Part shown: piece after piece, positions 1 to 64,000 of the stretch
How the letters are laid out: each line of letters begins with the position of its first letter
Numbering within the stretch: the first letter of the stretch is position 1
Source of the DNA: Thermus amyloliquefaciens
Lineage (GTDB): Bacteria > Deinococcota > Deinococci > Deinococcales > Thermaceae
Length of the DNA: 64,000 nucleotides
Assembly: GCF_000744885.1 (NCBI RefSeq)
Contig: NZ_JQMV01000003.1
Span: 744,001 to 808,000, forward strand
Direction of reading: 5' to 3'
The notes under the pieces: model-generated
The model's database searches: none
What the model was told of the DNA's origin: nothing
What the model saw: only the letters and a program-made list of their open reading frames with translations
Program-made: the position numbers and the translations under genes

Positions 1-929
1 ACGCCCACGCCCTGAACCTCAAGGACTCGGGGGTGGACGTGCGGGTGGGGCTTAGGCCCGGCTCTAAGAGCGCCGCCAGGGCGGAGGCCATGGGCCTTCG
101 GGTCTTGCCCGTGGCCGAGGCGGTGCGGGAGGCGGACATCGTCATGGTCCTCCTCCCCGACGAGACCCAGGGGCGGGTGTACCGGGAGGAGATCGAGCCC
201 CACCTCAAGGAGGGGGCGGCCTTGGCCTTCGCCCACGGCTTCAACATCCATTTCGGCCAGATCAAGCCCAGGCGGGACCTGGACGTGTGGATGGTGGCCC
301 CCAAGGGCCCCGGCCACCTGGTGCGGAGCGAGTACGTGAAGGGCAGCGGGGTGCCGGCCCTGGTGGCGGTGCACCAGGACGCCTCGGGATCGGCCTTCCC
401 CACGGCCTTGGCCTACGCCAAGGCCATCGGGGCGGCCCGGGCGGGGGTGATCCCCACCACCTTCAAGGACGAGACGGAGACCGACCTCTTCGGGGAGCAG
501 GCGGTGCTCTGCGGGGGGCTCACCCGGCTCATCCAGGCGGGGTTTGAGACCCTGGTGGAGGCGGGCTACCCCCCGGAGATGGCCTACTTTGAGACCGTGC
601 ACGAGGTCAAGCTCATCGTGGACCTCATCTACGAGGCGGGCTTCGCCGGGATGCGCTACTCCATCTCCAACACCGCCGAGTACGGGGACTACACCCGGGG
701 GGAGGTCTCGGTGCCGGTGGAGGAAACCAAAAGGCGCATGCGGGAGATCCTCCGTCAGATCCAGTCGGGGGAGTTCGCCCGGGAGTGGATGCTGGAAAAC
801 CAGGTGGGCCAGCCCGTCCTGGAGGCGAACCGCAAGCGCTGGAAGGAGCACCCCCTCGAGGAGGTGGGCGCAAGGCTTCGGGCCATGATGCCCTTCCTGC
901 GGGCAAGGGTATTGGAGGAGGTAGGCTAG
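1..929 (+). CDS. ilvC: Ketol-acid reductoisomerase, 5' end outside window
   Basis: Converts 2-acetolactate or 2-aceto-2-hydroxybutyrate to the dihydroxy acid in valine/isoleucine synthesis, using NADPH and Mg2+. The frame is open from the first bases, so roughly 30 N-terminal residues (with the first part of the Rossmann glycine loop) are missing. Visible are the phosphate-binding segment LRPGSKS, the metal ligands in [13 protein letters not shown], the second acidic pair in [11 protein letters not shown], and the conserved [12 protein letters not shown] near the C-terminus. This is the short class I form. The stop is followed by a strong hairpin and then leuA, so the neighbourhood is a branched-chain amino-acid cluster. 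The assignment is firm; only the start cannot be seen. Confidence 0.97.
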
Positions 930-939
930 CCAAGGTAAG

Positions 940-963
940 AAGGCCCCCCAGAAGGGGGGCCTT
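940..963 (+). terminator. Hairpin terminator after ilvC
   Basis: A 10-bp perfect stem (940-949 with 954-963) closes an AGAA tetraloop 10 nt after the ilvC stop. No long T run follows, but the strong G/C stem and its place between ilvC and leuA suggest a terminator or attenuator separating their expression. Confidence 0.75.
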
Positions 964-995
964 GTGGTTTGCAGGTCTTTAAGGAGGGATGGGAG

Positions 996-2555
996 ATGGA
1001 GGAAAGGCACATAAGGATTTTTGACACCACGCTGAGGGATGGGGAGCAGAGCCCAGGGGTGGCCCTTTCCCTGGACCAGAAGCTGGAGATCGCCCACGCC
1101 CTGGCCCGGCTCAACGTGGACATCATCGAGGCGGGCTTCCCCGTATCCGGGCCCTTGGAGTTTGAGGCGGTGCGGCGGATCGCCTCCGAGGTCAAGGGCC
1201 CCATCATCGCCGCCCTCGCCCGCACCCACACCCTGGACATCGACCAGGCGGCCAAGGCGCTGGAGAAGGCGGAGAAGCCCAGGATCCACGTCTTCACCTC
1301 GGCCTCCAAGATCCACCTGGAGTACATGCTGAAGAAGACCGAGGAGGAGGTCCTGGAGATGGCGGACCAGATGGTCCGCTACGCCAGGCGCTACGTGGAC
1401 GACGTGGAGTTTTCCGCCCAGGACGTGATGCGGGCGGACTGGGACTTCGTGAAGAGGCTCTACGAGGTGGCCATTGAGGCGGGGGCCACCACCATCAACA
1501 TCCCCGACACCACGGGCTACGGCACCCCTGGGGAGTACGGGGCCCTGATCCGCCGCATCCGGGACGAGGTGGTGCGGGGCCGGAACGTGATCATCTCCAC
1601 CCACACCCACGACGACCTGGGCCTGGCCACCGCCAACGCCCTGGCGGGCGTAGAAAACGGGGCGGGTCAGGTGGAGTGCACGGTGAACGGCATCGGCGAG
1701 CGGGCGGGGAACACCTCCTTGGAGGAGGTGGTGATGGCTCTTTACGTGCGCCGCGACTGGTACAAGGCCAAGACCCAGATCAACACCAAGGAGATATACC
1801 GGGTCTCCCGCCTGGTGGAGCGCTACACCGGCATGCCCGTGCCCCCCAACAAGGCCATCGTGGGGGACAACGCCTTCGCCCACGAGTCGGGGATCCACCA
1901 GGATGGGGTCTTAAAGCACCGCTCCACCTACGAGATCATGGACGCCGAGCTCATCGGTAGGCGCCCCGCGGTGATCGTCCTCGGCAAGCACTCGGGGCGG
2001 GCGGCCTTCAAGAAGGCCCTCGAGGACCTGGGCTACAAGGACCTCACCGAGGAGCAGCTCAAGGTCCTCTTTGCCCGCTTCAAGGAGATCGCGGAGAAGA
2101 AGGGGCCCCTCTCCGCCGAGGAGCTCCAGGCCCTGGTGGAGAGCGAGTGGGAGCCCGCCTCCCAGTTCTTCGCCCTGGAGCACGTGCAGTTCTTCTCCGG
2201 CTCCGGCCTCCTGCCCACGGCCACGGTGAAGGTGAAGACCCCGGATGGGGAGCGCGTGGCCACCCACACCGGGGATGGGCCGGTGGACGCCGTGTACAAG
2301 GCCTTGGAGGAAGCCATCGGCCTCAGGCCCGAGCTGGAGCTTTACCGGGTGGAGGCCATCACGGGTTCCACCGAGGCCCTGGGCCAGGTGACGGTGCGCC
2401 TGCGGCTTGGGGAGCTCCAGGCGGTGGGGGTGGGGGTTTCCCCGGACATTATAGAGGCCAGCGCCCTGGCCTTTTTGGACGCCGCCGGGAAGCTGGCCTC
2501 GGGCCGGGCCACCCGGCATCCCCCTTCCATCGAGGAGGTCCAGCGGGGCGTTTGA
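996..2555 (+). CDS. leuA: 2-isopropylmalate synthase
   Basis: Condenses acetyl-CoA with 2-oxoisovalerate, the first committed step of leucine synthesis. 519 residues. The TIM-barrel HMGL-type catalytic domain starts with FDTTLRDGEQSPG, and the metal-binding HTHDDLGLA and the GIGERAGNTSLEEVVM motif are present. A C-terminal LeuA regulatory domain (about residues 385-519), normally the leucine feedback site, is complete. I take ATG 996 as the start because AAGGAGGG at 981-988 sits 7 nt upstream; a longer frame from TTG 969 would bury that ribosome binding site. Leucine feedback is inferred from the family. Confidence 0.96.
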   Translation: MEERHIRIFDTTLRDGEQSPGVALSLDQKLEIAHALARLNVDIIEAGFPVSGPLEFEAVRRIASEVKGPIIAALARTHTLDIDQAAKALEKAEKPRIHVFTSASKIHLEYMLKKTEEEVLEMADQMVRYARRYVDDVEFSAQDVMRADWDFVKRLYEVAIEAGATTINIPDTTGYGTPGEYGALIRRIRDEVVRGRNVIISTHTHDDLGLATANALAGVENGAGQVECTVNGIGERAGNTSLEEVVMALYVRRDWYKAKTQINTKEIYRVSRLVERYTGMPVPPNKAIVGDNAFAHESGIHQDGVLKHRSTYEIMDAELIGRRPAVIVLGKHSGRAAFKKALEDLGYKDLTEEQLKVLFARFKEIAEKKGPLSAEELQALVESEWEPASQFFALEHVQFFSGSGLLPTATVKVKTPDGERVATHTGDGPVDAVYKALEEAIGLRPELELYRVEAITGSTEALGQVTVRLRLGELQAVGVGVSPDIIEASALAFLDAAGKLASGRATRHPPSIEEVQRGV

Positions 2556-2560
2556 GCCCG

Positions 2561-2582
2561 CCCCAGCCTGGCCAGGCTGGGG
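2561..2582. repeat. Perfect 22-bp inverted repeat between leuA and cimA
   Basis: Two 11-bp arms meet with no spacer, 5 nt after the leuA stop and 15 nt before the cimA start. It could act as a processing or attenuation hairpin, or as a dimeric-protein site. No T run follows. Confidence 0.6.
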
Positions 2583-2597
2583 CCCTAGGGGGAAGCC

Positions 2598-4181
2598 ATG
2601 GTGGAGATTCTGGACACCACCCTGAGGGACGGGACGCAAGGGGAGGGCATCAGCCTTTCCGTGGACGACAAGGTGGCCATCGCCAAGCGCCTGGCCGCCT
2701 TCGGCATCCACCTCATTGAGGGGGGCTGGCCGGGGTCTAACCCCAAGGACGCCGAGTTCTTCCAGCGCATGAAGGGGGTGGACCTGGGGGAGGCCCGGCT
2801 TGCCGCCTTCGGGGCTACCCGCAGGAAGGGGCTTCTCCCCGAGGAGGACCCCTCGGTCCTGGCCCTCCTGGAGGCCGAGACCCCCGTGGTGGTCCTCTTT
2901 GGCAAGAGCTGGACCCTGCACGTGCTGGAGGCCCTGGAGACCACCTTGGAGGAGAACCTCCGCATGATCCGGGACACCGTGGCCTTTTTCGCGGGGCGGG
3001 GCAAGCGGGTGGTCTACGACGCCGAGCACTTCTTTGATGGGTACAAGGAGGACCCCGGCTACGCCCTGGCCACCCTCGAGGCCGCCCGGGAAGGGGGGGC
3101 GGACACCCTGGTCCTCTGCGACACCAACGGGGGCACCCTGCCCGAGGAGGTCTACGCCGTCACCAAGGCGGTGGTGGAGCGCTTTCCCCGCCTAAGGATC
3201 GGCATCCACCCCCACAACGACGCGGAGCTCGCCGTGGCCAACGCCCTGGCGGCGGTCAGGGCCGGGGCCACCCACGTGCAGGGGACCATCAACGGCTACG
3301 GGGAGCGGTGCGGCAACCTGAACCTGACCAGCTTCCTTCCCACCCTGGTCTTCAAGTACAACATCCCCGCCCTTCCCCCGGAAAGGCTTAAGGGCCTCAA
3401 GGAGCTCTCCCACTTCGTGGACGAGCGGGCCAACCAGACCCCAAACCGCCGCGCCCCCTACGTGGGGGAGGCGGCCTTCGCCCACAAGGCGGGGGTGCAC
3501 GTCTCCGCCGTCCTCAAGAACCCCCGCACCTACGAGCACATCCCTCCGGAGTGGGTGGGGAACAGCCGCCGCTTTCTGGTTTCCGACGTCTCCGGGCGCT
3601 CCAACCTCCTGGCCAAGCTCCAGGAGCTGGGGGTGGACCTTTCCAAGGAGGAGGCCAAGCGCCTTTTGGAGGAGGTGAAGGCCCTGGAGTACGAGGGCTA
3701 CGCCTTCGAGGGGGCGGAGGCCAGCTTCTACCTCCTGGCCCACCGCCTAAAGGGGGGAAGCCTACCCTTCAGCGTGGAGGGGTTTTCCGTCTTCGTGCAC
3801 GGAAGCGGCCTGGACACCGCCTGGGCCGAGGCCACGGTGCGGGTCAGGGTGGGGGAGAGCCTGCAGCACACCGCCGCCGAGAGCCCCTTTGGCCCGGTCT
3901 CCGCCCTGGATAGGGCCTTCCGCAAGGCGGTCTTGCAGTTTTACCCGGAGCTGGCCGACGTGGAGCTCAGCGATTACAAGGTGCGCATCCTCTCGGGGCA
4001 GGAGGCGGGGACCAGCTCCGGGGTGCGGGTGATGGTGGAGATGAAGCGGGGGGAGGAGCGCTTCAGCACCGTGGGGGCCAGCGAGAACATCCTCGAGGCC
4101 TCCCTGAAGGCCCTCACCGACGGCTACGCCTACGCCCTCCTCTACCCCAGCCTTAGGGAGATGGCGCCCAGGGCAGGCTGA
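2598..4181 (+). CDS. cimA: (R)-citramalate synthase family protein
   Basis: Probably condenses acetyl-CoA with pyruvate to citramalate, a threonine-independent entry to isoleucine synthesis. It shares the HMGL-type barrel with LeuA (LDTTLRDGTQGEG, HPHNDAELAVAN, GYGERCGNLNL) but has the LIEGGWPGSNPKD signature typical of the CimA branch rather than of LeuA, plus a LeuA-type C-terminal dimer/regulatory domain from about residue 380. 527 residues, the usual size. ATG 2598 has a modest GGGGGAAG upstream. It follows leuA, consistent with branched-chain synthesis. Homocitrate synthase is the main alternative and is less likely from the motif. Confidence 0.88.
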   Translation: MVEILDTTLRDGTQGEGISLSVDDKVAIAKRLAAFGIHLIEGGWPGSNPKDAEFFQRMKGVDLGEARLAAFGATRRKGLLPEEDPSVLALLEAETPVVVLFGKSWTLHVLEALETTLEENLRMIRDTVAFFAGRGKRVVYDAEHFFDGYKEDPGYALATLEAAREGGADTLVLCDTNGGTLPEEVYAVTKAVVERFPRLRIGIHPHNDAELAVANALAAVRAGATHVQGTINGYGERCGNLNLTSFLPTLVFKYNIPALPPERLKGLKELSHFVDERANQTPNRRAPYVGEAAFAHKAGVHVSAVLKNPRTYEHIPPEWVGNSRRFLVSDVSGRSNLLAKLQELGVDLSKEEAKRLLEEVKALEYEGYAFEGAEASFYLLAHRLKGGSLPFSVEGFSVFVHGSGLDTAWAEATVRVRVGESLQHTAAESPFGPVSALDRAFRKAVLQFYPELADVELSDYKVRILSGQEAGTSSGVRVMVEMKRGEERFSTVGASENILEASLKALTDGYAYALLYPSLREMAPRAG

Positions 4182-4686
4182 CCTCGGGGAAGGCCAAGGG
4201 GGTTGCGGGCTCGGAGGGGGAGAGGAGGCGGATGGAGCGGTAGCGCCCTTCTCGGGGCTCCCGGTAGACCTCGAGGAGCCCCTCCTTGAGGTTCACAAGC
4301 CAGACCTCAGGGATCCCGGCCTCGGCGTAAAGGGGAAGCTTGACCTCCCGGTCAAACTCCAGGGAGGTGTCCGCCACCTCTATGAGGAGAAGGACGTCCT
4401 CAGGCCTAGGAAGCCGGCCTTGATAGCGTTCCAAGGGGTACTGGAGCACCAAGAGGTCGGGTTCGGGTTCAGAATCCTCCGCAAGATGGAGGGGGGACTG
4501 CACCGCCACTAAGGCCTTGCCTTGGAGGGCCTCCTTCAACCTGTGGTCCAAGTACATCACCGCCAGAAAGTGTTTGGGTCCGATGGGGCTCATCTGGTAG
4601 ACCTCTCCCCTTAAGAGCTCCACCCGGGGCACGTCCCGGAAGGCCCGCTCAAACTCCTCCACGCGGAAGCGGTAGCGGGTGGCCAT
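4153..4686 (-). CDS. Uma2 (DUF820) family PD-(D/E)XK nuclease-fold protein
   Basis: 177 residues. Family members have a restriction-endonuclease fold, but cellular roles are mostly unknown. The expected pattern is visible: EPEPDLLVL (acidic ligand), LLIEVADTSLEFDREVKLPLYAEAG (second acid and the spaced lysine) and IPEVWLVNL. I start at MATRYRF (ATG 4686) because a CATAAT hexamer ends 6 nt before it; the longer frame adds 14 residues that would remove this promoter. It converges on cimA with a 29-bp overlap. Whether it cuts DNA cannot be told from sequence. Confidence 0.82.
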   Translation of the reverse strand: MATRYRFRVEEFERAFRDVPRVELLRGEVYQMSPIGPKHFLAVMYLDHRLKEALQGKALVAVQSPLHLAEDSEPEPDLLVLQYPLERYQGRLPRPEDVLLLIEVADTSLEFDREVKLPLYAEAGIPEVWLVNLKEGLLEVYREPREGRYRSIRLLSPSEPATPLAFPEVSLPWAPSP

Positions 4687-4692
4687 GCTCCC

Positions 4693-4698
4693 ATTATG
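4693..4698 (-). promoter_or_regulatory. Putative -10 (CATAAT) of the Uma2 gene, containing the upstream stop codon
   Basis: Read on the minus strand, CATAAT ends 6 nt before ATG 4686, the spacing of a leaderless transcript. Its TAA (4696-4694) is the stop codon of the upstream ABC permease gene. No clear -35. Confidence 0.5.
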
Positions 4699-5470
4699 CG
4701 CCTTGGCCCGAATACCGCCTAAGCCCAAGCCGCCAGAGGAGGCGCCAAAGGAGGAGAAAGGCCAGGCCCCAAAGGAGCATCACCCAGACCCCGGGGAAGA
4801 GGGCCACCTCCTGCCCCGCGAGGAGGGCGGCGGGCAGGTAGACCAGGTAGGGGAAGGGGGTGAGGAGGGCCAGGGTCCTCAGGGGCTCGGGGAAGACCTC
4901 CAGGGGGGCAAGGGTTCCCGAGAGGAACAGGTAAAGGAGGAAAAAGACCTCCTCCACCGCCGTGGCCCGCTCGCTCCAGAAGGTGAGCATGGCGGTGGTG
5001 TACTGCATCAGGTAGCGAAGGAGGAAGGCGAAAAGGGTAAAAAGAAGCCCCAGGAGGAAGGGGCCAGTCTCGGGGGCGAAGCGGGCTTCGGGGAAGAGGT
5101 AAAAGAAGAGCAGGGTGAGGAGGACCACGAAGGGGAGCCGGGCCAGGCGCTCGGCCACGTGGGCGGCCAGGTGCTCAAAGAAGGGGTCCAGGGGCCTAAG
5201 AAGGCGAAAGGAAAGCCTGCCCTCCACCACGTCCCGCTCAAACTCCCACACCACCCAGACCACCGTGGCCTGGCGCACCAGGAAGACCATGAGGAAGTAG
5301 CGGGCGAACTCCCCTGGGGATAGGCTGAAATCCCCTCCCCGGGCGGCCTCGGTCCAGACCCCGAGGAGGATGAGGGGCAAGGCCCCCGCCAGGGCCCAGA
5401 GGAAGAGCTCGGCCCGGTATTCCAGCATGTAGGCCAGGTACACGGAGAGGAGGGTTTGCGCCTTCCTCAT
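4694..5470 (-). CDS. ABC-2 type exporter permease (COG4587-like)
   Basis: 258 residues with about six hydrophobic segments; an integral membrane half-permease of an ABC-2 exporter of unknown substrate. The cytoplasmic loop VWEFERDVVEGRLSFRLLRPLDPF matches the characteristic 'G.L...LL.P.dp' loop of this family, and the same loop recurs in the divergent permease at 6493 ([15 protein letters not shown]), so the two probably form a heterodimer. The ATG (5470) overlaps the stop of the ATPase gene as ATGA. A longer frame running to 6196 is an antisense-type shadow over the ATPase and was not used. Confidence 0.86.
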   Translation of the reverse strand: MRKAQTLLSVYLAYMLEYRAELFLWALAGALPLILLGVWTEAARGGDFSLSPGEFARYFLMVFLVRQATVVWVVWEFERDVVEGRLSFRLLRPLDPFFEHLAAHVAERLARLPFVVLLTLLFFYLFPEARFAPETGPFLLGLLFTLFAFLLRYLMQYTTAMLTFWSERATAVEEVFFLLYLFLSGTLAPLEVFPEPLRTLALLTPFPYLVYLPAALLAGQEVALFPGVWVMLLWGLAFLLLWRLLWRLGLRRYSGQGA

Positions 5471-6468
5471 GCCCCCTCCACCGGGACGGGGTTTTGGAAG
5501 ACCCGGGCGATGACCTCCTCCAGGGGAGGCTCCCGGACCTCGAGGTCCTCCACGGGAAGCCTCCGGAGGATCTCCGCCACCCGTTCCGTGAGCCTTTCCC
5601 GGGGCACCAAAAGCCGGGCTTCCCGGCCCTCCAGCTCCCGCACCTCCCCCAAGGGGAGGAGGGCTTCCCGGGGGAGGGGCACCTTCAGGGTAAGCCCCAC
5701 CTCCCGATAAGGGGCGAAGCGCTCCAAAAGCCCCTCCAGGACCCCGTCGTAGAGGAGCCTTCCCTGGTGGATCACCAGGACCCGCTCGGCCAGGGCGGCG
5801 ATGTCCGCCATGTAGTGGCTGGTGAGGAGGACCGTGGCCCCATAGCGCCGGTTGTACTCCCGGATGAACTCCCGCACCGCCACCTGGGCGTTCACGTCCA
5901 GGCCCAAGGTGGGCTCGTCCAGGAAGAGGACCTCCGGGCGGTGGAGCAGCGCCGCCAGGAGCTCCGCCTTCATCCTCTCCCCCAGGGAGAGCTTGCGCAC
6001 CGGCTGGTGGAGCTTCTCCGTGAGGGAGAGCATCTCGGCCAGCTCCCGGACCCGCCTTCGGAACTCGGCCTCGGGGATCTCGTAGATGGCGGCGTTGAGG
6101 CGGAAGGTGTCCAGGGCGGGGAGGTCCCAGATGAGCTGCTGCTTGTTGCCCATCACCAGGGTGATCTTTTTCAGAAAGGCCTTTTCCCGCCGCCAAGGAA
6201 CGTGCCCCGCCACCACCGCCTTACCCCGGGTGGGGTGGACCAGGCCGGTGAGCATCTTCAAGGTGGTGGTTTTTCCGGCCCCGTTGGGGCCCAGAAAGCC
6301 CACCACCTCGCCCCTGGCGATCTGGAAGCTCACCCCTTCCACCGCCTTCACCGTCCGGTACTGCCGGAAGAGGAAGTGGCGCAGGGTGGCCAGGAGGCTT
6401 TCCTCCTTGAGGGCCACCCGGTAGTGCTTGGTGAGGTCCTGGGCAAGGACGATGGGCTCCCCCGACAC
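5467..6468 (-). CDS. ABC exporter ATP-binding protein (COG4586-like)
   Basis: 333 residues. ATPase with Walker A GPNGAGKTTT, signature LSLGERMKAELLAALL, Walker B VLFLDEPTLGLD and a switch histidine in LLTSHYMAD. The HYRVALKEESLLATLRHFLFRQYRTVKAVEGVSF insertion before Walker A and the extra C-terminal 80-residue domain are typical of the uncharacterised COG4586 class rather than of simple importers. GTG start at 6468 with AGAGG directly before it, or leaderless from TAGACT (see promoter). Forms an exporter with the permeases at 4694-5470 (same operon) and 6493-7275 (divergent). Confidence 0.9.
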   Translation of the reverse strand: MSGEPIVLAQDLTKHYRVALKEESLLATLRHFLFRQYRTVKAVEGVSFQIARGEVVGFLGPNGAGKTTTLKMLTGLVHPTRGKAVVAGHVPWRREKAFLKKITLVMGNKQQLIWDLPALDTFRLNAAIYEIPEAEFRRRVRELAEMLSLTEKLHQPVRKLSLGERMKAELLAALLHRPEVLFLDEPTLGLDVNAQVAVREFIREYNRRYGATVLLTSHYMADIAALAERVLVIHQGRLLYDGVLEGLLERFAPYREVGLTLKVPLPREALLPLGEVRELEGREARLLVPRERLTERVAEILRRLPVEDLEVREPPLEEVIARVFQNPVPVEGA

Positions 6469-6474
6469 CTCTAC

Positions 6475-6484
6475 AGTCTACCCT
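6475..6484. promoter_or_regulatory. Overlapping divergent -10 elements of the ABC exporter genes
   Basis: The two start codons are only 24 bp apart. On the minus strand TAGACT (6480-6475) ends 6 nt before GTG 6468; on the plus strand TACCCT (6479-6484) ends 8 nt before ATG 6493. The two hexamers share 2 bp. Both spacings fit leaderless transcription, so initiation on one strand should exclude the other. Confidence 0.55.
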
Positions 6485-6492
6485 GTGGTCTA

Positions 6493-7275
6493 ATGTTTCC
6501 TGTGCGGTACCTGAGGGTTTTTCTCCTTTTCCTGCGCCTCAGCCTGGCGGCGGAGATGGAGTACCGCCTGAACTTCCTCCTGGGCCTTCTCTCCTCGGGG
6601 CTTACCCTCCTGGGGGCCCTCTTCGGCCTCCTCCTCCTCTACCAGGGGGGGTACCGGCCCGGGGGCTGGGCCTTTGAGGAGGCCCTTTTGGTCCTGGCGG
6701 CCTTCACCCTTCTCCAGGGCCTGGGGAGTACCCTTTTCGCCCCCAACCTCAACAAGATCGTGGAGCACGTGCAGCAGGGCACCCTGGACTTCGTGCTCCT
6801 GAAGCCCTTGGACCCCCAGTTCTGGCTTTCCCTGAGGGTCTTTTCCCCTTGGGGCCTGGGGGATTTTCTCCTGGGCTTGGGCCTTCTCCTCTACGCGGGG
6901 GTGCGGCTTGGGCTTGGGTTTTGCGACTACCTCGCCTTCGCCGGGTACTGGGGGCTTGGGGGCTGGATGCTTTATAGCCTCTGGTTCCTCCTGGCCACCA
7001 CCAGCATCTGGTTCGTGAAGATCTACAACGTCACCGAGGTCCTGCGGGGGCTTTTGGAGGCGGGCCGGTTTCCCATGGGGGCCTACCCGGCCATGTACCG
7101 GCTCTTCTTCACCTTCGTGGTCCCCGTGGCCTTTCTCACCACCGTGCCTGCGGAGGCCGCTTTGGGCCGAGGGGCGGGCCTCCTTCCGGCTTGCCTCTTG
7201 GCGGCTTTCCTCTTCCTCCTGTCCCGGGGTTTCTTCCGCCTGGCCCTGAGGAGCTACACCTCCGCCAGCAGTTAA
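6493..7275 (+). CDS. ABC-2 type exporter permease (COG3694-like)
   Basis: 260 residues, about six membrane segments, with the loop [19 protein letters not shown] typical of the COG3694 permease usually encoded beside COG4586/COG4587 genes. Here it sits divergently from its two partners. ATG 6493 follows a 24-bp divergent promoter. Its TAA stop is inside the -10 hexamer of plsY. Substrate unknown; relatives have been linked to polyketide or carbohydrate export, but nothing here decides it. Confidence 0.86.
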
Positions 7276-7278
7276 AAT
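7273..7278 (+). promoter_or_regulatory. Putative -10 (TAAAAT) of plsY, containing the upstream stop codon
   Basis: TAAAAT ends 7 nt before ATG 7286. Its first three bases are the TAA stop of the permease gene. No Shine-Dalgarno sequence is present (a run of C precedes the ATG), which favours a leaderless message. Confidence 0.6.
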
Positions 7279-7285
7279 CCCCCCT

Positions 7286-7888
7286 ATGGCGTCCGTGGTT
7301 TTGGTCCTCGTGCTGGCGTACCTCTTTGGCTCCATCCCCGCCGGGGTCTTGGTGGCCCGGACCTACGGGGTGGACATCCGCAAGGTGGGCTCGGGGAACA
7401 TCGGGGCCACCAATGTCCTTAGGACCCTGGGGCCAGGGCCTGCTTTGGTGGTGGCCTTCTTTGACGTGTTCAAGGGGGGGATCGCCGTGCTCCTCGCCCG
7501 GGCGGTGGGCATAGAGGGGTCCCTTCTGGGCGGGGTGGCCTTGGCGGCGGTGCTGGGCCACAACTACTCCCTTTTCCTGGGGTTCAAGGGGGGCAAGGGG
7601 GTGGCCACCAGCTTCGGCACCCTGCTCTTTCTGGATCCTGTGCTGGCCCTCTGGACCTTTCCCATCGGCATTTCCGTGATGCTCCTCACCCGCTACGTCT
7701 CCGCTGGGAGCATGACCGGGGGCGTGGCGGCCACGGTGCTGGCCCTGGCCCTGGCCCGTCCCCTTTGGGAGGTGCTCACCGTGGCCCTCATGGCCCTCCT
7801 CATCTTCTTTACCCACCGGGAGAACCTGAAGCGCCTTCAGGCGGGCACGGAGAGGCGCCTGGGGGAGAAGGAGGGGAGGCGTGCTTGA
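7286..7888 (+). CDS. plsY: Acyl-phosphate:glycerol-3-phosphate acyltransferase
   Basis: Integral membrane enzyme that acylates glycerol 3-phosphate from acyl phosphate, the first step of phospholipid synthesis. 200 residues with five or so membrane segments. The conserved PlsY motifs are visible: GSIPAG..VAR near the N-terminus, [15 protein letters not shown], the glycine-rich [18 protein letters not shown], and the [16 protein letters not shown]-terminal motif. It overlaps the next gene by 8 nt, so the deacetylase is translationally coupled. Confidence 0.95.
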
Positions 7889-8564
7889 CCTTTTGGTCCT
7901 TGCCCCCCACCCCGACGACGGGGAGCTGGGTTGCGGGGGCACCCTGGCCCGGGCCAAGGCGGAGGGGCTTTCCACGGGGATTCTGGACCTCACCCGGGGG
8001 GAGATGGGCACGAAGGGTACCCCGGAGGAAAGGGCGAGGGAGGTGGAGGAGGCGAGCCGCATCCTGGGGCTGGACTATAGGGGCAACCTGGGCCTGCCGG
8101 ATGGGGGGCTTGCCGACGTGGCGGAGCAGCGGTTCCGCCTGGCGGAGGCCCTGAGGCGGCTCAGGCCCCGCATTGTCCTGGCGCCCCTCGAGGCCGACCG
8201 CCACCCCGACCACACCGCGGCAAGCCGTCTGGCGGTGGCGGCGGTGCACCTTTCTGGCCTGGGGAAAGCCCCCCTGGAGGGGGAGCCCCACCGGGTGGAG
8301 CGGCTTTTCTTCTATCCGGGAAACCACCCCTTTACCCCCAGCTTCCTGGTGAAGATCTCCGCCTTTATAGACCAGTGGGAGCAGGCGGTTTTGGCCTACA
8401 AGAGCCAGTTTTCCGGGGAAGGGGTGAGCGAGACCGTGGGGCCTAAGGGGGTGGAGGCGAGGCGGGCCCTAAGGCGCTACTGGGGAAACTACCTGGGGGT
8501 GGACTACGCCGAGCCCTTCGTGAGCCCCTTGCCGGTCCTCTACACCCCCTGGAGCCGGGCCTAA
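7881..8564 (+). CDS. bshB1: PIG-L/LmbE family deacetylase, probable BshB1 (bacillithiol synthesis)
   Basis: Zinc-dependent deacetylase; the BshB1 class removes acetyl from GlcNAc-malate to give the GlcN-malate precursor of bacillithiol. 227 residues. Zinc/catalytic motif [13 protein letters not shown] at residues 8-20 and the third ligand in DRHPDHTAA (about residue 113). [23 protein letters not shown] and the [13 protein letters not shown] region match BshB1 better than MshB. GTG start at 7881 overlaps plsY as GTGCTTGA. Other LmbE deacetylase substrates remain possible, since bshA and bshC are not in the window. Confidence 0.8.
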
Positions 8565-8650
8565 AGGCCAATGGCTTGCCGCCCTAGGCAGGGAAGAAGG
8601 GCGATGCCCAATCTGGGGCCCCCGTCGTGGCCCAAGCCAAGACGGGCTAC

Positions 8651-9268
8651 TTAAAAGAGGGGCTCCTGGCTCACCGCCTTCACCTGGCGGCGCTCCTTGG
8701 GGGGAAGGGCGTCCAGGGCCCGCTTCACCTCCTGGATGTCCAGCCAGGTGAGGTGCTTGGGGCTTCCCGGGGTGCGGCTGGGGTTCCTGAGGAGGTAGGC
8801 GGGGTGGAACATGGGGAAGACCCGGATCCCGTGCCACTCAAACCACTGCCCCCGCACCTTGGTGATGGAAACCTTCTCCCCCAGGAAGAACTCCGCGGCC
8901 ACCGCCCCTAGGGGCACGATGATCTGGGGAGCGATGAGCTCAATCTGCTTGAGGAGCCACTTTTCCGTGCACACCTTGGCCTCATCGGGCAAGGGGGTGC
9001 GGTTCCCCGGGGGGCGGCACTTGACGATGTTGGTGATGTAAACCGATTCCCGGGGGATGCCGGCGGCCTCGAGGATGCGGTTCAGCAGCTGTCCGGCCTT
9101 GCCCACGAAGGGGCGGCCCGTCTTGTCCTCCTCTTCCCCCGGACCCTCCCCCACGATCATCAGCTGGGCGTCGGGGTTTCCTTCCCCGAAGACCACCTGG
9201 GTGCGGCCTTCCGCTAGGCGGCAGGCGGTGCAGGCCTTGGCCTGGGCCTGTAGCAATTCCAGGGTCAT
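8651..9268 (-). CDS. udg: Type-4 (Fe-S) uracil-DNA glycosylase
   Basis: Excises uracil from DNA produced by cytosine deamination, which is frequent at high temperature. 205 residues. Four cysteines for a 4Fe-4S cluster: C-x2-C in KACTACRLAEGRTQVVFG near residues 13-16, one in NIVKCRPPGNR and one in AKVCTEKWL. Catalytic/water-activating motif GEGPGEEEDKTGRPFVG and the DNA-contact motif FPMFHPAYLLRNPS are present. I use ATG 9268, which overlaps the upstream stop as ATGA; the longer frame to 9802 covers another gene. Matches the family-4 UDGa of thermophiles. Confidence 0.95.
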   Translation of the reverse strand: MTLELLQAQAKACTACRLAEGRTQVVFGEGNPDAQLMIVGEGPGEEEDKTGRPFVGKAGQLLNRILEAAGIPRESVYITNIVKCRPPGNRTPLPDEAKVCTEKWLLKQIELIAPQIIVPLGAVAAEFFLGEKVSITKVRGQWFEWHGIRVFPMFHPAYLLRNPSRTPGSPKHLTWLDIQEVKRALDALPPKERRQVKAVSQEPLF

Positions 9269-9633
9269 TGCAGGGGCTTGCGGGCCTTCCGGGCTTCCCG
9301 CCGGGTCTTGGGGTCCAGGCCGATCATGAGGAAAAAGTTCTCCAGGGCGTTTTCCTGGCCCTTGATCTCGGGGTACTGGTCCTCCGGGGTGCCGGTGACA
9401 AAGGGCAGGGATTTGTAAAGCTCCAGGGCGTACTGCACCACGGCCTCCGGCCCCTCGGTCTCCGCCACCTCGGCCAGCTTGGCGTAGACCTCGCGCCGGG
9501 CCTCCGCGTGGCGGCGGAAGACCTCCGGATTGGGCGTTTCCGGCGCCCGGAGGACGTCTTGCTTGGCGATGCGGCGGTAGTGCTTCAAGCCCCGAATGAT
9601 CTCCTCCGTGGTTAGCGTGATCTTGAACTCCAT
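9265..9633 (-). CDS. Conserved-looking hypothetical protein, coupled to udg
   Basis: 122 residues, charged and mainly helical by composition, with no signal peptide or membrane segment. I do not recognise the family. The central acidic/aromatic stretch (TEGPEAVVQYALELYKSLPF) and the basic C-terminus suggest a small soluble protein. ATG 9633 has AAAGGAGC upstream and a consensus TATAAT promoter further up. Its stop overlaps the udg start as ATGA, so it is translated with the glycosylase; a role in uracil repair is only an inference from context. Confidence 0.75.
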   Translation of the reverse strand: MEFKITLTTEEIIRGLKHYRRIAKQDVLRAPETPNPEVFRRHAEARREVYAKLAEVAETEGPEAVVQYALELYKSLPFVTGTPEDQYPEIKGQENALENFFLMIGLDPKTRREARKARKPLQ

Positions 9634-9674
9634 CCCCGCTCCTTTCCGGCCTAAGGGCCCTACCCTTGGTGAGG

Positions 9675-9680
9675 ATTATA
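9675..9680 (-). promoter_or_regulatory. -10 element TATAAT for the 9265-9633/udg operon
   Basis: A consensus TATAAT on the minus strand lies about 42 nt upstream of ATG 9633, giving a leader of roughly 35 nt with AAAGGAGC. No good -35 is seen at 17 bp. Confidence 0.5.
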
Positions 9681-9725
9681 TAGCCGGGGAAGAGGGTGAG
9701 GTATAGCTGGGGGAATGGGGAGCGA

Positions 9726-9764
9726 AAGGCCCTCCTGCCCCGACAGGGGCTCCCAAAGGGCCTT
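9726..9764. other. Nested inverted repeat in divergent intergenic region
   Basis: An 8-bp outer stem (9726-9733 with 9757-9764) encloses a 5-bp inner stem (9737-9741 with 9746-9750). It lies in the 209-bp gap 9634-9842 between divergent genes, outside either proposed leader. The rest of the gap holds the two promoters and nothing else I recognise. Confidence 0.4.
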
Positions 9765-9829
9765 GGCCAGAGGGGACCCCCATTGGCCTTGGGCTGGGTC
9801 ATGGGCGGGCGGATGGGCGTTTTCGTGGC

Positions 9830-9835
9830 TATACT
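9830..9835 (+). promoter_or_regulatory. Putative -10 (TATACT) of the pseudokinase gene
   Basis: TATACT ends 7 nt before ATG 9843; the intervening TGGGAGG could be read either as a weak ribosome binding site or as the TSS region of a leaderless message. Confidence 0.55.
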
Positions 9836-9842
9836 TGGGAGG

Positions 9843-10964
9843 ATGGAGGTTTTGGGTACCTATTGGTTGCGGCGCATTCTTGCCCGTATTGCCTCCACCA
9901 TTGCCTTTGAAGGCCAGGACACCCGCACGGGGATGCCGGTGATGGTGCTTAAGGGGGCCCAAGGGGTGCCGGTGGCGGCGGAGGGGGTGCTTCCCCTTTT
10001 GGAAGAGATCCCGGAGGCCTGGGTGTTGGAGTGGCCCATTGGGGCGGTCCCCTTAAGCCAGTACCTGGGGGTGGCGGACCTGGAGCGGTTGGAGCACTGG
10101 CTTAAGGAGATGGCCCGGATCTTGGCGGCCTTGAAGGCCCAGGGGGTGTCCCATGCCCCCATCCCGGAACTCTGCCTGGTGAAGGGCAAGCGGGTGTGGC
10201 TGGCTGGGGTGGGGCTAAAGGCGCTTTCCGGAGAGCCGGAAAAGGCCCTGGCGGCCCTGGCCCGGGCCCTGGCCGGGGAGCGCTACCCCGAGTTTCGCCT
10301 TAAGGAGCTTTTGGAGGGGGTGGAGGCCGGGAAGGAGCCCCTGCAGGCCCTTTTTTCCGAGGCCTCGCCCCAGGCCCCGGCTGGCCCGGAGGGGGGTGCG
10401 GCCCAGGAGAGCCCCCTCGAGGAACCCCCGGCCCAGCCCAAGGAGGAACCCCCTAGGCCCTCCGCTTCCGGGCGGAAGGTGCTGAGCGTGGACCCCGTCC
10501 CCGGGGAGGCCCAGGGCCTCGAGGCGAAAACCTCGGAGGCCCCGCGGTCCGCGGGCACGACCCCAAGCCGCCCCCGGGTCATCCGCATTGAGGAGCCCGA
10601 GGAGCCCTCCTTTGCCGTGGTGGAACCCCCACGGCAAAGGAGGCGGGGCTTACTGGTGGGGCTTCTGGGCGCCGTGGTGCTTTTGGCCTTAACCCTTTTC
10701 CTCCTTCGCCCCTCCGCCCCTTCCGGAGGGGGGTACGTGATGGAGTTCCGCACCGACCCCCCCACGGAGCGGGCCGAGGTGTTGCTCCTGGAGGTGCCCG
10801 AGGGCTCCAAGATGGCTCCTGGCCAGCTTCTCCTCACTGCCCCTGGGCGGGCGGAGTTTGACCAGAAGGGCGTGTACCGGTTGCGCATCCGGGTGGCGGG
10901 CCGCGACCCCGTGGACTACCTCCTAGAGGTGCCGGGGCCGCCCTTGGTCATCAAGGTACGCTAG
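9843..10964 (+). CDS. Membrane-anchored pseudokinase-like protein with PEGA-like C-terminus
   Basis: 373 residues in three parts. Residues 1-130 resemble the small lobe and early C-lobe of a Ser/Thr kinase (GTYWLRRILARIAS..., PVMVLKG with Lys37), but the glycine loop is lost, the HRD-like site reads HAPIPELCLV (about 104-113) and the DFG position reads AGVG (about 119-123), so catalysis is unlikely. A Pro/Glu-rich linker (about 165-260) leads to one membrane segment (GLLVGLLGAVVLLALTLFLL, about 268-288) and an extracellular beta-rich domain with EFRTDPPTERAEVLLLEVPEG, resembling a PEGA-type domain. Start chosen at ATG 9843 after TATACT. Fold assignment is inference from pattern. The next gene starts 4 nt downstream. 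Confidence 0.7.
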   Translation: MEVLGTYWLRRILARIASTIAFEGQDTRTGMPVMVLKGAQGVPVAAEGVLPLLEEIPEAWVLEWPIGAVPLSQYLGVADLERLEHWLKEMARILAALKAQGVSHAPIPELCLVKGKRVWLAGVGLKALSGEPEKALAALARALAGERYPEFRLKELLEGVEAGKEPLQALFSEASPQAPAGPEGGAAQESPLEEPPAQPKEEPPRPSASGRKVLSVDPVPGEAQGLEAKTSEAPRSAGTTPSRPRVIRIEEPEEPSFAVVEPPRQRRRGLLVGLLGAVVLLALTLFLLRPSAPSGGGYVMEFRTDPPTERAEVLLLEVPEGSKMAPGQLLLTAPGRAEFDQKGVYRLRIRVAGRDPVDYLLEVPGPPLVIKVR

Positions 10965-10968
10965 GGCC

Positions 10969-11565
10969 ATGACCGAGCAGCCCGCGGTCTACGTGTACCG
11001 GTACTTCTTCGCCGGGGAGGAGGCGGGGGAGGGGAGGCTGGAGGTGCGCCCTCAGCCTGTGGGCGTGAAGGCCACCCTCACCGCCGAGGTGAACCTGCCC
11101 TTGCCCAAGACCCGCCAGCGCTGGCAGACGGAAACGGATGCGGAGGGCTTTTCCCTCTACTTCTCCGAGCGGGTGGAGGGGCGGGAGAGCCGGGTGTTCA
11201 CCGTGGAGCGGCTGGAGGAGGAAGGGGTGGTGTTGGTGACCCAGGGCAAGGAAAGCCTGGCCCTGCCCTTCGTGGCGCCCTACCACGACCCCCTTTCCCT
11301 CCTCCTGGCCCTGCCCCGCCTGGCCCTGGAGCCCGGGGAGGTGGTGCGGTGGCCCATGCCCGGGGGGAGGGTGTACGTGGAAAGGCTTGCGGACCTCGAG
11401 GTGGAAGGGCGCCCGCGCCGCCACTTCCGCCTGCGCCCGGGCCTGACCCTGGTGCAGCTGGAGGAGGGGGTTCCCGTGAGGATAGCCCAGCAGGTGGGCG
11501 ACCACGTGTTTGAAGGGGTCCTGGAGGGGGTGGAGGAGGTAAAAAGGCGCCGCCGCTGGGTATAG
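10969..11565 (+). CDS. Hypothetical beta-rich protein, possibly DUF3108-like
   Basis: 198 residues without a signal peptide, rich in alternating hydrophobic/charged strands. The order of elements ([19 protein letters not shown], then [50 protein letters not shown], then a strand-rich tail) resembles DUF3108 proteins, but this is a tentative reading. It begins 4 nt after the pseudokinase stop, so the two are one operon and may act together. Its stop codon lies inside the hisD -10 element. Confidence 0.65.
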
Positions 11566-11566
11566 T
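11561..11566 (+). promoter_or_regulatory. Putative -10 (TATAGT) of hisD, containing the upstream stop codon
   Basis: TATAGT ends 6 nt before ATG 11573, with GGAGG between. The TAG at 11563-11565 is the stop of the preceding gene. Confidence 0.6.
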
Positions 11567-11572
11567 GGAGGC

Positions 11573-12811
11573 ATGATCTACCGCACGGAGGAGGTGAGGG
11601 AGCGGTTTGCCCGCCGGGGGCTTACCTTTGACCCCAAGGTGGAGGAGAGCGTGCGGGGCATCCTGCGGGCGGTGCGGGAGGAGGGGGACGAGGCCCTGGA
11701 CCGCCTGAGCCTGGAGCTGGACGGCCATCCGGTGGAGGAGATCCCCAAGCGAGCCTGGCGCGAGGCCTACGAGGACCTGGACGAGGCCTTGCGCGATGCC
11801 TTGGAGACCGCCAAGGAGCGCATAGAGGCCTTCTACCGGGAGGAGGCTCGCGGGGGTTTCCTCAAGGTGGACGGCAGCGGGGTCTTGGGCCAGCTGGTCC
11901 GCCCCCTTTCCCGGGTGGGGGTTTACGTCCCCGGGGGCACCGCCCCCCTCCTTTCCAGCCTCCTCATGGCCGTGGTCCCCGCCAAGGTGGCGGGGGTGGG
12001 CGAGGTGGTGGTGGCGAGCCCCCCCAAGGTCCACCCCGGGGTGCTGGCCGCCGCCTGGGTGGCGGGGGCGGACCGGCTCTTCGCCATGGGCGGGGCCCAG
12101 GCCATCGCCGCCTTGGCCTACGGGACGGGGCGGGTGCCCCGGGTGGACAAGATCGTGGGCCCGGGGAACGCCTACGTGGTGGCGGCCAAACGCCAGGTGT
12201 TCGGGGTCGTGGGCATAGATGGGCTCGCCGGCCCCACGGAGACCCTGATCGTGGCCGACGGTTCCGCCTCCCCCAAGCTCCTGGCCGCGGACCTCCTGGC
12301 CCAGGCGGAGCACGGCCCCGACTCTGAGCCTTGGCTCCTCTCCCCCGACCGGGCCCTCCTGGAGAGGGTGGAGGCGGAGCTTTCCCGCCAGCTGGAGGGC
12401 CTGCCCCGGGCGGAGATCGCCAAAAAGGCCTTGGAGCGGGGGGGATTGGTGCTCACCCAGGACCTCGAGGAGGCCTTCGCCCTGGCCAACCTCTACGCCC
12501 CCGAGCACCTCTGCCTGGCCCTGGCCGACCCCCTGCCCTGGCTGGGGAAGGTGCAAAACGCCGGGGGGGTCTTCCTGGGGGAGGGAAGCCCCGAGGCTCT
12601 AGGGGACTACATCGCCGGCCCTAGCCACGTGATGCCCACCTCGGGCACCGCCCGCTTCCAAGGGGGGCTTTCGGTGCGGGACTTCCTCAAGGTGATCCCC
12701 GTGATGGGCCTAAGCGAGAACGCGGTGAGGGAGTTGGCCCAAAAGGGGGCGTTGCTTGCCCGGGCGGAGGGGCTGGAGGGCCATGCCCGTTCCCTGGACC
12801 TTAGGCGATGA
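11573..12811 (+). CDS. hisD: Histidinol dehydrogenase
   Basis: Zinc-dependent, NAD-linked oxidation of L-histidinol to histidine, the last two steps of histidine synthesis. 412 residues, full length. Motifs: [26 protein letters not shown] for substrate/NAD binding, [23 protein letters not shown] (zinc and catalytic residues), LYAPEHLCL, and [25 protein letters not shown]. It stands alone among histidine genes here. Its stop overlaps the next start as ATGA, linking it to an unrelated-looking binding protein. Confidence 0.97.
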
Positions 12812-13605
12812 GGCTCTTTCACGAGATCCTCGGGCCTTTGGACCTCCCCGACCGCTTCGGGCGCATCGTGAGCCTGGCCCCTAACCTGACCGATGCCCTT
12901 TTCGCCCTGGGGGTGGGCGGCAGGCTCGTGGGCCGGAGCGCCTTCTGCCACCGCCCGGCGGAGGTCCTTTCCCTTCCCGTCTTGGCCTCCTACACCAAGA
13001 CCCGCACCGAGCTCCTGAGGAGCCTGGAGCCGGATCTGGTCCTCCTCTCCACCGGCGTTCAGCGGGAACAGGCCCTGAGGCTTAAGGAGGAGGGCTTCCC
13101 CGTCTACGCCGTACCCCTGCCCACGAGCCCCTACGGCATCCTGGAAAACCTCGTCACCTTGGGGCACCTTTTAGACCTGGAGGAGAGGGCTACGGAGCTT
13201 GCTCACGGGCTTTCCGAGCGCTACGGCCGCCTCAAGGGGCGGTTTGACCTGCGGGTTTACTTTGAGATGGACCTGGGGGGGCCCATCACCGTGGGCCGGG
13301 GGAGCTACATCGCCCAGGCCCTTTTGCACCTGGGCCTCAGGCCCATCTTCCTGGACGTGCCCCAGGCGTATTTCCAGCCGGACCTCGAGGAGGTCAAGCG
13401 GCGCAAGCCCGACCTCTTCCTTTACGAGCCCAAGCCCTGGGGCAAAAACCCCCTGGAGAAGGCGCGGGCCTTGGCCCGGGAGCGGGGCTGGGACCTTCCC
13501 ATAGCCGCCACCGATGGGGACGAGCTGGCCCACTACGGGCCCATGTTCTTCTCCTTCCTGGAAAAGCTGGCGGACCGGGTGGCGCAAACCTTAGGCGAAG
13601 CTTAA
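12808..13605 (+). CDS. BtuF/FepB-type substrate-binding domain protein without signal peptide
   Basis: 265 residues with the class III periplasmic-binding fold of cobalamin/iron-siderophore carriers: [63 protein letters not shown] and the long central helix [21 protein letters not shown]. No signal peptide or lipobox is visible, so it may act in the cytosol. It is coupled to hisD by an ATGA overlap, and no permease or ATPase is nearby. Cobalamin-related function is a family-level guess. Confidence 0.8.
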
Positions 13606-13627
13606 GGGAGGCCAAGGGCTGGGCATG

Positions 13628-13633
13628 TAAAGT
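13628..13633 (+). promoter_or_regulatory. Putative -10 (TAAAGT) of the subtilase gene
   Basis: TAAAGT ends 7 nt before ATG 13641, and AAGGAG lies between, so a very short leader or leaderless start is possible. Confidence 0.5.
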
Positions 13634-13640
13634 AAGGAGC

Positions 13641-14957
13641 ATGAACCGGGTTTTCTTCCTGGTCCTTCTTGCGGCCACGGCCCTTGTCCTCACCGCCTGC
13701 CCTCAGACGCCCCCTCCGCCACCGGTGAACCCCTCGGAGTGCCCGGTGGGGCCCCTGGAGGTTCAGGCGGAGGAACCCCTAAGACTCCAAGGCTTGGGCC
13801 GGTTCGCGGGAGAGTACGTGCCCGGGGAGCTTTTGGTACTCCCCAAGCCGGGGCTTTCCGTCCAGACCCTACGGGCCGAGGGGGTGGAGCCGCAAGAGAC
13901 CCTCCCCCGGGGTCTCTTGCGGGTGAGGGTGCCCAAAGGGCAGGAGGAGGCCAGGGCCCGGGCCCTCCTTCGGGCGGGGGCAGAGTACGTGCAGCCCAAC
14001 TACCTTTACCGCCCCCTGCGGGCGCCCAGCGATCTCCTTTATGCCAGCAACCAAAGGGCATACCTGAACGGTCTGGTCGGATTGGAAGCGGCCTGGGATG
14101 TGGGTACAGGCCGGGGGTGCCCTCCCCTCATTGCGGTGCTGGACACGGGCATCCTGCCCCACGAGGATTTTCAGACCAGCAAGTACCTTCCCGCGGGCGT
14201 CAAGCTGGATGCGGCCGATAACGACCCCGACCCGACCGATGGACAGTCCCCCTTCCAAGACAGCTACGGACACGGCCTCCAGGTGGCCGGCGTTCTGGGT
14301 GCCGACACCAACAATGGCCGGGGTATGGCCGGGGTGACCTGGGGGGGATACGTGGTGCCCATTAAGGTCCTGAGGAGCGGGGCGACGGACTTTTCCACCG
14401 CTGACATCCAGAGGGGCGTGGACTTGGCCCGTTCTCTGGGCGCGAGGGTGATGAACCTCTCCCTGGGGGCCTACGGCATAACGGATGGGGTTTTGGCGGA
14501 CGCCCTAACCCGGGCTAGGAACGCGGGCATCGTCATCGTGGCAGCCTCGGGCAACGGGGGTACTGCAGGGGTCTACTTTCCCGCGAACCTACCTGGGGTG
14601 ATCGCCGTTGGGGCGGTTAAGCAGGACAAGACCCGGGCGAGCTTTTCTTCGTATGGACCGGAGCTCAGTTTGGTGGCCCCCGGGCAGGGGGTGGTGTTGC
14701 CTGACCCCAAGAACCCGCAGGGCTACTTGGCGGATAGCGGCACCTCCTTCGCCAGCCCCATCGTGGCCGGGGTGGTGGCCCTCTACATGAGCAAATACGC
14801 CAGCGAGCGCAAGACCTGGCCCACGCCGGACCAGGTCTACACCTGCCTCACGCAGACCGCGGAGGACCTGGGCCCGGCGGGGAAGGACGACGAGTACGGC
14901 TTCGGCCTGGTGCGCGCCGACCGGGTGATGGCGGACACCACCTACTGCTTCCCCTAA
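13641..14957 (+). CDS. Subtilisin-like (S8) serine protease lipoprotein
   Basis: 438 residues. A lipoprotein signal with lipobox LTAC (Cys20) and a Pro-rich tether point to membrane anchoring outside the cytoplasm. Residues about 50-125 resemble an I9-type inhibitor prodomain ending in YVQPNYLYRP. The catalytic domain has the triad Asp in AVLDTGILPHED (about 168), His in DSYGHGLQVAGVLG (about 211) and Ser in SGTSFASPIVAGV (about 369), and the oxyanion Asn in AASGNGG. Several cysteines (for example GRGCPP and YTCLTQ) could form disulfides. Related to aqualysin-type proteases but anchored rather than secreted free. It sits alone between promoters. Confidence 0.93.
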   Translation: MNRVFFLVLLAATALVLTACPQTPPPPPVNPSECPVGPLEVQAEEPLRLQGLGRFAGEYVPGELLVLPKPGLSVQTLRAEGVEPQETLPRGLLRVRVPKGQEEARARALLRAGAEYVQPNYLYRPLRAPSDLLYASNQRAYLNGLVGLEAAWDVGTGRGCPPLIAVLDTGILPHEDFQTSKYLPAGVKLDAADNDPDPTDGQSPFQDSYGHGLQVAGVLGADTNNGRGMAGVTWGGYVVPIKVLRSGATDFSTADIQRGVDLARSLGARVMNLSLGAYGITDGVLADALTRARNAGIVIVAASGNGGTAGVYFPANLPGVIAVGAVKQDKTRASFSSYGPELSLVAPGQGVVLPDPKNPQGYLADSGTSFASPIVAGVVALYMSKYASERKTWPTPDQVYTCLTQTAEDLGPAGKDDEYGFGLVRADRVMADTTYCFP

Positions 14958-14978
14958 TCCGCCTCACCCAAGGGGGTG

Positions 14979-14984
14979 TAGACT
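14979..14984 (+). promoter_or_regulatory. Putative -10 (TAGACT) of the LCP gene
   Basis: TAGACT ends 8 nt before GTG 14993. No Shine-Dalgarno sequence lies between, which supports a leaderless start. Confidence 0.55.
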
Positions 14985-14992
14985 AAGCCCCC

Positions 14993-16144
14993 GTGCGGCG
15001 GTTTTTCCTCCTTCTCCTGCTCCTCCTTGTGGCCCTGGGGCTTTGGGCCTACCCCCTTTTGGGCCCCGCGGTGCGCCACGGGGCGGTGCCTGCCCCCGAG
15101 GGGCTCAAAAGCCCCCTGACCCTTTTGGTCTACGGCTCGAGCCCAGAGTACTCCGGCTACCACCGAAGGGCCCCCGAGCGCTTTCGGGGCCTGGCGGACA
15201 CCATCCTCCTGGTGCGCCTGGACCCAGGGGCCAACCGGGTGGTGGTCCTTTCCGTTCCCCGGGACGTTTGGGTGAACCTGCCCGGCTACGGCTGGCACAA
15301 GGTGAATGCGGCAAGCCCCCTGGGGGGGCCGGAGCTCATGAAGGAGGCGGTGGCCCAGATCACCGGGGTGCGGGCGGACCGTTACGTGGTGGTGAGCACG
15401 GAGGCCCTCAGGAAGGCGGTGGACGCCCTTGGGGGGGTTAGGGTGTGCGTGGAGAAGCCCATGCGCTACCGGGACACCGCCGCGGGCTTGGACATTGATT
15501 TAAAGCCGGGGTGCCAGGTGCTGAACGGGGAGCAGGCGGAGGGTTACCTGCGTTTCCGCAAGGACGCCTTGGGGGACATCGGGCGGGTGCAGCGGCAGCA
15601 GGCCTTCTTCCATGCCCTGAAGGAGCAGCTTCTTTCCCCCTCGGGTATCCTGCGCCTTCCGCGGGTGGTGGCGGCGGTGGAGCCCTACGTGCAGACCGAC
15701 CTCACCCGCCAGGAAAAGGGGGCCATCCTGGGCTTCGCCATGAAGCAACCCCACCTGGTGAGCCTGCTTCTACCCGGGAGGTTCGGGGGAGGGGGTTGGG
15801 AGGTGGACCAGGAGGCCCTGCGGCAGCTTTTGGACGTTTACTTTGATGGGGAGGCGCTGGCGGGGACGGGGGATCTTACGGGGCGGCTGGTGGCCCTGGT
15901 CTATGGACCCGGGCAGGAGGCCCTGGCGGAAAAGGCTCGCCTGAGGCTCAGGGAGCTGGGGTTGCGGGTCATCCTTCACCCCGTGGACCTGCCCCCTTCC
16001 CGCACGGAGGTGCTGGAGAATGGGCCCGGGCTTCTGGCCAAGTCGCTGGGTGAGCTCTTGGGGGTACCTTACCGGATCTCGGGGGAAGCCGTCTTGGGGG
16101 CCGACCTCACCCTGCGCCTTGGCGCCGAGCCTCCCTTTTTGTAG
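14993..16144 (+). CDS. LytR-CpsA-Psr (LCP) family glycopolymer-peptidoglycan ligase
   Basis: 383 residues. An N-terminal membrane anchor (RRFFLLLLLLLVALGLWAY) precedes an extracytoplasmic LCP domain: TLLVYGSSPEY, LADTILLVRLDPGANRVVVLSVPRDVWVNLPGYGWHKVNAA, and a late arginine-containing RFRKDALGDIGRVQRQQ. LCP enzymes transfer lipid-linked polymers to peptidoglycan. A C-terminal LytR_C-like domain (about residues 285-345, LVALVYGPGQEALAEKARLRLRELG) follows. GTG start after TAGACT. Next is a tRNA gene. Confidence 0.92.
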   Translation: MRRFFLLLLLLLVALGLWAYPLLGPAVRHGAVPAPEGLKSPLTLLVYGSSPEYSGYHRRAPERFRGLADTILLVRLDPGANRVVVLSVPRDVWVNLPGYGWHKVNAASPLGGPELMKEAVAQITGVRADRYVVVSTEALRKAVDALGGVRVCVEKPMRYRDTAAGLDIDLKPGCQVLNGEQAEGYLRFRKDALGDIGRVQRQQAFFHALKEQLLSPSGILRLPRVVAAVEPYVQTDLTRQEKGAILGFAMKQPHLVSLLLPGRFGGGGWEVDQEALRQLLDVYFDGEALAGTGDLTGRLVALVYGPGQEALAEKARLRLRELGLRVILHPVDLPPSRTEVLENGPGLLAKSLGELLGVPYRISGEAVLGADLTLRLGAEPPFL

Positions 16145-16158
16145 GATGGAAGGCGTCT

Positions 16159-16246
16159 GCCGGGGTGGCGGAACGGTAGACGCTGCGGACTTAAAATCCG
16201 CTGGGGGGTTACCCCCGTACGGGTTCGAGTCCCGTCCCCGGCACCA
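16159..16246 (+). tRNA. tRNA-Leu (anticodon UAA)
   Basis: An 88-nt class II tRNA. The acceptor stem GCCGGGG (16159-16165) pairs with CCCCGGC (16236-16242); the discriminator A and CCA (16244-16246) are encoded. The anticodon stem GCGGA/TCCGC (16185-16189, 16197-16201) flanks a loop with anticodon TAA at 16192-16194. A long variable arm and GGGTTCGAGTCCC T-arm are present. Confidence 0.97.
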
Positions 16247-16249
16247 GGT

Positions 16250-16276
16250 GGCCCCGCGAACGCCGGGGCCTTTTTT
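16250..16276 (+). terminator. Intrinsic terminator of tRNA-Leu
   Basis: A 7-bp G/C stem (16250-16256 with 16264-16270), a 7-nt loop and six T (16271-16276), starting 4 nt after the encoded CCA. Confidence 0.9.
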
Positions 16277-16287
16277 CTCGGCCTTGA

Positions 16288-16293
16288 TATGCT
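16288..16293 (+). promoter_or_regulatory. Putative -10 (TATGCT) of the HicB-nuclease gene
   Basis: TATGCT ends 7 nt before GTG 16301, the leaderless spacing seen elsewhere in the window, and lies just past the tRNA terminator. Confidence 0.45.
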
Positions 16294-16300
16294 GGAGCCC

Positions 16301-17377
16301 GTGGGCGTTCTCACCCGCTACCTGGAAAGGACCATGGCCCAGGCCCGCTACGAGCTCTTGGGTCCAGGGCGTTTTGCCGCGGAGCTTCCCGAGTTGGGCG
16401 TGAGGGTGGAGGCGGAGCACCTGGAGGCGGCCAGGCAGGCCCTGAGGGAGGCCCTCGAGGCCTGGCTCCTGGACGCCTTGCGCTCCGGCCTTACCCCCCC
16501 GGGCCTGGAAGGGGCAGAGGACCCGGTGCGGGCCCGCTTCTTCGCCCTGGCCGGGGAGATGTGGCGGCTGGTGAAGGGGGCGCCGCCGGAGCCTCCCAAG
16601 GCTCCCCTTCCTCCCCCTGAGCCCCCCAGGGTCCAGGAGGCCCCGAAGGCCAAAAGGGTGGCCTCCTTGGAGGAATGGCTGAGGGGCCTGGGCATCCAGG
16701 TGGTGCGGAAGCCCCAGGAGGAGGAGGAGAAGGAGAAGGTCCTCACCCGCCTGGCCCTCTTCCTGGGGGACCGCTACCCCAGCCTGGAAAAGCTTTACGA
16801 GCGTCTGAAGCAAAGCCTTTCCACCAAGCGCCAGTTTGAGCTTTCCCTTTCCGAGGCCTCCCAGGAGGAGATCGCCAACTCCACCCAGTTCTGCACCATG
16901 CTGAAGCAGTACGCCCTCCTCACCTCCTACCACTACAAAAGCGAGGAAAGGCGCATCCGGGCCAAGGCCAGCACGGAGGGTTGGGTGCAGAACTTCCTCA
17001 CCGGGGGCTGGCTGGAGCGGTACGTGGCCGAGAAGGTGCGCAAGCTCCTCCGCTCCAAGAACCTGCCCCACGAGGTGGCGGTGGGCTACCAGGTCACCCT
17101 GCCGGGTGGGGAGGCCATGGAGCTGGACGTGCTGGTGCGGGTGGGGGAGAGGGTCTATTGGTTTGAGGCCAAGACCGGGGACTTCCAGGCCCACATCGCC
17201 AAGTATGCGGGGCTCAAGAAGGTGCTGGGGCTTTCCGCTAGGGAAAGCTTCCTGGTCCTTTTGGGCATGGACAAGGCCCGGGCCAAGGAGCTCTCCGCCC
17301 TGCACGGCCTCACGGTGGTGAACCAGGCCAACTTCCTCGAGGTCTTCCAGGAGGTTCTGGAGGGGAATGCTCCGTAA
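16301..17377 (+). CDS. Fusion of HicB-like domain and PD-(D/E)XK nuclease-like domain
   Basis: 358 residues. The first about 65 residues read as a HicB domain: VLTRYLERTMAQARYELL, then a gap and FAAELPELGVRVEAEHLEAA, then REALEAWLLDALRSGL, the usual antitoxin layout. A Pro-rich linker (about 95-115) and a helical region follow. The C-terminal domain has a nuclease core with Asp276 in ELDVLV and Glu289-x-Lys291 in FEAKTG, followed by HIAKYAGLKKVLGL, like DUF1887/Card1-type nucleases, but no CARF domain is visible. GTG 16301 is chosen because it follows TATGCT and fits the HicB start; ATG 16289 is the alternative. It overlaps murJ by 11 bp. Function unknown; a defence or RNA/DNA-cleaving role is inference. 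Confidence 0.72.
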   Translation: MGVLTRYLERTMAQARYELLGPGRFAAELPELGVRVEAEHLEAARQALREALEAWLLDALRSGLTPPGLEGAEDPVRARFFALAGEMWRLVKGAPPEPPKAPLPPPEPPRVQEAPKAKRVASLEEWLRGLGIQVVRKPQEEEEKEKVLTRLALFLGDRYPSLEKLYERLKQSLSTKRQFELSLSEASQEEIANSTQFCTMLKQYALLTSYHYKSEERRIRAKASTEGWVQNFLTGGWLERYVAEKVRKLLRSKNLPHEVAVGYQVTLPGGEAMELDVLVRVGERVYWFEAKTGDFQAHIAKYAGLKKVLGLSARESFLVLLGMDKARAKELSALHGLTVVNQANFLEVFQEVLEGNAP

Positions 17378-18848
17378 GGTTCTCCTGGTGATGGGGGGGA
17401 CCCTGGCCTCGAGGGTCCTCGGGCTCCTGCGCCAGGCGGTCTTCAACGCCCTTTACCCCGACGCCCTGAAGGACGCCTTCAACGTGGCCTACCGGGTGCC
17501 CAACCTCCTCCGGGAGCTTTTGGCGGAGGGGGCGGTGCAGAATGCCCTCATTCCCCTCCTGAAGGGCCTGGACCCAGAGGAGGCCCGGGCCTTCGCCCGC
17601 CGCTTTGGAGCCTTTCTGTTGGGGGTCAACCTCCTGGTGCTTGGGCTTGGGTACCTCCTGGCTCCCTGGGTGGTGGGGCTTTTGGTGGCTGGGGAGAGCC
17701 ATCTGCGGGAGGACCTGGCCCAGGTGGTCTACCTCACCCGCCTCCTTTTGCCCTTTCTCCTCGGCATCTCCATGGCCGCCCTGTTCTCGGCGTTGTTGCA
17801 GGCGGAGGAGCGCTTCCTGCCCTACGCCCTAGGCCCCGTGGCCTTTAACCTGGTGGCCATCGGCCTGATGGCCCTATTTCCAGGAGACCCCACCTTCCTT
17901 GGCCTTTCCGTGGCCCTGGGAGGGCTTTTCCAGGCCCTGGTGCAGGTTCCCTTCCTCAAGGGCTATACCTTGGAGTGGCGCTGGCACCGGGCCTTTGCTC
18001 CAGCTTTGCTCCGGATGGGGCCCTTCGCCTTCACCACCTCCTTGCGCCAGTTTCTGAACCTGGTTCTGACCCATATCCTCACCCGCTACCCCCCGGCGGC
18101 GGTCACGGGGTTTTACAACGCCGAGGTGGTCTTCCAGATGGTCTTGGGGCTTTTTGCCACCTCCCCCGCCATCGCCCTTTTCCCCCGGATGAGCGCCCTG
18201 AGGGGCCAGGAGCTGGCCCACTTCCTCACGGGCCCCCTGAAGCGGCTTATCCTTCTCTTTTCCCTTCTTGGGGGGATGCTGGTGGCCCTGGCCCCCTTCG
18301 TGGTGGTGGTGCTCTTTGGCCTCTTTGGCCCCCTTACCCCGGAAAACCGGGCCTACAGCGCCCAGGTCCTCCAGGCCCTGGGGTTTGCCGTCCTGCCCTG
18401 GGGGGTGAACACCCTGCTTCTAAGGGGGCTTTATGCCCTGGGAAGGATCCGGGAAGCGGTTTCCGCCAGCGCCGTGGTTTTCCTCACCAACACCCTGGGG
18501 TACTGGCTCCTTAAGGATGCCGGGCTTTTTGCCCTGAACCTGGCCACCGCCTTGGCGGGGTATTTGGGGCTTTTCCTTTACCTCCGCCTCCTCGGGCGGG
18601 AGGGGGTGGGGATCCCGGCTCTGCCCGGCTTCCTTCTGCGGGCCTGGCTGGCGGGGCTTCCCCTGGCCTTGCTGGGGTGGGTTCTCAGGGGGCTCTTCCC
18701 CGTGGCCACGGCGGGGGAAGCCCTCCTGCCCCTTTTCCTCGGGGGGGTTTTGGGGCTTGGGGTCTTCCTCCTCGGGGCTCGCTTGCTTGGCCTCCCCCTC
18801 AGGGCCCTCCTCGCCAGAGCTCCTGCAGACGGAAATAGAGGGGCTTAA
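17367..18848 (+). CDS. murJ: Lipid II flippase MurJ
   Basis: Flips lipid II across the inner membrane for peptidoglycan synthesis. 493 residues and about 14 membrane segments. The N-terminus MLRKVLLVMGGTLASRVLGLLRQ, the PNLLRELLAEGAVQNALIPLL segment with conserved charges and the FYNAEVVFQMVLGLFATSPAIALFPRMS region are typical of the MurJ/MviN family. ATG 17367 has GGAGGGGA just upstream, inside the end of the nuclease fusion gene. The 3' end overlaps the convergent gene by 50 bp. Confidence 0.95.
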   Translation: MLRKVLLVMGGTLASRVLGLLRQAVFNALYPDALKDAFNVAYRVPNLLRELLAEGAVQNALIPLLKGLDPEEARAFARRFGAFLLGVNLLVLGLGYLLAPWVVGLLVAGESHLREDLAQVVYLTRLLLPFLLGISMAALFSALLQAEERFLPYALGPVAFNLVAIGLMALFPGDPTFLGLSVALGGLFQALVQVPFLKGYTLEWRWHRAFAPALLRMGPFAFTTSLRQFLNLVLTHILTRYPPAAVTGFYNAEVVFQMVLGLFATSPAIALFPRMSALRGQELAHFLTGPLKRLILLFSLLGGMLVALAPFVVVVLFGLFGPLTPENRAYSAQVLQALGFAVLPWGVNTLLLRGLYALGRIREAVSASAVVFLTNTLGYWLLKDAGLFALNLATALAGYLGLFLYLRLLGREGVGIPALPGFLLRAWLAGLPLALLGWVLRGLFPVATAGEALLPLFLGGVLGLGVFLLGARLLGLPLRALLARAPADGNRGA

Positions 18849-21180
18849 GCCTCAGGGCGAAGGCGGGTTCCTCCCAGGTGGGCCAGGTGAAGCGGAGGGG
18901 CGGGGCTCCTTCCAGGAGGAGGCCTATGCCCCCGATGGGGATGGGTTCGGGGGCGTACCAGGCGAGGCGCTGGCTGGGGTCGGCTATCAGGAGCATGCCC
19001 CAGGGGATGCGGAGTTCCAAAAGCCCCCCTTCCCCCAGGGCGTAGTCCGCGGTGGGGTCCCGGGCCCCTTCCGGGTCCTGCCCCCGCCGCAGCTGGCCCA
19101 GCTCGTAGACCCTCCGGGGGTAGTCGGTCCCGTCCCGGCCCGTGCGGCGGCGGTTGGGTTCAAGGAGGAAGGGGACGAAGGGGCCTTCCCCGGGCTTGCT
19201 GGGCCCGCGGAAAAGGAGGTACTCCGTCCCCGAAAGGCCGTGGTCCAGCTCCTGGAAGGGGTAGTAGCCCGCCTCGAGGAGAAGCCTTCCCCCCTCGGGG
19301 CCCACCTCCAGGTGGAACTCCGCCCCGAACCCCTGGGCCACGGGTACGCCCCCGGGGACGGTGTCCAGGTAGAGCCTTAGGGGCAGGGGCCCCCGGTAGA
19401 GGAGCCAGAGGTACTCGGGGTCGGCGTGGGCTTTGAGGAAGCGGCCTTCCTCCCGGAGGAGGAAGGGCACCCCTTCCCACTCCTCCGCCTTCCCGTCCAG
19501 GCGGAAGCCCCCCCGGGCCGTGGCCGCCAGGAGGCCATAGTTCTCCTCGGGGTCCAGGAGGTTGTGCCAGAAGGGATCGCGGCCGGGGGCCTCCCACTCC
19601 ATAAAGAGCCAGTTGCGCTTGAACCACTCGTCCAAAAGGGCGAAGACCAGGCTCCCTGCCAGCCCCGCGGCCTCGATCTCCTCCACCAGACGGGCCACCC
19701 CCTCCGCCTGGGCCTCCTCTGAGTGGCCTCCGTGATGAAGGCCCTGAGGTTGGAAGTGGGCGATGCCGCGGCTTGTGGGCAGGCCGATCTCGCCGATGAG
19801 CACCGGTTGGTCCCCGTGGTGGGCCTTGAGGTCCAGAAGGTAACCAAAGTAGTTGGAAGGCCCCAAGGGGCCCCGGACCTCCTGGTACCGCGGGCTCAGG
19901 TTCATGAAGTCCGGGTAGTAGGGGTAGGCGTGGTAGTTGGCGAAGGTGTGCACGGGGCTTCCCGGACGAGGGCGGATGAGGGCCATGTCCAGGCTCACCT
20001 TGTCGTTGTCCAGCTCCCGCACCGCCTCCTCCGCGATCCGCTCCCCTCGAGCCCGCCTGAGGACCACCTCCTCCTCCCGGGTGCTCTCCGTGGGGTGGAA
20101 GAGGGGGTCCAGGGTGGGCCAGTTGCTCACGGAGAGGGGGCGCACGGTGCCGTAAGCCTCCCACTCGTACCCGGCCAGGCGGTCCAGGACCTCCGCCATG
20201 TACGCCTCAAAAGGGCTGGCCCCGGGTAGGGCCTCCAAGAACTTCCCCCGGTAGCCCCGTCCGGGGTGGCGCTCGTTGTAGGCCTGCACGGCGTAGGGCT
20301 CAAACTCCCGCCCCACCAGGAGGCCCAGGGTCCAGGGGGAGACGTCCGCGGTGTAGTCCCCGTGGGCGTGCCCCGGGCGAGGGGGGCGGCGGAGGTTGCC
20401 GTGGAGGGCGTCCAGCACCTCCCGCCCCTCCAGGAGGAACCTTTCCAGGAAAGGGCCCTCCCAGTCCTCATACCCCTCCTCCTCGGGAAGCTCGGTCCAA
20501 ACCCCCTGGAACAGGTAGAGGGGGCGGTCCTGGTGGAGGCGGTTGTGGTGGTGGAGGGCCCGGTAGAAGGCGGGGGGGAGGAGGGTGTAGGTGCGCACCG
20601 CATTGGCCCCCATGGCCCTCAGGAGTTCCAGCCAAGCCCGGTAAAGGGCCTCCTCCTCCGGGAACTCCGCGGGAAAGCGCCCGGGCAGGGCCACCCCCAG
20701 GTTGACCCCCCGGACCTGGAAGGGGGTATCCCCGATCCAGAACCGTCCCCCCTCCGCCCGGAAGGGGGGTGGGGTTTTGCGGGCCTTGGGGGCCGGGGGA
20801 GGGGGTGGGGGAAGGCGTCCCAGGATGCTCTCCGCCTCCCGGTAGCCCTGCCGCAGGGCCCAGTCCAGGGCGCTTTTGGCCCCCTCCAGATCCCCAAGGG
20901 CTCTCAAGGTGAGGCCGAAGCCGTAGAGGGCCTCCCCACCCCCCTTGAGGGTGCCCACCAGACGGCTGAAGGTGAAAAGGGCCTCCTCGAGGCGCCCCAG
21001 GCGGTACTGGGCGAAGCCCGCGAGGATCAAGGCCTCCTCCGGGGGGTCGTAGCCCTTGAGCAGGGGGTCAAGCTGGGCCAAGACCCCGGCCATCTCCCCT
21101 TGGGCATGGAGGCTTCGGGCGCTTTCCAAGGGTGTGGCCAGGGCAAGGCCCAGGAGGAGAAGAAGGCCCAGGGCCTGCAC
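18799..21180 (-). CDS. Secreted TPR-containing glycoside-hydrolase-like protein
   Basis: 793 residues. Signal peptide (LGLLLLLGLALATPLE); residues about 25-120 are TPR-like helical repeats (AQYRLGRLEEALFTFSRL, GLTLRALGDLEGAKSALDWAL); a Pro-rich linker; then a TIM-barrel glycosidase-like domain (about 140-540) starting FQVRGVNLGVALPG. The candidate acid/base is Glu in LLVGREFEPYAV and the candidate nucleophile Glu in VLIGEIGLPTS, with TFANYHAYPYYPDF and VFALLDEWFKRNW between or after. The C-terminal 230 residues look like a beta-sandwich binding domain (FRLDGKAEEWEGVPF). The exact CAZy family is not recognised. GTG start with AAGGAGG, 3 nt after the upstream gene; last gene of a four-gene operon. 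Confidence 0.78.
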   Translation of the reverse strand: MQALGLLLLLGLALATPLESARSLHAQGEMAGVLAQLDPLLKGYDPPEEALILAGFAQYRLGRLEEALFTFSRLVGTLKGGGEALYGFGLTLRALGDLEGAKSALDWALRQGYREAESILGRLPPPPPPAPKARKTPPPFRAEGGRFWIGDTPFQVRGVNLGVALPGRFPAEFPEEEALYRAWLELLRAMGANAVRTYTLLPPAFYRALHHHNRLHQDRPLYLFQGVWTELPEEEGYEDWEGPFLERFLLEGREVLDALHGNLRRPPRPGHAHGDYTADVSPWTLGLLVGREFEPYAVQAYNERHPGRGYRGKFLEALPGASPFEAYMAEVLDRLAGYEWEAYGTVRPLSVSNWPTLDPLFHPTESTREEEVVLRRARGERIAEEAVRELDNDKVSLDMALIRPRPGSPVHTFANYHAYPYYPDFMNLSPRYQEVRGPLGPSNYFGYLLDLKAHHGDQPVLIGEIGLPTSRGIAHFQPQGLHHGGHSEEAQAEGVARLVEEIEAAGLAGSLVFALLDEWFKRNWLFMEWEAPGRDPFWHNLLDPEENYGLLAATARGGFRLDGKAEEWEGVPFLLREEGRFLKAHADPEYLWLLYRGPLPLRLYLDTVPGGVPVAQGFGAEFHLEVGPEGGRLLLEAGYYPFQELDHGLSGTEYLLFRGPSKPGEGPFVPFLLEPNRRRTGRDGTDYPRRVYELGQLRRGQDPEGARDPTADYALGEGGLLELRIPWGMLLIADPSQRLAWYAPEPIPIGGIGLLLEGAPPLRFTWPTWEEPAFALRLKPLYFRLQELWRGGP

Positions 21181-21183
21181 GGG

Positions 21184-23082
21184 CTAGCCTCCTTGGGAAG
21201 CCTGGCGGATGGCCTCCACCGCCTCGGGGTTCTCCAGGGCGGAGAGGTCCCCGGGATCCTGGCCCAGGTAGGCGGCCCGCACCACCCGGCGCATCACCTT
21301 GGCGTTCCGGGTCTTGGGCAGGTCGGGCACGAAGACCACCTTCTCCGGCCTTAGGGGTTTGCCCAGGGCCTCCGCCACCCGGTCGGCCACCGCCTGGGCC
21401 AGCTCGGGGCTTGGGGAATGGCCGGGCTTCAGCACGGCAAAGAGCACGATGGCCTCCCCCTTGACCGGGTGGGGCACCCCGATGGCGGCGCACTCCTTAA
21501 GGGCGGGGTGGGCGATGGCCGCCGTTTCCACCTCGGCGGGCCCCACCCGCTTGCCCGCCACCTTGAGGGTGTCGTCGCTGCGGCCCAGGATGAAAAAGTG
21601 GCCTTCCTCGTCCAGAAGGGCCAGGTCCCCGTGGACCCAAATCCCGGGGAAGCGGGCGAAGTAGGTGTCCAGGTAGCGGGCCTCGTCCTGCCAGAAGCCC
21701 TTGGTCATGCCGGGCCAGGGGTTGAGCACCGCCAGCTCCCCCACCCGGCCCACCGTGGGCCTTCCCTCCTCGTCCAGCACCGCGGCCTTTATCCCGGGCA
21801 CCGCGGTGTTGAAGCCCATGGGCTTGATGGGCCTGAGGAGGACGTTCCCCAGGATGCCCCCGGAGATCTCCGTCCCCCCGGAGTAGTTCACGATGGGCCG
21901 CCTTTCCTCTCCCACCACGCGGAAGAACCAGAGGTAGGGCTCGAGGTTCCAGGGCTCCCCGGTGGAGCCAAGCACCCTTAAGGAGGAGAGGTCGTGGGCC
22001 CTTATGGGCTCCTCCCCCAAGGGGATCAGGGCCCGCACCAGGGTGGGGGAGAGGCCCAGGTGGGTGAGGCGGTGGGCCTCCACCATCCGCCAGAGCCTTT
22101 CCGGCCCCGGGTGGTCGGGGGCCCCGTCGTAGAGGAAGACCGTGGCCCCCAGGAGGAGCCCCCCCAGGATGGCCCAGGGCCCCATCATCCAGCCCAGGTC
22201 GGTGAACCAGAAGAGGCGGTCCCCCTCCCTCAGGTCAAAGAGGAGGGCCAGGTCCAAGGCGGCCTTCAGGGGAAAGCCCGCGTGGTAGTGCACCGTGCCC
22301 TTGGGGCGGCCCGTGGTGCCGGAGGTGTAGATGAGCATGAAGGGGTCCATGCTCTCCATTTCCTCCGGGGGGAAGGGCTCGCCCTGCAGGGTGGCGTAGT
22401 CCACCTCCCCGGTTTCCAGGGGAAGGCCTAGCCGGCGCACTACCAGAAGGCGGGGGGTTTCCGCCAGGGCCTGGGCCTTGCGGGCCTCCGGGAGGAGTTC
22501 CACCCTTCTTCCTCGCCTGTGGAAGCCGTCCTGCACGGCGAGGAGCTTGGCCTTGGCGTCCTTGAGGCGTATGGCGGCGGCCTCAGCGGCGTAGCCGGAG
22601 AAGATGGGGATGGCCACAGCCCCAAGCCAGGCGGTGGCCAGGAGGAGGATGGCCGCCTCGAGGCCCATGGGGAACCAGAGGCCCACCCGGTCGCCCCGCT
22701 CCACGCCCAAAGCCCGTAGCCCTGCCGCCACCCGTTCCACCTCCTGCAAGAGCTCCCCGTAGGTGAGGGTGCGCACCCCTCCCTCCTCGGTTTCGTGGAT
22801 GAGGGCCAGGGCGGTGGGTTCGTGGCGCAAGGCGGCCTCCACCAGGTTGAGCCGCCCCCCCACGAAGAAGCGGGGGAGGGGGAACCCCCCTTCCATGACC
22901 CTTTGGTAGGGTTTGCGCCAGGGTAGGCCCAGGTGGGAAAAGAAGGCGTGGTAGAAGTCCTCGGGCTCCTCCGTGCTGTAGCGGTAGAAGGCCTGGTAGT
23001 CCTCAAAGCCCAGGGCTTGCATGAACTGGAAAAGCCGTGTGGCCCGGGCTTCCTCGGGGTTGGGGTACCAGATGGGTTCCAT
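21184..23082 (-). CDS. Acetyl-CoA-synthetase-like acyl-CoA synthetase
   Basis: 632 residues. ANL-superfamily ligase that activates a short carboxylic acid to the acyl-CoA via an acyl-AMP. It has YTSGTTGRPKG (phosphate loop), NYSGGTEISGGI, the hinge GRSDDTLKVAGKRVGPAEVE and the catalytic-lysine segment PKTRNAKVMRRVVRAAYLG. The extended N-terminus (FQFMQALGFEDYQAFYRYSTEEPEDF) and overall size match acetyl/propionyl/acetoacetyl-CoA synthetases rather than long-chain enzymes; the substrate is not determined. Its ATG follows the kinase stop directly (TAGATG). Confidence 0.88.
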   Translation of the reverse strand: MEPIWYPNPEEARATRLFQFMQALGFEDYQAFYRYSTEEPEDFYHAFFSHLGLPWRKPYQRVMEGGFPLPRFFVGGRLNLVEAALRHEPTALALIHETEEGGVRTLTYGELLQEVERVAAGLRALGVERGDRVGLWFPMGLEAAILLLATAWLGAVAIPIFSGYAAEAAAIRLKDAKAKLLAVQDGFHRRGRRVELLPEARKAQALAETPRLLVVRRLGLPLETGEVDYATLQGEPFPPEEMESMDPFMLIYTSGTTGRPKGTVHYHAGFPLKAALDLALLFDLREGDRLFWFTDLGWMMGPWAILGGLLLGATVFLYDGAPDHPGPERLWRMVEAHRLTHLGLSPTLVRALIPLGEEPIRAHDLSSLRVLGSTGEPWNLEPYLWFFRVVGEERRPIVNYSGGTEISGGILGNVLLRPIKPMGFNTAVPGIKAAVLDEEGRPTVGRVGELAVLNPWPGMTKGFWQDEARYLDTYFARFPGIWVHGDLALLDEEGHFFILGRSDDTLKVAGKRVGPAEVETAAIAHPALKECAAIGVPHPVKGEAIVLFAVLKPGHSPSPELAQAVADRVAEALGKPLRPEKVVFVPDLPKTRNAKVMRRVVRAAYLGQDPGDLSALENPEAVEAIRQASQGG

Positions 23083-23910
23083 CTACTTCCTCCAGAAGAG
23101 GAACCCCCGGCGCTTGGTGGGGGTTGCCTCGGTCTTGGGGCCCTGGGGGTTTTTCAGGACCTCCAGGAAGGTTTTGAGGTCCAGCCGCTCCTCGGGGTTC
23201 TTGGCCAGAAGCCGCCTTAGGGCCTTGTCCAGCCGGGGAGGCAAGGAGGTGGGCGGGGGAGGGAGCAGGAGGTGGGCGTTGCGGAGCTCCTCGAGGGTTT
23301 CCCCCCGGAAGGGGCGCTTCCCCGTCAGGAGCTCATAGGCCATCACGCCGAAGCTGTAGGCGTCGCTTTTGGGGCTAGGCTTGGCCCCCAGGAAGAGCTC
23401 GGGGGCCAGGTAGTGGGGGCTTCCCGCGTACTCCGGGCTGGCCTCTTCCAGGGGGCGGACGGTCCCCAGGTCCCCCAGCTTGTACACCCCTTCCCCCACG
23501 AACACGTTGGACGGCTTCACATCCTGGTGGACCAGGCCCCTTTGGTGGAGGAAGAGGAGGGCTTCCCCCACCTGGAGAAGGGCCCGGACGGCCTCTTCTT
23601 GGGGGAGGGGTTTTTGGAGGAGGAGGTCTTCCAGGGTTCCCTTTTCCAAGTACTCCAGGGCCAGGAAGGCCTCCTCGCCAAAGGGTACCCCGTGGAGCCC
23701 CCGGACCAGGTGGGCATGCCTCAGGGAGAGGCTGAGGGAAACCTCCCGGGCGAAGCGCTCCGCCAGCTTAGGGTCTTGGCGCACCTCCTTGCGGGGAAGC
23801 TTCAGGGCGACCGTTTCCCCCGAAGGGGCCTCCGCCAGGTAGACCTGGGCGGTCTGGCCCAGGCCTAGGAGCATCCTTAGGCGGAAGTCCTTCCGCTTTA
23901 GGCTAGTCAA
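23083..23910 (-). CDS. Soluble Hanks-type Ser/Thr protein kinase
   Basis: 275 residues. A kinase domain with GLGQTAQVYLAE glycine loop, ATP lysine in ETVALKLPRK (Lys37), catalytic loop LVHQDVKPSNV (HQD instead of HRD) and metal motif LGDLGTVRPL (DLG instead of DFG), then SPHYLAPELFLG and SDAYSFGVMAYELLTGKRPF. Key Asp and Lys residues are kept, so it should be active. No membrane segment or sensor domain; a short basic tail. TTG start at 23910 overlaps the upstream stop by 8 nt. Cotranscription with an acyl-CoA synthetase suggests metabolic control, but the target is unknown. Confidence 0.9.
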   Translation of the reverse strand: MTSLKRKDFRLRMLLGLGQTAQVYLAEAPSGETVALKLPRKEVRQDPKLAERFAREVSLSLSLRHAHLVRGLHGVPFGEEAFLALEYLEKGTLEDLLLQKPLPQEEAVRALLQVGEALLFLHQRGLVHQDVKPSNVFVGEGVYKLGDLGTVRPLEEASPEYAGSPHYLAPELFLGAKPSPKSDAYSFGVMAYELLTGKRPFRGETLEELRNAHLLLPPPPTSLPPRLDKALRRLLAKNPEERLDLKTFLEVLKNPQGPKTEATPTKRRGFLFWRK

Positions 23911-24577
23911 GGACCAACACCCCTCCCGGCTTCAAGGCGTGGCCTTCCACGCCCTTTTCCTGGGCCTTCTTGGCGAAGGCGTCCCCGTCTTGCTTGATGG
24001 GGGGGAAGGTGTTGTAGTGGATGGGCACCACCCGCTTGGGCCTGAGAAGCTCCAGGGCCTTCAGGGCGTCCTCCGGGCCCATGGTGAAGTGGTCCCCGAT
24101 GGGCAGGAAGGCCAGGTCCAGGCCCAGCTCCCCGATGAGGCGCATGTCGGAGAAGAGGGCGGTGTCCCCGGCGTGGTAGATGCGCTTGCCCCCAAGCTCC
24201 ACCACCACCCCCATGGGCATGCCCCCGTAGGTGCCGTCGGGGAAGCTGGAGGAGTGCCAGGCGGGGAACCACTTGAGCCAGCCCCCGGGGAAGCGGTGGG
24301 TCCCCCCGATGTTCATGGGGAGGCTCTTGGCCCCATGCTTCTCCGCATAGGTGGCGATCTCAAAGGTGGAAACCACCGTGCCCCCTTTCTTGGAGAGGGC
24401 CACGGCGTCGCCAAAATGGTCCCCGTGGGCGTGGGTGACCAGGATCAGGTCCGCCTGCACCTCCCCCACCCCCATCGGGGCCAGGGGGTTCCCGGTGAGG
24501 AAGGGGTCGATGACCACCTTGGTCTTGCCGTCGGAAAGCCACACCGCCGAGTGGCCCAGATAGCGGATTTCCAGCAT
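23903..24577 (-). CDS. Metallo-beta-lactamase-fold hydrolase, UPF0173
   Basis: 224 residues. Zinc motif VTHAHGDHFGD (about residues 48-58), later ligands in FPAWHSSSF, YHAGDTALFSD and VPIHYNTFPPI, as in UPF0173 metal-dependent hydrolases whose substrates are unknown. I start at ATG 24577 because AAAGGAGG (24590-24583) is 5 nt upstream; GTG 24583 would leave no space after that site. First gene of the kinase/synthetase/glycosidase operon. Confidence 0.92.
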   Translation of the reverse strand: MLEIRYLGHSAVWLSDGKTKVVIDPFLTGNPLAPMGVGEVQADLILVTHAHGDHFGDAVALSKKGGTVVSTFEIATYAEKHGAKSLPMNIGGTHRFPGGWLKWFPAWHSSSFPDGTYGGMPMGVVVELGGKRIYHAGDTALFSDMRLIGELGLDLAFLPIGDHFTMGPEDALKALELLRPKRVVPIHYNTFPPIKQDGDAFAKKAQEKGVEGHALKPGGVLVLD

Positions 24578-24597
24578 GGGCACCTCCTTTATAGGGC

Positions 24598-24603
24598 ACT
24601 ATA
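24598..24603 (-). promoter_or_regulatory. Putative -10 (TATAGT) of the UPF0173-kinase operon, containing the upstream stop codon
   Basis: TATAGT on the minus strand gives a leader of about 14 nt that carries AAAGGAGG before ATG 24577. Its TAG (24601-24599) is the stop of the upstream hypothetical gene. Confidence 0.6.
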
Positions 24604-24970
24604 CCGGAGGAAGGGTCGCCTGGGGAAGGGAGCGCTCCAGGCCTTTAAAGAAGAGAAGCTCCAGGATCCTTGCAAAGGCCCGTTCGCCCCAGCTTTGGCC
24701 TTCAGGTAGGACGAGTTCCAGCTCCAGTTCCAGCTCTACCCCCGAGGCCTGGGTGCGCATCCGGCCCTCGATCCTAAGGGAGGGGGGCGGGAGGGGCAGG
24801 GCCTTGAGGTGCTCCCCCTCGAGCCTCGAGGCGAAGGGAAGGGCCACCTCCCCGAGCACGGGGTTTTCCTGCCGGAAAACCCCCCGCACCTCCTCCCCCT
24901 CCAGGCGGAGTTCCAGGGGTAGGTTCGGGGTAGGGCGGCCGTTGAGGTGGAGGTGCAGCCTGGCCTTCAT
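24599..24970 (-). CDS. Hypothetical protein
   Basis: 123 residues, no signal peptide or membrane segment, strand-rich with many Leu/Glu/Arg (for example VELELELELVLPEG). I do not recognise it. The layout of strands suggests a small beta-rich or lipid/ligand-binding fold, but nothing firm. I use ATG 24970, overlapping the upstream stop as ATGA, rather than the 4-residue longer form. Confidence 0.65.
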   Translation of the reverse strand: MKARLHLHLNGRPTPNLPLELRLEGEEVRGVFRQENPVLGEVALPFASRLEGEHLKALPLPPPSLRIEGRMRTQASGVELELELELVLPEGQSWGERAFARILELLFFKGLERSLPQATLPPV

Positions 24971-25176
24971 CCTTCCACCCACTCCACCCGCACCCGGCCC
25001 TCCTTGGCCAGGCGGGCCACCTCGGCGTCCGGGATGTTCACGAGCCTGGGCAGTTCCCGGAAGCGGGGTGTGGCCGAGGCCAGGCCCACCCGCACCACCA
25101 GGACCTCCTCCTCCTCGGCCCGGCCGATGCGCCAGACCAGGTGCTGGCCCAGGGCTTCCAGTAGCTCCTTCTCCAC
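24967..25176 (-). CDS. Small hypothetical protein
   Basis: 69 residues: an N-terminal amphipathic helix (EKELLEALGQHLVWRIG), an acidic patch (RAEEEEVLVVRVGLASA) and a C-terminal region LVNIPDAEVARLAKEGRVRVEWVEG. No family recognised. GTG 25176 is preceded by TAGACT ending 6 nt upstream, a good leaderless signal. Translationally coupled to the next gene. Confidence 0.65.
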   Translation of the reverse strand: MEKELLEALGQHLVWRIGRAEEEEVLVVRVGLASATPRFRELPRLVNIPDAEVARLAKEGRVRVEWVEG

Positions 25177-25182
25177 CCCCTT

Positions 25183-25188
25183 AGTCTA
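25183..25188 (-). promoter_or_regulatory. Putative -10 (TAGACT) for the two small hypothetical genes
   Basis: TAGACT ends 6 nt before GTG 25176 on the minus strand. Confidence 0.5.
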
Positions 25189-25217
25189 TCCCGGGGCGGC
25201 CTGGGGGAAGGGAGTTC

Positions 25218-25240
25218 AGCACCCCGTCGTAGGGGGTGCT
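25218..25240 (-). terminator. Hairpin after the RlmI-family gene
   Basis: A perfect 8-bp stem (25218-25225 with 25233-25240) and 7-nt loop, 38 nt beyond the methyltransferase stop and upstream of the next promoter. No T run, so termination is inferred. Confidence 0.55.
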
Positions 25241-25277
25241 TAAGGGCATCCCCCTCCCCAAGGCCTGGCGGTCCGGA

Positions 25278-26423
25278 TCAGAGCACTTCCACCAGGGCGA
25301 ACTTCAGGTAGTGGGTTTCGGGGTGGTTGAGGAGGACGGGGTGGTCCCATCCCTGCCCGCGTTTCTCCACGACCCTTAGGCTGCGGTGGGCGTCCTGGGC
25401 CGCCTCGGTGAGCATCTGGTAGAAGAGGGGCTCGGTTAGGTGGTGGCTGCAGCTGCTGCTGGCCAGGAGCCCCCCTTCCTTAAGGAGCTTGATGGCCCGG
25501 AGGTTCACCTCCTTGTAGGCCCGGTAGGCCCTTTCCAGGTCCTTTTTCCCCTTGGCGAAGGCGGGCGGGTCCAGCACGATCAGGTCAAACCGCTCCCCCG
25601 CCTTTTCCAGGGCCCTCAGGTGGTCAAAGGCGTTGGCCTCCACCGTCTTGAGGGAAAGCCCGTTCAGCCTGGCGTTCGCCTCCGCTTGCCTTAGGGCCTC
25701 AGGGGAGCTGTCCACGCTGATCACCTCCTTGAAGCCCAAGGCCAGGTGGAGGCCAAAACTTCCCGCGTAGCTGAACACGTCCAGGGCCCTTTCCCCGCGG
25801 AACCTTTCCATGAGGATCCGGTTGTCCCGCTGGTCCAGGTAGGCCCCGGTCTTCTGGCCCCCGGCGAGGTCCACCCGGTAGCGGATCTGGCCCTCCTTCA
25901 CCGTGGCTTCCTGGGGCACCTGGCCGAAGAGGGGCCGGACGTACAGGGGGAGGCCCTCGAGCTGCCGGGCCCGGGCGTCGTTCTTGGCCAGGAGGCTTTT
26001 GCCCAGGGGCTTGAGCTTCTCGGCCACCAGGGGCAGGAGGGCTTCCCAGGCGTAGGCGGTGGCCTGCAAGACCAGGTGGCCCGCGTAGTGGTCCACCACC
26101 AGCCCCGGCAGGAAGTCCCCTTCCGCATGGACCAGGCGGAAGCCCCCCTCGGGCTCCCTTTCCAGCGCGGGAAGACGCCGGGCCAGGGCCTTGTCCAGGC
26201 CTTCCAGGAGCGCCTTTGCCGGGTCCGTGGCCGGGCGGAAGCGGTAGGCCCGGACGCTCAGGTCGCTTTGGGGATTGAAAAGGGCCAGGGCGAGAAAGCG
26301 CTTGCCCCAGTGAACGGGGTAAAGCCCGGGCTCCTCGGGGCCCGAGAGGACATCGCGGCGAAAGACCCAAAGGTGCCGGGCCAGAAGGCGCTGGGCTCCG
26401 TGTTCGTTGACGAGAATCCGCAC
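25278..26423 (-). CDS. RlmI/RlmO-family 23S rRNA cytosine-C5 methyltransferase
   Basis: 381 residues. N-terminal PUA-type RNA-binding domain (residues about 1-75, [14 protein letters not shown]), a central EEHEE-like domain and a C-terminal Rossmann methyltransferase: [15 protein letters not shown] (SAM loop), [24 protein letters not shown], and [13 protein letters not shown] holding the catalytic cysteine. It methylates C5 of a cytosine in 23S rRNA in characterised relatives; the position cannot be assigned from sequence. GTG start directly abuts a 22-bp palindrome carrying the -10. Confidence 0.9.
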
Positions 26424-26444
26424 CGCTTAAGTATACTTAAGCGG
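26423..26444. promoter_or_regulatory. 22-bp perfect palindrome with divergent -10 elements
   Basis: An 11-bp arm CCGCTTAAGTA meets its exact complement. TATACT occurs on both strands inside it (plus 26432-26437; minus 26435-26430). The minus -10 ends 6 nt before GTG 26423. The plus -10 would feed the ATPase operon and has TTGACG 19 bp upstream at 26407-26412. It could also be an operator for a dimeric regulator. Confidence 0.6.
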
Positions 26445-26450
26445 GGTTGG

Positions 26451-26479
26451 TTGACGTTTGCCCCAAGGGCCGGTATCAT
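26451..26479 (+). promoter_or_regulatory. Main promoter of the V/A-ATPase operon
   Basis: TTGACG (26451-26456), exactly 17 bp, TATCAT (26474-26479): a near-consensus housekeeping promoter, giving a leader of about 38 nt to ATG 26525 with AAGGGAGG before it. Confidence 0.75.
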
Positions 26480-26524
26480 ACCCGGCAGGCGCACTTTGCG
26501 CATCTTTTCACGAAGGGAGGGGCG

Positions 26525-26839
26525 ATGGGAGGCCTGGGACTTATCAAGAGCCTGGCGGAAAAGGAAAGGGAGCTTCTGGCCCGCCTGGAGGCGGCCAAAA
26601 AGGAGGCGGAGCTCCTGGTGCAACAGGCGGAGGCCGAGGCCAGGGCCCTTTTGCAGCAGGCGGAGGCGGAGGCTAAGGCCCTGGAGGCCGAGTACCGGGA
26701 CCGGGAGGCCAAGGAAACCGAGGCCATTCTGGCCCGGTACCGGGCCCAGGCGGAGGCCGAGGCCAAGGCGGTGAAGGAGAAGGCGGAGGCCCGTTTGAAG
26801 GAGGCCGTGGCCTTGGTGTTGAAGGAGGTTTTGCCGTGA
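26525..26839 (+). CDS. V/A-type ATP synthase subunit G (peripheral stalk)
   Basis: 104 residues, almost wholly an Ala/Glu/Lys-rich coiled coil (about residues 8-95), as expected for the stalk subunit that pairs with subunit E to hold the A3B3 head against rotation. ATG 26525 has GAAGGGAGGGG upstream; the longer frame from 26447 would cross the promoter. Overlaps atpI as GTGA. First gene of a nine-gene operon in the order G-I-K-E-C-F-A-B-D. Confidence 0.93.
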   Translation: MGGLGLIKSLAEKERELLARLEAAKKEAELLVQQAEAEARALLQQAEAEAKALEAEYRDREAKETEAILARYRAQAEAEAKAVKEKAEARLKEAVALVLKEVLP

Positions 26840-28791
26840 TCGCCCCCATGGAGAAGCTGGTCCTGGCCGGGCCCAAGGCCAAGGCCCAGGAGCTTCTCCA
26901 AAGCCTGCAGCAGGCGGGGGTGGTCCACCTGGAGACCCTCCGGGTGGAGGAGCTTGCCGAGTACAAGCTCTCCCAAGAGGAGCGGGAGGAACTGAGGCGC
27001 TGGGAAGGGGTGGCGGCGGGGGCCGAGCACACCCTGGCCCTTCTGGGCCGGGAGGTGGAGCCCGGAAGGCCCTTCCCCGATGGCCTGGAGGCGGCCGAAA
27101 AGGCCCTAGCCCCCATCCAGGGCCATGCCGAGGGCCTGGCCCGGCAGCGGCAGGAGCTGGAGGAGGAGCTTTCCCTGGCCCAGGCCTACCTGGAGCCCTT
27201 GGAAAAGCTTGCCGCCATGGCCCAGGGCCTGGACCGGAGCCCCTTCTTCCGGGTGGTGCCCTTTTTGCTGGCCGAGAAGGAGCTTCCCCTGGTGGAGGAG
27301 GCCTTGAAGAAGGCCTTGGAGGAGCGGTTTGTCCTGGCCAGCGCACCCTATGCCAAAGGGGTGGCGGGGCTTCTCGTGGTGCACCGGAAGGACCTCGAGG
27401 CCGCCAAGGCTGCCCTTTCCCGGGCTGGGGTGGCGGAGCTGCGCCTCCCTGGGGCCTACGGGGATCTTCCCCTAAGCGAGGCCGCCCGCCGGTTGAAGGA
27501 GCGGGCGGAGGCGGCCCCCAAGGAGCTTTCCGAGGTGCGGCAGGCCCTTTACCGGCTGGCCCAGGAGGCGGCCTCCACCCTGCAAAGCCTCTGGACCCGG
27601 GCTAAGGATGAGGCGGCCCGGCTGAAGGCCTTGGAGGAGCTGGCCTCGGGGCGCTTTGGCTTTGCCCTTTTGGGCTACCTGCCGGTGAAGGCCAAGGGCC
27701 GGGTGGAGGAGGCTTTGGCCCGGCACAAGGACCAGGTGGTCTACGCCTTTGAGCCGGTGGACGAGCACTACGAGGCCGATAGGGTACCCGTGACCCTGGA
27801 CAACCCCCCTTGGGTGAAGCCCTTTGAGCTTTTGGTGAGCTTCCTCAACACCCCCAAGTACGGCTCCCTGGATCCCACCCCGGTGGTGCCCATCTTTTTC
27901 CCCTTCTGGTTCGGCATGATCGTGGGGGATATAGGGTATGCCCTTCTCTTCCTCCTCCTCGGGCGCTGGCTTTCCGGGTTCGTCAAGCGGAACGAGCCTT
28001 TGGTGATCGACCTTTTCGCCCTTAGGCTCAAGCCTGCGGTCATCGGGAAGCTGGTCTACATCCTGAACTGGATGGTCTTTTGGACGGTGGTCTGGGGCTT
28101 CGTCTACGGGGAGTTCTTCGGCACCTTTTTGGAGCACCTGGGGGTGTTTGGCACCCCCGAGCATCCTGGCCTCATCCCCATCCTCATCCCCCGCATCGAC
28201 ACGGCTAAGACCGCCAACCTCCTCATCCTCCTCTCCGTGGCCTTCGGGGTGGTCATGGTCTTCTGGGGCCTGGCCCTACGGGCCTACCTGGGCCTGAAGC
28301 ACCACCACATGGCCCACTTCTGGGAGGGGGTGGGGTACCTGGGGGCTTGGTGGGCATCCTGGCCCTGGCGGCGGGTACCTGGGGAACCTGCAGGCCGGGT
28401 GGCTGTCCTTGCTCATGTACCTAGGCTTTGGCCTCTTCCTGCTTTCCGTTCTCGTGAGCCGGATGTGGCTCATGGTTCCGGAGATCTTCACCCAGGCAGG
28501 GCACATCCTCTCCCACATCCGTATCTATGCGGTGGGGGCTGCCGGGGGCATCCTGGCGGGCCTTCTTACCGATGTGGGCTTCGCCCTGGCGGAGCGGATT
28601 GGGCTTCTGGGGGTGCTTTTGGGGTCTTGGTGGCGGCGGTGTTGCACCTGCTCATCCTCCTCCTCACCACCCTCGGCCACATGCTCCAGCCCATCCGTCT
28701 TATCTGGGTGGAGTTCTTCACCAAGTTCGGTTTCTACGAGGAGAACGGCAGGCCTTACCGGCCGTTCAAGAGCGTCCGTGAGACGCTTTAG
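26836..28791 (+). CDS. atpI: V/A-type ATP synthase subunit I, with three compensating frame disruptions
   Basis: Membrane stator subunit with a cytoplasmic coiled-coil N-domain (about residues 1-330) and a C-terminal channel domain that feeds protons to the c-ring. The frame stays open for 651 codons, but residues about 505-596 are scrambled. One base appears missing near 28347, one at GGG 28373-28375 and one at GGGG 28621-28624. Restoring each gives a normal channel sequence (GALVGILALAAGYLGNLQAG, then PEIFTQAGHILSHIRIYAVG, then GVLLGVLVAAVLHLL) of 652 residues. Three losses cancel, so the end is back in frame. Sequencing or assembly error is the simplest reading; as written the protein would lack its channel arginines. 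GTG start at 26836. Confidence 0.9.
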   Translation: MIAPMEKLVLAGPKAKAQELLQSLQQAGVVHLETLRVEELAEYKLSQEEREELRRWEGVAAGAEHTLALLGREVEPGRPFPDGLEAAEKALAPIQGHAEGLARQRQELEEELSLAQAYLEPLEKLAAMAQGLDRSPFFRVVPFLLAEKELPLVEEALKKALEERFVLASAPYAKGVAGLLVVHRKDLEAAKAALSRAGVAELRLPGAYGDLPLSEAARRLKERAEAAPKELSEVRQALYRLAQEAASTLQSLWTRAKDEAARLKALEELASGRFGFALLGYLPVKAKGRVEEALARHKDQVVYAFEPVDEHYEADRVPVTLDNPPWVKPFELLVSFLNTPKYGSLDPTPVVPIFFPFWFGMIVGDIGYALLFLLLGRWLSGFVKRNEPLVIDLFALRLKPAVIGKLVYILNWMVFWTVVWGFVYGEFFGTFLEHLGVFGTPEHPGLIPILIPRIDTAKTANLLILLSVAFGVVMVFWGLALRAYLGLKHHHMAHFWEGVGYLGAWWASWPWRRVPGEPAGRVAVLAHVPRLWPLPAFRSREPDVAHGSGDLHPGRAHPLPHPYLCGGGCRGHPGGPSYRCGLRPGGADWASGGAFGVLVAAVLHLLILLLTTLGHMLQPIRLIWVEFFTKFGFYEENGRPYRPFKSVRETL

Positions 28792-28803
28792 GGAGGGAAA
28801 GAG

Positions 28804-29103
28804 ATGAAGAAGCTTCTGGTTACGGTTCTGGTGGCGGTTTTCGGCGCGCTGGCTTTGGCGGCGGAGGAGGCGGCGGCTTCCGGCGGTCTGGACCGAGGCC
28901 TGATCGCCGTGGGCATGGGCCTGGCGGTGGGCTTGGCGGCTTTGGGTACCGGCGTGGCCCAGGCCCGCATCGGTGCGGCGGGCGTGGGGGCCATCGCCGA
29001 GGACCGGAGCAACTTCGGTACCGCCCTGATCTTCCTGCTCTTGCCCGAGACCCTGGTGATCTTCGGCCTTCTCATCGCCTTCATCCTGAACGGCAAGCTG
29101 TAA
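28804..29103 (+). CDS. atpK: V/A-type ATP synthase subunit K (rotor ring, proteolipid c)
   Basis: 99 residues. An N-terminal signal-like segment (KKLLVTVLVAVFGALALAAEE) precedes a two-helix hairpin; the proton-carrying Glu sits in LLLPETLVIFG in the second helix, and the first helix has GLAVGLAALGTGVAQARIG. Thermus c subunits are known to carry a removable leader. ATG 28804 with GGGAGGGAAAGAG. An intrinsic terminator follows immediately, unlike elsewhere in the operon. Confidence 0.96.
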   Translation: MKKLLVTVLVAVFGALALAAEEAAASGGLDRGLIAVGMGLAVGLAALGTGVAQARIGAAGVGAIAEDRSNFGTALIFLLLPETLVIFGLLIAFILNGKL

Positions 29104-29112
29104 GGGGTTTGG

Positions 29113-29145
29113 GGGCCCTGCCCCTGGTGGGGTGGGGCCCTTTTT
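29113..29145 (+). terminator. Intrinsic terminator inside the ATPase operon
   Basis: A 12-bp stem (29113-29124 with 29129-29140) including two adjacent G-T/T-G wobbles, a TGGT tetraloop and five T (29141-29145), 10 nt after the atpK stop and 13 nt before the atpE start. Partial termination here would give more mRNA for G, I and K than for the downstream genes. Confidence 0.8.
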
Positions 29146-29158
29146 CCAAGGAGGGCAG

Positions 29159-29725
29159 ATGTCCAAACTGGAAGCCATTTTGAGCCAGGAGGTGGAGGCG
29201 GAGATCCAGGCCCTTCTTGCGGAGGCCAAGGCCCAGGCGGAGCGCCTGGCGGCCGAGGCCAGGGCCAAGGCCGAAGGGTTGCGTTCCGCTAAGAAGCGGG
29301 CCCTCGAGGCCAGCCTGCAGGCCGCCCTTCGCCGGGCGGAAAGCGCCGGGGAGCTCCTCCTGGCCACAGCCCGTACCGAGGCCAAGGGAGAGGTGTTGGC
29401 CCGGGTGAGGGAAAGGGTGCAGGAGGCCCTTGGCGCCCTACCGGGTAGCCCCGATTGGCCAGGGGTTTTGCGGAAGCTGGCGGAGGAGGCCCTTGGGGCC
29501 TTGGGCGAGCCCGAGGCCCTGGCCTCCCATCCCGAGAACCTTCCCCACCTCGAGGGTCTGGCGCGGGAGCGGGGGCTGGAGCTTCGCCCGGATCCCGCCT
29601 TGCGCCTTGGGGTGAGGGCCATCGGCAAGGGGGGCAGGACCCAGGTGGAGAACGCCCTGCTAAGCCGTTTGGAACGGGCCTGGGATGCCCTCTCCTCCAA
29701 GGTGGCCCAGGTGCTGTGGGGCTAG
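29159..29725 (+). CDS. atpE: V/A-type ATP synthase subunit E (peripheral stalk)
   Basis: 188 residues: a long N-terminal coiled coil (about 1-80, Ala/Glu/Arg rich) that pairs with subunit G, then a globular C-domain (SPDWPGVLRKLAEEAL ... GGRTQVENALLSRLERAWDAL) that caps the head. I use ATG 29159, with AAGGAGGG 3 nt upstream; an earlier TTG/ATG-type start at 29132 would lie inside the terminator stem. Confidence 0.94.
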   Translation: MSKLEAILSQEVEAEIQALLAEAKAQAERLAAEARAKAEGLRSAKKRALEASLQAALRRAESAGELLLATARTEAKGEVLARVRERVQEALGALPGSPDWPGVLRKLAEEALGALGEPEALASHPENLPHLEGLARERGLELRPDPALRLGVRAIGKGGRTQVENALLSRLERAWDALSSKVAQVLWG

Positions 29726-29728
29726 AAC

Positions 29729-30700
29729 ATGGCGGATGATTTCGGCTACCTAAACGCCCGGGTGCGGGCCAGGCGGAGCACCCTCCTCAAGGAGAGCTTT
29801 TTTCAGGAGGCCTTGGACCTTTCCTATGCGGATTTCCTGCGCCTCCTTTCCGAGAGCGTCTACGGCCAGGACCTGGCCGGCCAGGGCCTTCCTGAGGTGG
29901 ACCGGGCCGTGGCCCTCACCCAGGCCCGGTTGGTGGGGGATCTGGCGGGCCTGGTCACGGGGGAGGCCCGGGAGGCGGTCCGGCTTCTCCTTCTGAGGAA
30001 CGACCTCACCAACCTGCAGGCCCTCCTGCGGGCCAAGGCCACGGGGAGGCCCTTTGAGGAGGTGGTCCTCCTCCCGGGTACCCTGAAGGAGGCTCTCTGG
30101 CGGCAGGCCTACGAGGCCCAGGACGCGGCGGGGATGGCCCAGGTGCTCTCGGTGCCGGGGCACCCCCTGGCCCGGGCCTTGAGGGCGGTGCTGCGGGAAA
30201 CCCAGGACCTGGGGCGGATCGAGGCCCTTTTGGCCAAGCGCTTCTTTGAGGACGTGGCCAAGGCCTCCAAGGCCCTGGAGGAGGCGGCCTTGCGGGACTA
30301 CCTGGCCCTCGAGGTGGACGCCGAGAACCTGCGCACCGCCTTTAAGCTCCAGGGGCAGGACGTGCCGGTGGAAGGCGTCTTTATCCGGGGCGGGCGCTTC
30401 GTGGACCGGGTGCGCTTCGCCCGGCTCCTGGAGGGGGATTACGCCGTCTTGGACGAGCTTGCGGGCACCCCCTTTGCCCCTTTGGCGGGCGCGCGGGACC
30501 TCAAGGCCTTGGAAAGGCGGCTCCGCTGCCTCCTCCTGAAGGAGGCCAAGAAGGGGGCCGCCGACCCCCTGGGCGTGGGGCTGGTGCTGGCCTACGTGAA
30601 GGAGCGGGAGTGGGAGGCCGTGCGGCTTAGGCTTCTGGCCAGGCGGGCCTACTTCGGGCTTCCCCGGGCCCAGGTGGAGGAGGAGGTGGTCTGCGAATGA
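29729..30700 (+). CDS. atpC: V/A-type ATP synthase subunit C (central-stalk socket, d homologue)
   Basis: 323 residues, all-helical. It sits on the c-ring and couples it to the central shaft (D-F). Typical features are FGYLNARVRARRSTLLKESFF at the start, repeated helical bundles with LLRNDLTNLQALLRAKATG and DYLALEVDAENLRTAFKLQG. Length matches the family. Starts 3 nt after atpE; overlaps atpF as ATGA. Confidence 0.95.
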   Translation: MADDFGYLNARVRARRSTLLKESFFQEALDLSYADFLRLLSESVYGQDLAGQGLPEVDRAVALTQARLVGDLAGLVTGEAREAVRLLLLRNDLTNLQALLRAKATGRPFEEVVLLPGTLKEALWRQAYEAQDAAGMAQVLSVPGHPLARALRAVLRETQDLGRIEALLAKRFFEDVAKASKALEEAALRDYLALEVDAENLRTAFKLQGQDVPVEGVFIRGGRFVDRVRFARLLEGDYAVLDELAGTPFAPLAGARDLKALERRLRCLLLKEAKKGAADPLGVGLVLAYVKEREWEAVRLRLLARRAYFGLPRAQVEEEVVCE

Positions 30701-31017
30701 AGATCGCGGTGATCGCTGACCCCGAGGCGGCGCAGGGGTTTAGGCTGGCGGGCCTCGAGGCCTACCCCGCCTCCACCTCCGAGGAGGCCAGGGCCCGGCT
30801 GGAGGCGCTTGTCCAGGCCGGGGGGTATGCCCTGGTGGCCGTGGACAGCGGGCTTCTTCCCGAGCCGGAAAAGGCGGTGGAGAGGCTCATGCGGGGCAAG
30901 AGCCTCCCCGTGCTCCTTCCCATCGCGGGCTTGCGGGATGCCTTCCAGAACCCCGATGTGGAGGGGTACATGCGGGAGCTGGTGCGAAGGACCATAGGCT
31001 TTGACATCAAGCTGTAG
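30697..31017 (+). CDS. atpF: V/A-type ATP synthase subunit F
   Basis: 106 residues with a CheY-like alpha/beta fold (MKIAVIADPEAAQGFRLAGLEAYP, YALVAVDSGLL, LPVLLPIAGL) and the C-terminal VRRTIGFDIKL that contacts the rotor shaft D. Regulatory rotor subunit. ATG overlaps the atpC stop. Confidence 0.95.
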   Translation: MKIAVIADPEAAQGFRLAGLEAYPASTSEEARARLEALVQAGGYALVAVDSGLLPEPEKAVERLMRGKSLPVLLPIAGLRDAFQNPDVEGYMRELVRRTIGFDIKL

Positions 31018-31029
31018 AATGGAGGGAAG

Positions 31030-32766
<1,737 letters not shown>

Positions 32767-32777
32767 GGGAGGGAAGG

Positions 32778-34211
32778 ATGGATCTTCTCAAGAAGGAATA
32801 CACGGGCATCACCTACATCTCGGGGCCTCTCCTCTTCGTGGAGAACGCCAAGGACCTGGCCTACGGGGCCATCGTGGACATCAAGGACGGCACGGGCCGG
32901 GTGCGCGGCGGCCAGGTGATCGAGGTCTCCGAGGAGTATGCGGTCATCCAGGTGTTTGAGGAGACCACGGGGCTGGACCTGGCCACCACCAGCGTGAGCC
33001 TGGTGGAGGACGTGGCCCGGCTTGGGGTTTCCAAGGAGATGCTGGGCCGGCGCTTCAACGGGATCGGCAAGCCCATCGACGGCCTGCCCCCCATCACCCC
33101 GGAGAAGCGCCTGCCCATCGTGGGCCTGCCCCTGAACCCCGTGGCCCGCAGGAAGCCGGAGGAGTTCATCCAGACGGGCATCTCCACCATTGACGTGATG
33201 AACACCCTGGTGCGGGGGCAGAAGCTCCCCATCTTCTCCGGCTCGGGCCTTCCCGCCAACGAGATCGCCGCCCAGATCGCCCGCCAGGCCACGGTGCGCC
33301 CGGACCTCTCCGGGGAGGGGGAGAAGGAGGAACCCTTCGCCGTGGTCTTCGCCGCCATGGGGATCACCCAGCGGGAGCTCTCCTACTTCATCCAGGAGTT
33401 TGAGCGCACGGGGGCCCTTAGCCGTTCCGTCCTCTTCCTGAACAAGGCGGACGACCCCACCATCGAGCGCATCCTCACCCCCCGCATGGCCCTCACCGTG
33501 GCGGAGTACTTGGCCTTTGAGCACGACTACCACGTGCTGGTCATCCTCACGGACATGACCAACTACTGCGAGGCCCTGCGGGAGATCGGGGCGAGCCGCG
33601 AGGAGATCCCCGGGCGGCGGGGCTACCCCGGTTACATGTACACCGACCTGGCCACCATCTACGAGCGGGCCGGGGTGGTGGTGGGCAAGAAGGGGTCCGT
33701 GACCCAGATCCCCATCCTCTCCATGCCCGACGACGACCGCACCCACCCCATCCCCGACCTCACCGGCTACATCACCGAGGGCCAGATCCAGCTCTCCCGC
33801 GAGCTCCACCGCAAGGGCATCTACCCGCCCATTGACCCCTTGCCCTCCCTTTCCCGGCTCATGAACAACGGCGTGGGCAAGGGCAAGACCCGGGAGGACC
33901 ACAAGCAGGTGTCCGACCAGCTCTACTCCGCCTACGCCAACGGGGTGGACATCCGCAAGCTGGTGGCCATCATCGGCGAGGACGCCCTCACGGAAAACGA
34001 CCGCCGCTACCTGCAGTTCGCCGACGCCTTTGAGCGGCACTTCATCAACCAGGGCCAGCAGAACCGCTCCATTGAGGAGAGCCTGCAGATCGCCTGGGCC
34101 CTGCTTTCCATGCTACCCCAAGGGGAGCTTAAGCGGATCTCCAAGGACCACATCGGCAAGTACTACGGCCAGAAGCTGGAGGAGATCTGGGGTGCTCCGC
34201 AGGCCCTATAG
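32778..34211 (+). CDS. atpB: V/A-type ATP synthase non-catalytic subunit B
   Basis: 477 residues. Alternates with subunit A in the head. The P-loop equivalent is degenerate ([15 protein letters not shown]), as expected for the non-catalytic subunit, and [23 protein letters not shown] is the family signature. ATG 32778 with GGGGAGGGAAGG upstream. Confidence 0.98.
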
Positions 34212-34234
34212 GCCCCCGGTAAGGAGGTGAAGTC

Positions 34235-34906
34235 TTGAGCCAAGTGAGCCCCACCCGCATGAACCTTCTGCAGCGGCGCAGCCAGATGCGCCTGGCGCAG
34301 AAGGGGGTGGACCTCCTCAAGAAGAAGCGGGACGCCTTGGTGGCGGAGTTCTTCGGGCTGGTGCGGGAGGCCCTCGAGGCCCGCAAGGCCCTGAACCAGG
34401 CCGCCCAGGAGGCCTATGGGGCCCTGCTCCTTGCCCAGGCCTTTGACGGGCCCGAGGTGGTTTCCGGGGCGGCTTTGGGGATAAGGCCCCTCGAGGGGGT
34501 GGAGGCCGAGGTGGAAAACGTCTGGGGGAGCAAGGTGCCCAGGCTTAGGGCCACCTTTCCCGATGGGGCCTTCCTTTCCCCGGTGGGCACCCCCGCCTAC
34601 ACCCTGGAGGCCGCCCGTGCTTTCCGCCGTTACGCCGAGGCCCTGATCCAGGTGGCCAACACGGAAACCCGCCTCAAGAAAATCGGCGAGGAGATCAAGA
34701 AGACCACCCGCCGGGTGAACGCCCTGGAGCAGGTGGTGATCCCCGGCATCCGCTCCCAGATCCGCTTCATCCAGCAGGTCCTGGAGCAACGGGAGCGGGA
34801 GGACACCTTCCGCCTAAAACGCATCAAGGGCAAGATCGAGGCCCGGGAGGCGGAGGCCGAGGGCGGGCGCCCCAACCCGCACCTGGAAATCGGGGCGGGC
34901 CTCTAA
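34235..34906 (+). CDS. atpD: V/A-type ATP synthase subunit D (central shaft)
   Basis: 223 residues. The rotor shaft: long N- and C-terminal helices forming a coiled coil (SPTRMNLLQRRSQMRLAQKGVDLLKKKRDAL; RLKKIGEEIKKTTRRVNALEQVVIP), with a short beta hairpin between. TTG start at 34235 supported by AAGGAGGTG 9 nt upstream and by the MSQVSPTRMNLL N-terminus usual in the family. Last gene of the operon. Confidence 0.96.
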   Translation: MSQVSPTRMNLLQRRSQMRLAQKGVDLLKKKRDALVAEFFGLVREALEARKALNQAAQEAYGALLLAQAFDGPEVVSGAALGIRPLEGVEAEVENVWGSKVPRLRATFPDGAFLSPVGTPAYTLEAARAFRRYAEALIQVANTETRLKKIGEEIKKTTRRVNALEQVVIPGIRSQIRFIQQVLEQREREDTFRLKRIKGKIEAREAEAEGGRPNPHLEIGAGL

Positions 34907-34911
34907 TGCCA

Positions 34912-34936
34912 CCCACCCTGGCTTGGCCAGGGTGGG
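34912..34936 (+). terminator. Terminator hairpin of the ATPase operon
   Basis: An 11-bp perfect stem (34912-34922 with 34926-34936) and a TTG loop, 6 nt after the atpD stop. Confidence 0.75.
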
Positions 34937-34965
34937 TTCCCCGAAAAGGCGGCGCGGGCAGGAAC

Positions 34966-34996
34966 AAAGGACCCCGGGGAACCCCCGGGGTCCTTT
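34966..34996. terminator. Bidirectional terminator hairpin between atpD and acnA
   Basis: A 14-bp perfect stem (34966-34979 with 34983-34996) whose outer A-A-A/T-T-T pairs give a short T run on both strands. It ends 10 nt from the acnA stop on the minus strand. Confidence 0.8.
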
Positions 34997-35006
34997 GCCG
35001 CTTTGC

Positions 35007-37712
<2,706 letters not shown>

Positions 37713-37724
37713 GTCCGCTCCTTT

Positions 37725-37740
37725 CCCTTCCCCCGAAGGG
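37725..37740 (-). promoter_or_regulatory. Hairpin in acnA leader next to the ribosome binding site
   Basis: A 6-bp stem (37725-37730 with 37735-37740) with a four-base loop lies just 5' of the AAAGGAGC of acnA on the minus strand. AcnA proteins can bind RNA when their cluster is lost, so autoregulation is conceivable but not shown. Confidence 0.4.
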
Positions 37741-37810
37741 CAAAGGGCCAAACTGGGCTCGGTTGTTGGGGGAAGTGTTCCGAGGGGGGGCGCCCACCCC
37801 GGCTTTCCCC

Positions 37811-37816
37811 ACTATA
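37811..37816 (-). promoter_or_regulatory. Putative -10 (TATAGT) of acnA, containing the upstream stop codon
   Basis: TATAGT on the minus strand lies about 100 nt from the acnA GTG. Its TAG (37814-37812) is the stop of the upstream AhpD-like gene. Confidence 0.5.
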
Positions 37817-38165
37817 GCACCTCCAGAAGGGGCGTGGCGTGCCCCAAGACGGCGTTGGCCTGGGCCTGCCGGGCGATCTTCAGGGTCTCCAGGAGGGCCT
37901 CCTTGGGGATGCCCAGGCGCTTGGCCCGGTGGCTCATGGCCCTGACGCAGCTTTCCGAACCCGTGGCCAGGGCGATGCCCAGGAGGATCAGGGTGCGCGT
38001 GCCCTCGTCCAGGGCCCCCTTTTCCGGCATGGCGTAGCTCCAGCTCCGCCCGTGCTCCAAAAGGAGGCCCGGGGCCTTTTCCGCCAGGAGGGGGATGGCC
38101 TGGGGAAGGCCCTCCCCCAGGTTTTCCCGCATGGCCTTAAGAACCTGCTCGTGGGTCCGCTCCAT
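37812..38165 (-). CDS. Carboxymuconolactone decarboxylase/AhpD-like protein
   Basis: 117 residues of the all-helical CMD fold. The motif ESCVRAMSHRAKRLG holds the Glu, a single Cys and His of the family; AhpD peroxidase partners have C-x-x-C, so a redox role with one cysteine would be different. The TRTLILLGIALATGS segment is typical. Likely part of the run of genes downstream of the RND pump (4 nt after the hydrolase). Function unknown. Confidence 0.85.
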   Translation of the reverse strand: MERTHEQVLKAMRENLGEGLPQAIPLLAEKAPGLLLEHGRSWSYAMPEKGALDEGTRTLILLGIALATGSESCVRAMSHRAKRLGIPKEALLETLKIARQAQANAVLGHATPLLEVL

Positions 38166-38169
38166 GCCC

Positions 38170-38922
38170 CTAGCGTAGGGCCTGGGGTGGGGGAGGAGTG
38201 TCCCAGCCCAGGCTCTCCAGGAAGAGGAGGACCTCCTGGGCGATCTCCCGCCAAAGGGCTTCCCGGGGGCGGGTGGCGGGCCGGTCCCCCTTTTGCGGGC
38301 CGTAGGCCCCGAAGCCCGCGTGGTTCAGCCCCTCCAGGAAGACCACCCGGGCCCCTCGGGGGAGGCGCTTGGCCTTTTCCCGGGCCTCCTCAGGGGGTAA
38401 GAGGCCGTCCTCCGTGCCGAAGAGGGCCAGGGTGGGGAGGCGCTCCCCCGAAAGGTCGGCCTCCGGATAGCTGGCGAAGAGGAGGAGGGGAAGCCCTTCC
38501 CGGGCGGCCACCTCCGCCGCCGCCACCCCGCCCAGGCTGTGCCCCCCCACCGCCAGGGGGAGGTGGGGGTGGGCGGCCTTGGCCTCGAGGGCCCGCTCCT
38601 TCCCCAGAAGGGCGATGCCGGAGGGCACCTTGAGGAGGACCACCAGGTATCCCGCCTGGGCCACCGGGGCCAGCACGGGGGCGTAGGCCAAGGGCTCCAC
38701 CCGCGCCCCGGGGTAGAAGGCCAAAAGGGCCTTGGGGGCCTTGGGGACGAGCTCCAAGCCGTAAGGGGTTTCCTCCAGGGCAAGGCCGGAGCGGGAGAGG
38801 ACCTCCTGGGCCACCCCTTCCGCCTTCAGGGGCCTAAGGAAGTAAAGGGCCACCCCCACCACCGCCCCGCCCAGGAGCAAAGCCGCCGCCAGGAAGAGGA
38901 AAAGGAGCCTCTTGGCGTCCAT
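38170..38922 (-). CDS. Membrane-anchored alpha/beta hydrolase
   Basis: 250 residues. One N-terminal hydrophobic anchor (LLFLFLAAALLLGGAVVGVALYF) then an alpha/beta-hydrolase core with nucleophile Ser in VGGHSLGGVAAAE, acid in LFGTEDGLLPPEEA and His in GLNHAGFGAYG. The compact lid-less form resembles the Abhydrolase_5 group; the substrate is unknown. ATG 38922 begins 3 nt after the RND pump stop, so it belongs to the efflux operon. Confidence 0.85.
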   Translation of the reverse strand: MDAKRLLFLFLAAALLLGGAVVGVALYFLRPLKAEGVAQEVLSRSGLALEETPYGLELVPKAPKALLAFYPGARVEPLAYAPVLAPVAQAGYLVVLLKVPSGIALLGKERALEAKAAHPHLPLAVGGHSLGGVAAAEVAAREGLPLLLFASYPEADLSGERLPTLALFGTEDGLLPPEEAREKAKRLPRGARVVFLEGLNHAGFGAYGPQKGDRPATRPREALWREIAQEVLLFLESLGWDTPPPPQALR

Positions 38923-38925
38923 GCT

Positions 38926-41900
38926 TCACCTCAGGACGGGTTCCCGGGCCCGCCCACGCTCAAAGGTGTAGAAGGCCGCGGGCACCACGAAGAGGGTGAG
39001 GAGGGTGGAGGAGAGCAACCCTCCTAAGATGATCACCCCTAAGGGTTTACGGTACTCCGCCCCCTCCCCGGTGCCCAGGAGCAAGGGGAGGCTGATGATG
39101 AGCACGGTGAGGGTGGTCATGAGGATGGGCCTCAGGCGGAGCCGGGCCGCCTCCACCAGGGCCTCCTTCAGGGGCATCTCCCGCATGCGCTTCACGGCGA
39201 AGTCCAGGAGGAGGATGGCGTTTTTGGTGACCAGGCCGATGAGCATCACCACCCCCAGGACGCTGATCACGTCCAAGCCGGTGCCCAGGAGGTAGGTGAG
39301 CCAGAAGGCCCCCACCAGGGCCAGGGGCACCGGGAGGAGGAGGTAGAGGGGGTAGCGCCAGGCGTTGAACTGGCTGGCGATGACCAGGTAGTTGAGGACC
39401 AGGGCCAGGAGGAAGGCCAGGGGGGCCAGCCGGGCCAGCTCCCCGGTGAAGGAGCCGAGGCCGGTGGCGATGAGCTCCACCCCGTCGCCCAGGAGGCCCT
39501 TTTCCCTAAGCTCCGCCTCCAGCTGCTGCTGGATTTGGAAGCTTCCCGGGGCGTCGGGCTTGAGGTTGATGTTGATCCCGGCGGCGTAGGCCTGGTTGCG
39601 CCTGGAGATCAGGGTGGGTCCGGGCCGCTCCACAAACCGCCCCAGGCTCCCCAGGGGCAGGAAGGCCTGCAGGGCGGGGGCGTAGACGGGGAGGGAGAGG
39701 AGGTCCGTCTCGTTCCCCAGGCGCAGGGGGTCGGCCTGGACCACCACGGGGAACTCCTCCCCAAAGCGCCGGGCGGTGGCCGCCTGGGTGCCGGAGAGGT
39801 AGAGCCTCAGGGCCTGGGCCAGGTCCGCGGGGGTGAGGCCGGTCCCGGCGAGCCTTGCCGGGTCGGGGACGAAGACCCGCTCCCGCTGGGTGGCCTCGAG
39901 GGTGCTCTTCACGTTCAGCACGTAGGGCTTCTCGGCGATGAGGGCGGTGATGGCCTCTGTCCGCCGTTCCAGGAGGGCACGGTCGGGGCTGGTGACGAAG
40001 AACTGCAAATCGGCGTCCCCCGCCTCGGGGCCTGTCTGGGCCAGGACCCGCAGGTCGGCCCCGGGGAAGTCCTTGAGAAGCGCCTTCCCCTCGCGGTTGA
40101 AGGTTTCGGTGAGGGCGAAGATGTCCTGGCGCTCCCCCTTGGGCCTCAGGACGATCTGGAGTTGCACCCGGCTTGGGTCTCCCACCTGGGCCCCGCCCAC
40201 GGCGCTGGCCCCCACGGTGGTCACCACCCGGAGCACGGCGGGATGGGCGAGGAAGTAGGCCTCGAGGGCCCTCGCCGCCCGGTCGGCCACCGCCAAGGGG
40301 GTGTCCTTGGGCAGGAGCAGGGTGGCGGTGAGCACCCCGGTGTCGGAGCGGGGGGTGAAGTTGAAGGGGATCCTGGGCAGGATGGGGAAGATGGAGAGGA
40401 AGGCGAGGCCCGCCACCCCGAGGACCAGGCCGGGGCGCCTCAGGGCCCCCGCCAGGCTGCGGGCATAGGCCTCCGTGAGCCGTCTCAGGCCCGCCTCCGC
40501 CAGGCCGTGGAGGAGGCGGGTGACGGCCCCCAGGAGGTCAAGGAGGAGGCGGAAGAGGTAGCGGAGCACCCCGTAGGCCGCGGGGTAGAGGGGGAGGAGG
40601 AGGAGGTAGCCAGGCCCCAGGCGGAGGAGGAGGTAGGCCGTGGCCAGGCCAAGGAGCAGGCCCAAGGGGGTGCGGTAACCCCTCCGGTAGGCAAAGCGGA
40701 GGTCCTGGGGCAGGAGGCCGAGGGCGCGGAAGGCTTCCTGGAGGGGTGGGGGGTCGGGGTCGGGGAAGTAGGCCAGACGCACGGTGAGGAAGAGGAGGGC
40801 CTCCAGCCAGCTCACGGCGATGGCCGCCGCCATCCCCAGCCCGAACTGCTGGAAGATCTGCCCGATGAGCCCCGGCAGGAAGCTGATGGGGAGGAAGACG
40901 GCGAGGAGGCTCAAGGTGGCCGCGGCCACCGCCACGGAGACCTCGCTGGCCCCCTTGAGCACCGCCTCCTTCAGGCCATAGCCCAGGCGTCGGTAGCGGT
41001 CAATGTTCTCCGCCACCACGATGGAGTCGTCCACCACGATGCCCACGGCCACGGTGAGAGCCAGGAGGCTGATGAGGTTGTAGGTGAAGCCCAGGATTCC
41101 AAAGAGCAGGATGGCCCCGGAGAGGGTGATGGGGATGGCCAGGATCACGGAGAACACGGAGTTGAGCTTCCCCAGGAAGATCAAGACCACGAGGGAAACG
41201 GCCAGGGCGGCGAGGAAGGCCTCCCGCACCGTGTCCTCCACCGCGGCGCGGATGAAGCGGGTGGTGTCCAAGGCCACCTCCGCCCGGTAGCCTTGGGGGA
41301 GGCGGATCTGGGAAAGGGCCCGCTTCACCCCGTCGGCCACGGCCACGGCGTTGGAGTCCGGGGTTTTGACCACCGCCAGGAGGACGGCGGGGCGGCCGTT
41401 CAGGCGGTTCAGGGTGGTGGGCTCCTCGGCCCTCTCCTCCACCCGGGCCACGTCCCGCACCCGGAGGCCCCGGGAGGGGTCCAGGAGGAGGTCCGCCACT
41501 TGGGCCGCGGTGGCGGGGGTGCTCCGCAGGGTGTAGACCAGCCGCTTCTCCCCCTCGGTGAGCGAGCCCAGGGGCAGGTTCAGGGCCGAGGCGGCCAGGG
41601 CCTGGGCCACCTGGCCGGGCGCCACCCCTAGGGCTTGAAGCCGGTCCGGGTCCAGGTAGACCCGGATGGCCCTTTTGGGGGCCCCGGTGAGGCGGATGTC
41701 CGCCACCCCGGGGACCAGCTGGAGCTTGGGCTTCAGGGTGCGCTCCGCGTAGCGGAGCACCTGGGAGAGGTCCTCCCCCGGGGCCTCGAGGGCCACGTAA
41801 AGGATCGGGCTCGCCGAGGGGTCAAACTTCTGCACCACCGGGGCCGAGGCGTCCTTGGGGAGCTGGCCCCGCGCCGCGGCCACCTTCTGGCTGGCCTCCA

Positions 41901-42225
41901 CCGCTGCCCGGTCCACGTCCACCCCCTGCTGGAACTGGACGAAGACCAGGCTGAAGCCCTCGGTGGAGCTGCTCCCGATGGTGTCCACCCCGCTCAGGGT
42001 GGAAAGGGCATCCTCTAGGGGCTTGGAGACCTGCTCCGCCACCTCCTCGGGGCCTGCCCCGGGGTAGGAGGTGGACACCGCCACCACCGGCACGCTGAAG
42101 CGGGGCAAAAGCTCCACCCCAAGCCCCAGGCCCAGGAGGAGGCCCACCAGCACCAGGCCCACGAAGATGGCGGTGGCGAAGACGAAGCGTTCCACGAAAA
42201 AGGCCACCAAGGGGTTTTCCCTCAC
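38926..42225 (-). CDS. RND multidrug efflux pump, HAE1 (AcrB-like) family
   Basis: 1,099 residues. Proton-driven inner-membrane exporter. The proton-relay motif VAVGIVVDDSIVVAENIDR (membrane segment 4), PSxPGxG-like porter domains (STSYPGAGPEEVAEQVSKPLEDAL) and the C-terminal GVVMLIGLVTKNAILLLDFAVKRMRE motif are present. About residues 490-590 contain an extra stretch with two strongly hydrophobic helices (LGLATAYLLLRLGPGYLLLL) between segments 6 and 7 not seen in classic AcrB. GTG start overlaps the adaptor stop (GTGA). Operon with MarR, two TolC proteins and an adaptor. Confidence 0.95.
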   Translation of the reverse strand: MRENPLVAFFVERFVFATAIFVGLVLVGLLLGLGLGVELLPRFSVPVVAVSTSYPGAGPEEVAEQVSKPLEDALSTLSGVDTIGSSSTEGFSLVFVQFQQGVDVDRAAVEASQKVAAARGQLPKDASAPVVQKFDPSASPILYVALEAPGEDLSQVLRYAERTLKPKLQLVPGVADIRLTGAPKRAIRVYLDPDRLQALGVAPGQVAQALAASALNLPLGSLTEGEKRLVYTLRSTPATAAQVADLLLDPSRGLRVRDVARVEERAEEPTTLNRLNGRPAVLLAVVKTPDSNAVAVADGVKRALSQIRLPQGYRAEVALDTTRFIRAAVEDTVREAFLAALAVSLVVLIFLGKLNSVFSVILAIPITLSGAILLFGILGFTYNLISLLALTVAVGIVVDDSIVVAENIDRYRRLGYGLKEAVLKGASEVSVAVAAATLSLLAVFLPISFLPGLIGQIFQQFGLGMAAAIAVSWLEALLFLTVRLAYFPDPDPPPLQEAFRALGLLPQDLRFAYRRGYRTPLGLLLGLATAYLLLRLGPGYLLLLPLYPAAYGVLRYLFRLLLDLLGAVTRLLHGLAEAGLRRLTEAYARSLAGALRRPGLVLGVAGLAFLSIFPILPRIPFNFTPRSDTGVLTATLLLPKDTPLAVADRAARALEAYFLAHPAVLRVVTTVGASAVGGAQVGDPSRVQLQIVLRPKGERQDIFALTETFNREGKALLKDFPGADLRVLAQTGPEAGDADLQFFVTSPDRALLERRTEAITALIAEKPYVLNVKSTLEATQRERVFVPDPARLAGTGLTPADLAQALRLYLSGTQAATARRFGEEFPVVVQADPLRLGNETDLLSLPVYAPALQAFLPLGSLGRFVERPGPTLISRRNQAYAAGININLKPDAPGSFQIQQQLEAELREKGLLGDGVELIATGLGSFTGELARLAPLAFLLALVLNYLVIASQFNAWRYPLYLLLPVPLALVGAFWLTYLLGTGLDVISVLGVVMLIGLVTKNAILLLDFAVKRMREMPLKEALVEAARLRLRPILMTTLTVLIISLPLLLGTGEGAEYRKPLGVIILGGLLSSTLLTLFVVPAAFYTFERGRAREPVLR

Positions 42226-43403
42226 CGGACCACCTCCACGGGGTCGTTGTCCCTAAGGCTTTCGGGGACGGGATGGATCACCAGGGTGTTGGGCTTTAGA
42301 CCCTCCACCACCGCCTGCCCGGCCTCCTGGGCCTGGAGGCGCACGGGGAGGCTTTGGGCCTTGCCCTCCTGGACCACGAAGACCCGGGCCTCCCCATTCC
42401 GGATCTGGAGGCTGGCCAAGGGGAGGAGGATGCCCTCGGCCAGCCTCACCCGGTAGCGCACCTCGGCGGGGCCTGGGAGAAGCCGGCCCTCTGGCTTCAG
42501 GACCACCTCCACCAGCCGGGTCTGGCCCGGCAGGTCGGTTTTGCGCAAGAGGCGGGCCGCCACCTCCTGGCCGTTTTGCCTGAGGAGAAAGGGGGTTTCG
42601 GGGCTGAGGGCGCTGGCTTGGTCCGGGGGAAGGAAGAGCTTGGCCAGGAGGCGCTCCGTGGTGGCCAGGCGGAAGGCCCGGCTTCCCGCTCCCACGAACT
42701 CCCCCTCCTTGACGAAGACCTCCACCACTTCCCCGGCAAAGGGGGCCCGGACCACGCTTTCCCTCAGGTTCCTTTCCGCCTGGCGCACCTGGAGCCTGGC
42801 GGCCTCCACCTGGAGCTTAAGAAGCCTGATGTCCTCCGCCCGCTCCAGGCGGGACAGGGCCTCCAAGGCGTTCTGGTAGGCGCTTTCCGCCTGGCGGTAC
42901 TGGGCCTCGAGGGCCTTGAGGTCCAAGGGGGCCAAGGCCCCGATGGCCAAAAGGGCCTGGCCCTCCTCGTAGCGCCTCTTGGCCGCCTGGAGCTGGGCCT
43001 CGGCCGCCTGGAGCTGGGCCTTGAGGGTCGCCCGGTTCCCCAAAAGCTGGTTTTGGGCGCGCTCCAGGTTGGCCTCGGCTTGCTGGAGGTTCAGCCTTGC
43101 GGCCTCCAGGGCTTCCTGGAAGGGGGCGGGGTCCAGGTAAACCACCCCCTCCCCCGCCCGCACCCGGGTGCCCGCGGGGAGGGTGCGCAGGACCCGGCCG
43201 GAGGCCCCCGCCGCCACCAGGCTGTCCTGTTCCGCCTGCAGGCTGGCGGAGGCCCGCACCTCCCGTTCCAGGACGCCCTGCTTGGCCTCCACCACCCGCA
43301 CCTGGAGGGCCAAGGGGGTTTGGGCCTCTGGCGCGGGGGCCTCTGCCCTCTTGGGGGCGCAGGCGAAGAGAAGGAGGGGTAGGAGAAGGAGAAGCGGGCG
43401 CAT
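42222..43403 (-). CDS. RND efflux periplasmic adaptor (MFP) lipoprotein
   Basis: 393 residues. Lipobox LFAC near residue 15 anchors it to the membrane. Layout: barrel-sandwich half (VREVRASASLQAEQDSLVAAGASGRVLRTLPAGTRVRAG), a long coiled-coil hairpin (about 100-200, with LQQAEANLERAQNQL), the second lipoyl half (VVRAPFAGEVVEVFVKEGEFV) and beta-barrel/MP domains. It joins the pump to TolC. I prefer ATG 43403 (GAGG 5 nt upstream) to the GTG 43409 that overlaps the previous stop. Confidence 0.93.
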   Translation of the reverse strand: MRPLLLLLPLLLFACAPKRAEAPAPEAQTPLALQVRVVEAKQGVLEREVRASASLQAEQDSLVAAGASGRVLRTLPAGTRVRAGEGVVYLDPAPFQEALEAARLNLQQAEANLERAQNQLLGNRATLKAQLQAAEAQLQAAKRRYEEGQALLAIGALAPLDLKALEAQYRQAESAYQNALEALSRLERAEDIRLLKLQVEAARLQVRQAERNLRESVVRAPFAGEVVEVFVKEGEFVGAGSRAFRLATTERLLAKLFLPPDQASALSPETPFLLRQNGQEVAARLLRKTDLPGQTRLVEVVLKPEGRLLPGPAEVRYRVRLAEGILLPLASLQIRNGEARVFVVQEGKAQSLPVRLQAQEAGQAVVEGLKPNTLVIHPVPESLRDNDPVEVVR

Positions 43404-43405
43404 GT

Positions 43406-44374
43406 TCACCTCGAGGCCAGAAGGCCGTAGTAGGCCTTCAGGTAGGCGTGCTTGGCCTGCTCCAGGGTAAGCTCCGCCTGCCTCAGGGAAAGCTCCTGCT
43501 GCAACAGGCTAAGCCGGCTGGTGAGCCCCGCCTGGAAACGCTTTTCCTCGGCCCGGTAGCGCTCCTGGGCGGCCCGGTAGGCCTCCTCCGCCGCCTTTAC
43601 CCCCTGGAGGAGGGGGACAAGCTGGCGGTACCTGGCCTCCAGGCCCAGCCTGAGGGTGCGCTCCAGGTTGGCCAGGTTGGTTTCCAGGGCCTGGCTTTGG
43701 TCCTCCAGGGCCTCTATATCCTTCCTCGGGGCAAAGCTTTCGTCCAGGAGGCCCCGCTGGAAGCGGAGAAGGTTCAGGGACTGCCGGAGTTGCAAGAGGT
43801 CGGCGTGTTCCTGAAGCAGGGTTTCCACCACCTTCCCCTCGGGGAGGGTGGGAAGTTCCTTAACGCTTTCCGGCCTCCAGGGGCCCACCAGCTGGGCCAG
43901 GGCGGCCAAGGCGCTATCCCGTCCCTTTTGGGCCAGCTCCAGGTTCTTCCTGGCCTCCAGGAGGCGGTTTTGCGCTTCCAGGAGGTCCAGGCTGGTGGCC
44001 CCACCCCCTTTGAGGCGGATCTCCGTGGCCTTTAGCCCCAGCTCGGCCACCTCCACCGCCTTTTCCGCCAGGCCCACCTGCAGGAGGGCCTCGTAGGCCT
44101 GGGCATAGGCGGAAGCGATCTCGTTTTCCGCCTGGGCCAAGGCCCTTTTGAGCCTGGCCTCGGCCAGTTCCCAGGCCTGGCGCGCCTGCAGCTCGGCCAA
44201 GGGGGTGCGCAAGGGGTCCTGAAGGGTGCGCTCCAGGTCCTTCCGCCGGGTTTCGGCTTCCAGCCGGGCGAGGACCACCGCCGTCACCTCCGGGGCCTTC
44301 TTCAGGGCCTCGGGGAGGGGCTGGGCCAGGGTGGGAGCCAGGAGCAAAAGAAGGGCTAGGGCACCTTTTCTCAT
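43406..44374 (-). CDS. TolC-family outer-membrane efflux protein (second copy)
   Basis: 322 residues. Signal peptide (KGALALLLLLAPTLAQPLPEA) then long helical hairpins with the OEP repeat pattern (GGGATSLDLLEAQNRLLEARKNLELAQ; AGLTSRLSLLQQELSLRQAELTLEQAK). Shorter than classic TolC. I start at ATG 44374, overlapping the first TolC gene stop as ATGA, and followed by the signal peptide. Tandem with a second family member. Confidence 0.88.
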   Translation of the reverse strand: MRKGALALLLLLAPTLAQPLPEALKKAPEVTAVVLARLEAETRRKDLERTLQDPLRTPLAELQARQAWELAEARLKRALAQAENEIASAYAQAYEALLQVGLAEKAVEVAELGLKATEIRLKGGGATSLDLLEAQNRLLEARKNLELAQKGRDSALAALAQLVGPWRPESVKELPTLPEGKVVETLLQEHADLLQLRQSLNLLRFQRGLLDESFAPRKDIEALEDQSQALETNLANLERTLRLGLEARYRQLVPLLQGVKAAEEAYRAAQERYRAEEKRFQAGLTSRLSLLQQELSLRQAELTLEQAKHAYLKAYYGLLASR

Positions 44375-45639
44375 GGGGTTACCTCCGGTAAGAGTTCGCC
44401 GTAAAACTGGTAAAGCTCCATCCACTTGTTCCGCAGATCGTTTTCCGCTTGGGCCAGGGCCAGTTCCGCCTGGAGGAGGGAAAGCTCCGCCTGCAACAGG
44501 GCCAGGGGGCTTTCCAGGCCCAGCTCCAGGCGCTTAACCGCCTCCTCCAGGGCCTTCTTCCCCGCCTCCTGGCGGAGGCGGGCCAGTTCCAGGGCCAGCC
44601 TCGAGGCCCTGAGGGAGCTCTCCAGGGTTTCCCCCTGGAGCCGGGCCTGCCTCTCGGCCGCCTTTAGGGCTTCCTCCGCTCCCCGCACCTGGGCCGCGGC
44701 CGCCTCCAGGGCGGCAAAAAGGCCGGGGGTGAGGGTGAGGGAAAGGGAAAGCCTGAGCTCCTCGGCGGTGCGGTAGCTACCCCCCGGCAGGCTGGTGGGC
44801 CGTTGCCCTGGGTCCTGCCGGGTGTAGGCCAGGGTGGGTTGCAGGTTCCGGCTGGAAAGGCTTAGGGCCAAGGTGTCGTTCCCGCTCGGGTAGAGGAGGT
44901 AGCTGGCCTTGACCTCGGGGAAAAGGGTGCGCAGGGAGGCGGCGTAGGCGATCCTGGCCTCCTCCAGGCTCAGGCGGGCCTCCTCCAGGGCGAGGGGCGT
45001 GGTGCCCTGGGGCGGGGGGATCTCGGGAAGGGGCTTGGTGAGGTCCACCAGGCCCTCCGCCCCCTTTTTCGCCAGCTCCACGTTCCTTTGGGCCTCCAGG
45101 AGGCGGTTTTCCGCTTCCTTTAGGGCCAGCTCCGCCTCCCGGAGTTCCTTGGGGTTGGCCTGGCGCTTCCTGGCCGCCTCGAGGGCCGTCTGGGCCAGCT
45201 CCCGGCCTTTTTGCGCCAGCTTTTCCCCCAAGAGGGCCAGCTGGTAGCGGCCGTATGCGGCCACCGCCTGGGCCTGGAGGGCGGTGAGGGCTTTGCGGTA
45301 GCCGAGCTCCGCCCGGCGGTAGGCGATCTGGGCCCTTGCGAGCCCGTCCGCGGTCTCCCCGAAGGGGAAGGGGGTGAGGACCAGGGCCAGGGTGAGGCTT
45401 CCCCCCGTGGCGGGGAGGCTTGGGCAGAGGGAGGCGGGGGTGCACTCGTAGCCCAGCCGGGCGTAGTTGCCCTGGAGGTTGAAGGCGAGGGGGGCGGCTT
45501 GGGCTTCCAGCCCCTTGCGCGCCGCCTCCAGAAGGGCTTGGGCCTGGCGGAGGAGGGGGTGCTCCCGCAAGGGGTCCAGGGCGTGGCCGCTGGCCAGGGC
45601 CGGGACCAGGAGGAAAAGAAGGGCCCAAAGCCTAGCCAC
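44371..45639 (-). CDS. TolC-family outer-membrane efflux protein (first copy)
   Basis: 422 residues. Signal peptide (RLWALLFLLVPALASGHA), then two OEP repeats (ELREAELALKEAENRLLEAQRNVELAKKG; GLESPLALLQAELSLLQAELALAQAEND). Cysteines in YECTPASLCPS could form a disulfide. Forms the exit duct for the RND pump. GTG start overlaps the marR stop by 8 nt. The two TolC copies differ in length and sequence, so they may build a mixed channel or serve different pumps. Confidence 0.9.
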   Translation of the reverse strand: MARLWALLFLLVPALASGHALDPLREHPLLRQAQALLEAARKGLEAQAAPLAFNLQGNYARLGYECTPASLCPSLPATGGSLTLALVLTPFPFGETADGLARAQIAYRRAELGYRKALTALQAQAVAAYGRYQLALLGEKLAQKGRELAQTALEAARKRQANPKELREAELALKEAENRLLEAQRNVELAKKGAEGLVDLTKPLPEIPPPQGTTPLALEEARLSLEEARIAYAASLRTLFPEVKASYLLYPSGNDTLALSLSSRNLQPTLAYTRQDPGQRPTSLPGGSYRTAEELRLSLSLTLTPGLFAALEAAAAQVRGAEEALKAAERQARLQGETLESSLRASRLALELARLRQEAGKKALEEAVKRLELGLESPLALLQAELSLLQAELALAQAENDLRNKWMELYQFYGELLPEVTP

Positions 45640-46066
45640 GCTCCACCTCCGTGAGCTTTTTCAAAAGGTCGCGGAAGGCCATGAGCTCCGCGGTGTTCAG
45701 GCGGCTCAGGTGCTGGCGGTAGGCTTCCAGCCAGGCCGCCTGGAGCCGTCCTTGCACCGCCTTGCCCTTGGGGGTGAGCTGGAGCTGGACCCGCCGCCGG
45801 TCCTCGGGGTCGGGGTGGCGCTCCAGGAGGCCGGCTTCTTCCAAGGAGGCCAGGAGGTGGGAGACCTGGGAGGGCAGGACCTCCAGGTGCTCGGCCAGCT
45901 TTGAGGGCAGCCGCACCCCCTCGGCCACCAGGCGGAGCGCCTCCGCCTGCAGGGGGGACACCCCTTCCTTAGCGAAGACCTCCTTGGCCCGGGCGAAGAG
46001 GAGGCGCATGAGGGCATAGCCCAACCGGGAAAGCTCCTCCACCAGGGTGAGGGGCGGACCATTCAT
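45632..46066 (-). CDS. MarR-family transcriptional regulator
   Basis: 144 residues. Winged helix with VSPLQAEALRLVAEGVRLPSKLAEHLEVLPSQVSHLLASLEEAGLLERHPDPEDRRRVQLQLTPKG, the usual MarR DNA-binding motif including the wing arginines. First gene of the efflux operon, so it probably represses it and responds to an efflux substrate. ATG 46066 is chosen: TATAGT ends 8 nt upstream; the TTG 46075 alternative lies in that -10. Confidence 0.92.
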   Translation of the reverse strand: MNGPPLTLVEELSRLGYALMRLLFARAKEVFAKEGVSPLQAEALRLVAEGVRLPSKLAEHLEVLPSQVSHLLASLEEAGLLERHPDPEDRRRVQLQLTPKGKAVQGRLQAAWLEAYRQHLSRLNTAELMAFRDLLKKLTEVERG

Positions 46067-46069
46067 ACC

Positions 46070-46093
46070 CTTCAACTATACAGAAAGGTGAAG
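46070..46093 (-). promoter_or_regulatory. Promoter and possible operator of the MarR-RND operon
   Basis: TATAGT (46080-46075 on the minus strand) is flanked by the inverted pair CTTCA (46070-46074) and TGAAG (46089-46093), 14 bp apart, which would place a MarR dimer over the -10. The operator reading is inference. Confidence 0.45.
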
Positions 46094-46129
46094 TAAGGAG
46101 GTGGGGCCGGGCCACACTTGCCCATGGTG

Positions 46130-46135
46130 TACAAT
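46130..46135 (+). promoter_or_regulatory. Putative -10 (TACAAT) of the CNNM/CorC gene
   Basis: TACAAT ends 13 nt before ATG 46149, leaving a leader of about 6 nt with AAGGTG upstream of the start. No clear -35. Confidence 0.45.
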
Positions 46136-46148
46136 GCGAAAAGGTGAT

Positions 46149-47474
46149 ATGGACAGACCTCCCAGTCGGTGGCTCTTTTTCCTGCCCTTCGGCACCATAG
46201 CCCTGGCCCAGTCCCAAGCCCCAAGCCCTGGGGACCTTTTTCTTTTGGTCCTCTTCCTGGCCCTTTCCGCCTTCTTCTCCGCGAGCGAGACCGCCTTCAC
46301 CACCCTCTACCCCTGGAAGGTGCGGGAGCTTGCGGAAACCCAAGGGGGGCCCTTCCGGCTCCTCTCCCAGGACATCACCCGCTTCCTCACCACCATCCTG
46401 GTGGGAAACAACCTGGTGAACATCGCCGCCACCGCCTTGGTGACGGACCTGGCCACCCGGGCCTTCGGCTCGGTGGGGGTGGGGGTGGCCACGGGGGCCA
46501 TGACCTTCCTGATCCTCTTCTTTGGGGAGATCACCCCCAAGTCCATCGCCGTGCACCACGCCGTGCCCCTAGCCCAGGTGGCCGCCTGGCCCATCTACCT
46601 CCTCTCCCTCCTCCTCTACCCGGTGGGCCGGTTTTTCAGCCTGGTGGCGGGCTTCTTCCTGCGGGTGCTGGGCCTCGAGCCCCGGGATACCCCCTTGGTT
46701 TCGGAGCACGAGCTCAAGCTCATCCTGGCGGGGGCGGAGGAGTCGGGCACGATAGAAGCCCAGGAGGAGGAGATGATCCACTCCATCCTGGAGCTGGAGG
46801 AAACCCCCGTGCGGGAGATCATGACCCCCCGGGTGGAGATGGTGGCCATTGAGGCCGACGCCACCTTGGAGGACTTCCTCCACCTTTTCCGCGAGCACCG
46901 TTACAGCCGCGTTCCCGTCTACAAGGAGAGCGTGGACCACATCGTGGGGGTGGCCTACGCCAAGGACCTGCTGGATTACCACTGCGAGGAGGATCTCAAG
47001 GGACGCACCGTGGTCTCCATCGCCCACCCCCCCTACTTCGTCCCCGAGAACATGGATGCCTGGACCCTCCTTAGGGAGCTAAGGCGGCGGAAGGTGCACA
47101 TGGCCATCGTGGTGGACGAGTTCGGGGGCACCGCGGGCCTGGTCACCCTGGAGGACGTGATGGAGGAGATCGTGGGGGAGATCTACGACGAGACGGACGA
47201 GCCGGAGGATATGGCCATCCGCAGGCTTCCCGACGGTTCCTTCTCCATCCAGGCCCAGACCCCCGTGGACGAGGTCTCCGAGGCCCTGGGGGTAGAGCTC
47301 CCCGAGGGGGAGTACGACACCCTTTCCGGTTTCCTCTACGAGCGGTTTGGCCGCATCCCCGGGGTGGGGGAGAGCGTGGAGTGGCAGGGGTTCCGTTTTG
47401 TGGTGGAAAGCGCGGACCAGCGCCGCATAGAAAGGGTGCGGGTGGAGAGGTTGGTGGAACATGGAGAGGGTTAG
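46149..47474 (+). CDS. CNNM/CorC-family membrane protein with CBS domains
   Basis: 441 residues. Four-segment DUF21/CNNM membrane domain (about 1-180: [48 protein letters not shown]), two CBS domains (about 200-325: [67 protein letters not shown]) and a C-terminal CorC_HlyC domain. Relatives transport Mg2+ or affect divalent-ion homeostasis; older 'hemolysin' names are misleading. Start at 46149 preferred over 46134 on promoter spacing. 14-bp overlap with cdd. Confidence 0.92.
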
Positions 47475-47829
47475 GGCCGTCCTGAAGGCCCATGTGGAGC
47501 GGGCCTATGCCCCCTATTCCGGTTTTCCCGTGGTGGCCCTGGTGGAGGCGGAGGGGGAGGAGTTTTTGGGGGTCAACGTGGAAAACGCCTCCTTCCCCCT
47601 TTCCCAGTGTGCGGAAAGAAATGCGGTGGCGGCCATGGTCCTGGCGGGGAAGCGGCGCATCCACCGGGTGCACATCTATAGCCCCAAGGGGCCCGTTCCC
47701 CCGTGCGGGGGGTGCCGCCAGGTGCTCCTGGAGTTTTCCACCCCCGGGACCGAGGTGGTGATGCACGGGCCCGAGGGGTATGTGGTGCGGACCCTGGAGG
47801 AGCTTCTGCCCCTGGGCTTTAGGCTCTAA
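47461..47829 (+). CDS. cdd: Cytidine deaminase
   Basis: Zinc-dependent deamination of cytidine/deoxycytidine to uridine in pyrimidine salvage. 122 residues, the small tetrameric class. Zinc and proton-shuttle motifs SQCAERNAV and PPCGGCRQVLLEF are complete, as is VNVENASFPLSQC for substrate binding. ATG 47461 lies within the end of the CNNM gene, with GGAG close by. Its stop shares bases with the convergent WHy gene stop (CTAA). Confidence 0.96.
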   Translation: MERVRAVLKAHVERAYAPYSGFPVVALVEAEGEEFLGVNVENASFPLSQCAERNAVAAMVLAGKRRIHRVHIYSPKGPVPPCGGCRQVLLEFSTPGTEVVMHGPEGYVVRTLEELLPLGFRL

Positions 47830-48482
47830 AGGGGGAGGACCAGGCTCTGGCGGAAGAGGCCGGGGACCTCGAGGACAAGCTCCAGCCGCCCCGATCCGCG
47901 CTCCAGGCCGGGACGGAAGCCCACCACCTGGAGCCTACTTTCCCCTTGGGCGGGGAGGTCGGCCTCCACCTGGAAGGTCTGGCCCAGGAGCACCAGCCTG
48001 CCCTCCACCCGCAAGGGCAGGGGGTTGGGGTTTTCCAGGAAGAGGTTCACCCCCGCCCGGCGCACCCTTGGGGGTTCCAGGGGGAAGGCCAGCCGGGTGC
48101 GGAAGAAGGTGAGGGTTTGGCCCAGGGTGCGGCCTTCCAGGGCCACCTCCACCCCCTCCCGGGAAAGGAGGGCTTGGGCGGTGGCGAGGGCTCCTTTGGG
48201 GCTAAGCCGCACCAAGAGGACCTCCTCTTTCCTCCCGGGGGGTAGGGTGAGGTCCAGGGGCACCGTCACCTCCCCCACCCGGAGCCGGGCGCCGAAGGTG
48301 GCAAGGGGGAGGGGGAAGGGGTTGGGGTTTTGGAACTCCACCCTTACCCCCAGGAGGAGAAGGGGTTCCGGGCTTACCGCAAAACCCCGGATCTCCCCTC
48401 CCCGGAAACGGGCCTCCGGGGTCAGGGTCTGGGGGGCACAAGCCGCCAGAAGACCTAAGGCCAGGAGGAGCCACTTTCTCAT
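47826..48482 (-). CDS. LEA14/WHy-domain lipoprotein
   Basis: 218 residues. Lipobox LAAC near residue 15 after LLLALGL. Two WHy-type repeats, each with the NPNP motif (VRVEFQNPNPFPLPLATFGARLRV; VNLFLENPNPLPLRVEGRLVL). LEA14-type proteins are linked to desiccation/stress protection; the function here is unknown. ATG 48482 overlaps the DapA-family stop (ATGA); the longer frame adds 18 residues without a signal peptide. Confidence 0.82.
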   Translation of the reverse strand: MRKWLLLALGLLAACAPQTLTPEARFRGGEIRGFAVSPEPLLLLGVRVEFQNPNPFPLPLATFGARLRVGEVTVPLDLTLPPGRKEEVLLVRLSPKGALATAQALLSREGVEVALEGRTLGQTLTFFRTRLAFPLEPPRVRRAGVNLFLENPNPLPLRVEGRLVLLGQTFQVEADLPAQGESRLQVVGFRPGLERGSGRLELVLEVPGLFRQSLVLPL

Positions 48483-49330
48483 AAAATCCACCCCTCTTCC
48501 TCGAGGGTCTGCAAGACGGGCAGGAACCTGGGCCATAGGGGGCTTTCCTGGGGGTAGGGGGGCCTTGGGTAGCCGGCGGGAAGGCCCAGGTGCCGGAGGG
48601 CCTGCTTGAGGAGGGGTACCCCTCCTTGGGAGAGGAGGCTCCCCAAGGGGAAGAGCTTTCTTTGCCAGGCCTGGGCTTCCGCCACCCGCCCCGCCCGGAA
48701 GGCTTCCAAGAGGGCCCGGTAGGCCCTGGGGGCCAGGTTGGCCGCGGCCAGGATGCCCCCTTCCGCCCCCAAGGCCAAGGCCCCCAAGAAGGTGGGGGCG
48801 TGGCCGGTGAAGACCCGGAAGTCCTTCAGGTGGGCCTGGTAAAAGGCCAGGCGCACCAGGTCCCCGCTGGAGTCCTTGATGCCCTGGATCCTGGGGTGCT
48901 GGGCCAAGCGCTCCACCGCGGCAAGGGGGAGGTCCACCTTGGTGTTCTGGGGCACGTGGTAAAGGAAAACGGGCATCCTCTCCGCCAGGGCCTGGTAGTA
49001 CGCCACCAGTCCCTCCCCTAGGCTGGCGTGGTAGTACCGGGGTGGGGTGGCCAAGAGGGCCAGGGCGCCGGCTTCCTGGGCCTCCTGAAGGGCCCGTTCC
49101 GCCTGGGGTAGGGTTTCCTCCATGAGCCCCACCAGAAAGGGTTTCCGGGGCCTAAGGGCCCGAAGCCCCTTGGCCCGTTCCTCCGGGGTCAGGTGGACGC
49201 CTTCCCCGTTGGAGCCGTAGATGAGGAGCCCGTCCACCAGGGGTTCCAGGGCCTCCGCCAGCTCGCGAAAGGCCTCCGCATCCAGCCGGCCTTCCCGGTC
49301 AAAGGGGGTGGGGATGGGGGGAAGGATCAT
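48479..49330 (-). CDS. DapA/NAL-superfamily lyase-synthase
   Basis: 283 residues. Schiff-base TIM barrel of the dihydrodipicolinate synthase/N-acetylneuraminate lyase group: GLLIYGSNGEGVHL (GxxGE-type site), catalytic Tyr in FLYHVPQNT and Schiff-base Lys in GIKDSSGDL. The GSNGEG variant and the operon context (between a WHy lipoprotein and a large membrane protein) do not identify the substrate; true DapA is possible, as are KDG aldolase or 2-keto-acid lyases. Overlaps both neighbours (ATGA). Confidence 0.88.
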   Translation of the reverse strand: MILPPIPTPFDREGRLDAEAFRELAEALEPLVDGLLIYGSNGEGVHLTPEERAKGLRALRPRKPFLVGLMEETLPQAERALQEAQEAGALALLATPPRYYHASLGEGLVAYYQALAERMPVFLYHVPQNTKVDLPLAAVERLAQHPRIQGIKDSSGDLVRLAFYQAHLKDFRVFTGHAPTFLGALALGAEGGILAAANLAPRAYRALLEAFRAGRVAEAQAWQRKLFPLGSLLSQGGVPLLKQALRHLGLPAGYPRPPYPQESPLWPRFLPVLQTLEEEGWIL

Positions 49331-51258
49331 GCGGGCCTCCTCAGGCTAAGGACCAACCCCAGGAGGTGGAGCCCATAGGCCAGGATCAGGAGGGTAGGCC
49401 CCTGCCCCTTCAGGAGGGCCAGGAACCCGTAGGCGGCCAGGAGGAGGAGGACAAGGCCCAGCCCCGCGGAGAACCCCAGGCTTCCCGGCACCAAGAGGCG
49501 CACCCCCAGGGCCCAGGAGGGGGGGACCGGGGTCCTGCGCCGGGGCAGGAGGAAGGTGAGGAGGTGGTAGAGGAGGAGGAGCCAGAAGCCCGCGAAAGCC
49601 CAAGGCTTCACCCCTTCAGGAAGGGGGGTGTCCAGGCGCAGGAACCCCCGGAAGGGATCCTCCTGGAGGCGCCGGAGTTCCACCTTGAGAAGGGCCAGGT
49701 AAAGGGTGCGCAAGGAGGGGCCTGGCTCCCTGGCCCCCCAGGGGTCCTGGCCCAGCCCTAAGGCGGTGCGGATGGGGCCCTCGAGGGGCGCCTGGCGGTA
49801 GGCCTGGGCCAAGTGGGTCTCGTCCCCCCTGAGGGCCAGGGCGAAGGGCAAAGGGGCCTCCCCAAGGAGGCCCTGGGCCTCCTTGGGGGCCTCCGGGAGG
49901 AGGGCATAGCCCAAAAGGGCCTTCACCTCAGGGGTGGGGGGCAGGGCGCGCAGCCAGTCCTGGGCTTTTTGGGTGCGGAGGGTCCCCTGGTCTAAGGGGG
50001 GGGCGGAAAGCCCCGCCCGCACCCGGGCGTCCAGCCCCTGAAGGAGGAGGCCCAGGCCAAGGGCCAGGAGGAGGGCCAGGGCCAGGATCCTTTCCCCCAG
50101 GCTGGCGTAGGCCAGGTGGAGGTGCCTAAAGCGCAAGAGGGGGTGCTTCCAGAATCCGCCCAGGTAGCCCCCCAGGGGCTTCAGGTCCCTTAGCTGGGCC
50201 GGCAGGTAAAAGAGGAAGAGGTAGAGCATAAGGGCGAGATACGCCAGGCCCAGGGTCCCCAGGGCGGGGGGAAGCAGGGAAAGCTTTGGGGGAAGCCAGG
50301 CCCTAAGGAGTTTCTCCGCTTCCTGGAAGCGCAGGGCCTGGGCCGGGTGCCCCTGGGCCTCCAGGTACTGGGCCGTTTCCCTGAAAAAGGCCAAGGAACC
50401 GGGGAAAAGGGGGGTGTAGCGGAGAAGGGCCTGGGCCAGGAGGAGGGCCTTTTCGGGGTCCTTCTGCCGTAAGGAGCGGGAGGCCTCCGCCATGCGGGCC
50501 ACCCCCGCCTGGCCGAAGAGGAGTTCCGGCCTATGGCCCCGGGCCAGGAGATCCTGGCCGTAGGCCTCCAGGTCCTCCGGGGTGAGGGTGGCGGGGTCTT
50601 GGGTCCAGTAGGCGAAGTAGGGCCAGGGCTTGGGAGGCTTGAGGGCCTGGAGGAGGGCGCCTAGGGCCTCTAGGTCCTCCCCGTCGCCCTCAAAGGGCAA
50701 GGGGGGGAAGGGGATGGGCAGGACCCAGTCCCCCGCCAGGAGGGCCTCGGGGCCTGGACGGAGGGCCAGGAGGCGGGCTGGGGCGAAGTGGAAGGCAAGG
50801 GATTCCCCCTTCAGGCTGGTCTCCACCACCAAAAGCCCCTGGGCCACGTACACCTTATCCCCCTGGACCAGGGGTCCCAACCACTCCCCCGGGGGCAGGG
50901 GCAGGAGGCCCCAGGGGAGCTTAAGGCCTTCCCGGGTCAGCTCGGGGAGGGCGGGGGCAAGGGCAGTGAAGCGGGCTTCCAAGGCGCCGGCGGGCAGGGA
51001 AAGCCGGATGCGGTACTCCCCGGGGGCCTTGGGGCTTAGCTCCAGCTGGAACCTTCCCTTCTGCACCTCCACCTCCAGGGTTTGCTGCCCTTCCGGCCCC
51101 TCCAGCACCAGGGGGAAGCGTCCCTCGGGCAGGTCCCGCCCCTCTAAAACCACGGACCGCCCCGCCTGGACCTCCCTGGGGACCACCAGGCTTTGGCCCA
51201 AGACCGGGAGACCCACGGCCAGGAGGAGGCCGATGGCCCGGGTCAGGAACGCGCGCAT
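49327..51258 (-). CDS. Large membrane protein of unknown function
   Basis: 643 residues. Signal peptide (LTRAIGLLLAVGLPVLGQS), then an extracytoplasmic beta-rich domain (about 20-110, SVVLEGRDLPEGRFPLVLEG), a middle domain with SLRQKDPEKALLLAQALLRYTP (helical repeats), and at least five membrane segments (about 335-355, 385-410, 560-580, 595-640). I do not recognise the family. It is the first gene of a three-gene operon with a DapA-family enzyme and a WHy lipoprotein. ATG 51258 follows TAGAAT by 6 nt. Confidence 0.75.
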   Translation of the reverse strand: MRAFLTRAIGLLLAVGLPVLGQSLVVPREVQAGRSVVLEGRDLPEGRFPLVLEGPEGQQTLEVEVQKGRFQLELSPKAPGEYRIRLSLPAGALEARFTALAPALPELTREGLKLPWGLLPLPPGEWLGPLVQGDKVYVAQGLLVVETSLKGESLAFHFAPARLLALRPGPEALLAGDWVLPIPFPPLPFEGDGEDLEALGALLQALKPPKPWPYFAYWTQDPATLTPEDLEAYGQDLLARGHRPELLFGQAGVARMAEASRSLRQKDPEKALLLAQALLRYTPLFPGSLAFFRETAQYLEAQGHPAQALRFQEAEKLLRAWLPPKLSLLPPALGTLGLAYLALMLYLFLFYLPAQLRDLKPLGGYLGGFWKHPLLRFRHLHLAYASLGERILALALLLALGLGLLLQGLDARVRAGLSAPPLDQGTLRTQKAQDWLRALPPTPEVKALLGYALLPEAPKEAQGLLGEAPLPFALALRGDETHLAQAYRQAPLEGPIRTALGLGQDPWGAREPGPSLRTLYLALLKVELRRLQEDPFRGFLRLDTPLPEGVKPWAFAGFWLLLLYHLLTFLLPRRRTPVPPSWALGVRLLVPGSLGFSAGLGLVLLLLAAYGFLALLKGQGPTLLILAYGLHLLGLVLSLRRPA

Positions 51259-51263
51259 GGGGT

Positions 51264-51270
51264 TATTCTA
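51264..51270. promoter_or_regulatory. Ultra-compact divergent promoter with overlapping -10 elements
   Basis: The seven bases TATTCTA hold a plus-strand -10 (TATTCT, 51264-51269, 6 nt before ATG 51276) and a minus-strand -10 (TAGAAT, 51270-51265, 6 nt before ATG 51258). Only 17 bp separate the two start codons, so both messages should be leaderless and mutually exclusive. Confidence 0.6.
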
Positions 51271-51275
51271 CAGGC

Positions 51276-51938
51276 ATGGGTCTTCTGGACATGATCGGTC
51301 CGGTGATGGTGGGGCCCTCCTCCAGCCACACCGCCGGGGCCTGCCGCCTCGCCCTTCTGGCCCGCCACCTTTTGGGGGAGAAGCCCAGACGGGTGGAGTT
51401 TGGCCTGCACGGTTCCTTTGCCAAGACGGGAAAGGGCCACGGCACCCACTTGGCCCTGGCGGCAGGGGTCCTGGGCCTGAAGCCCGACGACGAAAGGCTT
51501 AAGGAAAGCCTGGCCCTGGCGGAGAAGGAGGGCCTCGAGGTGGTCTTTAGGGAGGTGGAACTGGGGGACGTGCACCCCAACACCGTGCGCATGGTTCTGG
51601 AGGGGGAGAAGGAGCGCCTCACCGTTACGGGGAGCTCCCTGGGAGGGGGGTTGGTGCGCATCTTTGACCTGGAGGGCTTTGAGGTGCGCATCACCGGGGC
51701 AGCCCCCACCCTGGTCATCCGCAACGTGGACACCCCGGGGGTGGTGGCCCGGGTGGCCCGGATCCTGGCCGATGACGACGTGAACATTGCCTACCTCACG
51801 GTAAGCCGCAAGAAGCGGGGTGGGGAGGCCATGATGAGCCTGGAGGTGGACCGCCCCCTTTCCGAGGTTCCCCTGAGGTACCTGGAGTACCTCTCCTACA
51901 TCCTCTGGGTGCGGCAGATTCCCCCGGTTATGGACTAA
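51276..51938 (+). CDS. sdaAB: L-serine dehydratase, beta subunit
   Basis: 220 residues. Fe-S type serine dehydratase beta chain: DMIGPVMVGPSSSHTAGACRLA (substrate loop), then HGSFAKTGKGHGTHLALAAG, LGDVHPNTVRMVL and a C-terminal ACT domain (TLVIRNVDTPGVVARVARILADDDVNIAYLTVSR). It converts serine to pyruvate with the alpha subunit, which is not encoded next to it here (a histidine kinase follows on the other strand). Confidence 0.93.
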   Translation: MGLLDMIGPVMVGPSSSHTAGACRLALLARHLLGEKPRRVEFGLHGSFAKTGKGHGTHLALAAGVLGLKPDDERLKESLALAEKEGLEVVFREVELGDVHPNTVRMVLEGEKERLTVTGSSLGGGLVRIFDLEGFEVRITGAAPTLVIRNVDTPGVVARVARILADDDVNIAYLTVSRKKRGGEAMMSLEVDRPLSEVPLRYLEYLSYILWVRQIPPVMD

Positions 51939-51942
51939 CTGC

Positions 51943-51970
51943 CCCCTCGTGGCTTGCGCCCCCACGGGGG
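51943..51970 (+). terminator. Weak hairpin after sdaAB
   Basis: A bulged 9-bp stem (51943-51952 with 51962-51970, T51947 bulged), 4 nt after the stop. No T run. The 70-bp gap holds nothing else. Confidence 0.4.
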
Positions 51971-52008
51971 CCTAGAAGGACCTTGGGCATCGCCCTTCTT
52001 CCCGGCCC

Positions 52009-52992
52009 TTAAAGCTCCTTGGCGGAGGGAAGCTCCAGGCGCAAACACCCTCCCCCCAAGGGGCTTTTGCAGGCCAGAAGCCTCCCCCCGTGGGCCTCGG
52101 CCACCCGCTTGGCGGTGTAGAGGCCTAGCCCAGCGCTTCCCCGGTTCCCAGGGCCCTGGCGGAAGGGCTGGGCCAGGGCCTCGAGGGGAAGGGGAAGCCC
52201 CTCCCCGTCGTCCTCCACCTGCATGGCCCCCTCCTCCACCCGGATGCGCACCTGGGTCCTGGCGTGCCGGAGGGCGTTATCCAGAAGGTTGGCCAGGGCT
52301 CTTTCCAAAAGGAGCCGCTCCCCCCGGGCCAGGCCTGCCCCCTCCACCCTCAGGCCAAGCCCCCGCCTTTCCGCCTCCTCCCGGTAGCGCAGGAGGAGGT
52401 CCTCGGCCAGGGCCCTTAGGTTTAGGGTCTCCCGCTGGGGGGTGTGGGCCTCGAGGCGGGCAAGGGCCAGGAGGTTTTCCACCAGGAGGTGGGCCTGGGA
52501 AAGCTCCCGCCTTAGGGCCATAAGGAGCTCCACCCGCCTTTCCCGCCCCAGGTGGTCGGCCCTTTCCAGGTACTCCAGGGCCCGGATGGCGGAGAGGAGG
52601 GGGGTCTTAAGGTCGTGGGCCAGGGCGCCGTAGAAGGCTTCCCTGGCCTCCATGAGGCGTTGCAGGCGTTGCAGGAGCTCCCCGAAGCGGGCGCGGAGAA
52701 GGGCGATCTCCTGGGGCGGGGGCTCCTTGGGGGCAGGCAACCTGAGCTCGTTCACCGGCCCCTCCTTCAGGGAGAGGTAGGCCAGGGCACGGGCCAGCTC
52801 CTCCAAGGGCCTGAGGAGGCTTTGGGCCAGGAAATACCCCACGGCTGCGGAAACCAGGGCGATGAGGAGAAGCCAGAGCACCAAGGGTAGCCATGGGCCT
52901 TCCCCCACGAGGCCCAGGGTGAGGGCCAGGACCAGGTTGGGCAGAAAGGCCAGAAGGGCGATGACCAGGGCCAGCCTTGCCCTAAGACTCAT
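52009..52992 (-). CDS. Orphan sensor histidine kinase
   Basis: 327 residues. Two N-terminal membrane segments (about 8-28, 33-55) with almost no loop between them, a HAMP-like linker ([18 protein letters not shown]), HisKA with [18 protein letters not shown], and HATPase with [19 protein letters not shown] and [19 protein letters not shown]. The lack of a periplasmic domain suggests membrane or intracellular sensing. No response regulator is adjacent. ATG 52992 lies inside lepA (11-bp overlap), so it is translated with lepA. Confidence 0.92.
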
Positions 52993-54799
52993 CCCGTCCC
53001 GCCGAGAGCACCGCCAAGAAGGCCTCCTGGGGCACCTCCACCTTGCCGATGGCCTTGAGCCGCTTCTTCCCTTCCTTTTGCTTTTCCAGGAGCTTCTTCT
53101 TCCGGGTCACGTCCCCACCGTAGCATTTGGCCAGCACATCCTTCCGCAGGGCCTTCACCGTGGCCCGGGCGATGATCTTGCCCCCGATGGCCGCCTGGAT
53201 GGGCACCTCAAAGAGCTGCCGGGGGATGACCTCCGCCAGCTTGTCCACCATGGCCCGGGCCATGGTGTAGGCCTTCTCCCGGTGGGCGATGAAGGTGAGG
53301 GCGTCCACGGGCTCCCCGTGCACCAGGATGTTCACCTTCATCAGGTCCCCGGGCTGGTAGCCGATCTGCTCGTAATCCATGGAAGCATACCCCCGGGAGA
53401 GGCTCTTCAGGCGATCGTGGAAGTCGTAGAGGATCTCGGCAAAGGGCACCTCGTAGACCAGTTCCACCCGCTTGGTTTCCCCGGGAAGGTAGGTCATGTT
53501 CACCAAGCGACCCCGCTTTTCCTGAACGAGTTGCATGATGGCCCCCACGTACTCCTCGGGGGTGAAGACGGTGAGCTTGACGTAGGGCTCGAGGATCTCC
53601 TCAATCCTGGTGGGGTCGGGGAGGTCGGCGGGGTTGAGGACCTCCATCTCCTCCCCGTTCTTCAGGCGGACCTTGTAGACCACGCTGGGGGCGGTGGCGA
53701 TGAGCTCCAGGCCAAACTCCCGCTCCAGGCGCTCCTGCACAATCTCCGCATGGAGAAGCCCCAGGAAGCCGCAGCGGAAGCCGAAGCCGAGGGCGGTGGA
53801 GGTCTCCGGCTCAAAGGTAAGGGCGGCGTCGTTGAGCTTGAGCTTTTCCAGGGCGTCCCGGAGCTTGCCGTAGTCCCCGGAGTCCACGGGGTAGAGCCCG
53901 GCGAAGACCACGGGCTTGGCGGGGCGGAAGCCGGGGTAGGGGGCGTCCGTGGGCCTATGGGCGTGGGTGATGGTATCCCCCACCTGGACGTCGTGGATGT
54001 CCCGGATGGCGGCCACCAGCCAACCCACCTCCCCCGCGGTGAGCTCCTCCACGGGGATGAGCCCTTGGGGGGTGAAGATCCCCACCTTATCCACGGTGAA
54101 CTCCTTGCCGGTGGAGTAGATGCGGATCCGGTCCCCCGGGCGCACCCTTCCTTCGAAGAGGCGGAGGTAAGGGATCACCCCTTGGTAGGCGTCGTAAAGG
54201 GAATCAAAGATGAGGGCCTTTAGGGGGGCCTCGGGGTCGCCCTTGGGGGGCGGGATGCGCTTTACGATGGCCTCCAGGACCTCCTCCACGCCTTCCCCCG
54301 TCTTCCCCGAGGCGAAGATGGCCTCGTCGGCGGGCAGGCCCAAGACCTCCTCCACCTCGAGGGCCACCTCCAGGGGCCTGGCGTTGGGCAGGTCGATTTT
54401 GTTGATCACGGGGATCATCACGTGGCCGTGCTCCAGGGCCATGTAGAACTTGGCCAGGGTTTCCGCCTCCACCCCTTGGCTGGCGTCCACCACCAAAAGA
54501 ACCCCCTCCACCGCCGCCAAGGCCCGGGAGACCTCGTAGGTGAAGTCCACGTGGCCGGGGGTGTCGATGAGGTTGAAGATATAGGTTTCCCCGTCCTTGG
54601 CCCGGTACTCCACCCGTACGGCGCTGGCCTTGATGGTGATGCCCCGCTCCCGTTCCAGCTCCAGGGAGTCTAAAAACTGCTCCCGCATCTCCCGTTCGCT
54701 CACCGCATGGGTGAGCTGCAGGATGCGGTCGGCCAGGGTGGACTTCCCGTGGTCCACGTGGGCGATGATGGAGAAGTTGCGGATGCGCCTGCCATCCAT
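52982..54799 (-). CDS. lepA: Elongation factor 4 (LepA) GTPase
   Basis: 605 residues. Translational GTPase that acts on stalled or mistranslocated ribosomes. G1 [14 protein letters not shown]2 [11 protein letters not shown]3 DTPGHVDF, G4 NKIDLP, then domains II, III and V and the LepA-specific C-terminal domain ([24 protein letters not shown]). I start at ATG 54799 because TTGACT-17 bp-GACGAT ends 7 nt before it; ATG 54808 overlaps that -10. Confidence 0.97.
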
Positions 54800-54806
54800 C
54801 CTTCTC

Positions 54807-54835
54807 ATCGTCCAGGGTGGAGGGGGCAAAGTCAA
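54807..54835 (-). promoter_or_regulatory. Promoter of lepA
   Basis: On the minus strand TTGACT (54835-54830), 17 bp, GACGAT (54812-54807), then 7 nt to ATG 54799. Leaderless spacing. Confidence 0.6.
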
Positions 54836-55016
54836 GCTGGCTTCCCGGTGGCTTGGTCCCGGACGTGGGGCGCCTGGCCGCGGTCCTGCACCTGGGCCTA
54901 AGGGACGGGGCCTCCTTGGAGGCGCGGGGCCTTTCGGTTTCCGTGGGGGTCAGCCCGGCGGAGGGGTGGCCCTCGAGGCGGCCGATGGGCTCATGTAAGG
55001 AAGGGGGGATGGGCCC

Positions 55017-55045
55017 TTGCCCCAGGGTTTTGCACCGGGTAAGCT
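55017..55045 (+). promoter_or_regulatory. Putative promoter of the acyl-CoA dehydrogenase operon
   Basis: TTGCCC (55017-55022), 17 bp, TAAGCT (55040-55045); the leader to TTG 55062 would be about 10 nt. The remainder of the 262-bp gap 54800-55061 shows no convincing gene. Confidence 0.45.
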
Positions 55046-55061
55046 TTGTTCGGGGGTTCCC

Positions 55062-56180
55062 TTGGACCTGGAAAAACCCATCCGGGAGCTGGCGCGGCGC
55101 TTTGCCCGGGAGCGGATCCTTCCCGAGGCCCGAAGGCTAGACCAGGAGGCCCGCTTTCCCTGGCCGCTTTTCCGCGAGGCGGCGGGGCTGGGCTTTCCCG
55201 TGCTGCTGGTCCCGGAGGAGCTGGGCGGGGCTGGGCTTGGGCCCAGGGCCTTGGTCCTGGTGGCGGAGGAGCTGGCCTATGCCTGCACCGGGGTGGCGGC
55301 GGCCTTGCTCCTCAACAACCTGGTGGCGGACGCCCTTCTCCTCTCGGGAAGCCCTTACGCCCGAGGTTTTCTGCCCCGGCTTAGGGAGGAGGTGGCCTCC
55401 TACGCCCTCACCGAGCCCCATGCGGGCTCGGATGTGGCCGCCCTCCGCACCCGGGCGGAGAAGGTGGCGGGGGGCTACCGCCTCCATGGGCGCAAAACCT
55501 GGATCAGCCACGCCCCAGAGGCCTCCTTTTTCGTGGTCTTCGCCAAGGTGGCGGAGGGGAGGGAGGGGATCGCCGCCTTCCTGGTGGAGCGGGGGGAGGG
55601 GGTGGAGGTGGGGCCTCCTTTGCCCAAGCTGGGACAGAAGGCCTCCCCCGCGGCGGAGGTGTGGCTGGATGGCGTCTGGGTGCCCGAGGAAGGGCTGATC
55701 GCCTGGGAGGGGTTTGCCCTGGCCATGCGGGTCTTCAACCGCTCCCGGCCCATGGTGGCCGCCTTGGCGGTGGGGCTTTTGCAGAGGGCTTTGGACGAGG
55801 CCCTGGCCTACGCCGCCATGCGGGAAGCCTTCGGCAAGCCCCTTTGGGAGCATGAGGGGGTGGGGTTCAAGCTGGCGGAGATCCACATGGACCTGGAGGC
55901 CGCCCGCCTCCTCACCCTAAGGGCCGCCGAGGGGGCGGAGCGGGGGGAGGAGAACGCCTTGGAAGCGGCCACGGCCAAGGCCTTTGCCGCGGACCATGCG
56001 GTGCGGGGGGTCTCGGAGGCCCTGCAGGTCTTCGGCGGCAACGGCTACAGCGAGGAGTACCCACTGGCCAAGCTCTACCGCGACGCCAAGGTGCTCCAGA
56101 TCTACGAGGGGACCTCCGAGATCCAAAGGCTTATCGTCCTGCGGGAGCTGGTAAGGAGGAGGGTATGGGAGAGCCGGTGA
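55062..56180 (+). CDS. Acyl-CoA dehydrogenase
   Basis: 372 residues. FAD-dependent alpha,beta-dehydrogenation of acyl-CoA. Motifs: YALTEPHAGSDVAALRTRAEK (FAD/substrate), WISHAPEASFFVVFAK, RFGKPLWEHEGV-type segment (MREAFGKPLWEHEGVGFKLAEIH), QVFGGNGYSEEYPLAKLYRDAKVLQIYEGTSEIQRL, with the catalytic Glu in YEGTSE. Short/branched-chain type by length. TTG 55062 is chosen by the LDLEKPIRELARRF family start and promoter position; the upstream frame to 55017 lacks support. Overlaps the thiolase gene by 16 bp. Confidence 0.92.
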   Translation: MDLEKPIRELARRFARERILPEARRLDQEARFPWPLFREAAGLGFPVLLVPEELGGAGLGPRALVLVAEELAYACTGVAAALLLNNLVADALLLSGSPYARGFLPRLREEVASYALTEPHAGSDVAALRTRAEKVAGGYRLHGRKTWISHAPEASFFVVFAKVAEGREGIAAFLVERGEGVEVGPPLPKLGQKASPAAEVWLDGVWVPEEGLIAWEGFALAMRVFNRSRPMVAALAVGLLQRALDEALAYAAMREAFGKPLWEHEGVGFKLAEIHMDLEAARLLTLRAAEGAERGEENALEAATAKAFAADHAVRGVSEALQVFGGNGYSEEYPLAKLYRDAKVLQIYEGTSEIQRLIVLRELVRRRVWESR

Positions 56181-57319
56181 TCCTCGAGGCGGTGCGCACC
56201 CCCATCGGCAAGCGCAACGGGGCCCTTAGGGCGTGGCGGCCCGACGCCCTTTACGCCCAGGTCTTGGACGCCCTCCTGGAGCGGACGGGCATAGACCCCC
56301 ACCTCATCGGGGACGTGGTCACGGGGTGCGTGACCCAGGTGGGGGAGCAGGGGGCCAACGTGGGCAGGCTGGCCGTCCTCCTCTCCCGGCTCCCCAAGGA
56401 GGTGCCCGCGGTGACCCTGAACCGCATGTGCGGCTCCTCCCAGCAGGCGGTCCACTTCGCCGCCCAGGCCATCGCCGCCCATGACCTGGACTTCGCCATT
56501 GCCGGCGGGGTGGAGAGCATGACCCGGGTCCCCATGTTCTCCGACATCGGGGGCGGCTTCCACACCTTAAACCCCGCCCTCTTCCAGAAGCATGAGCTCG
56601 TCCACCAGGGGGAGAGCGCTGAGCGCATCGCCGAGCGCTACGGGCTTTGCCGGGAGGAGCTGGACGAGTGGGGGTATCTTTCCCACAAACGGGCGGCCCG
56701 GGCCATCCAGGAAGGCCGCTTCCGGACCCAGATCCTCCCCCTGGAGGGGGTGGATGGGGAGGGGAGGCCCTTCCTCCTGGACCGGGACGAGGGGGTTCGC
56801 CCCGACGTGGACTACGGGAGGATGCTGGCCCTAAAGCCCGTTTTCCGGGAGGACGGGGTGGTGACCGCGGGCAACTCCAGCCAGATCTCCGACGGGGCGG
56901 CGGCCCTCCTTTTGGGGGATCGGGAGAAGGCCTTGGCCCTGGGCCTCCGCCCCCGGGCCCGGTTCCGCGCCCGGGTGGTGGTGGCGGGGGACCCCACCCT
57001 GCAGCTTCTGGAGGTGATCCCCGCCACCCAAAAGGCCCTGGAACGGGCCGGGCTTTCCCTCAAGGACATGGACGTCATTGAGATCAATGAGGCCTTTGCC
57101 AGCGTGGTCCTGGCCTTCCTGCGGGAGTTTAACCCCGACCCGGAGAGGGTAAACCCCAACGGCGGGGCCATCGCCCACGGCCACCCCCTGGGGGCCACGG
57201 GAGCGGTGCTCATGACCAAGCTCCTCCACGAGCTGGAGCGCACCGGGGGGGAGTTTGGCCTGCAGGTGATGTGCATCGGCCACGGCCAGGCCACGGCCAC
57301 CATCCTTCAGAGGATCTAG
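56165..57319 (+). CDS. Acetyl-CoA acetyltransferase/thiolase
   Basis: 384 residues. Thiolytic cleavage (or condensation) of beta-ketoacyl-CoA. Nucleophile Cys in [15 protein letters not shown] (about residue 91), His in [20 protein letters not shown] and second Cys in [10 protein letters not shown]. Degradative-class features. With the dehydrogenase before it and the SDR after it, it fits fatty- or branched-chain acid breakdown. Confidence 0.94.
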
Positions 57320-57327
57320 GAGGAAGT

Positions 57328-58059
57328 ATGGAACGGAGCGCCTTGGTGACGGGAGGGGCCTCGGGGCTGGGGCGGGCCGCGGCCCTGGCCCTGAGGGATA
57401 GGGGCTACCGGGTGGTGGTCTTGGACCTCCGGCGGGGGGAGGATACGGGCCTCCAGTACCTGGAAGGGGATGTGACCCGGGAGGAGGAGGCCAGGCGGGC
57501 GGTGGAGTTCGCCGCCCTTCAGGCGCCCCTTTTCGCCGTGGTAAACGCGGCGGGCATCGGTTTGGCCCGCAAGGTCCTGGGCCGGGACGGCCCCCACGAC
57601 CTGGAGAGCTTCCGCAGGGTGGTGGAGGTGAACCTGGTGGGCACCTTCAACGTCTTGCGCCTGGCGGCCTGGGCCATGCGGGAAAACCCGCCCGACCTCG
57701 AGGGCCAGCGGGGGGTCATCGTGAACACCGCCAGCGTGGCCGCCTTTGAGGGCCAGGTGGGCCAGGCGGCCTACGCCGCCAGCAAGGGGGGCGTGGTGGG
57801 CCTCACCCTTCCCGCCGCCCGGGAGCTGGCGGAGTGGGGGATCCGGGTGGTGACCGTGGCCCCGGGCCTCTTCGATACCCCCCTCCTTCAGGGCCTTCCG
57901 GAAAAGGCCAAGGCCTCTTTGGCGGAACAGGTGCCCTTTCCCAGGCGCCTAGGCAGGCCGGAGGAGTACGCCCTTTTGGTCCTGCACATCCTGGAAAACC
58001 CCATGCTCAACGGGGAGGTGATCCGCCTGGATGGCGCCTTGCGCATGGCCCCCCGGTAA
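57328..58059 (+). CDS. SDR dehydrogenase, probable 3-hydroxyacyl-CoA dehydrogenase type 2-like
   Basis: 243 residues. NAD-binding [22 protein letters not shown] favouring NAD, NAAG, and catalytic Ser-Tyr-Lys in [24 protein letters not shown]. The closest recognisable class is HSD10-like 3-hydroxy-2-methylbutyryl-CoA dehydrogenase, which suits a branched-chain (isoleucine-type) oxidation operon. ATG 57328 with AGGAGG 5 nt upstream; the longer frame from 57271 overlaps the thiolase heavily. Confidence 0.88.
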
Positions 58060-58864
58060 GGTTCTGGACCTGACCCGGCTTCTTCCCGGGCCCTTGGCGG
58101 GGAAGCTGCTTGGGGATTTGGGTCTTCCCGTGGTCAAGGTGGAGCCTCCGCAAGGGGATCCCCTAAAGGACTGGGCCCCGGAGGTCTACCGCTTTTTGAA
58201 CGGGGAAAAGGAGGTCCTGACCCTTGACCTGAAGAGGGGGGAGGATCGGGAGAGGTTCCTGGCCCTGGTGAGGGAGGCCGCCGTTCTCCTCGAGGCCAAC
58301 CGCCCTGGGGTCATGGAGCGCTTGGGCCTCGGACCCGAGGTGCTCTTGGAGGTCAACCCCCGGCTGGTCTACGCCCGCCTGAGGGGCTATCCCCATGGCG
58401 CCGATCCCGGCCACGACCTCACGTACCTGGCCGAGGCCGGACTACTTGGACGTTTTCCCTGGAGATCCTTCCTGTTCGCCGACCTGGCCGGGGCCTATGC
58501 CCTGGCCCTGGCGGTCTTCAAGGGCCTTCTCCTGGGGGGCGGGGTTTATGAGGTGGCCCTCTCCGAGGCGGTGAAGGCCGTGGCCTATCCCCCGATTCCC
58601 TTTCTGGATGGCTCGGTGCTTTGCTATGGGGTTTACCCTGCCCGGCGGGGACAGGTGGCTTTGGCGGCCTTGGAGCCCCATTTTTGGGCCCGGTTTTGCG
58701 AGGAGGCGGGCCTACCAGAGCTATTTCCCGCGGCCTTCAGTCCCGCCAGGCCCGGCCTTTTGCCTTATGAGCGGCTACGGGCCTTCTTTCAAGGAAGGAC
58801 CGCCCAAGAGTGGGAGGCCTGGGCCAAGGAGAAAGGGGTGCCCCTTCGGGCCGTGCGGGGCTAG
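58031..58864 (+). CDS. CaiB/BaiF (class III) CoA-transferase family, short form
   Basis: 277 residues. N-terminal [38 protein letters not shown] is a clear family signature; catalytic Asp is probably in [17 protein letters not shown]. The family usually has 360-420 residues, and the stretch between [14 protein letters not shown] and the Asp is abbreviated and part of the C-terminal half is missing, so this is a minimal form (alpha-methylacyl-CoA racemase or CoA-transferase). ATG 58031 overlaps the SDR gene by 29 bp with GGGGAGGTG upstream. Stop codon shared with the convergent gene (CTAG). Confidence 0.82.
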
Positions 58865-59616
58865 CGGGCGGTCCAGCCCAGGTCGATGGGGAAGACCGCC
58901 CCGGTGATGGCCCCTGCCTTCTCCGAGGCCAGGAAGAGGGCGAGCTCTGCCACCTCCTCGGGCTCGATGAGCCGCTTCACCGCCGCCTGGGCCAGGAAGA
59001 CCTTCTCCACCACCTCCGCTTCCGAAATCCCCAGGGTGCGGGCCTGGTCGGCGATCTGGTTCTCCACCAAGGGGGTGCGCACGTAGGCGGGGGCGATGGC
59101 GTTCACGGTGACGCCGAAGGGGCCCGCTTCCAGGGCCACCGTGCGGGTGAGGCCGATCAGGCCGTGCTTGGCGGAGATGTAGGCGCTCTTGTAGGGGCTT
59201 GCCACCAGGCCGTGGACGCTGGCGATGTTGAGGATCCGCCCCCATCCCTTCTTTTTCATCCCCGGCAGCAGGGCCCGGATGAGCTGGAAGGGGGCGGTGA
59301 GCATCACCTGGAGCATCCGCTGCCAGGTCTCCAAGGGGAAGTCCTCCACGGGGTCAATGTGCTGGAAGCCGGCGTTGTTCACCAGGATGTCCACCCCGTG
59401 CTGGGCCGCCTGTCTTCCCAGTTCCTCCACGGTCTTGGGGTCGGCCAGGTCCGCCTGCAGGAACTCCCCTCCTATCTCCTCGGCCAGGGTGGAGGCGTCC
59501 TTCAGGTCGTGGACCAGCACCTTCGCCCCTTCTCGGGCGAAGGCCCGGGCTAGGGCCAGGCCAATGCCGCTTCCGGCCCCGGTGATCAGTACGGTTTTGG
59601 AACCGCTGGGGCTCAG
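58861..59616 (-). CDS. 3-hydroxybutyrate dehydrogenase-like SDR, apparent CTG start
   Basis: 251 residues. SDR with [44 protein letters not shown], catalytic Ser in NIASVHG and YISAKHG, and [12 protein letters not shown] as in D-3-hydroxybutyrate dehydrogenases. The coding frame runs upstream past GTG 59520 through the full nucleotide-binding motif, but no ATG/GTG/TTG occurs before the stop at 59637. CTG 59616 has GAGG 5 nt upstream (59625-59622) and is the best start. Starting at 59520 would remove the Rossmann glycine motif. Confidence 0.85.
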
Positions 59617-59631
59617 GGGTACCTCTAAGGC

Positions 59632-59639
59632 ATTCTATA
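59632..59639 (-). promoter_or_regulatory. Putative -10 (TATAGA/TAGAAT) of the 3-hydroxybutyrate dehydrogenase gene
   Basis: Overlapping TATAGA (59639-59634) and TAGAAT (59637-59632) on the minus strand lie about 16-18 nt before CTG 59616, giving a leader of about 9 nt with GAGG. Confidence 0.45.
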
Positions 59640-59724
59640 GCCGGGAGGCTGATGCCTTGGACGAGGAGGCCCAGGAGGGTCTTCTCCTGCCAGGGCCTTG
59701 CGGGAGCTGGGTTGGGAAGGTTAA

Positions 59725-59752
59725 ACCCCCAGGGGTCGCATCCCCTGGGGGT
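59725..59752 (-). terminator. Terminator hairpin of secDF
   Basis: An 11-bp perfect stem (59725-59735 with 59742-59752) and 6-nt loop, followed on the minus strand by TTTAA, 19 nt after the secDF stop. Confidence 0.75.
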
Positions 59753-59770
59753 GGGTTCTTCCGCTTCCGC

Positions 59771-61978
59771 CTAGGCCGCCTTCTTGGCCCGCGCTTGGCG
59801 CAGTTCCTTCCAGAACACCACCAGGGCGCTCACCACGTAGATGGAGCTGTAGGTGCCCACGAAGATGCCCACGAAGATGGCTAAGGAGAAGTCCCTCAGG
59901 ACGCTCCCTCCCAGGAAGAGGAGGGCGAGGATGGGCAGGAGGGTGGTGAGGCTGGTCATCACCGTGCGGGAGAGGGTTTGGTTGATGGAGCGGTTGACCA
60001 TCTCCCGGTAGGGGACGCCCCGCAGGAGCTTTTGGTTTTCCCGGATGCGGTCGGAGACCACGATGGAGTCGTTGATGGAGTAGCCCACGATGGTGAGCAG
60101 GGCGGCGATGGTGGGGATGGAGAACTCCAGGCCCAAGAGGCTGTACATCCCCGCCACGATGGCCACGTCGTGGGCCACCGCCAGCACGCTGGCCACCCCG
60201 AAGGTCCAGTCAAAGCGGAAGGCCACGTAGATGAGGATGAGGCCGAGTCCCACCAGGACCGCCATCACCGCGTTTCGCCTGAGCTCCGAGCCGATGGCAG
60301 GCCCCACGGTCTCTGACGTGAGCACCGTGGCCTTCAGCTCCGAGGTCAAAAGCCTCTCCAGTTCCAGCCGCTTGGCGTCGCTAAGGGGGGGGAGCTTCAG
60401 GGAGAACTCGCGGAAGTCGGCGGTGGGGGCCTGCACCTGGGTGATCACCGCCTCCTTCGCGGGGAAGCCCTTCGCTTCTAGGAAGCGCCTTAGGGTATCC
60501 ACCCCCACCTCGGGGCCCGTGCGCAGGGTATACGCGGTGCCCCCGGTGAAGTCGATGGAGTAGTTGAACCCCTTTGTGAAAACCACCCCTGCCGCCAGCA
60601 CCGCCAGGAGGAGCGTGGCTACCGTGATGAAGCGGGCGGGGCCCATGAAGTTGAACCGGGGGTCCACCAGCCACATGGGAGGCCGGACCTCCCCCCGGTC
60701 GGCCAGGCGCTCCAGGAGGTAGCGGCTGAAGACCAGGTTGGAGAAGACGCTGGCCACCACGCCGATGGCCAGGATCACCGCGAAGCCCCGCACCGGCCCG
60801 GTGGCGTACTGGTACAGGGCCGCCGCCGCCAGGAGGTGGGCGATGTTCACGTCCAGGATGGTGAGGGTGGAGTGCTTGAAGCCCTCGGGGATGGCCTGGC
60901 GGAACCTTTTCCCGGCCCTGAGCTCCTCCTTGATGCGCTCAAAGGAGAGCACGTTCCCGTCCACCGCAGCCCCCAGGGTGAGCACGAGGCCGGCGATGCC
61001 CGGAAGGGTCAGGGTGGCCCCAAGGCCGGCAAGGAGGCCCAGGATGAGCACCGAGGTGTAGATGAGGCCCAAGGAGGCCACCAGGCCGAGGCTTGGGCCG
61101 TAGTAGGCGAAGATGAGGAGGAAGATGGCCAGGGTGCCGATCAAGGCCGAACGGATGCCGGCTTGGATGGCGTCCTGGCCCAGGGTGGGCCCGATGGCCC
61201 GGATCTCCGCCACCTCCAAGGAGACGGGCAAGGCCCCGGAGCGCAGCACCAGGGCGATCTCGCTGGCCTCCTCGAGGCCCGAAAGCCCCTCGATCACCGC
61301 CTGGCCGCCGGTGATGGCCTGGCGGATCACGGGGGCGGTGTAGACCTTGCCGTCCAGGACAATGGCCAGCTGCTTGCCCACGTTGGCCCGGGTGACCTCC
61401 TCAAACTTCTTGGCGCCTTCCGGGGTGAAGGTGAGGGAGACCTGGGGGCGGCCGAACTGGTCAAAGACCGCCCGGGCGTCGGCCAGATCCGCGCCCGTGA
61501 GGAGGGCTGGGCCCAGGTCCTCGGGCTTGATGAGGTCCTTTTCCAGATCCTCCCGCTTCAGGCGGGGGTTTTCCCGGAGGGCCTGGTTGATCTGGGCCAC
61601 GGTGGTGCCCGTGGCCCCCTCCTTGAGGATGCGGAACTCCAAGACCGCCCGCTGGCCGATGAGCTTGAGGGCCCGGTCCTGGTCGGCCTGGGAGAGGCCC
61701 GGCAGCTCCACCACGATGCGCTTTTGCCCCTGGATCTGGATCAGGGGTTCCGCCACCCCCAGGGCGTTGATGCGGTTTTCCAGCACGGTGCGGGCTTTTT
61801 CCAGGTCGTCGGGGGTGGGGTTTTCCACGGCGGCCTCGAGGACGATGCGCAGACCCCCTTTAAGGTCCAGGCCCAGCTTCACCTTGGGCTCCCCTGGGGC
61901 CCAGGGCTTCCAGACCATGAGGAGGGCCAGCAAGAAAAGGCCGAGGAGAAGCAGTCCGTTGAGCAGCTTGCGGTTCAT
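59771..61978 (-). CDS. secDF: Protein-export membrane protein SecDF (fused)
   Basis: 735 residues, SecD and SecF in one chain with 12 membrane segments. It uses proton motive force to complete Sec export. SecD part: KVKLGLDLKGGLRIVLEA, RINALGVAEPLIQIQG and the large P1 domain, then proton-relay Asp in TLGAAVDGNVLSFERIKEE; SecF part: FNYSIDFTGGTAYTL and VGYSINDSIVVSDRIREN with the second Asp/Arg set. Same architecture and length as the structurally studied Thermus protein. ATG 61978 with AAAGGGAAAG upstream. See the leader feature. Confidence 0.97.
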   Translation of the reverse strand: MNRKLLNGLLLLGLFLLALLMVWKPWAPGEPKVKLGLDLKGGLRIVLEAAVENPTPDDLEKARTVLENRINALGVAEPLIQIQGQKRIVVELPGLSQADQDRALKLIGQRAVLEFRILKEGATGTTVAQINQALRENPRLKREDLEKDLIKPEDLGPALLTGADLADARAVFDQFGRPQVSLTFTPEGAKKFEEVTRANVGKQLAIVLDGKVYTAPVIRQAITGGQAVIEGLSGLEEASEIALVLRSGALPVSLEVAEIRAIGPTLGQDAIQAGIRSALIGTLAIFLLIFAYYGPSLGLVASLGLIYTSVLILGLLAGLGATLTLPGIAGLVLTLGAAVDGNVLSFERIKEELRAGKRFRQAIPEGFKHSTLTILDVNIAHLLAAAALYQYATGPVRGFAVILAIGVVASVFSNLVFSRYLLERLADRGEVRPPMWLVDPRFNFMGPARFITVATLLLAVLAAGVVFTKGFNYSIDFTGGTAYTLRTGPEVGVDTLRRFLEAKGFPAKEAVITQVQAPTADFREFSLKLPPLSDAKRLELERLLTSELKATVLTSETVGPAIGSELRRNAVMAVLVGLGLILIYVAFRFDWTFGVASVLAVAHDVAIVAGMYSLLGLEFSIPTIAALLTIVGYSINDSIVVSDRIRENQKLLRGVPYREMVNRSINQTLSRTVMTSLTTLLPILALLFLGGSVLRDFSLAIFVGIFVGTYSSIYVVSALVVFWKELRQARAKKAA

Positions 61979-62023
61979 ACGCTTTCCCTTTGGGCACGCA
62001 TGTGCCCGATTAGCTATCCAAAG
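61979..62023 (-). promoter_or_regulatory. secDF leader with mutually exclusive RNA pairings at the ribosome binding site
   Basis: Read on the minus strand, GGGCAC-ATGC-GTGCCC (62007-61992) forms a hairpin ending at the AAAGGGAAAG ribosome binding site (61991-61982). Alternatively CTTTGG (62023-62018) pairs with CCAAAG (61993-61988), which covers the first part of that site and breaks the hairpin by using its last two C residues. A switch is inference. Confidence 0.4.
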
Positions 62024-62086
62024 CGCCTAGGGCCGTATATGCCAACTTGGGGTGCGCCGGATGTGGACCGGCAGAGGACCCAGCCC

Positions 62087-62419
62087 CTAGCCTCCATCCA
62101 TCTGGAGGCGGCCATAGAGAAGGTAGAGGTGGGAGGGGGAAAAGGCCCTGGGTACGGGGGGTTGGGCCTCCCGGTTCTGGGGTTTGAGGGGGAGATGGGG
62201 GGGGCGGGTGGGGACCTGAGCCAAGGGGATGGCCCCGCTCCCCTGCCGCTCCTCCTTCAGAACCCAGGCGGGTTCCTTGGCATGGAGCCCGGCTTCCCCC
62301 TTTACCCTCCCCGGGGGGATTGGGGCCGGACCCTGGAGGGCAAGGGCCAGGAGGGCCAGGACAAGGCCCCACCTCCCCCGGATACCCCCCAGATACCCCA
62401 AGGAGGGGCTAAGGGCCAT
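62087..62419 (-). CDS. Small secreted/anchored protein upstream of secDF (possible export monitor)
   Basis: 110 residues. Positive N-terminus (GGIRGRWG) then a hydrophobic core LVLALLALALQGPA typical of a signal peptide or anchor; then a Pro-rich region without recognisable domain (PTRPPHLPLKPQNREAQPPV, PRAFSPSHLYLLYGRLQMDGG). ATG 62419 has a strong GGAGG six nt upstream, so translation is likely; the longer frame from 62446 lacks this. It lies 47 nt after infB and 108 nt before secDF. I recognise no family. Its position and layout recall SecM/VemP/Apd-type arrest peptides that regulate sec genes, but no known arrest motif is visible. Confidence 0.55.
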   Translation of the reverse strand: MALSPSLGYLGGIRGRWGLVLALLALALQGPAPIPPGRVKGEAGLHAKEPAWVLKEERQGSGAIPLAQVPTRPPHLPLKPQNREAQPPVPRAFSPSHLYLLYGRLQMDGG

Positions 62420-62466
62420 GGGGCACCTCCTGGGGTAAGGCCACAAGACCCACCGCAGAGAACCCC

Positions 62467-64000
62467 CTACGCCGGCACCTCCACCACCTGGAACACCTCG
62501 ATGACATCTCCTTCCTGGAAGCTGTCAAACCCCTCCAGGCCGATGCCGCACTCGTAACCCTGGGCCACCTCCCGCACGTCCTCCTTGAAGCGCTTGAGGC
62601 TGGCCATCTTGCCCTTCCAGATCTCCTCGCCCCGGCGCAAAACCCTTACCTCGGCGCCCCGCACCACCTTGCCCTGGGTGACCATGCATCCCGCCACCTG
62701 TTTGCCCCCGGGCAGGCGGAAGATGGCCCGAACCTCGGCCCGGCCCAGAACCTCCTCCTTGAATACGGGCTCCTTCTGCCCCTTGACCATGGCCCGCACC
62801 TCGTCGATGAGGTCGTAGATGATGCGGAAGGTCTTGAGGAGCACCCCCTTCTGCTCCGCTGCCTTTTTCACCGAGCCCGGGGGGTTCACCCCGAAGGCCA
62901 GGATGGCGGCGCCCGCCGTCTGCGCCAGGAGGACATCGGACTCGGTAGGGGCCCCCACCTGGGCCAGGAGGACGTTGATCTTCACCTCCTCGGTGCTTTC
63001 CTTGGCCAGGATGTGCTGGATGGCCTCCAGGGAGCCCTGGGTATCCGCCCGCAGGATCAGGTTCACCTCCTTCTTCCCCTCCTCCTGGAGGGCGCGCAGG
63101 AGGTCCGCCATGGTCTTGGGGCGGCGCTCCCGCTCCGCTTCCTCCCGGGCCCTTCGCTCCTCCTTGCGCTCCTCAGTGATCTCTTTGGCCGCCTCGAGGT
63201 CCGGCACCCACTCCACCACATCCCCCGCATGGGGAAGCTCCTGGAAGCCCAAAACCTGCACGGCGCTCCCCGGGCCCGCCTCCTTGCGCTGGTTGCCGTC
63301 GGCGTCCATCATGGCCCGGATGCGGCCGTACACTTCGCCGGCCACCACGTAATCCCCCACCCGGAAGGTGCCCTCCTGGACCAGCATGTTGGCGATGATC
63401 CCCGCCTGCTTGTCCAGCCGGGACTCGAGGATAACCCCCCTGGGTTCGGCGTTCGGGTCGGCCCGGTAGTCCTCCAGCTCGGCGATGAGGAGGATCATCT
63501 CCAAGAGGTCCTGGACCCCCTGGCCGGTCTTGGCGCTGATGGGCACCACGATGGCCTCCCCGCCGTACTCCTCGGGCACGAAACCCCGCTCCATCAGCTG
63601 CCGCTTGACCCGGTCGGGGTTGGCCTGGGGCAGGTCCATCTTGTTCAGGGCGAAGATGATCCTGGCCCCGGCGGCCTTGGCGTGGGCGATGGCCTCGTCC
63701 GTCTGGGGCATGATCCCGTCGTCGGCGGCGATGACGATGACGGCGATGTCCGCCACCTTGGCCCCCCGCTGCCGGATGGTGGTGAAGGCCTCGTGCCCCG
63801 GGGTGTCGATGAAGACCACGGTGCCCTGGGGGGTTTTCACCTCAAAGGCGCCCACGTGCTGGGTGATCCCCCCGGCTTCCTTTTCGGCCATGCGGCTTTT
63901 TCGCAAATAGTCCAGCAGGGTGGTCTTCCCGTGGTCCACGTGGCCCATGATGACCACCACGGGAGGCCTTCTGGGGAGGGCTTTCCTGCGCTTTTCCTCC
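62467..64000 (-). CDS. infB: Translation initiation factor IF-2, 5' end outside window
   Basis: Visible are the last about 511 residues. G1 VIMGHVDHGKTTLLDYLR, G2 AGGITQHVGAF, G3 DTPGHEAF, G4 NKMDLP and SAKTGQGVQDLLE form the GTPase domain, followed by domain II (ESRLDKQAGIIANMLVQEGTF), III (ADTQGSLEAIQHIL) and IV (fMet-tRNA binding, IFRLPGGKQVAGCMVTQG). It brings initiator tRNA to the 30S subunit. Only a short N-terminal extension is expected to be missing. Next gene on the same strand is the small secreted protein. Confidence 0.97.
   Translation of the reverse strand, partial: EEKRRKALPRRPPVVVIMGHVDHGKTTLLDYLRKSRMAEKEAGGITQHVGAFEVKTPQGTVVFIDTPGHEAFTTIRQRGAKVADIAVIVIAADDGIMPQTDEAIAHAKAAGARIIFALNKMDLPQANPDRVKRQLMERGFVPEEYGGEAIVVPISAKTGQGVQDLLEMILLIAELEDYRADPNAEPRGVILESRLDKQAGIIANMLVQEGTFRVGDYVVAGEVYGRIRAMMDADGNQRKEAGPGSAVQVLGFQELPHAGDVVEWVPDLEAAKEITEERKEERRAREEAERERRPKTMADLLRALQEEGKKEVNLILRADTQGSLEAIQHILAKESTEEVKINVLLAQVGAPTESDVLLAQTAGAAILAFGVNPPGSVKKAAEQKGVLLKTFRIIYDLIDEVRAMVKGQKEPVFKEEVLGRAEVRAIFRLPGGKQVAGCMVTQGKVVRGAEVRVLRRGEEIWKGKMASLKRFKEDVREVAQGYECGIGLEGFDSFQEGDVIEVFQVVEVPA

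Follow-up and report, generated by a model that had tools for sequence, protein, structure and literature searches.

The closest described relatives of the locus studied here come from the work of Fujiwara et al. 2024 (PMC10987492), in which 30,175 genomes were screened with four sequence criteria: (i) an upstream ORF (uORF) of a sec gene that encodes a small protein of unknown function, (ii) an N-terminal secretion signal or TM segment, (iii) a C-terminal sequence conserved among homologues and (iv) more than 30 residues between the signal and the C-terminal motif. The candidates tested in that study stalled ribosomes, and among them were three families whose conserved residues reach the stop codon, uDF_NAP-stop and uA_NSP-stop of Bacteroidota and uDF_DGMK-stop of Clostridia, and whose arrest occurred chiefly while the stop codon occupied the A site (PMC10987492). 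Termination is also the point of arrest for the Clostridioides difficile homologue of CliM, a clostridial peptide of yidC that forms helices in the exit tunnel; such helical tails can block release-factor accommodation (PMC13183943). In apidaecin-induced stalling at stop codons, a C-terminal Gly of the nascent protein is enriched (PMC7544508). No arrest peptide in Deinococcus-Thermus was found by our literature search, and neither Deinococcus nor Thermus is mentioned in PMC7897499, in PMC12992588 or in the main text of PMC10987492, whose data tables may hold a Deinococcota cluster.

We analysed a stretch of 64,000 nt from Thermus amyloliquefaciens (the window), in which a uORF lies between infB and secDF (Table 1). 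A sequence-only reading had described it as an ORF of 110 codons starting at ATG 62419, with GGAGG six nucleotides ahead and its end 108 nt before secDF, and these coordinates were verified, the distance being counted from the uORF stop to the secDF ATG (61978). The hydrophobic core WGLVLALLALAL and the Pro-rich stretch of the same reading were both present, but the Pro-rich part forms the middle of the peptide and not its tail. The tail given there, PRAFSPSHLYLLYG, was wrong; the real C-terminus is ...LYLLYGRLQMDGG-stop, and it is this end that is conserved.

Table 1. Features of the infB-secDF region, in positions of the window
Feature	Position	Strand	Remarks
uORF, candidate Sec-monitoring arrest peptide gene	62087..62419	-	ATG, 110 codons, TAG; family conservation and coding selection
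Shine-Dalgarno GGAGG of uORF	62426..62430	-	6 nt before ATG; direct reading
Hydrophobic core WGLVLALLALAL of N-terminal signal	62336..62371	-	R14 and R16 ahead; hydropathy and AlphaFold2 helix 13-29
Conserved mid block GLHAKEPAWVLKEER	62246..62290	-	Last residue 52 residues from stop; dN/dS 0.10
Pro-rich spacer, constant length, sequence unconserved	62129..62245	-	Block-to-stop distances; 26% ungapped identity
C-terminal motif LYLLYGRLQMDGG and stop codon, proposed arrest sequence	62087..62128	-	dN/dS 0.04
GCCGG/CCGGC hairpin	62056..62072	-	About 15 nt past uORF stop; longer hairpins there in related Thermus
GGGCAC/GTGCCC hairpin	61992..62007	-	Just upstream of secDF SD; without covariation
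secDF, proposed regulated gene	59771..61978	-	1412.7 bits to crystallised SecDF 3aqp
infB (IF2), upstream neighbour	62467..63960	-	Start 63960 is the ORF finder's choice; frame open to window edge

To determine the distribution of the family, 100 secDF loci of Deinococcota outside the genus Deinococcus were scanned on the forward strand for open frames of 60 codons or more that lay within 700 nt upstream of secDF and ended in [ED]GG-stop, with the reverse strand serving as control. Such a frame was observed at 85 of the 100 loci, whereas the control gave 1 of 100. A protein search recovered the ORF in nearly all of 27 Thermus genomes. Conservation of the ORF and of its last residues, proposed in the earlier reading as a check within Thermaceae, was found there and beyond. 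At 29 secDF loci outside Deinococcota no ORF ending in GG-stop was present upstream of secDF, and in the window one of about 48 approximate genes ends in GG. When tails were collected from 91 genomes, those of Thermus read LYLLYGRLQLEGG or MDGG (consensus LYLLYx[RK]LQ[LM][ED]GG-stop), those of Meiothermus RLYLVYARLQTDGG, those of family f4 RRFLQWMRLQLEGG, and those of Trueperaceae GRLLLDGG, GRRQTDGG or SRWQLEGG. The stop codon itself was TAG or TAA in Thermaceae (TGA once) and mostly TGA in Trueperaceae.

The uORF was absent from five of the 100 genomes (G053, G081, G083, G100 and G102), and in two of these, G081 and G102, infB and secDF overlap or abut. In six more genomes the tail is changed or cut short, ending in EGC, DDG, EGA or RLQL-stop or stopping after NE or LE. 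These variant tails are found at L186 (G110), at L173 and L174 (G055, G054), at L147 (G029), at L166 (G046) and at L170 (G057), where the frames end in RLQL-stop, RWLE-stop, RWNE-stop, RLQLEGC-stop, RLQTDDG-stop and SLQIEGA-stop; as natural mutants they are of use for arrest assays. One Calidithermus copy (G030) reads through the expected stop position. At L210 (G018, Thermus) and L148 (G044, a Meiothermus MAG), the uORF frame shifts in mid-gene beside runs of C and the tail is intact in the other frame; these breaks are possibly sequencing errors or real decay.

Members of the family share one layout, in which a basic and then hydrophobic N-terminal signal is followed by a variable Pro-rich middle and a near-invariant tail. 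Judged from sequence, the uORF shows all four of the features on which the screen of Fujiwara et al. was built. It adjoins secDF, and its small product found no match among Pfam and NCBIfam profiles (i). A signal is indicated by a 12-residue N-terminal core scoring over 1.8 in Kyte-Doolittle hydropathy in 97% of 89 members (median 2.56), by net positive charge ahead of this core in 94% of them, and by the AlphaFold2 model, which consists of a signal helix (13-29), disorder and a short C-terminal helix (95-107) with a pTM of 0.24 (ii). The C-terminal sequence is conserved among homologues (iii), and the distance from the end of the core to the stop was never shorter than 76 residues in the 89 members, with a median of 85 and a 10th-90th percentile range of 78-90 (iv). 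A second hydrophobic stretch stands right ahead of the tail at L179 and L183 (G097, G096) and at L059 (G027).

A further regularity was observed in the distance between the mid block and the stop. In every one of 25 Thermus the distance from the KE[DE]R block to the stop is 51-52 residues, and in 16 Meiothermus it is 52-54 residues for the counterpart LEAK, while the Thermus spacer between block and tail (residues -51 to -15) aligns without gaps at 26% identity. Such a fixed ruler would fit a chain anchored at the peptidyl-transferase centre whose block has just emerged from the tunnel.

Codon-level selection was concentrated in the same two parts of the peptide. Among nine close Thermus of the window's clade, dN/dS was 0.04 in the last 13 codons (0.18 over all Thermus), where pS was 0.36, and 0.10 in the block around VLKEER; most other segments gave about 0.3-1.0. 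Synonymous variation was free in the E/D, G and G codons of the tail, so selection acts on the peptide and not on RNA or a Shine-Dalgarno-like signal. Judged by this conservation, the uORF that separates infB from secDF is a genuine gene under selection.

The neighbourhood of the uORF was also compared between genomes. In six genomes where infB was not found upstream in the DNA examined, the uORF still precedes secDF; and in seven Meiothermus/Calidithermus-type genomes another gene stands between infB and the uORF, which nevertheless still adjoins secDF. By gene order, then, the uORF goes with secDF rather than with infB. The inserted gene resembles the periplasmic head of SecD (matches of about 107-250 aa, 32-46% identical) and is found at L147, L153, L159, L151, L155, L166 and L158 (G029, G033, G036, G039, G040, G046 and G047). 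In many genomes the uORF starts a few nucleotides past the infB stop or overlaps it, and its gap to secDF ranges from 60 to 200 nt.

On these grounds we consider it likely that the product of the uORF is a ribosome-arrest peptide that monitors Sec and regulates secDF. In this proposal, the short helical tail and the acidic-Gly-Gly end would slow peptide release from within the exit tunnel while the stop codon occupies the A site. The ribosome would be set free once SecYEG, SecA and SecDF pull on the exported N-terminus; during slow export, ribosomes would linger at the end of the uORF, and secDF expression would be raised via the mRNA. The stall is probably one of termination, since the motif abuts the stop codon, apidaecin stalls at stop codons favour a C-terminal Gly and CliM-type helical tails can block the accommodation of release factors. 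As TAG, TAA and TGA all occur at the end of the uORF, the arrest would be independent of which release factor is used.

Compared with the three stop-codon families of Fujiwara et al., the Thermus uORF, a candidate, has the same short frame before secDF or secA, an N-terminal signal, a variable middle and conserved residues at the stop; it differs in ending in [ED]GG instead of Pro or DGMK and in belonging to another phylum, where it is nearly phylum-wide. VemP of Vibrio (secD2F2) is likewise an export monitor upstream of secDF-type genes with a signal sequence and a long spacer, but it arrests elongation within its ORF, its motif was not recognised in the Thermus uORF, and its spacer has a median of 133 residues (PMC10987492) against 85 in the Deinococcota uORFs. 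With SecM, ApdA, ApdP, ApcA and the RQH family, the genetic layout and the proposed logic are the same; RAPP-, RAGP- or RAPG-like motifs of the SecM/Apd/Apc/RQH type were found in the last 15 residues of none of 91 members. The modelled C-terminal helix recalls the exit-tunnel helices of CliM, which is a YidC monitor of Clostridia with a different conserved motif. Apidaecin arrest resembles the proposed stall in that ribosomes are held at termination and a C-terminal Gly of the nascent protein is favourable (PMC7544508), but apidaecin is a separate antimicrobial peptide that acts in trans and not an encoded leader, and it is taken as a mechanistic hint only. The acidic-Gly-Gly-stop end is very probably an arrest motif, one undescribed in the literature searched.

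The idea of a Thermus export-monitoring leader peptide stood as far as the sequence criteria and conservation go, but the other half of the sequence-only reading, an RNA switch made by two exclusive pairs of arms, was not supported. The arms GGGCAC (62007..62002) and GTGCCC (61997..61992), as well as CTTTGG and CCAAAG, were present as written. However, the first pair never covaries: among eight close Thermus it was paired in 92% (91.7%) of cells with zero compensatory changes. The second is not conserved, being paired in 73% (72.7%) of cells, no better than slid controls. The stalling model also gave no unmasking of the secDF Shine-Dalgarno. Leaders were folded at 37 C, and those of Thermaceae also at 65 C, either bare or with a ribosome placed on the uORF stop; the mean accessibility moved from 0.455 to 0.479 with the ribosome, and a scan of 12 modelled ribosome positions showed no step in accessibility at the uORF stop. 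Windows around the stop showed no peak of complementarity to their own SD, with the SDs of other genomes as control. Since the models showed no unmasking, the route from stalling to secDF may be RNA fold, transcription or mRNA stability. A scan for consensus promoters and intrinsic terminators found none. Rfam returned sub-threshold microRNA-type matches only, in the Pro-rich GC segment, which were taken as chance.

A different RNA element was found in another Thermus clade, where ten genomes (G005, G006, G008, G010, G012, G013, G018, G019, G021 and G024; for example L045 and L046) carry, past the uORF stop, a 9-bp hairpin whose GGGAAGG loop is invariant. Its stem was tested with hand-set arms, with loop spacers taken out, identical arms merged and one aligner-misplaced sequence dropped; double changes were observed at seven of the nine pairs, and 98.4% of cells were paired against 80.6% in shuffles. 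The sequence CUUCCC, complementary to the loop, lies downstream in 10 of 10 genomes, and loop and complement could possibly form a pseudoknot or a switch. In the window's clade, a hairpin of the GCGC[CT]GG type occupies a similar position.

Other explanations of the uORF were weighed against the proposed arrest peptide. The peptide could act in trans, either as a small partner of SecDF, secreted or in the membrane, or through a free C-terminus (LEGG) read by a C-terminus-recognising protein, in which case the tail would serve for binding or processing. The gene's linkage to secDF would suit this, the signal-like N-terminus could place the tail outside the cytoplasm, and proteases and PDZ-type domains can recognise C-terminal motifs, so that C-terminal conservation alone could reflect such recognition. 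We nevertheless regard a role in trans as unlikely: the model holds no folded domain, conservation is limited to about 15 residues and one block, the uORF is lost in some genomes that keep secDF, and an exact, unconserved tether of 51-52 residues is hard to explain in a free peptide and natural in one held by the ribosome. The C-terminal GG also recalls a sulfur-carrier or ubiquitin-like protein of the ThiS/MoaD/TtuB type, a reading we give hardly any weight, because the product has an N-terminal signal and Pro-rich disorder; a beta-grasp GG carrier was rejected on the Pfam negative, to which the NCBIfam negative adds, and on the low-pTM model, which contains helices only and neither strands nor a beta-grasp fold.

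That the uORF is merely a translated spacer, coupling infB to secDF translation or protecting the mRNA without arrest, would suit its direction, which is that of the infB operon, and its start, which in many genomes lies near the infB stop or overlaps it. Coupling would have no need of the conserved last 13 amino acids, however, the uORF persists without infB upstream, and the 60-200 nt before secDF are a long way for coupling by simple reinitiation, so we find such a spacer very improbable. GC-rich DNA does yield long spurious frames, several of them in this same gap, but a chance ORF is refuted by conservation and has next to no probability in view of the forward-to-reverse count (85/100 vs 1/100), the purifying selection at codon level and the constant ruler.

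Our fullest version of the arrest-peptide reading, to which we give slightly less than an even chance, joins several parts: a vertically inherited, nearly phylum-wide Deinococcota monitor; a new termination arrest at acidic-Gly-Gly-stop that would act alike with RF1 and RF2; a ruler of about 52 residues that would place the block beyond the tunnel exit; and an output by way of RNA folds that differ between lineages, for instance the GGGAAGG-loop hairpin and its complement CUUCCC.

For experiments, T. thermophilus offers a practical system, because the SecDF of genome G026 is nearly identical to the crystallised 3aqp, which we take to come from T. thermophilus, and the same genome carries the uORF, ending in KLFLLFARLQLEGG-stop. 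Ribosomes of Thermus serve as a standard model in structural work, and with a carrier whose SecDF is so close to 3aqp, both the stall and its export dependence are directly testable. Sec-linked arrest peptides have so far been described as patchy and narrowly distributed; unlike them, this uORF family was found in almost every Thermus-lineage genome examined. If the proposal is true, the arrest motif would be new, with a termination stall at Gly-Gly-stop, and it would be relevant to the means by which nascent chains can block either release factor.
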